From assembly GCF_937951745.1 (NCBI RefSeq), contig NZ_CALFBQ010000092.1:1-38940 (forward strand): a stretch of 38,940 nt of DNA, in the 5' to 3' direction. A program made the translations under genes and the position numbers. Within the stretch, counting starts at the first letter, position 1. Each line of letters begins with the position of its first letter. The DNA comes from an uncultured Chloroflexus sp. GTDB taxonomy: Bacteria; Chloroflexota; Chloroflexia; Chloroflexales; Chloroflexaceae. The notes under the pieces are model-generated. The model worked only from the letters and a program-made list of their open reading frames with translations. It did not search any database and was not told the origin of the DNA. Below, in pieces: positions 1-38,940 of the stretch.

Positions 1-2781
1 AGCGGCTATGTCTTCACCGCCGCCGATCAGGGCAGTGATAATGCGGTTGACTCGGATGCTAACCCCACGAACGGTCGTACCGCGAATTTCACGCTCACGA
101 GTGGTCAGACCGACACCACGTGGGACGCGGGTGCGTATCGGCCAGCTAGCGTCGGCAACTTCGTCTGGCGCGATGTGAACGGCGACGGCCTGCAAGATAC
201 TGGCGAACCTGCTATCAGCGGCGTGACCGTCACCCTGACCGGGGCCGGGCCGGATGGTGAGTTCGGCACGGCGGATGACATCAGCCGTACAACTGTGACC
301 GACAGTAACGGAGAATACCTCTTCACCGGACTACCGCCGGGCAGCTACCGACTGAGCTTCAGCGACATCCCGGCTGGATTGACCTTCAGCCCGGCCAATC
401 AAGGCAGTGACGACGCTGTTGATAGTGACGTAGAGACGAATGGTGAAACGACGGTCTTCACCCTTGTCAGTGGTCAGAGCGATCTCACCCGCGATGCCGG
501 ACTCTACCCGCTGCTCAGTCTGGGTAATCTGGTCTGGGAAGATTCCAACAACAACGGTGTCTTTGATAGTAGCGAGTCGGGCGCAGGCGGTGTGCGAGTC
601 CGCCTCTACCGTGACAGCAACGGCAATGGCATATGGGATGCCGCTGATCAGTTGGTTGGTTTAACCATCACCGACAGCAACGGTAACTACCTCTTTACCG
701 GCTTGCCACAAGGCAACTACTTCGTGGTCTTACCGGGCGCTCAATTCGCGGCTGATAGCCCGTGGTCAGGGTATCGCAGCAGTACCGGTGCGCTCTCGCT
801 TACCCTCGGGCCATTCGAGCCGGGTGTTGATGCGAACACCGATCGTGACGACGACGACAACGGCACCCAGCAGGTCCTCGATATCGTCAGTAGCCTGATC
901 GAACTGCGACCCGACAGCGAGCCGGATGTAGCCGTCGATGGCGATGACCGCAACAGCAACCTTACCATCGACTTCGGTATCTTCCGGCCAGCCGTAGTAG
1001 GCGATTTCGTCTGGAGCGATCGCAATGGGAATGGCCGGCAAGACCCTGATGAGCTAGGAGTGGCCAACGTGCGGGTTACCCTCTACTACGTGGGACCTGA
1101 CGGCATTGCCGGCACTTCCGACGATGTGGAGGTAGCGACGCAGTTCACCGATAGTGATGGCTTCTACGAGTTTACCAATCTACTGCCGGGCGACTACTAT
1201 CTGGTCTTCAGCGAATTGCCGGTGGGGGCGCGCTTCACCGCCGCCGATCAAGGCGCTAATGAAACACTCGACTCAGACGCCGATCCGGTCACCGGCGTGA
1301 CCGCCGTCTTCGCGCTCACGAGCGGGACGATCACCTTGGATTGGGACGCTGGTCTCATCTTGCCGGCCAGCGTGGGCGACCGAGTGTGGGAAGACCGCAA
1401 CGGCAATGGTGTGCAAGACGCAGGCGAGCCGGGTATTGAGGGTGTAACCGTGCGCCTAACCGGTTTCGATATTGACGGAAATACCGTTGATCGGAGCACG
1501 ACCACCGATAGCAACGGCAACTACCGCTTCGATAACCTGCAACCGGGTGAGTACACAATTACAATCACACCACCGGCTGGCTACGTCATCATCACCGCCA
1601 ACCGTGGCAGTGATACCGGTGCCGACTCAGATGTCGATCCGTCGAGCGGAGCAACCGACCGCTTCATCATCGGCGGTGGCGACATTGATCTGACGTGGGA
1701 TGCTGGTCTGTACCGACCAGCCATTGTGGGTGATCGAGTCTGGCTGGACGTGGACGGCAACGGTGTCCAAGACGCGGGTGAGCAAGGCGTTGCTGGGGTG
1801 ACGGTGCGATTGACCGGCACCACCGGCACAGGCGAGACAATAACGCGCACTGTGACGACCGACGACAACGGTAACTATCGGTTCGACGACTTACCGCCGG
1901 GGTCGTACACTATCACCGTCACACCACCAGCCGGCTATGCCATCACCGTGGCTAACCGCAGTGGTGATGACAGTGCTGACTCGGATATTGATCCAAACAG
2001 CGGAACGACCGCCACGTTCACCGTCACCAGCGGAACAATTGATCTGACGTGGGATGCCGGCCTATACGTACCGGCGACGCTTGGCAATCGTGTCTGGCAT
2101 GACCGCAACCAGAACGGCATTGCCGAGGCAGGTGAAGAAGGGGTGAGCGGAGTAACTGTGAGTCTCTACCGTGCCGACGGCACGCTGGTTGGCACGGCAG
2201 TGACCGGCGATGATGGCAGCTACCTCTTCACCAACTTGCCGCCGGGGAGCTACTATCTCGAGTTTAGCCTACCGAATGGCTGGGCATTCAGTCCGCAAGG
2301 TCAGGGTGGCGATAGCGGGCGTGACAGCGATGTTGACCCGAACACGCAACGCACGCAGGTCTTCACACTCACGAGCGGCCAAACCGACCTCGGTTGGTGG
2401 GCGGGTATCCACCAGCCGGCCCCGCCAACGGCCATCACCCTGCTCAGCTTCACCGCCGAGCGGCAGAGCAACGGTGTGCTGTTGCGCTGGGTGACGGGCA
2501 GCGAACGGGATACGCTCGGCTTCGTGATCCTGCGCAGCGCGAGCGGCAACCGAGCGGATGCGGTGCCGATCGTGGCGACGCTGATACCAGCGCAGGGCAG
2601 CGCAGGCAGCGGCGCGAGCTACCAGTGGTTTGATCGCACGGCTCAGCCAAACGTGAGTTATCACTACTGGCTGGTCGAGATCGAGACAGGTGGCGGGCGT
2701 AACGAATTCGCGTTGCATAGCCCGGCGGTACAAGCGGTACAATTCGTCTATCGGGTGCTGGTGCCAATCATTCAGCGCTAG
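1..2781 (+). CDS. Secreted protein with SdrD_B-like repeats (5' end outside window)
   Basis: The reading frame is open from the first base, so the gene begins upstream and only its last 926 codons are present. It carries a partial module followed by six SdrD_B/Cna-B-like modules, each opening with a [VL]G[ND]xVWxDxNxxG signature at about bases 151, 520, 997, 1372, 1726 and 2080. Acidic loops such as DVNGDG suggest calcium binding. Each module also has a GxYxFxxLPPGxY core and a DSD(A/V)xP segment. After the last module (about base 2420) comes a fibronectin-like tail (LLRWVTGSERDTLGF), and the protein ends VLVPIIQR. No LPXTG, PEP-CTERM or membrane anchor is visible. Its likely role is an extracellular stalk or adhesin. 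The closing octapeptide matches the ends of the two giant proteins at 20483-29438. The function is inferred from the repeat family; the specific partner is unknown. Confidence 0.85.
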   Translation, partial: SGYVFTAADQGSDNAVDSDANPTNGRTANFTLTSGQTDTTWDAGAYRPASVGNFVWRDVNGDGLQDTGEPAISGVTVTLTGAGPDGEFGTADDISRTTVTDSNGEYLFTGLPPGSYRLSFSDIPAGLTFSPANQGSDDAVDSDVETNGETTVFTLVSGQSDLTRDAGLYPLLSLGNLVWEDSNNNGVFDSSESGAGGVRVRLYRDSNGNGIWDAADQLVGLTITDSNGNYLFTGLPQGNYFVVLPGAQFAADSPWSGYRSSTGALSLTLGPFEPGVDANTDRDDDDNGTQQVLDIVSSLIELRPDSEPDVAVDGDDRNSNLTIDFGIFRPAVVGDFVWSDRNGNGRQDPDELGVANVRVTLYYVGPDGIAGTSDDVEVATQFTDSDGFYEFTNLLPGDYYLVFSELPVGARFTAADQGANETLDSDADPVTGVTAVFALTSGTITLDWDAGLILPASVGDRVWEDRNGNGVQDAGEPGIEGVTVRLTGFDIDGNTVDRSTTTDSNGNYRFDNLQPGEYTITITPPAGYVIITANRGSDTGADSDVDPSSGATDRFIIGGGDIDLTWDAGLYRPAIVGDRVWLDVDGNGVQDAGEQGVAGVTVRLTGTTGTGETITRTVTTDDNGNYRFDDLPPGSYTITVTPPAGYAITVANRSGDDSADSDIDPNSGTTATFTVTSGTIDLTWDAGLYVPATLGNRVWHDRNQNGIAEAGEEGVSGVTVSLYRADGTLVGTAVTGDDGSYLFTNLPPGSYYLEFSLPNGWAFSPQGQGGDSGRDSDVDPNTQRTQVFTLTSGQTDLGWWAGIHQPAPPTAITLLSFTAERQSNGVLLRWVTGSERDTLGFVILRSASGNRADAVPIVATLIPAQGSAGSGASYQWFDRTAQPNVSYHYWLVEIETGGGRNEFALHSPAVQAVQFVYRVLVPIIQR

Positions 2782-3062
2782 CAACAGTTCTCTTGCGGTT
2801 CTTTCACCGGTTGCTGTTCCTCACAATAGTGTGAAGGGCGGCGACCGGTGTTTGTATGCCAATTGAAAATGCGTAACCACACGAGCAGTTTGCATTGCTC
2901 GCGGCTGACAATCGTGCTCGCGGTAAGAATAGAGCGGTGTGAGCAATGGGCAGTTGTAGCAGCGACAGGAGATACTCTGCCCAAGATGAACGTTCATCTC
3001 CACGATGCTGCGTTGCTGTGAAGTGTTTTTCAGACAATTTTTTGACTTGTAAGCAAAAAAGT
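2782..3062. other. Gene-free intergenic DNA
   Basis: No convincing gene is present. Short open frames on the minus strand lack ribosome sites and any recognisable domain. Composition becomes AT-rich towards 3030-3130, where the palindromic promoter region begins. No clear rho-independent terminator follows the upstream gene. Confidence 0.5.
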
Positions 3063-3131
3063 CATGCCAAAGTTGGCATGTCATGATATAATAGGCAAAC
3101 AAGATAAAAAAGTCTTATCTTGGCATATCAT
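3063..3131 (+). promoter_or_regulatory. AT-rich promoter with palindromic operator-like sites
   Basis: A perfect inverted repeat (CATGCCAA, 2-nt centre, TTGGCATG) spans 3063-3080. It is followed at once by an extended -10 match, TGATATAAT (3084-3092). A second copy of the right arm, TTGGCATATCAT, lies at 3120-3131 and matches TTGGCATGTCAT at 3073-3084 with one change. Between them AAGATAA and TTATCTT can pair (3101-3121). The arrangement suggests a promoter controlled by a dimeric regulator and reading towards the gene at 3316. No good -35 box is seen, as expected for an extended -10 promoter. Confidence 0.4.
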
Positions 3132-3236
3132 CACTGGCTGCTAGAAGGCACATTCCCCTCGCTGAGGCAGAGGGCGTGTACGAGCAACTGCGACCGTTGA
3201 AGATCAGCGTAGAGTAGAGGTCTCATCTCCTGTCTG

Positions 3237-3260
3237 TGTAGGTATACCTGTAGGTATACC
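3237..3260. repeat. Tandem 12-bp repeat containing AGGTATACCT palindromes
   Basis: The unit TGTAGGTATACC occurs at 3237-3248 in the form TGTAGGTATACC and again directly after it at 3249-3260. With the following T, each copy contains the perfect 10-bp palindrome AGGTATACCT (3240-3249 and 3252-3261). It lies 55 bp upstream of the start at 3316 and is operator-like. No known regulator is assigned. Confidence 0.45.
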
Positions 3261-3315
3261 TCTTTCGGTATCGTCCAATCTGAGCTTGACGAGTATTCGC
3301 ACAGGAGCCGGCGCT

Positions 3316-3741
3316 ATGTATATTCGCTGGGTTGTGCGGCGGCACAAAAACGCAGAGATTGCCAATACCAATTTCCATGACGCCTATCTTGTCGAGAGTT
3401 ACCGTGACGAACGGGGGCAGCCGCGGCAACGCACGATTGCCTATCTCGGCAATATTCGCCAGATCGGAGGGGAATTTCCGACGATTGAGCGTGAGCTGTT
3501 TTTATTGCGCGCAGATCGCATCCTTGAGACCTTGCCAGAGTTAACTGAAAGCGATCGGCAAGAGGTACGGGAAGCGTTACGGCGCAAGGTGCCGCCATTA
3601 AATCGTGATGAGGTTATCCGGGGGTTTACTGCCAATTTAAGCTGGTACCGGCAATGGTGGGAGCAGAATGGCAATCCGCTCAGTGATGAGGAAGTGCTCA
3701 GTATTGTGCGGGCCACGCGGGGCAAGGTCGGTCCGATCTAA
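3316..3741 (+). CDS. Hypothetical protein, transposase-N-terminus-like
   Basis: The protein has 141 residues. The ATG at 3316 is preceded by CAGGAG with an 8-nt gap, so it is preferred to an upstream in-frame TTG at 3286. The first 45 residues (MYIRWVVRRHKN, then YLVESYRDERGQPRQR and a following IAYLG) resemble the short beta-strand opening of IS1634/IS4-type transposases. The rest is helical and charged, with no DDE catalytic core. It may therefore be a stand-alone protein that kept this small domain, or a remnant. It stands alone, 70 bp before the kinase gene, behind two sets of palindromes. The role is unknown. Confidence 0.6.
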   Translation: MYIRWVVRRHKNAEIANTNFHDAYLVESYRDERGQPRQRTIAYLGNIRQIGGEFPTIERELFLLRADRILETLPELTESDRQEVREALRRKVPPLNRDEVIRGFTANLSWYRQWWEQNGNPLSDEEVLSIVRATRGKVGPI

Positions 3742-3769
3742 GCCATACCTAGACCGAACATAAACAATT

Positions 3770-3781
3770 TTGTCATGACAA
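3770..3781. promoter_or_regulatory. 12-bp palindrome upstream of hybrid kinase gene
   Basis: TTGTCATGACAA is a perfect palindrome 29 bp before the kinase start codon. Its position suits an operator or activator site, but no matching copy was found elsewhere by eye. Confidence 0.25.
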
Positions 3782-3810
3782 TGGTAACAGCTCCGTGGTA
3801 GGATATAACC

Positions 3811-5307
3811 ATGGAGCAAAATACTGTGTTAATCGTTGATGACGATGAGCAGATGCGTGCGCTGCTCATCGAAACAATAGCCCCATTCAACCTCCGTCTG
3901 CTAACTGCGCAGCGCGGCGATCAGGCGTTGCAATTGGCCAGACAGTATCACCCTGATCTGATCCTACTCGACGTCATGATACCGGATATTGACGGCTTTG
4001 AAGTATGCCGATTGTTGCGCGATGATCCGATGTTAGCCCAGATTCCGATTGTTATGATCACCGCCTTGAATGATCGCGAAGCAAAAATACGCGGATTCGA
4101 GGTTGGTGCCGATGAGTTTATTACCAAACCGTTTGATCTCGGTGAATTGCAAGCGCGGGTTAACACCTTATTGCGCTTGAATCGATACCGCCGGCTCTTG
4201 CAAGAGCAAGCACGCGTGAATGCCGAACGAGCGCGGTTTGAGTGGGTGGTCGAGACGTCGGATAACGCATACCTTATTCTTGACCAGCAAGATCGGATCA
4301 CCTACGCCAATGCCCGCGCCCGTGCATATCTTGGTTTGACGGCTGATGAACAGCCGAGCAAGCCCTTCTGCGAGCTAGCTGCGCAGCGGTACCAGTTGGC
4401 GCCATCCGAGGCATGGGAACAGTGGCCGGTGCCGACTGATCTCCAGCGCTTCTTAGTGCATCCTGAAACGCTGCATAGTTCTGAACAATGGCTCAAAGTT
4501 GAGCCGGCGCTCATCCATCCGGCTGACGATCAAATTGTCGTGATCATCCGTGATGTGACGCAACAAATCACGGTCCAACGCGAGATGTGGACGTTTCATA
4601 CCGCGATCTCGCATAAACTGCGCACACCACTGGTCAGCATTATTGGTGGTTTGAACATCTTGCACGATAATATGGATCAGCTCGATCGTTCGATTGCGCG
4701 GAACATTGCGGCTATTGCCCTCAGCGGCGCGCACCGGCTGCAAAGCGAAATTGATGATATTTTGCTGTATGTGCGCAGTCCCGGTGATGCGCACTACCTT
4801 GATACATGCACGGTGTTTGAACTACCTGCCATGATCGCTGCGATCAGCCAAGAATTGGGGATGCAGACCGTCAGTCTCAACCTTGATCCCGCGCTCGATG
4901 CGCGGCGGTTGCGAATTTCGCGGCGTAGCCTAGAAACGATATTGCGGGAATTGTGCGAAAATGCCAAGAAATTTCATCCCCAACGCAATCCGGCAGTGAT
5001 GGTGCGCGTTGATACTGATCTGGTTCGTGATCAGGTGCGGTTGCTAGTTTGCGATGATGGGATACATCTGCCGCCAGAACAACTGCGCAAGATTTGGCAG
5101 CCGTACTATCAGGCCGAGCGCAGCTTTACCGGGCAGGTTGAAGGGATGGGGCTGGGGTTGGCGCAGGTGGCGCGGATCGTATTGGCGGTTGGCGGCAGCT
5201 ACCAGATACATAATCGCTCTGATCGGCCCGGAATCTGTGTCGAAATCCGCATTCCTTTTGCGGAAGAACAGGCGCGTGGCGTCGTGATCGGTGCAGGTGA
5301 ACGTTAA
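3811..5307 (+). CDS. Response regulator-PAS-histidine kinase hybrid
   Basis: The protein has 498 residues and no membrane segments, so it should be cytoplasmic. An N-terminal receiver domain (about 5-122) has the acidic trio VDDDE, the phospho-acceptor D54 in LILLDVMIPD, and the conserved K of ITKPFD. A PAS domain (about 145-255) follows. The kinase core has an H-box with H268 (ISHKLRTP), an N-box (ELCENAKKF, near 380), a G1 box (CDDGIHLPPE) and a G2 box (GMGLGLAQ, near 445). The receiver-first order suggests that an upstream kinase phosphorylates D54 to control its own kinase activity. AGGA at 3800-3803 supports the start. No cognate partner lies next to it. The family assignment is secure; the signal is unknown. 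Confidence 0.9.
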   Translation: MEQNTVLIVDDDEQMRALLIETIAPFNLRLLTAQRGDQALQLARQYHPDLILLDVMIPDIDGFEVCRLLRDDPMLAQIPIVMITALNDREAKIRGFEVGADEFITKPFDLGELQARVNTLLRLNRYRRLLQEQARVNAERARFEWVVETSDNAYLILDQQDRITYANARARAYLGLTADEQPSKPFCELAAQRYQLAPSEAWEQWPVPTDLQRFLVHPETLHSSEQWLKVEPALIHPADDQIVVIIRDVTQQITVQREMWTFHTAISHKLRTPLVSIIGGLNILHDNMDQLDRSIARNIAAIALSGAHRLQSEIDDILLYVRSPGDAHYLDTCTVFELPAMIAAISQELGMQTVSLNLDPALDARRLRISRRSLETILRELCENAKKFHPQRNPAVMVRVDTDLVRDQVRLLVCDDGIHLPPEQLRKIWQPYYQAERSFTGQVEGMGLGLAQVARIVLAVGGSYQIHNRSDRPGICVEIRIPFAEEQARGVVIGAGER

Positions 5308-5372
5308 GTTGACGCTTATCAGCTCTTCTGCTACTCTGTGAAGCCGGTTAAGCGCAGAGAAGGAGCCAGAGC

Positions 5373-6227
5373 TTGCGGATTGCAATCACTGGAGCATATG
5401 GGCAATTAGGGCAGGCTGTGATGGCCGCGCTCGCCGATCAGCACGATCTAGCGCCGTTGGGACACGGCCAGCTTGAATTGGCTGATCCGGCAACTGCTGA
5501 TCAGATTGCGGCCACCGGCGCCGAGGTGGTGATTCACGCTGCCGCCTATACGAATGTGGATGGGTGCGCGCGCGATCCATTGTTGGCCTATCGGGTCAAT
5601 GGCTTGGGCACGCGCTATGTGGCCCTTGGCTGTCGCCGGATCAATGCAGCGCTGGTCTATATCAGCACCAACGAGGTATTTGCCGGCGATGGCCGGCGGC
5701 CGTATCTTGAGGATGATCCCACCGGCCCGATCAATCCGTATGGCCAGAGCAAGCTGGCCGGTGAGCAAGCCGTGCGTGAGCTATGGCCGCGCCATTTTAT
5801 CGTGCGAGTGGCATGGCTGTTTGGCGGTGAACGCAATTTTGTCCGCACGGTGTTGCGGTTAGCGGCTAACCCGCCGGCGGGCGGGTTGCGGATGGTGGCT
5901 GACGAGATCGGCAGTCCCACTTACGCGCCTGATGTGGCAGCGGGTTTGGCGCAATTGATCACGACTGATTACTACGGCACCTATCACTTTGTTAACGATG
6001 GCATCTGTTCACGCTACGAGTTTGCGGCTGAAATCTTGCGCCGCGCCGGTATTGATACCCCGCTTCACCCTATTCGCTTGCGCGATTTTCAACGCGATAG
6101 CACACCGCCGCCCTATACCCCGCTGGCCAACGTGGCCGGTGCAGCGTTGGGAATTACCTTCCGTTCGTGGCAAGAGGCGCTTGACGCCTATCTTGCCCGT
6201 CTGCGCCGCGAAGTGTCATTACCATGA
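5373..6227 (+). CDS. rmlD: dTDP-4-dehydrorhamnose reductase (RmlD)
   Basis: RmlD performs the last NAD(P)H-dependent step in making dTDP-L-rhamnose. The 284-residue protein has the Rossmann start ITGAYGQLGQ (GxxGxxG), the AAYTNVDGCA segment, a YISTNEVF core strand and the catalytic YGQSK (YxxxK). The late VADEIGSPTY motif is typical of RmlD. The start is TTG, with AAGGAG seven bases upstream. Its stop overlaps the next gene in ATGA. Sitting before two glycosyltransferases, it probably feeds rhamnose or a related deoxysugar to surface polysaccharide. No rmlA, B or C is in the window. Confidence 0.88.
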   Translation: MRIAITGAYGQLGQAVMAALADQHDLAPLGHGQLELADPATADQIAATGAEVVIHAAAYTNVDGCARDPLLAYRVNGLGTRYVALGCRRINAALVYISTNEVFAGDGRRPYLEDDPTGPINPYGQSKLAGEQAVRELWPRHFIVRVAWLFGGERNFVRTVLRLAANPPAGGLRMVADEIGSPTYAPDVAAGLAQLITTDYYGTYHFVNDGICSRYEFAAEILRRAGIDTPLHPIRLRDFQRDSTPPPYTPLANVAGAALGITFRSWQEALDAYLARLRREVSLP

Positions 6228-7186
6228 TTGATGTGATTGTACCCAATTACAATGGCAGCGCTTTGCTGCCGGTGTGTCTTGACTCGTTGCGCGCGCAGAC
6301 TCGGCGTGATTTTGTGGTAACAGTGGTTGATGACGCAAGTACCGACGACTCGGTAGCGTTGGTACAGGCACGCTACCCGGAAGTGCGGGTGTTGGCGTTG
6401 GCGCAGAACCGCGGGTTCGCGGCAGCGGTGAATGCAGCGATAGCGGCGACCGAGCGCCCTTTTGTGGTCTTGCTTAACAATGATACCGAAGCTGACCCTG
6501 AGTGGTTAGAGGCGCTGATCGGCGCGCTTGAACGCTGGCCGCAGTTTGCCTTTGCCGCCGCGAAGCTGCGTCTGTTCGACCGGCGCGAGGTGTTGCATTC
6601 GGCAGGAGATTTCTATCGGTTGAATGGCGAGCCGGGCAATCGCGGCGTGTGGGAAGTCGATCGTGGCCAATACGATGCTTACACCGAGGTGTTCGGTCCA
6701 TGCGCCGGCGCAGCTGCATATCGGCGCAGCGCACTAGAACTGCTGGCCGAAGATGGCAAAGTCTTTGACGAAGAACTAGTAATGTACTGTGAGGATGTCG
6801 ATCTCAACTTGCGCGCGCGGCGCAAAGGTCTGCGTACTATTTTTGTCCCAACCGCAGTCGTCTACCACCGGCTGAGCGCCAGCGGCGGTGGCGTTTTGGC
6901 TAGTTATTATTGCGGGCGCAATTTTCCGCTCGTATGGGTGAAAAATATGCCGTCGCCGCTGGTGCGCCGCTATTGGCCGGCGCTAGTGATCTCGCAGGTG
7001 CGTTTTGCCCTGCATAGCTTGTTGCATGTGCGAGAACCAGCCGCACGGGCGCGGCTGCGTGGCCAATTGGCTGGTTGGCGCGAGTTGCCGCGCTTTCTAT
7101 CACGCCGTTCCGCATTGCCAGAAGAAACAGCGCCGGTCGTCGCCGCATTGGCGCTCGGCCAGCCACCTACGCAGAGTCCATCATGA
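6224..7186 (+). CDS. Family 2 glycosyltransferase (rhamnosyltransferase-like)
   Basis: This 320-residue GT-A fold enzyme begins MIDVIVPNYNGS, the nucleotide-binding strand of GT2 enzymes, followed by VVDDASTDDS. The metal-binding motif is in LLNNDTEADPEW, and an ED acceptor motif follows in YCEDVDLNLR. The layout matches rhamnosyltransferase-like GT2 proteins that act on cell-surface glycans. There is no convincing membrane anchor. It overlaps both neighbours by four bases (ATGA), so translation is coupled to rmlD and to the next glycosyltransferase. Donor and acceptor are inferred from context only. Confidence 0.85.
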   Translation: MIDVIVPNYNGSALLPVCLDSLRAQTRRDFVVTVVDDASTDDSVALVQARYPEVRVLALAQNRGFAAAVNAAIAATERPFVVLLNNDTEADPEWLEALIGALERWPQFAFAAAKLRLFDRREVLHSAGDFYRLNGEPGNRGVWEVDRGQYDAYTEVFGPCAGAAAYRRSALELLAEDGKVFDEELVMYCEDVDLNLRARRKGLRTIFVPTAVVYHRLSASGGGVLASYYCGRNFPLVWVKNMPSPLVRRYWPALVISQVRFALHSLLHVREPAARARLRGQLAGWRELPRFLSRRSALPEETAPVVAALALGQPPTQSPS

Positions 7187-7962
7187 CCAACGAACCATTC
7201 CTATCTATTGTGATCCCAGCGTACAACGAAGAGCGGCGCTTGCCGGCAACGCTCGCCGCAATTATGGCCTTTCTCGCCGCCGAGCCATACGCCAGCGAAG
7301 TGATCGTTGTCGATGATGGCAGCGAGGACCGCACCGCCGAGATTGCCGCTGCCTTCCCCGCTGTCACCGTGTTGCGCTGCGATCATCGCGGCAAAGGGTT
7401 TGCGGTGCGCGCGGGGGCGCTTGCAGCGCGCGGATCGATCATCTTGCTGTGTGATGCTGATTTAGCGGTGCCGATCGAGGAATGGCCGCGATTGCGCGCC
7501 GCGATCGAGGCCGGCTATCCGATTGCGATTGGGTCGCGTGAGGGAGTTGGTGCGACCCGTGAGGGCGAACCGTGGTACCGGCATGTGATGGGACGGGTGT
7601 TCAATTGGATCATTCGCCTCGTGGCTCTGCAAGGAATTAACGATACCCAGTGCGGCTTCAAGGCGTTGCGCCGTGATGTGGCCCGCGATCTCTTCCGCCG
7701 GGTGCGTATGTATGGCGATGATGCGCCAGTTGTGCGCGGCGCCGCTGTGACCGCGTATGATGTCGAATTGCTCTTCCTTGCCCAACGCCGTGGCTACCCA
7801 ATCGCCGAAATTCCGGTGACGTGGCGCTACGGTGCGGAAACGAAAGTTAATCCGCTGCGCGACTCGTGGCGCAACTTGCGTGATGTGCTCCGGGTGCGCT
7901 GGAATGATCTCCGTGGCCAGTATGACGTCACATCTGCCGCGGTAGAGGAGGTTGCTCCCTGA
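7183..7962 (+). CDS. Family 2 glycosyltransferase (dolichyl-phosphate glucosyltransferase-like)
   Basis: The protein has 259 residues. The ATG overlapping the previous stop (ATGA) is chosen over an in-frame start 108 bases upstream inside that gene. Motifs are SIVIPAYNEERRLP, VVDDGSEDRT, the metal-binding DADLAVP, IGSREGVGAT, and the late NDTQCGFKALRRD that marks polyprenyl-phosphate glycosyltransferases of the DPG/ALG5 type. It lacks the C-terminal membrane segments seen in some relatives. It may load a sugar onto a lipid carrier for the surface glycan made with the two preceding enzymes. Confidence 0.85.
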   Translation: MTNEPFLSIVIPAYNEERRLPATLAAIMAFLAAEPYASEVIVVDDGSEDRTAEIAAAFPAVTVLRCDHRGKGFAVRAGALAARGSIILLCDADLAVPIEEWPRLRAAIEAGYPIAIGSREGVGATREGEPWYRHVMGRVFNWIIRLVALQGINDTQCGFKALRRDVARDLFRRVRMYGDDAPVVRGAAVTAYDVELLFLAQRRGYPIAEIPVTWRYGAETKVNPLRDSWRNLRDVLRVRWNDLRGQYDVTSAAVEEVAP

Positions 7963-8249
7963 TGACTCCTGCCCAACGCGCGTATCTGCGCCGCCTCGCC
8001 CATGCGTTGCCGGTCACGGTGATGATCGGTAAGCATGGCCTGACCGAAAACATTCTGTCGAAGGTCGAGCAAGAACTTGATGCCCACGAGTTGATCAAAG
8101 TACGGTTTATCGACTACAAAGATATGAAAGAGGAGTTGGTCGAGACGATAGTGGCGACGACCGGGGCGATGTTGGTGGCAATGATTGGCCACACGACGAT
8201 CCTCTATCGCCCGCACCGCGATCCGGCGCGGAGGAAGATCCACGTATGA
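7962..8249 (+). CDS. yhbY: YhbY family RNA-binding protein (CRM domain)
   Basis: At 95 residues it is a complete single CRM domain, matching E. coli YhbY in length. The start LRRLAHALPVTVMIGKHG and the core ELIKVRFIDYKD are typical. The GxxG-like loop is present as IGKHGL. YhbY binds pre-50S ribosomal particles. The start overlaps the preceding stop by one base and its end overlaps the next gene in ATGA, so it is translated with the glycosyltransferase cassette even though its role is unrelated. GAGGAGG lies just upstream within the previous gene. Confidence 0.88.
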   Translation: MTPAQRAYLRRLAHALPVTVMIGKHGLTENILSKVEQELDAHELIKVRFIDYKDMKEELVETIVATTGAMLVAMIGHTTILYRPHRDPARRKIHV

Positions 8250-8626
8250 ACACGAAAGCCTTGCAACGCGGGTTCTGGCTCTCGTTCTGGTCGGTGGTGA
8301 CCATTATGACGGTGCGCGGCGCGATCATTCCGGCGCGGCTGCGCAATCTGCGGATTACTAGCCTCAGCGGGATCGGGCCGGTGTATGCGACCGTGAGTTG
8401 GGGCTACAGCGCCGGCAGCCGGCCGGTGAACGTGATCTTTGACCTACAATTTGCTGGTGGTGCCACCGGCAGCGTCACCGTTGATGGCGAGGCGCTCGAG
8501 GCTGAGGTGCCGTTGATTGGGACGGCGCGGGCCGGTGAGGCGTATACCATCACGGCGACGTTGGTCTACCGCCAGTTGGGTTGGACATTTATCCGCCAGA
8601 TGCAGGTGTCGGGTCAGGTTGGGTAG
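8246..8626 (+). CDS. Small membrane-anchored protein, unknown function
   Basis: The protein has 126 residues. The N-terminus has a short charged stretch, then a hydrophobic segment (about 9-30, GFWLSFWSVVTIM) that could be a signal anchor, then a beta-rich exported region. The DNA overlaps the YhbY gene by four bases. Its 3' end runs 38 bp into the convergent gene on the other strand. No family is recognised; it may be a lineage-specific envelope protein. Confidence 0.65.
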   Translation: MNTKALQRGFWLSFWSVVTIMTVRGAIIPARLRNLRITSLSGIGPVYATVSWGYSAGSRPVNVIFDLQFAGGATGSVTVDGEALEAEVPLIGTARAGEAYTITATLVYRQLGWTFIRQMQVSGQVG

Positions 8627-9044
8627 CTTGCGCCTCTAGTTCGGCGATGCGGGCCCGCACTTCGGCGGCAAGCCGCTGCAATTCACGATTGACCACGTAC
8701 TGCCATTCGGCTGCTTCGTGGTCTTCGAGTGCGCCGCCGCCATACTTCAACTCCATCGCCAAATGCCACCCTTTGCGTTCGGCAAACTTCTCTAATTCGG
8801 CGCACCGGCTCGGTGGCCAACGCCGGCGGATAAACTGGCGAAACGCGCGTTCCATCCGTCCTGATCCATCGGGATTTAGTGATGGCAGGGGGAAAAATGG
8901 CTCTTTATCGCGTGGATCGGGGGCGGCTGCTTTGCTGAAGTAGAGGGTGCGCTGGGTAATCGAGTAGCGCCACTCGCCATCGCCATGGTAATTGCCGGGG
9001 TTGTTGGCAATAGCACCGGTTAGCATGCGATCGGTGATGGTCAT
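8589..9044 (-). CDS. Hypothetical protein, unknown function
   Basis: The protein has 151 residues. The ATG at 9044 has AGGTG six bases upstream and is preferred to a start 27 codons earlier, which would add a cysteine-rich, unlikely N-terminus. The protein is soluble and charged. It has a W-R-Y-S-I beta start, a central PSLNPDGSGR segment, an arginine-rich helix (FRQFIRRRWPPSR) and a C-terminal coiled helix (RELQRLAAEVRARIAELEAQ). No catalytic motif is recognised. Its last 12 codons overlap the end of the convergent gene. Confidence 0.6.
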   Translation of the reverse strand: MTITDRMLTGAIANNPGNYHGDGEWRYSITQRTLYFSKAAAPDPRDKEPFFPLPSLNPDGSGRMERAFRQFIRRRWPPSRCAELEKFAERKGWHLAMELKYGGGALEDHEAAEWQYVVNRELQRLAAEVRARIAELEAQATQPDPTPASGG

Positions 9045-9299
9045 CGTTGCACCTATTCGATAAAAACCGATCTTACGACAGTAACTTGTTTTATACAGCA
9101 TAGCACAGAGCAGGCGAAGAGACAACTAGTTGGGAAGTAAGGCGTGGGGAGGAAGGGCCAGAACGGTGGCGGCTCTTGTGTACTTACTTTTATTACGTCC
9201 TCTCTGGTATGACATAGTGAAGATGGCCGACAGCTAGCGTTCAAGGACGGACAGTACATATGAGCGTAGATGTCGTTGATGGCGTTGTGATGCGCCGGT

Positions 9300-9790
9300 T
9301 CACCCTCATCCCTAGCCCCTCTTCCACTAGCGTGGGAGAGGGGAGTAGAACTCAGCTTTGAGGCATTACACGGCGGTTATCGGTTGTACTCGACCAAATT
9401 TCTGTCCATCCCTCAATGCTGGTAGGAGAAGGTCGCTCCTGCGTTCCGCTCCCGCAATGCTGTGCCCGCCATCCAACGGCTCCCCTCGCCCGCCGTGAGG
9501 TGGGAAAGGGGGCTGGGGGGGTGAGGGCCGATCCCAAGGTGTAAAGCGAGCAAAGCCACAGAGATTTTAAACGCAAAGGACGCAAAGGTTTTTTAGGATG
9601 ACGATCATCCGCCGCGCCCTCGGCACCCTTAGCGGTAAGCACGATAGCACCCTCATCTCCAGCCCCGCCCCACGCCAACGGGGGAAGGGAACTCAGTGCC
9701 GAGCGGTGAGGTATCGCACAGCGATCAACGGTTGTACTCGATTGCATGTTCTGTTCGAACAGCCAGCGTAGCGGGCGCAGCCCACTCAAA
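9300..9790. repeat. Degenerate intergenic repeat block
   Basis: This gene-free stretch holds several diverged repeat pieces. GAACTCAG, then TGAGG(C/T)AT, then CGGTTGTACTCGA occurs at about 9348-9400 and again at 9689-9742. A GCAAAGGACGCAAAGG run lies near 9570-9590, and GC-rich stem-loops occur throughout. The order resembles the block at 34380-34695. It is most likely decayed dispersed repeat DNA with no coding role. The rest of the gap (9045-9299 and 9791-9902) shows no supported gene. Confidence 0.5.
9316..9343. repeat. Stem-loop of the CCCTCTcCC/GGgAGAGGG type
   Basis: Arms CCCCTCTTCCAC and GTGGGAGAGGGG pair over 12 bp with one G-T mismatch around a 4-base loop. A close relative lies at 37469-37493. 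It could act as a weak terminator but lacks a T run on either side. Confidence 0.5.
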
Positions 9791-9902
9791 GCACGCTCCC
9801 GCTAGGTGGAATGGCGCGGTAATTTTGATGACCACCCTCCAGAACGCCTTGCTCATTTTACCTTACTCGGCGTATACTTCTACAAGGAAGAAGTTTTGAA
9901 AT

Positions 9903-10406
9903 ATGTTGAGATGTTCAATGACTGTCGATCCGCGTGACTATCGCGCCACAATGGGTTTGTTTGCCACCGGGGTGACGGTAATTACCGCCAGTGATGGCCA
10001 GCAGATCCGGGGCATGACCGCCAACTCGCTCACTTCAGTTTCTCTTGATCCGTTGCTATTACTCGTCTGTGTTGATCGCAACGCGCGCATGGCGCCGGTG
10101 ATCAGCGCAGCGACTCATTTTGCGGTGAATATCTTGCGCGCCGATCAAGAAGCGATTGCGCGCCATTTTGCTGGCCGGCCACAGCCTGATCTTGACATCC
10201 CAATGATCGAACTGGCCGGCGCGCCGGTGTTGCGCGATAGCCTTGCCACACTGGTTTGCGCCCGCGATCGCATCCTCGACGGCGGCGATCATCTGATTGT
10301 GTTAGGGCGCGTGCTTGCGCTACGTCGCGCATCTGAAGGGGAGCCGCTCTTGTACTTTGCTGGCGCGTATCGCCACTTGGCGGAAATATCGCCAGCGCTG
10401 GCGTAA
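9903..10406 (+). CDS. Flavin reductase-like FMN-binding protein
   Basis: At 167 residues it has the usual length of the flavin reductase-like (HpaC/RutF-type) split-barrel family, which supplies reduced FMN or FAD to monooxygenases. Seen features are the opening YRATMGLFATGVTVITA, GMTANSLTSVSLDPLLL (flavin-binding region), VNIL, and the late GDHLIVLGRV with the conserved GDH. The start may be ATG at 9903 (AAGGAAG 12 bases upstream) or the in-frame ATG at 9918. No oxygenase component is next to it, so its partner is unknown. Confidence 0.85.
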   Translation: MLRCSMTVDPRDYRATMGLFATGVTVITASDGQQIRGMTANSLTSVSLDPLLLLVCVDRNARMAPVISAATHFAVNILRADQEAIARHFAGRPQPDLDIPMIELAGAPVLRDSLATLVCARDRILDGGDHLIVLGRVLALRRASEGEPLLYFAGAYRHLAEISPALA

Positions 10407-10478
10407 ATCTATCCGCCATGCTACGATTCACTCTGGTATCGTTGGTTGATGTCGGCGTACCTACCGGAGTGGATGGTA

Positions 10479-13400
10479 ATGATCTACCTACGCCGGCGCA
10501 TACTGCTTGGCTTTGGTCTCGGTTACGCTGCACTGATCTGGCTCGGCGCGCAGCTAGTCATCACAATGCACGGCTTGCCATTGATTTGGCTTGCCGCTGG
10601 TGTGGCGTTAGGCGGTGCGCTGCTAGCCGGTAACCGGATTTTGCCGGTCATCTTTGTCGGTGCATTGGTTGGATATGGCGCCGTCTTCTGGCAGCTCGGT
10701 CTCCCTCTTGCACAGTTGCTGCTCTCGGCGGTGATCTTTGCCGGCGTCGCTGTGGGGCAGGCATGGCTGAGTTATTTCCTCGTGTACCGGTTTGGCGGGC
10801 CGCTGCCGCCAGTCTCCTTACCGCGAGTCTTCCTTGTTTGTGGGTTACTCGCGCTGGCCGCCTTGCCGGCGCCATTTGTAGGCACAGCAACAATGGCTGC
10901 TGCTGGCGTGCGCTTGGCTAACGATTGGCCGTTGGCTGGCTGGCAATGGTGGCTCAACTTCCTTGCTGGCGTATGGTTGGTCACACCGTGGCTTGTTGTT
11001 GGCGCCTCCTATTGGCATCGGCGACCAATGCGTGAACCGTTCCTGTGGCCGGTGAGTAGCCTCTTACTAGCATTGCTGCTCTTTAGCCTGCAACTGGTTT
11101 GGCGCGATGTCCAACAGCGGTATGCTGACCGGCTCCAAGCCGATACCACCGAGATCATGAGTCTGATCGATGACCGGATGACGCGCTATGAACAAGGGAT
11201 TCAGAGCATTAGCGCTTTTTTTCTCGCTTCACAGTATGTTGAACAGCATGAGTTTAGCGTCTTTGTGCGCACAATCCTCAATCAGCTACCGGCGTTACAG
11301 TCAGTTGGTTGGGCGCAGCGAGTGACACAGGCTGAACAAGTGGCGTTCGAGCGCCGGATGCAGGAAACCGGCTTGCCAGACTTTCGGGTACGCGAGCCGG
11401 GAGCCTATGGCCCGCCGGTAAGTGCCCGGCCTGAGTATTACCCATTGACGTATGTCGAACCGTTTGCCGAGCGCCGTTCGGTGTTAGGCATGGATATGGC
11501 GGTCGAGCCGGTACGGCGCGATGCGCTGGCGCAGGCGCGCGATAGTGGGCAGATCGTGATGACAGGGCCGATCTCCCCGTGGGTGTCAACGGTAAAGACG
11601 CCGTCGGTGTTGTTGCTGGCGCCGGTGTATACCGCAGGGCCGTCGCCGCAAGATGTGGCTGAACGCCAGCGCCGGATTAGCGGGATGGTGATGTTTTTAG
11701 TGTTGCCGTCAGAGTTGATTGAGCAAGCGTTGCGGCCGGTCGTTCCGCCTGATCTTGAGGTACTCTTGCTAGACGTCACCGATGGCACGCCGCAACCGCT
11801 CGCTTTTTACGCATCGGGCGCAGCGCAATCGCTAGAGCAGCTTGATCTGGCAGTATTTATGCGCGAGACCGCTATCGTTATCGAGCAGCAACGCTATGGC
11901 CGGGTCTGGCAATTTGCGTTGCGCCCCGGCGCAACGTACCCGAACCGTTGGTTGAATTGGGATGCAATGAGCCGCATACTTATCGCCGTTGCGAGCCTCA
12001 CGGTCTTCTTTCTTTTTATCGGCCAACGCCAGCAGCACGACGCGCGCCAACGCCGCCTCACCCGGACCTATGCCTTGCTCAGCGCCATTAACCAGATGAT
12101 CATTCGCGAACGAGAGCCGCAGCGGATTTTTCAAGAAGTCTGCCGGATTGCGGTTGAAGTGGGCGGGTTTCGGATGGCGTGGATCGGGCAGCGACAAGCA
12201 GGTAGTGATCGGTTGGTGCCGGTTGCATTCGCCGGAGAAGTAGGCGACTACCTCGAACACCTTCAGATCTCGCTGACCGAACATACGACCTGCCCGACGG
12301 CGCAGGCGCTGAGCGGCGGTCAAGCGATGATTGTCAATAATCTTGCGACTGATGAACGGGTGGCATTGTGGCGTGAAGCGGCGCTACGGTTAGGGTATCG
12401 CGCCTTAGCAAGCTTTCCATTGCTGGTCGATGGCGCGGTGTATGCGACTTTGAGCCTCTATGCCGGCCAGCCCGCTTTTTTCGATGCTGACGAAGTGCGC
12501 TTGCTCAAAGAACTTGCCGATGATATTGCCTTTGCCATCATGGTTGGGCGGCAAGAGGCGCAATTGCGAGCGAGTGAGCAACGTAACCACTTAATCGTTA
12601 GCGCCTTGCCCGATCTCGTCTTTCGGCTTAATCGGCAGGGTGTGTTAATTGATTTCTCGGCGCCCTCTGTCTCGATGTTGCTCAGGCCGCCGGACGAGTT
12701 TCTTAATCAACCATTTGAATTCGTCTTACCCGCTACGATAAGCAATCGGTTACGGGTCGCCCTAGATGCCGCTTTTCTCACCGGTGAGCTACAGACGGTG
12801 GATTATCAGCTTACGATTGACGATCACGAACGCTTTTTTGAAGCGCGCATCAAGGCCAGTCCCGCCGGTGATGAGGCGATCGCGATTGTGCGTGATGTGA
12901 CGGCGTGGCGCATGGCTGAGTTAGCCTTGCAGGCTGAACGTGATCTGCTCGCCCGCCGCGTCGCCGAACGCACCGCCGAATTGAGCCGGGCCAATGCTGA
13001 ACTGGCGCGGGCTGTGCGCACCAAAGATGAATTCCTCGCCAATATGAGCCATGAGCTGCGCACACCACTGAATGCGATCCTTGCCCTCAGCGAGAGTCTG
13101 TTAGAAGAGTTGCGTGGCCCGCTTAACGAGCGGCAGCGGGCAGCTGTGTGGGCAATTGAGGCGAGTGGACGCCATTTGTTGGCTCTGATTAACGATGTGC
13201 TCGATTTGGCCAAGATCGAAGCGGGGCGGATGGATATCATCAAAGAGGTAGTCGCACTCAGTGATCTGTGCGAAGCGAGCATGACACTGGTCAAAGAGCA
13301 GGCTCACAAGAAACAGATCCGCCTTTCGTTGTGGATCGACAATCCGCAGGCACGCTTTATAGCCGACCCCCGCCGCATCAAACAGATACTGGTCAATCTG

Positions 13401-14525
13401 TTGAGCAATGCCGTCAAGTTTACGCCTAACGGCGGTTCAGTGGAGTTGCGCGTTGCGACCGATGCGAACCAAGGCACGATTGCCTTTGCTGTTAGCGATA
13501 CCGGTATTGGTATTGCGCCTGAACAGTTGCAATACCTCTTCCAGCCGTTTGTGCAGCTCGATAGCAGCCTCAGCCGCCAACACGAGGGTAGCGGCTTGGG
13601 GTTAGCATTGGTGCGCCGGCTTGCCGATTTGCATGGTGGGAGCGTTGCAGTAGCCAGCGAACCGGGAAAAGGTAGTATCTTCACGGTGACGTTGCCCTAT
13701 CAACCGACGACGCATGCGGTTGTGACCGCGACTGATGACGACTTGTCTCCGCTGCGGTTGGCGTTGGTGATAGTTGATGCGGGGATGATGGCCGATCAAT
13801 TGGCCCGCTACCTCGAAGAGCAGCAGATCCAGCCGGTGTTGGTGTTGCAGAGTAATGATGCGCTTGAGCATGCAGCCGCAATGCGTCCCGACCTCATCGT
13901 GCTCGATCTCCACATAGCCGGCGGTGTGGGTTGGGACATTCTCGCCGGCTTGCAGCACGATCCTGAATTGCGTTCAATTCCAGTAATCGCCATTGTCATG
14001 CCGGATGAAGCCCAACAAGCGTTGGCTGCCGGTGCAGTGGCATGGTTGGTGCAACCGGTTGATCGGGGCGCATTACGACGGGCATTGAGCCATATCACCT
14101 TTTCGCCCAAGCCAGCAAGTGCGCCAGAATTGCGCCACAGCGCGGGGGCCAAGCTCTTGTTAGCCGAGGATAACGAACTTAACCTGTCAACCATGAGTGA
14201 ATATCTCGCTGCCTGTGGTTACGAGTTACGGGTCGCGCGAAATGGGCGCGAGGCGTTAGCAGTTGCCGCCGAATGGCAGCCTGATCTGATCATCATGGAT
14301 ATTCAAATGCCTGAAATGGATGGCTTAGAAGCGATACGGCAATTACGCGCGCAAGCGATGTACAGTGCCACGCCGATTATTGCCGTCACTGCGTTAGCGA
14401 TGCCGGGTGATCGCGAACGTTGCTTGCTAGCCGGCGCAACCGATTATCTAGCTAAGCCGGTTAATCTACGCCGGTTAGTCGAGCGCATCGAGCAGCTTTT
14501 GTATCAACAGCAACATGCCAGATAA
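10479..14525 (+). CDS. Membrane hybrid sensor kinase MASE1-CHASE-GAF-PAS-HK-REC-REC
   Basis: The protein has 1348 residues. The ATG at 10479 has GGAG nine bases upstream; in-frame starts at 10446, 10449 and 10473 are alternatives. The N-terminus has about eight hydrophobic helices of MASE1 type (1-210). An extracytoplasmic CHASE domain (about 215-440) and another membrane helix (about 500-518) follow. Then come GAF (about 532-690), PAS (about 705-810), HisKA with H858 (MSHELRTP), HATPase (NLLSNAVKF, about 971) and two receivers. Receiver 2 is canonical (AEDNELN, D1274, LAKPVN). Receiver 1 keeps D1143, but its lysine is replaced by Q (WLVQPVD) and its acidic pair is incomplete, so it may signal differently. 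The domain order is certain; the ligand is unknown. Confidence 0.92.
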   Translation: MIYLRRRILLGFGLGYAALIWLGAQLVITMHGLPLIWLAAGVALGGALLAGNRILPVIFVGALVGYGAVFWQLGLPLAQLLLSAVIFAGVAVGQAWLSYFLVYRFGGPLPPVSLPRVFLVCGLLALAALPAPFVGTATMAAAGVRLANDWPLAGWQWWLNFLAGVWLVTPWLVVGASYWHRRPMREPFLWPVSSLLLALLLFSLQLVWRDVQQRYADRLQADTTEIMSLIDDRMTRYEQGIQSISAFFLASQYVEQHEFSVFVRTILNQLPALQSVGWAQRVTQAEQVAFERRMQETGLPDFRVREPGAYGPPVSARPEYYPLTYVEPFAERRSVLGMDMAVEPVRRDALAQARDSGQIVMTGPISPWVSTVKTPSVLLLAPVYTAGPSPQDVAERQRRISGMVMFLVLPSELIEQALRPVVPPDLEVLLLDVTDGTPQPLAFYASGAAQSLEQLDLAVFMRETAIVIEQQRYGRVWQFALRPGATYPNRWLNWDAMSRILIAVASLTVFFLFIGQRQQHDARQRRLTRTYALLSAINQMIIREREPQRIFQEVCRIAVEVGGFRMAWIGQRQAGSDRLVPVAFAGEVGDYLEHLQISLTEHTTCPTAQALSGGQAMIVNNLATDERVALWREAALRLGYRALASFPLLVDGAVYATLSLYAGQPAFFDADEVRLLKELADDIAFAIMVGRQEAQLRASEQRNHLIVSALPDLVFRLNRQGVLIDFSAPSVSMLLRPPDEFLNQPFEFVLPATISNRLRVALDAAFLTGELQTVDYQLTIDDHERFFEARIKASPAGDEAIAIVRDVTAWRMAELALQAERDLLARRVAERTAELSRANAELARAVRTKDEFLANMSHELRTPLNAILALSESLLEELRGPLNERQRAAVWAIEASGRHLLALINDVLDLAKIEAGRMDIIKEVVALSDLCEASMTLVKEQAHKKQIRLSLWIDNPQARFIADPRRIKQILVNLLSNAVKFTPNGGSVELRVATDANQGTIAFAVSDTGIGIAPEQLQYLFQPFVQLDSSLSRQHEGSGLGLALVRRLADLHGGSVAVASEPGKGSIFTVTLPYQPTTHAVVTATDDDLSPLRLALVIVDAGMMADQLARYLEEQQIQPVLVLQSNDALEHAAAMRPDLIVLDLHIAGGVGWDILAGLQHDPELRSIPVIAIVMPDEAQQALAAGAVAWLVQPVDRGALRRALSHITFSPKPASAPELRHSAGAKLLLAEDNELNLSTMSEYLAACGYELRVARNGREALAVAAEWQPDLIIMDIQMPEMDGLEAIRQLRAQAMYSATPIIAVTALAMPGDRERCLLAGATDYLAKPVNLRRLVERIEQLLYQQQHAR

Positions 14526-14679
14526 TTCCGGTGTATCTAGTATCCTTCATGTGCTACAATCAGACATAACGATAAGGTCGGTGCAGCCCTCCTTGCTGCT
14601 GCCCTTTCACCCTCGCTACTGCGGGCAACGACCTGCGCTATCGTTGGTTAGTTACCCATTCCGCCAGAGGAGCGCCCCT

Positions 14680-15288
14680 ATGCTGGCCCGGATCGCACTC
14701 AGCCTACTGCTTGGCTTCATTTGTGGCACGACTGGTCTCGTCTTTATGCCCGATTTAGCTCGCGTCATTGGCCCATTCATCTGTGTGGGCGAATTGCAGC
14801 CTGATCGAAGTGAAGGCGTGTTGCATTTTCGTTGCCGCACGGTCAATGGCGATGAACAGCGCCTCGATCTGAAACAGATGTTGCCGTATGCCATTATCAG
14901 CACATCGTTGCTCTTGATCCCGCCGGTGCATACCGCCATTCGCCGCTTCGAGCGGCGCCATTCGGCGATCCGACAGGCCATCGATCGCGATTTAGCCACT
15001 TCAGTGCTGGTGCGTGCTGAGCTGTTGAAGGTGGAGCTTGTCGGTTCGTATAAACGGGCCATTTTGATGCGGGCGGTCGAAGTGGAGTTGACGCTATGGG
15101 TCTACCCGCCGGCTCAGCGCCCCTACGAAGCGCGCGCATACTGGTTGGTAGAGGAGGCTGGATTGACCAATTTACGGCGTGGCGTGATGCTCAATGCACG
15201 GATTAACCCATTGCGCCCGCAGCGCGTCTATCCAGCGGAACCGTGGGCAACATACCTCTGGTATGAAAAAGTGCCGGCAGGAGGATAG
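14680..15288 (+). CDS. Small two-helix membrane protein, unknown function
   Basis: The protein has 202 residues. The ATG at 14680 has AGAGGAG seven to eight bases upstream and a hydrophobic N-terminus right after it. An in-frame ATG at 14515 would overlap the kinase gene and add an unlikely leader. Two membrane segments are visible, about 4-24 and 70-88, enclosing a short external loop with two cysteines (FICVGE, LHFRCR). A basic C-terminal cytoplasmic part follows. No family is recognised. It ends before a hairpin shared with the convergent gene. Confidence 0.65.
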   Translation: MLARIALSLLLGFICGTTGLVFMPDLARVIGPFICVGELQPDRSEGVLHFRCRTVNGDEQRLDLKQMLPYAIISTSLLLIPPVHTAIRRFERRHSAIRQAIDRDLATSVLVRAELLKVELVGSYKRAILMRAVEVELTLWVYPPAQRPYEARAYWLVEEAGLTNLRRGVMLNARINPLRPQRVYPAEPWATYLWYEKVPAGG

Positions 15289-15299
15289 GGGGATGGGAA

Positions 15300-15322
15300 G
15301 GGGCGGGTGTCAAACCCGCCCC
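15300..15322. terminator. GC-rich hairpin between convergent genes
   Basis: GGGGCGGGT and ACCCGCCCC pair perfectly over 9 bp around a 5-base loop. The hairpin lies between the ends of two convergent genes, which fits a two-way transcription stop. There is no T run. The same GGGTGT-core hairpin type is tandemly repeated at 18176-18345. Confidence 0.55.
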
Positions 15323-15329
15323 TCAGCGT

Positions 15330-15803
15330 CTACGATGATGATCTTCTGCCCCCAATCGGTCTCAGTTCAGGCTGCCATGTATCGAGCAGAATCCAGAGCA
15401 CAAGCGCCAGCAAGACCCAATGCAATTGGTCGTGAATGAGCGCGGCGATGCTGACGATTTCGCGGGCAAAGGGAATGGTCTCGTACAGCGACTGCAAGAG
15501 ACGGGCAGGTAACGCTTCCAATTGCGCGATCAGTGAACCGGCGCCAAGCTGAAACCAGACGATCTGATAGAGATAGGTAGCGCCAACCATCGAAACCAGC
15601 ACCACGAGCGCAATCAACCCAATCGCGAGATAGAAGCGCCAACGTGACAGTGGTGCCGAGGTCAGAGCAGGGCTAGGCGCGGTGTTTGGCACCAATTGCA
15701 ACAGCCGGTGCGTTAATTCAGGCGGCGCCTCCCAGCGCAATTCGTGGCGGAGCGCCGCATCGAACAGCTCTTCTGGCGGTGGTGTTGGCATTGGCGTAGA
15801 CAT
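15330..15803 (-). CDS. Membrane protein coupled to ECF sigma factor (possible anti-sigma)
   Basis: The protein has 157 residues. Its AAGGAGGTGAG ribosome site lies inside the end of the sigma gene, and the two genes are three bases apart, so they are co-expressed. The N-terminal 50 residues are cytoplasmic and proline-rich, with a PPELTHRLLQLV helix. Two membrane segments follow (about 55-78 and 125-143). The arrangement suits an anti-sigma factor, which would hold the sigma factor at the membrane. The HxxxCxxC zinc motif of ZAS anti-sigma factors is absent, so this role is inferred from position alone. Confidence 0.6.
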   Translation of the reverse strand: MSTPMPTPPPEELFDAALRHELRWEAPPELTHRLLQLVPNTAPSPALTSAPLSRWRFYLAIGLIALVVLVSMVGATYLYQIVWFQLGAGSLIAQLEALPARLLQSLYETIPFAREIVSIAALIHDQLHWVLLALVLWILLDTWQPELRPIGGRRSSS

Positions 15804-15806
15804 AAC

Positions 15807-16484
15807 TCACCTCCTTCCCCACCCCGGCAGCAGGCGTAGCGGCGTAATCCGCAGCAACTGATGATCATCAGCCGGTTTCAGAGCCGGCTGACTCACGGCA
15901 CGAGTTGCTGGTGGTTCATTCGTCTGCAACAATTGCGCAAGGCGCTCTTTGCCGCGCCGGATATGGCTCTTCACGGTATTGAGAGGCAGGTCAAGTATCT
16001 CGGCAATATCGGTATACTTGAGATCCTCAAAATAGTATAACGTAAGCACCAGCCGGTAATGCGGTTCGAGCTGTTCGAGCGCGCGGCGTACTTCAAGTCG
16101 CAACTGGTTTACATCAAGCGATTGGGCCGGATCGATCCAGCGGTCAGGGTCAGCCACGGTATGCAGCGCATCGAGCTCTTCGTCATCGGTAGCGGGTGGC
16201 ACAATCGGCGCTTGCCGCCCGCGCCGGCGCAATTCATCGCGGCACAGATTGACCACCAACCGGTACAGCCACGTGGTAAACCGGCTCTCGCCGTTGTACT
16301 GGGGCAAGGCGCGGAAGAGCCGAATAAACGCCTCTTGGGTCAGATCGGCGGCATCATCGGCGTTCTTCAGCACGCTCATCGCGATGCTGTACACATAATG
16401 TTGCTGACCGATGATCAAATCGGTCAACGCTTGTTGGTCGCCTTGTTGGGCACGCACAATCGTCTCGCGAGATGGTTCAGCCAC
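15807..16484 (-). CDS. ECF-type RNA polymerase sigma factor
   Basis: The protein has 225 residues. Region 2 (about 20-90) has YSIAMSVLKNADDAADLTQ and then EAFIRLFRALPQY, the usual -10 recognition helix. The RFTTWLYRLVVNLCRDELRR segment (split here as RFTTWLYRLV and NLCRDELRR) is typical. Region 4 (about 130-185) has YRLVLTLYYFEDLKYTDIAE and NTVKSHIRRGKERL. A tail of about 35 residues follows region 4 and is longer than usual. It directs polymerase to stress or envelope promoters in known relatives; its targets here are unknown. An AAC-N17-CGTC site upstream suggests it transcribes its own gene. Confidence 0.92.
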   Translation of the reverse strand: MAEPSRETIVRAQQGDQQALTDLIIGQQHYVYSIAMSVLKNADDAADLTQEAFIRLFRALPQYNGESRFTTWLYRLVVNLCRDELRRRGRQAPIVPPATDDEELDALHTVADPDRWIDPAQSLDVNQLRLEVRRALEQLEPHYRLVLTLYYFEDLKYTDIAEILDLPLNTVKSHIRRGKERLAQLLQTNEPPATRAVSQPALKPADDHQLLRITPLRLLPGWGRR

Positions 16485-16558
16485 CGGTTTGCTACTCCTG
16501 ACGCCGGAAAGGCGTCATAGGCGCACTGCCGAATCGCAGCGGCGGATTGACTGATACA

Positions 16559-16587
16559 TAGACGATGGTGCGGCAGAAAAAGTTGCA
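16559..16587 (-). promoter_or_regulatory. Candidate ECF promoter (AAC-N17-CGTC) of the sigma gene
   Basis: On the minus strand TGCAACT (AAC at 16584-16582) is followed after 17 bases by CGTCTA (16564-16559). This is the common ECF promoter layout, with an AAC -35 core and a CGTC -10 core. It lies between the upstream terminator and the sigma start, leaving a leader of about 65-70 nt. Confidence 0.5.
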
Positions 16588-16596
16588 CACAACAGT

Positions 16597-16631
16597 AAAA
16601 GCTGAGCGCCGCGTACATTGTGGCGCTCAGC
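16597..16631 (-). terminator. Rho-independent terminator after yidD
   Basis: Read on the minus strand, GCTGAGCGCC pairs perfectly with GGCGCTCAGC (10 bp) around an 11-base loop. TTTT (16600-16597) follows at once. It begins seven bases past the yidD stop and separates that operon from the sigma gene. Confidence 0.8.
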
Positions 16632-16637
16632 ACTACG

Positions 16638-16850
16638 TTATGGCACTGGATCGTAACCGCCGCGGGCGAAGGGATGGCAGCGTGCGATCCGTTTGATCGT
16701 CAGCCAACCGCCGCGGAGTGCGCCGTGCTTCTTAATCGCTTCATAGCCGTAGTGCGAGCAGGTGGGGGTATAGATACAGCTCGGCGGCGTCCACGGCGAG
16801 ATCGCGACCTGATAGAAACGAATCAGTTTTAAGAGCAGCCAGCGCAGCAT
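16638..16850 (-). CDS. yidD: Membrane protein insertion efficiency factor YidD
   Basis: At 70 residues it is a full YidD (DUF37/UPF0161). It has the amphipathic start [20 protein letters not shown], then C-x-Y-x-P-T-C-S-x-Y ([15 protein letters not shown]) and the late [14 protein letters not shown]. YidD sits at the inner face of the membrane and helps YidC-type insertion. It usually neighbours rnpA and yidC; here it follows a V4R-domain gene by four bases, an unusual neighbour, and ends at a strong terminator. Confidence 0.93.
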
Positions 16851-16854
16851 ACGC

Positions 16855-17493
16855 TTACTCTAGCGGATCCTTCCCGATGGCAAAGGCGCACGACGAGCAA
16901 TTACCCTGCCCCATGCATGAGATCTGCTCAACCGAGAAGCGGCGGCCACCGCTCACCCATGCGGTGGCCTCTTCGAGAATGCCGCGGGCAATGTAAAACA
17001 CCGGGCCCGGCTCAGGGCGCGTGATACAGTTCGAGCAGCGGGTGATGTGGTACACGAACCGTCCGCGCTCTTCCTCGACATGGCTCGACTGGTCGGAGAA
17101 GCGGTCAAATGTTTGGGCGGTGGCGTTCAGTACGATCTTGAGTTTCATGGTGATCGGCATGAGTTTTAATGCCAGATCAGCCATACCAAGCAGCGGACCG
17201 AACTCCTTCAGACCAAGCGAGAAGGCGACACGCCCGGCGCGCAACTCGAGGCCGCGCGCTCCACGCGGCCCGTACATCGTGCCGAGCGCCACCGAATACT
17301 TCGAAATGGCTTCGAAGGGAAATTCGCGCTTGAGGTCGTTCGGCGGGTAGGCGTCGATGTACTGTTGCAGATCGGCAAGCCGGAGCAGGGCCTTCACGCC
17401 GTTCTGACCCATGACTTCCTCCAGCGACAGGAAGCAGAGTCGGCCGATCTTATTAGGATAGTACAGGCCGCGGAAGGCTTCTACTGACGTCAT
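16855..17493 (-). CDS. V4R (4-vinyl reductase) domain protein, BchJ-like
   Basis: The protein has 212 residues, the length of BchJ-type proteins. An N-terminal region of about 60 residues leads into a V4R domain, whose C-terminal half has the cysteine cluster CSNC and then [10 protein letters not shown]. BchJ was once called the 4-vinyl (8-vinyl) protochlorophyllide reductase. Later work favours a substrate-handling role in bacteriochlorophyll synthesis. V4R domains also occur in other small-molecule sensing proteins. In a green phototroph the pigment link is reasonable but unproven. AAGGAG lies about 11 bases before the ATG. It is four bases from yidD, so the two are probably co-transcribed. 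Confidence 0.7.
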
Positions 17494-17572
17494 GGGTTCT
17501 CTGGCTCCTTCTCACAGCTACGAAGAGAACGGCTCTTTGCGATAACGCTCATACTATAACAGAAAATGGCGA

Positions 17573-18082
17573 TTAGCGCACAGTTTCCCAGACCAGATGC
17601 GCCAATTCGGGCAAGATGAGGCGGTTCATCCCGAGCTGAACCGCGTTAGGCGAACCGGGCAGGCAGAAGATGAGCGTTCTGCCAAAGACGCCGGCGGTTG
17701 CGCGCGAAAGCATCGCTGCTGGCCCAATCTCGGCAAATGACAACATGCGAAACAGTTCGCCAAAACCGGGCAACCGTTTTTCCAGCAAGGTGTCAATCGC
17801 TTCGAAGGTACTATCGCGCCGGGCGATACCGGTGCCGCCATTGGTGATAATCACTTTGCACCCTTCAGCGGCAAAACGACGCACCATCTCGACGATTTGC
17901 GCCGGCTCATCTCGCACCACGGCATATTGTACCACATTGTGACCAGCTTGCGTCAGTGCCGTACAGATGGAGCGACCGCTCTCGTCGGTCGCTTCGGTGC
18001 GGCTGTCGCTTATCGTCAGTACCGCGCATGGAATTGATGCCGTCTGCATCGCCGCTGCCTGACGGTGTTCTTGATGTCCCAT
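17573..18082 (-). CDS. moaB: Molybdenum cofactor biosynthesis protein MoaB/MogA family
   Basis: The protein has 169 residues. It has the molybdopterin-binding fold: AVLTISDSRTEATDESG, the NGGTGIARRDSTFEA motif that binds molybdopterin or drives adenylylation, and CLPGSPNAVQLGM near the end. The start has AAGGAA seven bases upstream; an in-frame ATG at 18049 would remove an 11-residue leader. MogA/MoaB-type enzymes activate molybdopterin before metal insertion. No other cofactor genes are close. It lies about 80 bp upstream of the V4R gene on the same strand. Confidence 0.88.
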   Translation of the reverse strand: MGHQEHRQAAAMQTASIPCAVLTISDSRTEATDESGRSICTALTQAGHNVVQYAVVRDEPAQIVEMVRRFAAEGCKVIITNGGTGIARRDSTFEAIDTLLEKRLPGFGELFRMLSFAEIGPAAMLSRATAGVFGRTLIFCLPGSPNAVQLGMNRLILPELAHLVWETVR

Positions 18083-18175
18083 AGTACGGTTCCTTGCCGT
18101 TTATAGATCTGCTGTATCCTACCATAATTTGGCCGGTTGTGTCCAATGATCTTGCGATTGTCGAATGGTGTCGAG

Positions 18176-18345
18176 ACTCTAAGGATAGGTGTCACACCTA
18201 CCCCGGCTGTTCCCCGTCGGTTAAATACCAAACGGCCGGGCGGGGTCATACCCGTCCTGACTGTATTGCAGGCGGTCGGGTGGGTGTTAACCCTGTCCCG
18301 CTTGTATCGGAGGCGGTCGGGCGGGTGTCGCACCTGCCTCTACCG
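18176..18345. repeat. Tandem array of imperfect hairpin repeats
   Basis: Units sharing a GGCGGTCGGG(T/C)GGGTGT core start at 18271 and 18312 (41-bp period). A related unit starts near 18234 and a more diverged one near 18181. Each can fold back on itself: GGTGT...ACACC near 18187-18199, and GGGTGT followed by ACCC or CACC in the others. The element at 15300-15322 is of the same type. The array lies in the gap between divergent genes, before the promoter at 18392. Confidence 0.55.
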
Positions 18346-18391
18346 TTTCTTATCGTGTCGGATACGTGGCGATCTACGCTCCTTTAGCGGC

Positions 18392-18420
18392 TTGTATTCA
18401 ATTTAGATATGTGATATATT
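18392..18420 (+). promoter_or_regulatory. Candidate sigma-70-type promoter
   Basis: TTGTAT (18392-18397), a 17-bp spacer and TATATT (18415-18420), with an extended TGA just before the -10. Transcription would start near 18427, giving a leader of about 115 nt before the gene at 18542. Confidence 0.5.
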
Positions 18421-18541
18421 CGTAATAGATCTCAATTTCCACGCAATTACAGTCGCGGCGCAGCGCATCCTCTCTTCACCGTTCTCCGGCGTGTCCGCAG
18501 AACTAAGATAGTGTGTTAGTGTCGGTCACGAGGAGGTGTCA

Positions 18542-18934
18542 ATGACAGCTTCCACAACGGTTGGAGTCGCTTACGATGACGTGATGGCCGTGTTGCAACG
18601 ATGCTATGACCCGTGTTGCAAAGAGCGGCAGGTGAGCGTCGTGGACATGGGGCTTGTCGAGCAGGTGCGCATTGCAGGGACGCAGGTCGATATCGACATT
18701 ATCTTGACCACCGGTTGGTGTCCATTCGCGTTGCATCTCTTGCAGATGATGGAAGAGGAGGTGAAGACGCTGCCCGGTGTCGAACAGGTGCAGGTCAATA
18801 TTACGTGGAATACGCCATGGTCGCCCGAACGGATGTCGGCATTGGCGCGTGAGCGCTTGCGCTTGCCGCTCGAGCAGCTATTGCCGCTGCGTGAGGCACG
18901 GATGCAGCATGCGCGGAAGGAGGGTGCGCAATGA
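18542..18934 (+). CDS. MIP18/DUF59 family metal-sulfur cluster assembly-like protein
   Basis: The protein has 130 residues. ATG at 18542 has AGGAGGTG two bases past its ideal gap; an in-frame GTG at 18536 lies inside that ribosome site and is rejected. The fold is shown by VSVVDMGLVEQVRI, ILTTGWCPFALHLL with the conserved cysteine, and GVEQVQVNITWNTPWSPERM. Family members (SufT, PaaD, MIP18) help build or deliver iron or iron-sulfur centres. The usual DPE motif is replaced by YDPCCKE, adding two cysteines. It overlaps the next gene in ATGA. In mycobacterial propane monooxygenase clusters a similar small protein accompanies an amidohydrolase, suggesting a metal-loading job here. Confidence 0.78.
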   Translation: MTASTTVGVAYDDVMAVLQRCYDPCCKERQVSVVDMGLVEQVRIAGTQVDIDIILTTGWCPFALHLLQMMEEEVKTLPGVEQVQVNITWNTPWSPERMSALARERLRLPLEQLLPLREARMQHARKEGAQ

Positions 18935-19935
18935 TTGACGATGCATTTGTGTTTGACGGTGTCTGTCACGTGTTTAATTTCGACAAGTCGAATGCTTTTG
19001 GTAAGCCCGGCGAGATGTTTATTGAGCATCTGTATGCCTTCCACCAAGTGCTCAACGCCCCCGGCGAGAAGACGCTCAGCCGCGAAGAGTATATGCGCGA
19101 ATGGCACGTCGATGAGATTGCGCGCATGGTCTTCGATGAGAGTCCGACTGATATGATCGTCGCGCAGCCTCTACCCCTCACCGATCTGTTCAAAGATGGC
19201 CTTTCGCCGTGGGAGCGTTGTGCTGAGATGGCTCGCCGGTATCCTGATCGGGCGATCTTTTGGGGGTCGGTCAATCCACTTGAGGGTAAGAAGGCACTCG
19301 ATCTGATGGAGATTCAGGTCAAAGAGTATGGCGCCCGTGGGTTCAAGCTCTACAATGTACGCTACGATTATGGTCAGCCATTCCCATGGCGGATGGACGA
19401 TCCGCGCGTGGCGTTTCCTGTCTTTGAAAAGGCGCTTGAGTTAGGCGTCAATATTATCGGTGTTCATAAGGGGGTGCCGCTCGGTCCGCAGCCGATTGAG
19501 CATACGCAGGCATGGGACATGGACGGCGCGGCGGCCAATTTCCCTGAGATCAACTTTATCATTTTCCACGTCGGTCTACCCTTTATTGATGAGATTTGCT
19601 GGCAGTTGGTGCGCTATCCCAATCTCTACGCTTCAATTGCTGCAACCGTCAACTTTGTCGTTCGTTCGCCGCGTGTCTTTGCCGAAACGATGGCTAAGCT
19701 GCTGTTCTGGTGTGGTGAAGACAAGATTATCTACGGTGGCGAAACACCGATCTGGCATCCGCGTGGTGCACTCAAGGCATTCTGGGAGTTTGAGCTGCCA
19801 GAGGATATTGTGCAGGGGTACGGTTGCGGTCAGTTGACTAAAGAGGCGAAGCAGAAGATTCTGGGCCTGAATCTGGCTCGCCTGCATGGGATCGATGTTG
19901 AAGCGAAGAAGCGTAGCCTCGGCTTGGCGGCGTAG
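18931..19935 (+). CDS. Amidohydrolase-2-fold protein with altered metal site
   Basis: The protein has 334 residues in an ACMSD-like TIM barrel. Its opening motif is FDGVCHVFNFD, where relatives have DxHxH, so the first histidine is replaced by V. Later strands keep histidines in IIGVHKGVPLG and IIFHVGLPF. The final strand reads YGGETPIWHP, with E where most relatives have D. It may bind metal unusually, or may have become a non-hydrolytic helper. It is coupled to the MIP18-like gene by ATGA. Relatives next to binuclear-iron monooxygenases support a maturation role, which is inference here because no oxygenase is in the window. Confidence 0.78.
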   Translation: MIDDAFVFDGVCHVFNFDKSNAFGKPGEMFIEHLYAFHQVLNAPGEKTLSREEYMREWHVDEIARMVFDESPTDMIVAQPLPLTDLFKDGLSPWERCAEMARRYPDRAIFWGSVNPLEGKKALDLMEIQVKEYGARGFKLYNVRYDYGQPFPWRMDDPRVAFPVFEKALELGVNIIGVHKGVPLGPQPIEHTQAWDMDGAAANFPEINFIIFHVGLPFIDEICWQLVRYPNLYASIAATVNFVVRSPRVFAETMAKLLFWCGEDKIIYGGETPIWHPRGALKAFWEFELPEDIVQGYGCGQLTKEAKQKILGLNLARLHGIDVEAKKRSLGLAA

Positions 19936-19947
19936 CGTGGGTTGCAG

Positions 19948-19976
19948 GCGCAAAGAGCTGCCATTGCTCTTTGCGC
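19948..19976. terminator. Bidirectional hairpin terminator
   Basis: GCGCAAAGAGC and GCTCTTTGCGC pair perfectly over 11 bp around a 7-base loop. TTTG follows on the plus strand. It lies between the ends of the convergent amidohydrolase and aroQ genes. Confidence 0.75.
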
Positions 19977-19990
19977 TTTGCCATTTACCC

Positions 19991-20446
19991 CTAAGTTGCC
20001 CCATTTTCCGGCCATCGTTCGGCTAACAGCCATTCCAGCGCCAGCAGGTAGCCGCGCCAGCCGAGGCCGGTGATCTGGCCGCGCGCAATCGGCGCGATCA
20101 CCGAGGTGTGGCGGAAGGCTTCGCGTTGGTAGACATTTGATAGGTGGACTTCAATGATCGGCGCTGAGAGCATTGCTAACGCATCACGCAACGAGAGACC
20201 ATAATGGGTCAGCGCCCCCGGATTGATAATGATGCCGAGCGCATCCCAGCCGTGCGTCTGAATGGCATCGACCAGCTCCCCTTCGTGATTGGATTGAATG
20301 CAAATCACGTTAACGCCGGCTGCTGAGCCGCGCGCCAAGAGCGCGGCGTCAATGTCGGCTAGGGTCGTGGTGCCGTAGATCTGCGGTTCGCGCCGGCCCA
20401 GCATGTTGAGGTTGGGGCCGTGAATGACTAAGATGGTTGGTGGCAT
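19991..20446 (-). CDS. aroQ: 3-dehydroquinate dehydratase, type II
   Basis: AroQ converts 3-dehydroquinate to 3-dehydroshikimate in the shikimate pathway. The 151-residue protein has all type II marks: [21 protein letters not shown] with R19 and catalytic Y24, [20 protein letters not shown], and [15 protein letters not shown] with the catalytic histidine and arginine. ATG at 20446 gives an eight-base gap to AAGAG; an ATG two codons upstream (20452) is possible. It lies 30 bp after the giant surface gene on the same strand, with a small CGGCAG/CTGCCG hairpin (20464-20479) between them, so read-through is possible. Confidence 0.94.
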
Positions 20447-20482
20447 CGTCATTGCTCTTTTGGCGGCAGCGTGCTGCCGTTA

Positions 20483-23400
20483 TTACCGGCTAACAACCGG
20501 AATAAAGACCGTTTCGCCAAAGATGTCTGCCCGATAGAGATAGATCATCGAGAGCCGGATACTACTGCGTTGGCTTGGGTCGCGCCGCGAGGTGGCCGTC
20601 AAGATCAAATCGTGGCGCAATGCAAATGGTTGGATCGTTGGTAGATTGACTGTGACGTTGATCCCAACATCGCTCGCGCCGCTGTTGAGCGTCACGGCGT
20701 TTGGCGTGATTGTGACGCCGAACTTGCTATCTAATCCGCTGACAGTGAGATCAAAGGTGTCGGTGTCGTTGCCAAGGTTTTCCAGCACAATCCTGCTAAA
20801 AGTCATCTGGTTTGTTGCCGCCGGAATGCCGCGCAGTTGGTCGCTGCTCAGCAAGACGCCGGTAACCAATCCAATCCGCACACTATTAAAGATGGTGCTT
20901 TTTACGTTAGTATCGGTCTGCGAAGTAGCAGTAACCCGGATGCTGCTTAGGTTGAGGCCGGCAGCTAGCCCGCCCGGCAGATTCAGCAGCACGGTGATTT
21001 CGCGGCTCTCGCCGGGGCCAAGATTGACTTCATTGGGGAAGACACGCACGTCATGTCCATCGCCTTGGATAGCGGTGATGGTGTAGGTGTCGGCGCTAAA
21101 GCCGATATTCCGTACTGTGTGGGTGATGACCGTCGTAGCGTTCGGCAATGCAATCACGTTCCGCGCCGGTTCGAGCAATACGTCGCGCAGCGCGCCGACT
21201 TGGACGATATTCTCGGCACTGGCTAACGATAATGCGCCACCGGTAGCCCGCGCTTCCACCGTGATCGAGTTACTCGTGCCGGGCGGGCTGCTAGCTGGGA
21301 TAGTTACTGTCACCGTGACCACGGTTGTACTGCCCGGTGCCAAGACGGCAGTGGTCGCTGGTGTGATAGGAGGGGTTGGCCAGCTTGGATCGGCGCTGCG
21401 CGCGATCAAGTCATAAGCGATCGTTGATGAGCCGTTGTTGCGCAGGGTATGCGTAAAGACGACCGTTCCCCCCGGTACGCTGTTAGCAGTTGTGCCTGCC
21501 GAGAGCTCAGCCCCGTCAATACTGTTTACCGTAACGCTATCAACCACCTCGGCGCTGACCGCCGGGTTGCCTTGCGATGTAGCGCGGGTGGTAGCTGTTG
21601 CTATCGTACCAGCGGCGATGCCGGTCGGAACCGTAATCTGCACCGTTACAGTGATGGTAGTGTTACGGGCGAGGACCGGAGTCGTTACTGGATCGGTTGT
21701 TGCCGTCCAACCGCTGGGCAATCCATTGAGGCTAAGGGTGAACCGATCGGGTGCGTTGCCGGTGTTGGTTAAGGTATGCGTAAAGGTGACGATCGCCCCC
21801 GGATCAGCATTGACATTGAGCGGGGTGGGCGCGAAGCTCAGATTGCGGATCGTCGTCACCGTCACCGTGGCGGTCGTACTAGCCGTGCTGTCAGGCGCAG
21901 GCGGGGTTTGGCCGCCATTGCGGGCAATCGCGCGTATTTCGACCGGCGTATCGCCGCCATCAGCAGTTGCCGGCACACTTACTTGCAGGGCATAGGTGCA
22001 GGTACTGCCATCAGCCGGTACTGGCGAGGGGCATGTGGTGCTACTGCCCACAAGGTTCCAGCCGGCAGGCAAGGGTTGCTCGAAATCAAACGGCGCCGGT
22101 GCGTTGCCGCCGTTACGCACGGTGACAGTGATGGTGGCCGTCGCGCCGGGATCAACTGGGTTGGGCGCTACCAGCGGGCTACCCACAAAGACCGGTGTAC
22201 CGCCGCCGATGACTTGTGCCGTGCCGGTAGCGGTCTGGTTGGCCGGCGGGTTAGTGCCGCCGTTGACACTGGCTTGGACGATAAAGTTGTAGAAGCCGAC
22301 CGGCTCGCTGGCGCCAGCGGTAACGGTGAGGGTGATTGGGCGCGCTTGCCCGGCGGCAAGGGTGAAGCTAGTGGCCGGAATTGCGGCAAACGTCAGGCTA
22401 GAGGCAGGCGTCGTGTTGCTTGGCGGGGTGATAATAAAGGTATCAGTGAAGTTGCCAGTATTGGTCAACACATAGCTGAATTCAACCGAGCTGGCCGGTG
22501 TCAATTGGCGGGTGGTTGGGGCAAGAGCAGTAAACTCGAAGCTGCGCACCACCGGCACGCGCACGGTATCAGTAGTGGCCGGATCGCTCTGCTCGCTAAA
22601 GACTTGTGTGCCCTGCTGACTGGTCGCGCGCACGCGGAACGAGAACGGGTAGTCGCCAGCGAGTAATGAGCTACTAGAGGGCGTATTCACCACAATGGTG
22701 AGGGTCGTGCTCGCGCCGGCGGCCAGCGTCGTGCTGCCGAACGTCGCCGAAGTGATGTTCCAACCCGCCGGCGGCGTGCCGCTGAAGATCGGCAAGCCGC
22801 TGCTGCCGTCAGGCCGGATAATGCTCAGATTACCGGTGAGTTGGCCGGTATTGGTGATGGTATGGGTAAAGGTAATAGTGTTACCGGTGCGCTCGATAAC
22901 TTGGCCGGGTGAGACGACCGGCTGGGCCGGAATGATCGTCACCGCTTGCGCAGCGGTGGTCAAGGTCACGCTATTTGAGACCGTCTGATCGCTACGAGCC
23001 GTCACTGTAGTGGTGTCGGTGTCGCCGGGGCTAGCAGTGAGCGGCACCGCCACGCCAATGACAATCTGTGTGCTACCAACCGGCGGCACCTCTACTAAGG
23101 CCGGCCCACTCGTCCAGCCGCGATTGCTATCGAGTGTCAGGCTATAAGTGCGCGTCACCGAGGCGGTATGGCTCAAAGTTAGGGTGTAGGTGGCTGTGCT
23201 ACCAAGGCTGACCGAACGGCTGGTACCGCCGGTAACGGTGAGCGTTGCGGTTGGCGTGGCGCAAGCGTCGGTGGCATTGACATCGAGCGCGTTTGAGAAA
23301 GGCGAGCTATTGCCGGTGGTAGGATTGTGGACGGTCGCCGTGATGAATCCCAGACAACCGGTTATGTTGGCGCTGAAGTTCCCGCCGGCAGTGGTGGTGA

Positions 23401-25639
23401 CACTGGTCAAGAAGACCGGCCCTTCGCGATCACGGTCGGTCACGCTCGCACTGGCAGTAAAGATTTCCACCACACAATTTGCACCGCAGCCGGTCGTGCC
23501 GGTAACAATTGGCGAACCAGCAGTAATTGGATTAAAGCTTGGTGCGGTGAGACTACCATTAGCGTTGCTGCCAAGGCTAATCCCGTCACCGTCGTTGTTT
23601 TGGGTTGTGTTGCGCGAGAGTAACACGCCAGAGATATTAGCGGCGACGAAGATGCCATGACCAATGCCAAGTCGTCCATTGCGCACCAGCCGATTGCCAA
23701 CCAGTTGATTATTGCCGCTATTGACAGTAATACCGTGGGTGGCGTTGAAGGCGGAAGTATTGCTTTGGCCGGCGAAAGCGATCAGGTTATTTTCAATCCG
23801 ATTATTGCTGCCACTGTTGAGCAGAATGCCATCTTTCCGAGTGGTCGTACCGCTAGCTGGTGTTTCACTACTCGAAGCGCGTACCCCAATGCGGTTGCCG
23901 ATGATAAGATTATTGCTCGCATTGTTAGCTAGATTGATACCGACATCAACCCCGCCGATCAGGTTATCGCGCACGGTCGTATTACTTGCGTTACTAATCC
24001 GTATACCTCGACTATCAGCCACGACCGAGCTAGCAAGTTTATCGCTACCATCAGCGCGAACGCCAAGATAGTTGCCCTGCACGGTGTTACTGTTGGCGGT
24101 GCATGTTGCGCATGGCTGGATAAGAACAGCAGCGCCTGATCCGGTTGTAGCAAAATCACCAGCAGCGATCACATTGCGATTGGCGGGGTTAGGTCCACCG
24201 ATCAGTGAATTACTGCCATTTTCGATCCACACACTCGCATCACCAGTACCGTAGCCGACGGTGGTTTGGTTAATGGTAGTCTTGGATGTTTGCGTGCCGG
24301 TTGGATCAACACCAAGATAGTTGCCGCGTACCACAGTATTTCCTGAGCGAATGCGAATGGCATTGGTACGTGCGCCGGCAATCACGTTGCCCGGCCCAAT
24401 GGTGACGCCTACACTATTGCGCCCGACGAAAATACCTTCACCACCAGTTGTTTGATTGATTGTACCATTGCCTACTGGAAACGGGTTGCCACTCGGATCG
24501 AGGGCAACGCCGATATAGTTGCCGACGATCACCGTCGGGCCGGTAGCGAATTGCGTGTCTTCAATCACTATCCCGCCGTTAGTATTGCCGCCGATATAGT
24601 TGCGTCCGCCCACCGGATCAATTGGTTCGCCAATTTCGGTATTAATGGCACCATACGTTGCGCCACCAGCAATCAAAATACCGATTCGGTTTGCGATAAC
24701 CGTTCCGGTTGCATTGACGCCGATCCAGTTGCCGACAATCCGATTGTTTCGAGGAATAGAAGGGGCATCGGCAGTCGTAGCGTTACTTAACAGCGTGATA
24801 CCGGCGGCATTGGGTCCGGTATAACCGCCGATCAGATTACCGCTGATCAGCGTGTCACGTGCATAGCTTTCGAGTGAAATGCCGCCGAGATTGCCCGATG
24901 AGGGGGTAACATCTAAGCGAGCATCACCGCTGATGGTGGTACCAATGTAGTTACCAAGAATCTGATTACCGCTGAGTACTGTATTGCTCGACACATTGAC
25001 AACACCAATATCAGCAATCTCGTTGCCGCTGATCACATTGCGATCCGCCGGATCGCCGGTACCGATCCGGTTGTTGCTCGCACCATCATTAAGCAGAATA
25101 CCGTAACCGGTGTTTGGCTCCGGTGAGCCGTTGAGGTGACCGATCCAGTTGTTGGCAATGAGGTTATTTTGAGCATTATTCCGCACATAAATGCCCGATC
25201 CGCCCGCCGAGACAAGAGAGGTACCACGGCTAAAGCGAATAATCACCAGTCCGCGAATCACATTGTTGTTGGAAGCGATGACCAAGCCATGGGCCGGAAT
25301 AAGGGATGTACTTGCGGTCAATTGTTCACCGCTAATAATAACGCTATGCCCATTCCCGCCGTCAATCGTGGTATTGCCTTCGGTGAGTGGCGGCAGTCCG
25401 GTGTTTTGTACATAAATCGTTCCGCTGACGCTAAAGGTGATGGTGTCAGGCACACCATTGCTATTCGCCACATTGATCGCCTCGCGCAGCGTACAACCAC
25501 CCGGGTTAGACGTGCAAGCGCCATCGTCCGTGTCGGCCAGTGAATTAACGACGAATGAAGCAGCCAGTGCCGGTTTGGTTGTCGGCAGCAGGCTCACAAT
25601 CAGAATGATGAGGAGGGCAAGGTGCAAATGACGGTGCAT
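20483..25639 (-). CDS. Giant secreted beta-helix protein with Ig-like repeats
   Basis: The protein has 1718 residues. It has a signal peptide (about 1-26, HLALLIILIVSLLPTTKPALA), then CTLREAINVANS, a mark of Pmp/CSLREA-type surface proteins. A long right-handed beta-helix follows to about residue 770, with repeated GNxIG and NNxIxxN motifs (for example GNWIGVNATGT and GNYLGVDPTGTQ). About eight Ig-like NEW3/DUF11-style domains then run to the end, each with a FTHTLTNTGN-like strand. It ends VFIPVVSR with no LPXTG or hydrophobic anchor. It is likely exported and surface-bound. It follows the paralogue at 25650 by 10 bases, with AGGAG spanning that gene's stop codon, so the two form one transcript. 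Confidence 0.87.
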   Translation of the reverse strand: MHRHLHLALLIILIVSLLPTTKPALAASFVVNSLADTDDGACTSNPGGCTLREAINVANSNGVPDTITFSVSGTIYVQNTGLPPLTEGNTTIDGGNGHSVIISGEQLTASTSLIPAHGLVIASNNNVIRGLVIIRFSRGTSLVSAGGSGIYVRNNAQNNLIANNWIGHLNGSPEPNTGYGILLNDGASNNRIGTGDPADRNVISGNEIADIGVVNVSSNTVLSGNQILGNYIGTTISGDARLDVTPSSGNLGGISLESYARDTLISGNLIGGYTGPNAAGITLLSNATTADAPSIPRNNRIVGNWIGVNATGTVIANRIGILIAGGATYGAINTEIGEPIDPVGGRNYIGGNTNGGIVIEDTQFATGPTVIVGNYIGVALDPSGNPFPVGNGTINQTTGGEGIFVGRNSVGVTIGPGNVIAGARTNAIRIRSGNTVVRGNYLGVDPTGTQTSKTTINQTTVGYGTGDASVWIENGSNSLIGGPNPANRNVIAAGDFATTGSGAAVLIQPCATCTANSNTVQGNYLGVRADGSDKLASSVVADSRGIRISNASNTTVRDNLIGGVDVGINLANNASNNLIIGNRIGVRASSSETPASGTTTRKDGILLNSGSNNRIENNLIAFAGQSNTSAFNATHGITVNSGNNQLVGNRLVRNGRLGIGHGIFVAANISGVLLSRNTTQNNDGDGISLGSNANGSLTAPSFNPITAGSPIVTGTTGCGANCVVEIFTASASVTDRDREGPVFLTSVTTTAGGNFSANITGCLGFITATVHNPTTGNSSPFSNALDVNATDACATPTATLTVTGGTSRSVSLGSTATYTLTLSHTASVTRTYSLTLDSNRGWTSGPALVEVPPVGSTQIVIGVAVPLTASPGDTDTTTVTARSDQTVSNSVTLTTAAQAVTIIPAQPVVSPGQVIERTGNTITFTHTITNTGQLTGNLSIIRPDGSSGLPIFSGTPPAGWNITSATFGSTTLAAGASTTLTIVVNTPSSSSLLAGDYPFSFRVRATSQQGTQVFSEQSDPATTDTVRVPVVRSFEFTALAPTTRQLTPASSVEFSYVLTNTGNFTDTFIITPPSNTTPASSLTFAAIPATSFTLAAGQARPITLTVTAGASEPVGFYNFIVQASVNGGTNPPANQTATGTAQVIGGGTPVFVGSPLVAPNPVDPGATATITVTVRNGGNAPAPFDFEQPLPAGWNLVGSSTTCPSPVPADGSTCTYALQVSVPATADGGDTPVEIRAIARNGGQTPPAPDSTASTTATVTVTTIRNLSFAPTPLNVNADPGAIVTFTHTLTNTGNAPDRFTLSLNGLPSGWTATTDPVTTPVLARNTTITVTVQITVPTGIAAGTIATATTRATSQGNPAVSAEVVDSVTVNSIDGAELSAGTTANSVPGGTVVFTHTLRNNGSSTIAYDLIARSADPSWPTPPITPATTAVLAPGSTTVVTVTVTIPASSPPGTSNSITVEARATGGALSLASAENIVQVGALRDVLLEPARNVIALPNATTVITHTVRNIGFSADTYTITAIQGDGHDVRVFPNEVNLGPGESREITVLLNLPGGLAAGLNLSSIRVTATSQTDTNVKSTIFNSVRIGLVTGVLLSSDQLRGIPAATNQMTFSRIVLENLGNDTDTFDLTVSGLDSKFGVTITPNAVTLNSGASDVGINVTVNLPTIQPFALRHDLILTATSRRDPSQRSSIRLSMIYLYRADIFGETVFIPVVSR

Positions 25640-25649
25640 AGCGCCGCTC

Positions 25650-28600
25650 CTAGCGGGTCACAAGCGGTATCCAGACCGCCGGGACTTGTACGCCTGACGA
25701 ATCGCGCACAATGGCTACATCTTGCACCTCGGCGCCGCTGAGCGGTTCGGTCGAACCGGGGATCGAGGCCCAGATGCGTAGCGTCTCGCTCGTGCCGGGT
25801 AATATGAACTCACTGATCCGTACCCTTACTCGTAGCACAATTTGGTTGATCCTCCCGCTACCCGTAGTATTATCCAGCGTTACCTTGTTATCAACAATAG
25901 AAACACCGCTGGTGGCTGACTCAAACGCGATTAAGGTACTGCCACGACTGGCAGCGAAATTGAGCTGGAAGGTCGCCCGTCCGTTGCTTGTGTTGCGCAG
26001 CGTATGCAGGAACACGACTTCACGCCCAGCCTGCACATCCTGCTCTTGATTGCTGCGCAATTCGGCGGCGTGGCGTAAGCCAACGCTGGTGATGTTCGTC
26101 ATTGTAATCGCCTGTGTGCTAAAGCCACGCGGCGTCGCGGTGATAACGGTCGTAGCCCGTACCGGATTACCGCTCGCGTCGGTCGTCTGCGCACCGGCTG
26201 GCACGGTGATCTGTACGGCAATTTCGGCACTGACTCCCGGCGCTAATGTTACCGTTGGTGTCAGCACCGTCGTGTTGTACGTGTCGAGACCGATCAGGTC
26301 GGCAGTGGTGGCGCTCACATCAACCGGCACGGTCACATTGCCATTATTGGTGATCTGGTGGCGGTAGATGTAGGTGTCAGCCGGCAAAACGGTTGCGGCG
26401 CCATTGGCCGGATTGGTCACGAGTACCGGCAAGGCTTCAACCGCAGTGCGCAGAGTTTGGGTGATCGGATTAAGCACCGGCCCCGTCAACGAGACGGTGG
26501 TAGTATCCGTAATTGGCACCTGCACAGATGGATGGCTTCCGGTAGGAAGGGTCAGCGTAACGGTCAGCAATTGGCTCGCGCCGGGCAACAGCGTGAAACG
26601 TTCGCTCGGCGCAACGGTCGCCGTCCAGCCGCTCAGCGTGCCGGTGGCCGTGAAGCGGATTCGATTGATGCCAAGTGTGCCATGGTTTTCCAACCGCAGC
26701 CGGTACGTGACACTGCTGCTGGGTGCAGCGCTCTGTTCGATGGGATCAACGGGGATGAGGCGTAGATCGATTGTAGGTGTAAAGACACGGAACACCGAGG
26801 TATTGCCGAACAGATCGGTTGCAGTAAAGAGCAGTTGGCGGTAGTTCTGGGGTGGGGTGCTGAGCGTGGCATTAAAGACGCCGGTGCCGTTGGCGCTCGC
26901 GCTAGTTAGTGGTTGCCAACCCTGCCCATCAGGCGTCGCTAGACTCGTATCATCGCCATAAATATGAATTGTGCAGCCGCTGCAGGCTGATACCGGATCG
27001 AGATCCTCTTCGCGTTCGGCAGTACTGGCAAAGACATTGCCGCTCACCAGCCCATCTTGGAAGACTTGGAAATTAAACGGCGGATCGATGCTGTGGTTCG
27101 GGAGCGTAAGGTTTTGATCCGGATCAGGCGGCGTTCCGCTGTACAACGTCGCGTTGGCCAGCTCAATCCCGCCGAGGGCGTTAGCCGCCATCTGATTTTG
27201 GCTAATCGTCACCCGGCGCGCCGTATCAGTGACCAGCACGGCGTAGCCGCCATTAGCGCGCAACCGGTTGCTGTTGATGACCACGCCGAGGCTACTGCCG
27301 CCGACTTGAATACCATCGCCGCTGTTTTGCTCGATCACATTGCTATCGTTGATCGTCACATTGCGAACATCGGTTAAGTGTATGCCATCGTCAGCGTTCG
27401 CGCGTATCTGATTACCGCTCAGCGTTGCAGTGGTAACGTTCGTGAAGCGGATTCCATTAGCCGCGTTTAGCCACACCAGATTACCGCTCAGGGTGGCGGT
27501 TGTTACGTTTGTCAGCGCAATACCGACTCCGGCAGGACGGGCCAGCGGATCGGGGCCGCCAGCCGGATCGGCTACCCAGCCAATCTGATTCTGCTGGATC
27601 GCGATCGACTGGGCATTGCTTAGCTCAATCCCGGCGGTGCTGCCGTTGCCGCCAATCGTATTGTTGGCAATAGTGACTTGTAAGGCCTCGATGACGCGGA
27701 TCGCTGGGCCAGCGTTGGCTGCGGCAACGCTATACGCATCGCCGGTCGCGTCGCGGCGCAATCCTAGGGTATTAGCGCGCACGGTAATGCTCAAGCTGTT
27801 TGTGCCGCTAATATCAATCCCGGGGCCATTGGCAGCAGCGATGATATTGCCGTTCGTGCTGCCGATCGTGACATTTTGGCTATCGATCACAGCAATGCCG
27901 GCGTCGGCACTGCTGAGCGCCGTGCGGCCATCGGCGCTAAGGCCAATGATGTTACCATCGAGGGTCGCGCTGCCAACGTTGCGCAGCCGGACATCGTAGC
28001 CGGTATTGGCGGCAATTCTCGAATTGGTCATCGTCACCTGCGCCGTGCCGTTGAACTCAACGCCGCCGCTGTTGGGGAAGGTCGCTGTGCCAGTAGGGAG
28101 CGCCGCAACAAAAGCGTTCGTGATCGTAACGCTGCTCACGCCGCCGCCAACCCAGATCCCCGGCCCGCCATTGCTGCCAATGCGTACATCAGCCGTGGCA
28201 CTACCGATAGCAACATTACCGGCGCTCTCGCTGATCCGGATTCCGCCTTGGCCGTTTGGCCGCGGGCTAGTAGAGACACGGCTCAAACCAATGACGGTAT
28301 AGCCATTAATCATGGTGTTAGCTGGCGCTGCGCCGCCGCCGCTCCGCACGTGAATGCCATATCCGCTATTGCCGCTGATCACCAACGGGAAAGTGGCACT
28401 AGAACTGCCGATCACCGTCGCTTGCACTCCGTCTTCGATCCGGATGCCGTCGCCGCCATTGCCGAAGGCTGCTTCGCTGTCGAGATTGATCCCGATCAAG
28501 TTGCTGCTGATCGTTGTGGTGTAGGTTTGCGAACCGCTAATGAAGATTCCGCTGAGACCGTTGGCACCGATCATATTGCGTTCTGCATTGGTTGCGCCGC

Positions 28601-29438
28601 CGATCACATTTAACTCAGCGCGTCCGTTTGGATCGCTGGTCGTATCACTCAGAATTTGGATACCATAACCGCCGTTGGGCCGTATGGTAGTGGCAGTGGT
28701 GAAGAGCACGCCGATCCGGTTCGCTCGTATTGTGTTCCGTGAAGCGTTGATGATGACGATCCCGTTGGCAATATTGCCGGCGATAGTATTAGGGGCTGAG
28801 GATTCACCGATCTGATTACCGTGCGCGTTAGTGCCGATCAGCATCACTCCGTTGCGGTTGCGGATAGCTTCTGTCGGTGTCGTGCCATCGAGTTGCAACC
28901 CAAGATAACAATTGCGCACGATATTATTGGCGCTACTGATATAAATACCGCTGCCGCGGTAGCTACCCACGTCGCTGCTCACGCCATAAATTGCTAGGCC
29001 CTCGATAATTGCGCCGCCGCCATTCAACACGAGGCCAGCGTCAGCGCCGTTGGCGTTGATGGCCACCTGCGGCGCACCGGCTAGTACATTGGCGCTGATC
29101 GTGACATTCGCGCGCGTGATCGGCGGCAGCCGTTCACTTAAAGTGATGATGTAGGGGGCGCTCGCGACTGAACCCTCTGTTACGAGATCGAAGTTGATAG
29201 TAATCCGGTTCGTGCCGGGGGTGCCATTTGCTTTGGCAATTGCTTGGCGCAGGCTGCAATTGGTATTGACCAGATCATCAGTACAATGGCTGTTAATGTC
29301 AGTGACAGGATTGTCGGCCAGTGTGTCAACGAAGAATTCATCAACCCCGGCCTGCCCAAAGCTTAAGCGCGGCCAGATTAGAATACTGCTGACAAAAACG
29401 GCAAGAATGACTAACTGCCAATATCTGCGCGCATGCAT
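25650..29438 (-). CDS. Secreted beta-helix protein with Ig-like repeats, paralogue
   Basis: The protein has 1262 residues. ATG at 29438 has AAGGAG five bases upstream and directly opens a signal peptide (MHARRYWQLVILAVFVSS, cut near FGQA). A longer frame back to 29528 lacks a ribosome site. It carries NCSLRQAIAKANG, the same CSLREA-type mark as its neighbour. A right-handed beta-helix of some 780 residues follows, rich in NxIGxN, TISxNxI and ATLSGNxI turns. About four Ig-like domains complete it, and it ends VWIPLVTR. Domain order and ending match the downstream paralogue, indicating duplication. Ligand and function are unknown; an adhesin, sheath or sugar-binding role is possible. Confidence 0.87.
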   Translation of the reverse strand: MHARRYWQLVILAVFVSSILIWPRLSFGQAGVDEFFVDTLADNPVTDINSHCTDDLVNTNCSLRQAIAKANGTPGTNRITINFDLVTEGSVASAPYIITLSERLPPITRANVTISANVLAGAPQVAINANGADAGLVLNGGGAIIEGLAIYGVSSDVGSYRGSGIYISSANNIVRNCYLGLQLDGTTPTEAIRNRNGVMLIGTNAHGNQIGESSAPNTIAGNIANGIVIINASRNTIRANRIGVLFTTATTIRPNGGYGIQILSDTTSDPNGRAELNVIGGATNAERNMIGANGLSGIFISGSQTYTTTISSNLIGINLDSEAAFGNGGDGIRIEDGVQATVIGSSSATFPLVISGNSGYGIHVRSGGGAAPANTMINGYTVIGLSRVSTSPRPNGQGGIRISESAGNVAIGSATADVRIGSNGGPGIWVGGGVSSVTITNAFVAALPTGTATFPNSGGVEFNGTAQVTMTNSRIAANTGYDVRLRNVGSATLDGNIIGLSADGRTALSSADAGIAVIDSQNVTIGSTNGNIIAAANGPGIDISGTNSLSITVRANTLGLRRDATGDAYSVAAANAGPAIRVIEALQVTIANNTIGGNGSTAGIELSNAQSIAIQQNQIGWVADPAGGPDPLARPAGVGIALTNVTTATLSGNLVWLNAANGIRFTNVTTATLSGNQIRANADDGIHLTDVRNVTINDSNVIEQNSGDGIQVGGSSLGVVINSNRLRANGGYAVLVTDTARRVTISQNQMAANALGGIELANATLYSGTPPDPDQNLTLPNHSIDPPFNFQVFQDGLVSGNVFASTAEREEDLDPVSACSGCTIHIYGDDTSLATPDGQGWQPLTSASANGTGVFNATLSTPPQNYRQLLFTATDLFGNTSVFRVFTPTIDLRLIPVDPIEQSAAPSSSVTYRLRLENHGTLGINRIRFTATGTLSGWTATVAPSERFTLLPGASQLLTVTLTLPTGSHPSVQVPITDTTTVSLTGPVLNPITQTLRTAVEALPVLVTNPANGAATVLPADTYIYRHQITNNGNVTVPVDVSATTADLIGLDTYNTTVLTPTVTLAPGVSAEIAVQITVPAGAQTTDASGNPVRATTVITATPRGFSTQAITMTNITSVGLRHAAELRSNQEQDVQAGREVVFLHTLRNTSNGRATFQLNFAASRGSTLIAFESATSGVSIVDNKVTLDNTTGSGRINQIVLRVRVRISEFILPGTSETLRIWASIPGSTEPLSGAEVQDVAIVRDSSGVQVPAVWIPLVTR

Positions 29439-29518
29439 GCGAACTCCTTGCGCCATCGAGCGGCGCGCAGCAAGCGGATTAGCTCCGTGTAGGAACGTTC
29501 TCTTCACCATTGGTTCTG

Positions 29519-29547
29519 ATTGTAACACGGTGTATAAGCTGGCTGAA
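29519..29547 (-). promoter_or_regulatory. Candidate promoter of the surface-protein operon
   Basis: On the minus strand TTCAGC, a 17-bp spacer and TACAAT (-10 at 29524-29519) lie about 80 bases before the preferred start at 29438. The -35 match is weak. Confidence 0.35.
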
Positions 29548-29556
29548 GAGGCAACC

Positions 29557-29578
29557 AGACAGGAATTTAGTCCTATCT
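29557..29578 (-). terminator. Hairpin directly after the TIM-barrel gene
   Basis: AGATAGGA pairs with TCCTGTCT over 8 bp (one G-T pair) around a 6-base loop, starting one base after the stop codon. No T run follows on the minus strand, so termination is only suggested. Confidence 0.35.
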
Positions 29579-30574
29579 TTACAGCTTGGGCAAGATGCCG
29601 ATTGTGCGCAGGTACGCAATCGAAGCAGCGTATTGTTGGTCTTCGTACAAACTAATCTGCTCTTCGCTGGCGCCGCGCTCCCACGGCGTGCGCCAATCGT
29701 CATCGCGCAAGCGCATCGTTTGGGCAAAGAGGCGCAAGACTGGCAACACCTCGCGCACGTCGCAGGGTGGGTAGCCTTGCCACCAGTCATCGTCGAGGAT
29801 GCGCACGTGGCGGGCACTGTGACTGACCAGCTCGATCTGGCAGGCGACGTCAGGGGCGTGTTTTTCAATTTGGCCCAACAACCGGCGAATGTCAAGATCG
29901 CCTTCGCCAAGGGCGCAGCGCACGAGCCGCCAGCCTTGAGTTGTTGGGTAGGTTTCATAATCCGCCAAATGGACATTGCGGATCAGCGGGCCAAGTCGCT
30001 CGACGGCGGCGTAGGGTGTTTCACCGACCACTAGCGTGTTGACGGCATCAAAACAGACCCCGATGTACGGGCTGTCAATCGCGGCGCAGATCGCGGCCAG
30101 ATCGGCGCTGGTGGCATCTTGGTGGTTCTCGACCGCCAATACGATATTGTGTTCGGCAGCCAGCTCGATGACCGCGCGCAGCCGTTCAGTCACATCGGCC
30201 AGATAGGCTGGCCAATTGTCAGTGAATGGACGGCGGTAGCCTTCAAGTACCGGACTGATCAAGACACGCAGTACGCGCGCACCTACCATTGTCGCTGCCG
30301 GGATGTGGGTGCGGAGGAGATCTACATTCGCGATCTCGCTATCAGCGACCGGTGTCAAACCGCACAGATTCAGCCGTTCGCGCAGCGCATGTAGCCGATC
30401 AGGCGATAGGTCAGGCAACAGGCTGAGCGGAAATTCAATGCTCTGCAAACCAGCACGCGTAGCCAGCGTCACAATATCTTCAACGTCGAGCGGATGGCTG
30501 ACAGCACGTGGAGTGCCGCGGCCAATCAGGCCGCAGCGATAACTAAAACTTAAAACGGATAGACCGATCAACAC
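29579..30574 (-). CDS. Sugar phosphate isomerase/epimerase-like TIM barrel
   Basis: The protein has 331 residues in the xylose isomerase-like (AP_endonuc_2) fold. Likely metal ligands are E in LAVENHQD, D in VCFDAVNT, H in NVHLADYE and E in CQIELVSH. A GTG at 30574 has TGAGG seven bases upstream and is chosen; a TTG at 30580 lies too close to that site. Relatives include sugar isomerases, epimerases and inosose dehydratases, and no substrate can be read from the sequence. It follows the DMT transporter gene by about 50 bases, with a TATAAT-like -10 (30612-30607) in the gap, so it may have its own promoter. Confidence 0.75.
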   Translation of the reverse strand: MLIGLSVLSFSYRCGLIGRGTPRAVSHPLDVEDIVTLATRAGLQSIEFPLSLLPDLSPDRLHALRERLNLCGLTPVADSEIANVDLLRTHIPAATMVGARVLRVLISPVLEGYRRPFTDNWPAYLADVTERLRAVIELAAEHNIVLAVENHQDATSADLAAICAAIDSPYIGVCFDAVNTLVVGETPYAAVERLGPLIRNVHLADYETYPTTQGWRLVRCALGEGDLDIRRLLGQIEKHAPDVACQIELVSHSARHVRILDDDWWQGYPPCDVREVLPVLRLFAQTMRLRDDDWRTPWERGASEEQISLYEDQQYAASIAYLRTIGILPKL

Positions 30575-30624
30575 GCCCAAACCTCAGTGCAATCTGGTAG
30601 ACCTTTATTATACTACAATTGCGA

Positions 30625-31545
30625 CTAGCCGGTCGCCTGTTGAGTTGTACTAGCAGGGGAGCGTTGTTCGGCAATCGAAGCAATAGCAATCCCGCCGAGC
30701 AAGAGGACAATTCCGCCAAATTGCAATGGGGCTAGCGTTTCGCCGAAGAGGATGAAGGCAAGTAGGGTTGAACCGATCGGTTCACCTAGAATTGCTACGG
30801 CAACATACGTGGCTGATAAGCTGCTGAGCGCGTAGTTAAAGGCGGTATGACCGAGCAGTTGCGGGCCGATGGCCAAGCCGAGGATTAAGAGGTAGACATA
30901 CGGCGGGAAGCCGAAGAATTGCTGGCCAGTGACGATGGCCCAGATGACCAACACCACCGCCGCGCTAGTGTAAACCAGCCAGATGTACGCCAGTACCGAC
31001 AGCCGTCGGCGCAGATCGCGCCCGATCAGCAGGTAGGCGCTGGCTGTAGCTGCGCCAGTCAACGCTAGCGTATTGCCGAGCAGCGGGTTGCTCTGGGTCG
31101 GGTTGGCGCTGTCGCTCACGCTGATCGCAATCGTTCCGATCAGAGTCAGGGCAATGCCGAGCAGCGTTGTCCAATGCAACCGTTCACGGAAGAGGAACAG
31201 TGAAGCAATCCCCACCCAGAGCGGATTGGTTGACACCAGCGCGGCGCTGCTCGCTACCGAGGTGTATTCGAGCGAGCTAATCCAACTGGCAAAGTGAACT
31301 GCCAAAAACACGCCCGCTCCCATGCCGAACAGCACATCGCGCTGGCGCAGACGGCGAATCTCGCCGCTGGCCCGGCTGAGGGCCAGCGGGGTTACGATCA
31401 GCGCCGCCAGTCCTAGCCGTCCGGCGGCAATGCTAAGCGAGGGCATGCCAGCGCCCTGCGCGTAGCGGATCATAATTGACGCTGTGGAAGCGATCAAGAC
31501 ACCGGCGAAGAGTACGGTGTACAGCCACAAACGATTCTGGTTCAT
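30625..31545 (-). CDS. EamA/DMT-family transporter
   Basis: The protein has 306 residues with ten hydrophobic helices in two EamA halves (about 5-140 and 155-290). Typical signs are the early RYAQGAGMPSLSIAAGR, SLEYTSVASSAALVSTNPLW at the end of the first half, and the matching ALSSLSATYVAVAILGEP in the second. Such proteins export metabolites or amino acids across the inner membrane. The start overlaps the previous gene's stop in ATGA, which fixes it against a longer frame from 31587. Substrate unknown. Confidence 0.88.
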   Translation of the reverse strand: MNQNRLWLYTVLFAGVLIASTASIMIRYAQGAGMPSLSIAAGRLGLAALIVTPLALSRASGEIRRLRQRDVLFGMGAGVFLAVHFASWISSLEYTSVASSAALVSTNPLWVGIASLFLFRERLHWTTLLGIALTLIGTIAISVSDSANPTQSNPLLGNTLALTGAATASAYLLIGRDLRRRLSVLAYIWLVYTSAAVVLVIWAIVTGQQFFGFPPYVYLLILGLAIGPQLLGHTAFNYALSSLSATYVAVAILGEPIGSTLLAFILFGETLAPLQFGGIVLLLGGIAIASIAEQRSPASTTQQATG

Positions 31546-32414
31546 GCAGTTACTTTCGTCCAGCGTACCAGCGGCGCGGCCACCCACGTAGGCGGGGGCG
31601 TCTGGTACAGTTGGGTGGCATCGCTGGCCACCAGATCGAGTATCTCTCCGTGGAGGGGGCCGCGTAAAAAGCGGAAGACCTGCCCAGCGTCGCGGGCATC
31701 GCTCTTGGCACTCACGCAGTGTTGGTTGTAACCCCAGTAGTCACCAGCGGCAAGCAAGCGGATGCCCTCCTCGATCGTGCGGCGGGCTAATGCCAACCCG
31801 CCGGTCTCTGGGGCCAGTGCTTGTTCGGGTGGATCACCATAGCCGATGCCGTGGTGGAAGGGATCGGCGGTCGAGACGATCACTGCATCGCGGGCCAATT
31901 CGACTAGCTCGTCAATGCCGGGCAGCAGCTCGGGGTGACCGCCGGCCAAATACGGATACCGCTCGATGACCTGTGGCCCGCGAATCCCGCGCCGGCGGGT
32001 TTCTAGCTCCCAGAAGAAGCGGAAGCTGTAGAGGGCGTGGTCAAGCTGCCATTCAGTGCCGCGGTCGAGACCCGGCCCCTGAATGCCCCAATACCGTTCG
32101 GCGGCAGGCGATCCGCCGGCGGCAACCCGTTGGCGGGCCTGCTCCATCTCGTCGTTCCAAGCATGCAAGACGCTGATCACCAGCACCCGATTGGCCCCGC
32201 TATCGAGGCAGGCATGCACTGCGGCGGCGATCTGGTGGCCGCAATCAGCTACCCCAGCGTGCGGAAAGACAATCACACCGCCAGCAGCCAAGGTGGGCGC
32301 GAGATCCCACTGACGGGCCCGATCGAGCAACTCGTAGCCGCCTCGCTCGCCGAGCGCCTCGTGTTCAGCGCGGTAGAGATCGTGAATGGCTTTGTTAAGT
32401 TCGTCGCGGCGCAT
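31542..32414 (-). CDS. Memo/LigB-superfamily-like protein
   Basis: The protein has 290 residues. Motifs recall Memo proteins and class III extradiol dioxygenases: VIVFPHAGVADCGHQIAAA near 50, ISVLHAWND near 80, IVSTADPFHHGIGYG near 185, and a late HCVSAKSDARDAG. The histidines in PHAG, LHA and FHHG could form a metal site. The match is by pattern only and the protein could be a divergent or new branch. It lies three bases after pheS and overlaps the DMT transporter gene by four, so the three share one transcript. Function unknown. Confidence 0.6.
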   Translation of the reverse strand: MRRDELNKAIHDLYRAEHEALGERGGYELLDRARQWDLAPTLAAGGVIVFPHAGVADCGHQIAAAVHACLDSGANRVLVISVLHAWNDEMEQARQRVAAGGSPAAERYWGIQGPGLDRGTEWQLDHALYSFRFFWELETRRRGIRGPQVIERYPYLAGGHPELLPGIDELVELARDAVIVSTADPFHHGIGYGDPPEQALAPETGGLALARRTIEEGIRLLAAGDYWGYNQHCVSAKSDARDAGQVFRFLRGPLHGEILDLVASDATQLYQTPPPTWVAAPLVRWTKVTA

Positions 32415-32417
32415 CGC

Positions 32418-33467
32418 TCACCCAAACTGCTCAACGAAGCGTTGGTCGCCGCTATAGAACCAGCGAATATCATCAATGCCGTACTTGAGCATCGCTACCC
32501 GTTCAGGGCCGAAGCCGCCGGCAAAGCCGCTGAATTCCGCCGGATCGTAACCACCGTTGCGCAGTACATTCGGATGCACCATCCCGCAACCGCCGATCTC
32601 AAGCCAACCGGCGTACTTGCAAATCCGGCAGCCCTTGCCGCCGCACAAGAAGCAGGTTACATCCATCTCGGCGCTCGGTTCGGTAAAGGGAAAGAAGCTG
32701 GGGCGCAGCCGCACTTGCGTGCCCGGCCCGAACATCCGCTCGGCAAAGAAGCTCAGCGTGCCTTTGAGATCGGCCATCGTCACGTTGCGCCCGACGGCCA
32801 AAAACTCAAACTGGTGGAACATCATCTCGCTACGCACCGTCACCTGCTCGTTGCGGTAGACTTTGCCCGGAATCAGCACCCGCAGCGGATTGGGCGCATT
32901 GCGCCGCATGGCGTGGATTTGGCCGGGCGAGGTGTGGGTGCGCAAGAGCACCGATGGCGCGCCTGCCGGCATTTCGACATAAAACGTGTCTTGCATGTCG
33001 CGGGCCGGATGGTCATCGGGGAAGTTGAGCAGGCTGAAGTTGAACGCATCGTATTCAACTTCAGGACTTTCCCAAACCTGAAAACCCATCTCGGCGAAGA
33101 TCTGCTGCACCTGCCGCAAGATCTGGTTGGTGAGATGGATATAACCGACCGCAGGCTGGCGTCCGGGCATAGTGACATCGATCCGGTCAGCGGTCAGCTC
33201 GGCGGCGATTGCCTGCGCTTCGAGCCGTTCTTTCGCGGTAGCGAACGCGGTTTCAAGCTGTTCGCGCAACGCATTCACCCGCTGGCCAGCCAATGGCCGT
33301 TCTTCGACAGGCAACGCGCCGAGGCCGCGGCTGAGGCGCGAGAGGCGGCCTTGCTTGCCGATAAAGCGGCTCTTCCATTCGGTGAGGGCAGCTAAGTCGG
33401 TGACTGACTCGAGGGCGCTGAGGGCTTCTTGTTCGAGCGCAGCCAATTCATCGAGCAGTGTAGTCAT
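32418..33467 (-). CDS. pheS: Phenylalanyl-tRNA synthetase alpha subunit
   Basis: The protein has 349 residues. It starts MTTLLDELAALEQEALSAL (coiled-coil arm) at 33467; the frame stays open upstream to 33692, but that part runs through the RNA methyltransferase gene in another frame. Class II motifs are present: HPARDMQDTFY, LLRTHTSPGQIHAM, the FRxE-type VYRNEQ, and GFGPERVAMLKYG near the end. A cysteine-rich insert (CFLCGGKGCRIC, then GWLEIGGCGMVHP) may bind zinc, as in many bacteria. PheS works with PheT to charge tRNA-Phe. pheT does not follow, and the next gene is the Memo-like one. Confidence 0.96.
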   Translation of the reverse strand: MTTLLDELAALEQEALSALESVTDLAALTEWKSRFIGKQGRLSRLSRGLGALPVEERPLAGQRVNALREQLETAFATAKERLEAQAIAAELTADRIDVTMPGRQPAVGYIHLTNQILRQVQQIFAEMGFQVWESPEVEYDAFNFSLLNFPDDHPARDMQDTFYVEMPAGAPSVLLRTHTSPGQIHAMRRNAPNPLRVLIPGKVYRNEQVTVRSEMMFHQFEFLAVGRNVTMADLKGTLSFFAERMFGPGTQVRLRPSFFPFTEPSAEMDVTCFLCGGKGCRICKYAGWLEIGGCGMVHPNVLRNGGYDPAEFSGFAGGFGPERVAMLKYGIDDIRWFYSGDQRFVEQFG

Positions 33468-33507
33468 GCGGCACCATCTTGTTCCAGAGACGCGATCATT
33501 GTTGCTA

Positions 33508-34314
33508 TTATACATTGTTGCGCGCCGAGGAAAGGCAGGCATTGGCGTTGCGTTGGCGCAAGGCTTCAAACAGGATAATACTGCCAGCGACGCCGGCATT
33601 GAGCGATTCGATCGGGCCGGCCATGGGAATGGTGATGGTCTGGCGGGCGAGTGCGCGGGCAGCGGCGCTGAGGCCGCGCGCTTCGTTGCCAATGATCAGT
33701 GCCGCCGGTTGGCGCCAATCAACCGCATAGTACGGTTGGCTGCCGGCGCTATCGGCGGCGTACACTGGATCATTGCCAAGTTCCGCTGCAATCTCTTCCC
33801 ATCCCGACAGGCGGAGCGGTACGATAAAATGCGCTCCCATAGCGGCACGGGCTACCTTAGGGCTAAACGGATCAGCGGTGCCGGGAGCGCAGATGACAAG
33901 GCCCGCGCCGGCTGCCGCTGCCGATCGCAGCAAGGTGCCGACGTTGCCGGGGTCTTGGATCTCGTCGAGCACGAGCCGGATACCGGGACGGGGCGGCAAT
34001 TCTGGCCATGCGACGGCGGCAATCACGCCTTGCGGGTGTTCGGTATCGGCGGCGGCAGCCACAACGGCGGGAGTGGCAGGGAAACAACGAGGCATTGTTT
34101 GCAGGCGGGCGAGTAACGCTGCGCCAGCGGCAGTGGCTGCCAGTTGCTCAGGCGCATAGAGGGCAAGGCGCAGTTCGGCTCCGGCGGCGAAAGCGTCTGC
34201 CACAAGTCGCACACCTTCGATGACGAAACTGCGCTCGCGCCGCCGATCGCGGGCCGAGGCGGCTAGTGCGCGCAGCCATTTGACGTGTTGGTTAGCGGTG
34301 CTGGTAATTACCAT
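33508..34314 (-). CDS. SpoU/TrmH-family RNA 2'-O-methyltransferase
   Basis: The protein has 268 residues. A substrate-binding N-terminal part (about 1-105, with VKWLRALAASARDRRRERSF) precedes a SPOUT knot. The three TrmH motifs are present: PGNVGTLLRSA, ALIIGNEARGLS, and IPMAGPIESLNAGVAGSIIL. These proteins methylate the ribose of rRNA or tRNA. The N-terminal domain favours an RlmB/TsnR-like rRNA enzyme, but the target base cannot be read. It ends 40 bases before pheS on the same strand, a common pairing. A TATAAT-like -10 lies at 34362-34357. Confidence 0.9.
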   Translation of the reverse strand: MVITSTANQHVKWLRALAASARDRRRERSFVIEGVRLVADAFAAGAELRLALYAPEQLAATAAGAALLARLQTMPRCFPATPAVVAAAADTEHPQGVIAAVAWPELPPRPGIRLVLDEIQDPGNVGTLLRSAAAAGAGLVICAPGTADPFSPKVARAAMGAHFIVPLRLSGWEEIAAELGNDPVYAADSAGSQPYYAVDWRQPAALIIGNEARGLSAAARALARQTITIPMAGPIESLNAGVAGSIILFEALRQRNANACLSSARNNV

Positions 34315-34379
34315 GGGTTAGCACATAAATGCGAACATACCAAAAGGCTATAGTTTATTATACGCTGAAGCGGATAGTG

Positions 34380-34695
34380 AACGAGAAGGCGCGAAGCAAG
34401 CTAAGGCGCAAAGGAGGCAAACGCCAAGGTACGAATCACGCGAAGCACGCAAAGGATGTAAGTGTAAAGGCGCCAAGCCCGCGAAGAGGCGCAGGGGATG
34501 GGAGGATCCTTTGTGTTCTCAGCACCCTCTACGGTAAAAAATATACCCCCGCTCCCCCTGACGGCGGGAGCGGGGGCGGCGGGGCGAGGGGCATCAGCCT
34601 GCGTAGCGGGCTTCGTAGCCGTAGCCCGACCCTTCAGGGCCGGATTCCCTGCGCAGCGGTAAGCGGTTATTCTCGATTAGATTAGATGTTCTGCT
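34380..34695. repeat. Degenerate intergenic repeat block, second copy
   Basis: This gene-free stretch shares its piece order with 9300-9790: GCAAAGGA-type runs, then CAGCACCCTCTACGGTAAA (compare GGCACCCTTAGCGGTAA near 9618), a GC-rich stem (CCCCCGCTCCC/GGGAGCGGGGG, 34546-34576), and an end with CGGTTATTCTCGATTAGA then GATGTTCTG (compare ACTCGATTGCATGTTCTG near 9735). Confidence 0.5.
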
Positions 34696-34885
34696 TATCC
34701 CTAGAGCCTGTTATGCACTTCGGAGATAAACGTGGGATGCGTTCAGCCTGACACACCAAGCCTATCCACGCGATGTGAGCCTTCATCGCTCTCTACCTGA
34801 CCTTCATGCCTAAAGACGCCCCGCAGCGCGACCACTCGCTGCGTGAGGTTGTGAATGGATGGCGTTAGAGCGTCCACACGGGCGT

Positions 34886-34910
34886 AGCGATGTTGCAATG
34901 CAACGTCGCT
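34886..34910. repeat. Short palindrome, GTTGCAaTGCAAC core
   Basis: Arms AGCGATGTTGCA and TGCAACGTCGCT pair over 12 bp, with one G-T pair, around a single central A. It shares the TGCAATGCA centre with the palindrome at 34964-34986. Confidence 0.6.
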
Positions 34911-34963
34911 CCAACGCGCATGCTGCCCACCGATCTGCCGCCGTGGGACACCGTCGCTACTGG

Positions 34964-34986
34964 GAGACGGTGCAATGCACCGTCTC
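34964..34986. repeat. Short perfect palindrome, GGTGCAaTGCACC core
   Basis: GAGACGGTGCA and TGCACCGTCTC pair perfectly over 11 bp around a central A. It is of the same design as the preceding palindrome, about 78 bp away. Confidence 0.65.
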
Positions 34987-35154
34987 TACTCAGCGCGCCG
35001 CGCTCGTCCATGAATGGCGCGCGTTCGCCGGAGTGCATGTGCTGGCCAGTGCGCTCCTCATACGGAAGCGGTTCATTCCCGTTATGGTCGAACGTACATA
35101 ACAGGCTCTAGGGTAAGGGTTGGAAAGGGGGAGGGGCATTCCCCATTGACTGCC

Positions 35155-35183
35155 TTGACGGCGTGACAGTCACGTGCTATATT
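35155..35183 (+). promoter_or_regulatory. Strong sigma-70-type promoter of the LacI-type gene
   Basis: TTGACG (35155-35160), a 17-bp spacer and TATATT (35178-35183), with an extended TGC directly before the -10. The start of transcription should fall near 35190, inside the operator array. Confidence 0.75.
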
Positions 35184-35187
35184 TTGC

Positions 35188-35215
35188 TTAACCGATTAAC
35201 CGCTTAAACGTTTAA
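35188..35215. promoter_or_regulatory. Three overlapping TTAANCGNTTAA operators
   Basis: Four TTAA boxes lie at 35188, 35196, 35204 and 35212, separated by CCGA, CCGC and ACGT. Each adjacent pair makes a TTAANCGNTTAA site, giving three overlapping sites with an 8-bp period; the last (TTAAACGTTTAA) is a perfect palindrome. A central CG is typical of LacI-family operators. The array covers the predicted transcription start, which suggests self-repression. Confidence 0.65.
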
Positions 35216-35230
35216 AGCGGAGTAAGAGCT

Positions 35231-36247
35231 GTGGCCACCATCAAAGATGTCGCACGGCGCGCGCAAGTCTCCACCGCAACGGTCTCGTATGTGCTCAACG
35301 GCACCGGCACTGTCAGCGACGCCACTCGTGCACGCGTACTGGCCGCCGTAGCCGAGCTTGGCTACCAACCCAACTACAGCGCCCGCGCCCTCCGCACCCG
35401 CTCGCACACCATCGGTGTCGTCGCCCCCGGCATTGCGAGCCGGCTTGCCGACCCAGCCACCGCCGAGATTCTGGCCGGTCTCAGTGAAGCAGCTACGGCT
35501 GCCGGTTACTGCCTCTTGATCGCTGCACCTACCGATAGCGAAGCTGAAGGCGAACTCGATCTACGCCTTGCCCGTAGCGGCAGAGTCGATGGTCTTATCC
35601 TCTTCGATCTGCATATCGATGATGAACGCCCGGCATTACTGACCAACGCTCACATTCCAACGATCGCCATCGGCGCGCCAACCAACGGCGTCGCCTGTCC
35701 AATCGTTGGCTTCGATCTCCGCGCCGGTGCTGAACAAGCCACCCAGCATCTTATCCGACTTGGTCATCGCCGCATTGCCTTGCTCACAGTGCCGTCAGAC
35801 CTCAGCATCAGCGAGCCATTCTACGCTGGCTATGTGACTGCGCTGCACGCTGCTGGTCTACGTCGCGATGCTACTTTGGTGATCGAAGCTGGTACCAGTG
35901 AAGACGATGGCGTAGCAGCAATGCAAGAGCTACTAGCGGCTCGGACACCGCCTACCGCTGTACTAGCCGCAACCGATACGCTAGCATTCGGCGCAATGCA
36001 TGCTCTGCGCGACTCCGGTAAGGTCGTTGGGCAAGATGTCTCGGTGATGGGGTGTGACGATCTACCACTGGCGGCGCATACCTATCCGCCGCTCACGACC
36101 CTGCGCGCGCCGCGCCGCGAGCTAGGTGCGACCCTCGCCCGCCATCTGATTGGCCTAATCGAACGACGCACCGTTCCACCGGTTACGCTGCTGCCGGTGC
36201 GTTTGATTGTCCGTCACTCCACCGCTGCGCCGCGCGCAGCCGGTTGA
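35231..36247 (+). CDS. LacI-family transcriptional regulator
   Basis: The protein has 338 residues. The N-terminal helix-turn-helix and hinge are clear: ATIKDVARRAQVSTATVSYV, then LNGTGTVSDATRARVLAAV and ELGYQPNYSARALRT. A periplasmic-binding-protein-like sugar-sensing domain follows (about 62-338, starting TIGVVAPGIA, with VMGCDDLPLA near the end). The start is GTG with GGAG eight bases upstream. It lies behind a strong promoter whose start is covered by LacI-type half-sites, so it probably represses itself and the ABC ATPase gene 53 bp downstream. The inducer, likely a sugar, cannot be read. Confidence 0.93.
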   Translation: MATIKDVARRAQVSTATVSYVLNGTGTVSDATRARVLAAVAELGYQPNYSARALRTRSHTIGVVAPGIASRLADPATAEILAGLSEAATAAGYCLLIAAPTDSEAEGELDLRLARSGRVDGLILFDLHIDDERPALLTNAHIPTIAIGAPTNGVACPIVGFDLRAGAEQATQHLIRLGHRRIALLTVPSDLSISEPFYAGYVTALHAAGLRRDATLVIEAGTSEDDGVAAMQELLAARTPPTAVLAATDTLAFGAMHALRDSGKVVGQDVSVMGCDDLPLAAHTYPPLTTLRAPRRELGATLARHLIGLIERRTVPPVTLLPVRLIVRHSTAAPRAAG

Positions 36248-36300
36248 GAATAGAGCATGAATCGGCGAGCGCAAACTCGCCCAGCAAAGGAGTGTTGCCA

Positions 36301-37407
36301 ATGGCCTCGATTAAGTATGATCACGTATGGAAACGGTTTGGCGAAGTCACCGTGCTCAAGAATCTCGACCTCGACATCGCCGATGGCGAGTTTCTGGTGC
36401 TGGTCGGCCCGTCGGGTTGTGGTAAATCAACCGCACTGCGCTGCCTCGCCGGATTGGAAGAGGTCACCGAAGGGCGCATCTTCATCGGTGACCGCGATGT
36501 GACCGACATCCCGCCCAAGGATCGCGACATCGCGATGGTCTTCCAGTCCTACGCGCTCTACCCACACATGAGCGTCTACGACAATATGGCCTTCGGCCTT
36601 AAGCTCCGCCGCGTGCCCAAAGCCGAGATCGACCGGCGGGTGAAGGAAGCTGCCGAGATGCTCAGCATCGCCCACTTGCTTGACCGCAAGCCCAAGGCTC
36701 TGTCTGGCGGCCAGCGCCAGCGCGTTGCCCTTGGCCGCGCCATCGTGCGCGACCCCGCCGTCTTCTTAATGGATGAGCCGCTCTCGAACCTTGACGCCAA
36801 GTTGCGCGTGCAGACTCGCGCCGAGATTAGCAAACTCCACCAGCGCCTCAAGACCACCTTCATCTACGTGACCCACGATCAAACCGAGGCGATGACGATG
36901 GGTTCACGCATCGCTGTCATGCGCGATGGCATCTTGCAGCAGATCGACACGCCGCAGAACCTTTACGATCACCCGGTGAATATGTTTGTGGCCGGATTCA
37001 TTGGCAGCCCGGCAATGAACTTCTTTGAGGCGAAGCTTGAGCGCACCGACGGCGGGGTGAGCGTGGTGGTAGGCAAAGAGTTTGTCTTGCCGGTGCCGGC
37101 TAGCAAGCTCGATCACGTCAGCAGCCACATTGGCAAGAGCGTTTATTTCGGTATTCGCCCCGAAGACTTGCACGACGCTCACTATGTACCGCGTGGCGTT
37201 GATGAGCGGGCCAAAGTGCGTGCCGCCGTCAATGTCGTTGAGCCGATGGGATCCGAGATCTACGCTTACGTTGAGAACAGTGGCAAAGAGTTCATTGGCC
37301 GCTTCGACCCGCGCTCAAACGCACGCACCGGCCATACAATCGATGTGGTCTTCGATATGGAGAAGATGCATATCTTCGACCGCGAAACTGAAAAGGCGTT
37401 GACGTAA
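36301..37407 (+). CDS. Carbohydrate ABC transporter ATPase (MalK/UgpC type)
   Basis: The protein has 368 residues, standard for this family. ATG at 36301 has AAAGGAG eight bases upstream; a frame from 36244 is not used. Motifs: Walker A GPSGCGKST, Q-loop MVFQSYALYPHMSVYDNM, signature LSGGQRQRVALGRAI, Walker B VFLMDEPLSNLDA and switch histidine YVTHDQTEAMTMG. A C-terminal OB/TOBE regulatory domain (about 240-368, with FGIRPEDLHDAHY) marks MalK, MsmK and UgpC proteins. No permease or binding-protein genes are next to it, so it may be a shared ATPase serving several sugar transporters, controlled by the LacI-type regulator upstream. Confidence 0.93.
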   Translation: MASIKYDHVWKRFGEVTVLKNLDLDIADGEFLVLVGPSGCGKSTALRCLAGLEEVTEGRIFIGDRDVTDIPPKDRDIAMVFQSYALYPHMSVYDNMAFGLKLRRVPKAEIDRRVKEAAEMLSIAHLLDRKPKALSGGQRQRVALGRAIVRDPAVFLMDEPLSNLDAKLRVQTRAEISKLHQRLKTTFIYVTHDQTEAMTMGSRIAVMRDGILQQIDTPQNLYDHPVNMFVAGFIGSPAMNFFEAKLERTDGGVSVVVGKEFVLPVPASKLDHVSSHIGKSVYFGIRPEDLHDAHYVPRGVDERAKVRAAVNVVEPMGSEIYAYVENSGKEFIGRFDPRSNARTGHTIDVVFDMEKMHIFDRETEKALT

Positions 37408-37418
37408 TCTGACGACAC

Positions 37419-37438
37419 AGCCGCACTGCCGTGCGGCT
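37419..37438 (+). terminator. Hairpin after the ABC ATPase gene
   Basis: AGCCGCAC and GTGCGGCT pair perfectly over 8 bp around a 4-base loop, 11 bases past the stop codon. Only TTA follows, so it is a weak intrinsic terminator at best. Confidence 0.5.
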
Positions 37439-37468
37439 TACCGAGAACAAGCACGCTATACCCTTTTT

Positions 37469-37493
37469 CCCCTCTCCCCTTGTGGGAGAGGGG
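37469..37493. terminator. CCCCTCTCCC/GGGAGAGGGG hairpin between convergent genes
   Basis: Perfect 10-bp arms around a CTTGT loop. It lies between the ABC ATPase and argC ends and resembles the stem-loop at 9316-9343, so it belongs to a dispersed hairpin type that may serve as a terminator. On the minus strand AAAAAGGG follows, without a T run. Confidence 0.5.
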
Positions 37494-37535
37494 GAATACC
37501 CCTATGTGGAGGAGGGGCAGGAGGTGGGGGGTAGA

Positions 37536-38534
37536 CTATAACAACCCTGTCGTTTCAGCGAATCCCAACATCAGATTCATATTCTGCACAGCCTGCCCAG
37601 CTGCACCCTTCACCAGATTATCAACGACCGCGACCACGATTGCGCGGCCCGGTTCGACCATCTGATGCCCAATCACCACATAGTTCGTGTGTTGCACGTG
37701 GCGCAGTTCCGGCAACTTCCCAGCCGGCAAGACGTGAACGAACGGCTCAGCGGCATACGCATCGGCGTACACCGCAGCGAGCGCCGTATCGTCAACTTCT
37801 GGCTTAAGATTGACATAAATAGTTGAAAGAATCCCACGGAAGACCGGCAGCAGATGAGGGGCAAAAATAATGTGCAGCCCAGTCTCCTGTTCCATCTCGG
37901 CCAGATGACGATGGACGCGGCCAACATTATAGGCGCTAAAGGTCTCGTGGGTCTCGCCAAAATGCGTCTTCAATGATAGCGAACGACCGGCCCCGGAAAC
38001 ACCCGACTTACTATCAACAATAACCGTGGGATCAGCAAGGAAACCGGCGCGCACCAACGGCACCAGCGGCAAAATGGCCGTCAACGGATAGCAACCGGTA
38101 TTCGCCACCAAGCGGGCTTGACGAATGCGTTCGCGGTGCAGTTCAGGCAGACCGTACACCGCCAACTCAAGTAAGTCCGGCGCCGGATGCGGCTTACCGC
38201 GTCGCGCTGCGTAGACTGCGGGGTCGGCAATGCGAAACGTGTCGGAAAAATCGACCACCTTCGCGCCGGTAACCAGCGCACGTTGCACAATCGGGATCAA
38301 GTCGGGGGTGTTATGGGGAAGGCAAGTGAAGACCACATCAACACTCGCCGGATCGACCTCTTCCGCCGCAGTGAGCCGCAGATCGCCCACAATCGGGAAG
38401 ACCTCGCTGAGGCGCTGCCCGGCTGCTGAACGAGCGGTAGCAAAGGCAACTTCTACCGTTGGATGACGGGCGAGCAGCTTTAGCAACTCGATCCCGGTGT
38501 ATCCGGTTGCGCCATAAATACCGACACGGGCCAT
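37536..38534 (-). CDS. argC: N-acetyl-gamma-glutamyl-phosphate reductase
   Basis: ArgC reduces N-acetylglutamyl phosphate with NADPH to the semialdehyde in arginine synthesis. The 332-residue protein begins with the Rossmann motif VGIYGATGYTGIELLKLL. The active-site C148 is in ANTGCYPLTA, and the signature SGVSGAGRSLSLKTHF and the late HTNYVVIGHQ are present. GAGGAG with an 8-base gap supports the start. It stands alone, with no argJ or argB beside it in the window. A CTGACC-N17-TACAAT promoter candidate lies upstream. Confidence 0.96.
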   Translation of the reverse strand: MARVGIYGATGYTGIELLKLLARHPTVEVAFATARSAAGQRLSEVFPIVGDLRLTAAEEVDPASVDVVFTCLPHNTPDLIPIVQRALVTGAKVVDFSDTFRIADPAVYAARRGKPHPAPDLLELAVYGLPELHRERIRQARLVANTGCYPLTAILPLVPLVRAGFLADPTVIVDSKSGVSGAGRSLSLKTHFGETHETFSAYNVGRVHRHLAEMEQETGLHIIFAPHLLPVFRGILSTIYVNLKPEVDDTALAAVYADAYAAEPFVHVLPAGKLPELRHVQHTNYVVIGHQMVEPGRAIVVAVVDNLVKGAAGQAVQNMNLMLGFAETTGLL

Positions 38535-38576
38535 TGGTGCGCTCCTCGTACAACGAACGAATACCCTACTCGCTCC

Positions 38577-38605
38577 ATTGTACTCTACTTACCACGTGCG
38601 GTCAG
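38577..38605 (-). promoter_or_regulatory. Candidate promoter of argC
   Basis: On the minus strand CTGACC (38605-38600), 17 bp, then TACAAT (38582-38577). The predicted start lies about 35 bases before the argC start codon. No arginine-repressor box is recognised. Confidence 0.45.
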
Positions 38606-38940
38606 GCGCGATGGCGATCACGGCGGGGTGAATCTGGCCAAGCCGGCGCAAGAAGTTCAGAATCCGAGTAAACATACCCATTACTCCTCTCGCAGACGAC
38701 CGAACACCTGTGCGCAACGCTTCTCCCCGGCGCATCGAACAGTTCAGCGGAGAAGGCATTGAGCGCACACGCTGCTTCACGCAGCCGCAAGCCGGTGAAA
38801 CCCGGCGGGTGAGCGGTCATCGGACATTATCGATGCGCCATGATCAGCATAGCATAGCCATGTTAGTGTTTCATCAGCCCAAAGGTTGAGGAGTATTAAC
38901 GCCGCAGGAATACACTGCCATGTGTCTCCCGTAGGGCGGA
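38606..38940. other. No supported gene
   Basis: Short minus-strand frames (for example 38589-38681 with a poorly spaced GAGGAG) have no recognisable product. No RNA gene or repeat stands out up to the window edge. Confidence 0.4.

Follow-up and report, generated by a model that had tools for sequence, protein, structure and literature searches.

A divergent form of the YLP box on exported Chloroflexota proteins that may dock them on the cell envelope

Three giant secreted proteins of an uncultured Chloroflexus end in an octapeptide that represents a diverged version of the YLP box, a putative sorting motif already catalogued in NCBIfam. The tag is carried almost only by exported proteins of one part of the Chloroflexota and is rarely combined with a lipobox. 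On balance, the tag probably stays uncut and serves non-lipidated exported proteins as a dock to a receptor in the envelope, although both the binding and the retention are read from sequence patterns.

The window, that is, the whole analysed stretch of 38,940 nucleotides, is an entire contig (C92), one of the 94 that make up a 4.25-Mb genome. A sequence-only reading of it had claimed that three giants end in VLVPIIQR, VFIPVVSR, and VWIPLVTR, and translation confirmed that each of these endings stands directly before its stop codon. The positions given in that reading were right except for a shift of one codon, because the stop codon had been counted in; the corrected coordinates are listed in Table 1. 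The lipobox is absent in both carriers whose signal peptide is visible, while that of the SdrD_B-repeat protein is not visible because the protein is cut by the contig end. The protein at 20483 scored 67.6 bits against choice_anch_T, under the model cut-off of 70. The carrier architectures differ, which ruled out whole-protein homology as the source of the tag, as that reading had argued. Its remark that a C-terminal membrane helix is missing also holds more widely, for 20 tagged proteins of the same genome stop at the motif without a helix there.

Table 1. The three tags of the window and the proteins that carry them
Feature	Position	Strand	Remark	Basis
Tag VLVPIIQR	2755..2778	+	Last 8 residues; stop 2779-2781	Translation and pattern match
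Tag VFIPVVSR	20486..20509	-	Final 8 residues; stop 20483-20485	Translation
Tag VWIPLVTR	25653..25676	-	Final 8 residues; stop 25650-25652	Translation and pattern match
SdrD_B-repeat protein, C-terminal 926 aa, VLVPIIQR carrier	1..2781	+	5' end beyond contig	
1718-aa exported beta-helix/CSLREA/NEW3-repeat protein, type I signal peptide, VFIPVVSR carrier	20483..25639	-		
1292-aa exported beta-helix/NEW3-type protein, VWIPLVTR carrier	25650..29528	-	Likely start 29438; signal peptide begins MHARRYWQLVILAVFVSSILIWP	

Chance as the origin of the tag was ruled out by its adjacency to stop codons, the reading of the ORFs, reversed controls, and a bias in lineage. In the genome of the window, the pattern phi-[FY]-phi-P-phi-phi-x-R occurs at 21 places, 13 of them directly before a stop by comparison of two pattern lists by eye (binomial against 3/64, p = 8e-13). 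A wider DNA pattern, NTN-Pro-NTN-NTN-x-Arg-stop, found 70 places against 54 in the reversed control, with a true stop at 45; one of these was dropped from reading for an internal stop, and of the other 44, 20 lie at the end of ORFs of 95 aa or more and 24 at the end of frames of 90 aa or less. When one start rule was applied to all proteins, a soluble-type signal peptide, called like the lipoboxes below by simple rules of our own and not by SignalP, was found in 12 of the 17 tagged ORFs whose 5' end could be read versus 26 of 196 background ORFs taken from 240 kb picked regardless of the motif (p = 7e-7), and the tag itself was found on none of 205 background ORFs. This single-rule test supersedes a looser comparison, in which the start window was wider for tagged than for background proteins and a signal was called in 14 of the 20 tagged ORFs, 13 of these being free of a later helix; two more are cut by contig ends, and the four without a signal include a subtilase and an alpha-amylase that both appear truncated at the 5' end. 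A further protein of this genome, at 4366-7770 of locus L036, clusters with tagged proteins and ends in RVLMAVIMK, possibly a decayed tag without its proline.

The earlier reading knew of no named family for the ending; in fact, NCBIfam 20.0 holds two models, NF050076 (sort_motif_YLP) and NF053834 (ultrashort_CTERM), both described as "YLP-box putative sorting motif," which shows that curators already know of it. The models span 11 and 10 positions of the same short motif as the tag and carry curated cut-offs of 15 and 10 bits, respectively. Among 23 tail 28-mers, 12 matched NF050076 and 10 matched NF053834 at E up to 10, whereas the three tails of the window, also as 28-mers, matched no NCBIfam family at that threshold; compared with the models, they have F, W, or L in place of Y and V or I in place of L. 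Six of the 28 homologues of the 20483 protein described below were scored as excised 28-mers. The four from other genera (L278, L286, L289, and L290) reached 14.7, 17.7, 17.4, and 16.7 bits with NF050076, three of them above its cut-off, and all four exceeded that of NF053834, while the same-genus orthologues L274 and L275 matched neither model. Because the window tails fall below the models whereas most homologues tried from other genera do not, we conclude that the window shows the catalogued motif in a diverged form. Copies of the tag near the N-terminus are recognized as well: five of seven exceed the NF050076 cut-off (L188, 20.4 bits; L194, 20.7; L206, 17.1; L208, 18.3; L220, 15.9), L248, at 13.7 bits, lies above the cut-off of the second model only, and the L146 copy matches neither. 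A search of one open-licence paper library showed no publication on the YLP-box motif. As far as could be seen, new features are the occurrence of the tag at either end, its diverged forms, the rarity of lipoboxes on its carriers, a genus with lysine-ended tags, and the peptidase C25 neighbourhood.

The lineage bias was first visible in DNA. A search for YLPLVxR followed by a stop, with one genome per species, returned 73 stretches, of which 62 bear Chloroflexota titles (some of the genus names presumably belonging there) and 11 bear others; the matches lie at the end of ORFs of 100 aa or more in 59 of 64 cases in Chloroflexota versus 2 of 11 elsewhere (L110 and L100). Because this pattern fixes G+C-rich codons, A+T-rich genomes are under-counted. 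Of these two, L110 is a Marinobacter frame that looks like an ordinary enzyme. The other, L100, lies on a contig binned as "uncultured Elioraea"; its tail matches Roseiflexus loci, the final 40 residues being the same as in L118, and the contig is probably misbinned. Among solved structures, two triosephosphate isomerases came up, with an internal YLPLVR that is there by chance. In the 19 genomes of family f1, 232 arginine-ended places stood against 13 in the reversed control. Across 301 genomes of the phylum, the excess of such places was seen in f1, in parts of the order, and in few other families, and many families had no arginine-ended places above the control. Thus, the comparison of secreted C-termini with other sites that the earlier reading had proposed, run in part, found the ending concentrated at the C-termini of exported proteins of unrelated architectures in one lineage. 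The consensus across the order is R-[VI]-[FY]-[LVI]-P-L-[VI]-x-R, its proline and last arginine being fixed by the search patterns. In six genomes of one genus of the order (f3/g8), 34 lysine-ended places were counted versus 7 in the reversed control, and 17 arginine-ended places versus 10, while the lysine-ended count of the 19 f1 genomes was 4 versus 4; the f3/g8 lysine counts are of DNA places irrespective of ORF context. Apparently the tag often ends in lysine in this genus, for which arginine as the sole basic end is therefore doubtful.

The carriers, from this genome and from others, include clostripain (C11), subtilase (S8), alpha-amylase, peptidase C25, RCC1 propeller, CAP, Laminin_G_3, M23, DUF1501, DUF11, and beta-helix proteins, and one of them (L107) has a twin-arginine-like start by eye. 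Choice-of-anchor domains, which are named for varying C-terminal anchors, were found among 82 carriers at E up to 0.001: type Q in nine, T in three, and I in one. The C-terminal 500 aa of the 20483 protein allowed us to follow one tail through the order. This region found a match in 40 of 60 genomes, and the best 30 loci were read; apart from the window itself and one protein cut before its end, all 28 readable homologues end in the tag or a close variant (a relaxed pattern with at most 5 residues after the core), even at identities as low as about 30%, while the linker before the tag varies between a stretch of a few residues and a long DP repeat. Within the genus, mean identity is 79% for the last 8 residues and 68% for the preceding 10, as compared with 85 to 89% for the 30 residues before the short linker and 74 to 76% for the rest of the C-terminal 500 aa. 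There the tag is hardly better kept than the whole region, which counts against the docking reading, and since this within-genus difference is small, the argument for modularity rests on the comparison between genera. Judged by that comparison, the tag is a module that sits behind flexible linkers on unrelated folds and persists across genera while the linker changes. Two structure predictions were too poor for use (pLDDT 33 and 46).

That reading had also placed the tag at the very C-terminus, which is right for most copies; a minority lie shortly after the signal peptide or stop a few residues short of the terminus. Among 59 places in ORFs read in four relatives, 36 are exactly C-terminal, 4 are within 9 residues of the end (including L197, a doubtful short ORF), 5 lie between the signal peptide and the domain (L188, L194, L206, L208, and L220), 3 lie inside longer exported-looking proteins (L174, L191, and L200), and 11 look like chance. 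Every listed place was read in G002 and G018 only; of a list of 137 places, those in 70 loci were read. Loci L032-L069 and L161-L230 were chosen because they have the motif, and the stretches from G010 come from places lacking a stop. G002 has 15 listed places, 11 of them in ORFs of at least 60 aa, with 6 exactly C-terminal and 2 within 12 residues of the end; for G018 the corresponding numbers are 28, 24, 14, and 1. In the genome of the window, the motif lies 11 residues before the end in L145, 3 before the end in L148, and shortly behind the signal peptide in the CAP protein L146. L145 and its relative L216, which has Laminin_G_3, share 70% identity over 324 residues and continue for 11 and 9 residues after the motif. 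N-terminal copies occur on CAP proteins (L146, L194, L206, and L244), a DPBB_1 protein (L188), an M66 peptidase (L208), a NuiA-like protein (L220), and a GH5 cellulase-like protein (L248). In the CAP proteins L146, L244, and L206, the motif stands just ahead of the CAP domain behind a linker of about 10 to 55 residues, while in the CAP protein L035 the tag is C-terminal. One kind of domain can thus have the tag at either end. Those sequences establish that the tag can occupy either end of the mature chain. The residues after the motif in L145, L216, and L148, together with the N-terminal copies, weaken a free C-terminal carboxylate as the recognized feature; for the same reason, recognition would need neither a free C-terminus nor cleavage of a C-terminal signal.

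The position of the tag also bears on the idea that it has no sorting role and is an end strand or cap that helps exported beta-rich proteins to fold, assemble, or resist proteases. Many carriers are indeed beta-rich and the motif looks strand-like, but the tag follows Thr/Pro or DP linkers, is found on alpha-amylase, peptidase, and CAP proteins, and comes before or behind the same kind of domain. Since such a cap would also leave the rarity of the tag on lipoproteins unexplained, we consider this explanation unlikely.

That rarity became clear when the anchor types were compared. Under the single start rule, which here too replaces a comparison with unequal start windows, tagged soluble proteins with a called signal (n = 48) comprise 47 of type I and a single lipobox protein, L148, whose tag is the one 3 residues before the end, a count that leaves out 71 tagged proteins cut at the 5' end, 26 without a call, and 1 with a later helix. 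Untagged proteins from unselected stretches of three genomes, chosen by hand at spaced positions and not by a random generator, gave 26 of type I versus 18 with a lipobox (p = 3e-6 against the tagged set); the type I class as a whole contains obvious false positives. Four tagged proteins that fell inside the unselected stretches gave three type I signals and one without a call. The motif core was also seen in two lipobox-called frames, in the N-terminal part of L253, a spurious-looking ORF, and internally in L151. Several clear type I exported proteins have no tag, which, like L148 with its lipobox and tag together, counts against the docking reading. The rarity of lipoboxes on tagged proteins fits an anchor that replaces lipidation. 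A signal for secretion or release, which would lead proteins out of the wall rather than hold them, would equally be restricted to non-lipidated exported proteins. Against it, PMC10608941 places the Chloroflexota among the monoderms, which lack an LPS outer membrane. A signal peptide should then suffice, and the choice-of-anchor domains of the carriers suggest retention; we regard a release signal as quite improbable.

If the tag is a dock, its action could be pictured as follows. The proteins would leave the cell through an ordinary signal peptide, which is cleaved; the hydrophobic, proline-centred peptide with its basic end would then bind a pocket of an envelope component, and a protein that is otherwise soluble would thereby be kept at the surface of the cell, a task that falls to the lipid in lipoproteins and to sortase in LPxTG or LPxTA proteins. 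A likeness, in the way of working only, is the encapsulin cargo-loading peptide, a short hydrophobic-basic tail on a flexible linker that docks its cargo on a pocket; encapsulin cargo is cytoplasmic, whereas the YLP tag is on exported proteins. The suggestion of the sequence-only reading that the tail is a sorting, anchoring, or processing tag seems to stand as to sorting or anchoring, but not as to a fixed position.

Known sorting enzymes were considered as partners. Like the sortase signal (LPxTG/LPxTA, PF04203), the tag is short, C-terminal, and proline-containing, and sits on modular surface proteins, but it has no Thr-Gly or Thr-Ala, no membrane helix, and no basic tail. It might be a degenerate signal of this kind that has lost the helix, since all 31 genomes of the order sampled have a sortase match and LP stands at the same place in many tags. 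However, threonine is not required in the tag, sortase is widespread among tag-free genomes (213 of 301), G169, with an excess of 10 tags, is not among the PF04203 matches, and ordinary LPxT[AG] proteins that end in a helix and a basic tail occur in this lineage too (5 candidates among 1501 proteins, 4 of them convincing by eye). Sortase, with substrates of its own and its frequency in tag-free genomes, was therefore rejected as the partner, and a degenerate sortase signal appears highly improbable. Sortase-substrate-like LPxT[AG] proteins of the Chloroflexales are found at L049 6349-7233, L181 241-1482, L191 2515-3126, and L236 19310-19999. Another likeness is to PEP-CTERM, which with exosortase also marks exported proteins of many architectures at the C-terminus; the tag differs from it in having no helix, and exosortase (PF09721), matched in 25 of the 301 phylum genomes, had no match among the 31 from the order and was rejected as well.

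Peptidase C25 co-occurs with the tag much more closely. It was matched in 30 of the 31 genomes with an arginine-ended tag excess of at least 4 over the control (in G212 by a weak partial match only) versus 25 of 270 others, and outside the order in 6 of 7 tag-excess genomes versus 20 of 263 others, kinship being a confounder of all these counts. Five C25 neighbourhoods were read: L301 (8360-16439), L304 (7471-16000), L306 (8805-12348), L302 (6495-9934), and L305 (6754-11998). The C25 gene adjoins a tagged giant in both L301 and L304, its second neighbour being a DUF11 LPxTA/TM protein in the former and a TM protein in the latter; in L306 it adjoins an LPxTA/TM protein. All five loci combine a DUF11/LPxTA or other TM protein with a C25 that has a tag or tag-like tail, whereas the tagged giant is confined to L301 and L304. 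Such a neighbourhood is possibly a surface apparatus of its own. In G108, the genes for C25 and sortase are immediate neighbours (L303 7478-11628), a pairing seen by coordinates in five other f3/g8 genomes.

This co-occurrence and these neighbourhoods (L301, L304, and L306) would suit a processing signal, in which a gingipain/PorU-like C25 recognizes the tag, cuts near the flanking arginine, and releases the protein or transfers it as PorU does. Type IX secretion offers a likeness, since there, too, a C25 peptidase that carries the signal accompanies it; its C-terminal domain, however, has about 80 residues as compared with the 8 of the tag. Six C25 proteins scored 165 to 290 bits against NCBIfam PorU, far below the cut-off of 420, and SprA was matched in none of 41 genomes, nor in the control genomes. 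Moreover, C25 itself carries the tag or a tag-like tail, so the co-occurrence may mean that it is a mere client; G050 has tags but no C25 match, and N-terminal tags do not fit a C-terminal transfer. We therefore judge processing by C25 to be unlikely. The 25 largest clusters of 954 tag-neighbour proteins contained common and tagged families only and no linked machinery, and the analysis turned up no receptor, which counts against docking. Accordingly, the co-occurrence with a peptidase or transpeptidase that the earlier reading had proposed to look for is borne out for C25, but C25 is itself tagged, and no dedicated enzyme was found.

Returning to the docking reading, a bolder form of it can be put forward tentatively. 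The YLP box might be a cleavage-free, position-tolerant anchor of an undescribed kind, an 8-residue motif at either mature end that, through one dedicated receptor in the Chloroflexia and some Anaerolineae, would hold much of the non-lipidated secretome instead of lipidation, with C25 and its neighbours as part of the apparatus. For the question of how Chloroflexota keep large secreted adhesins and enzymes at the surface, so short a tag offers a direct handle: it helps to predict the surface proteome, and it can be deleted, grafted, or used as a peptide bait for its partner. The smallest carriers observed are tiny exported proteins of about 90 to 115 aa that combine GYTL...GGFW repeats with a YLP tag (L056 2504-2788, L061 2129-2389, L116, and L142), and their small size makes them good candidates for docking tests.
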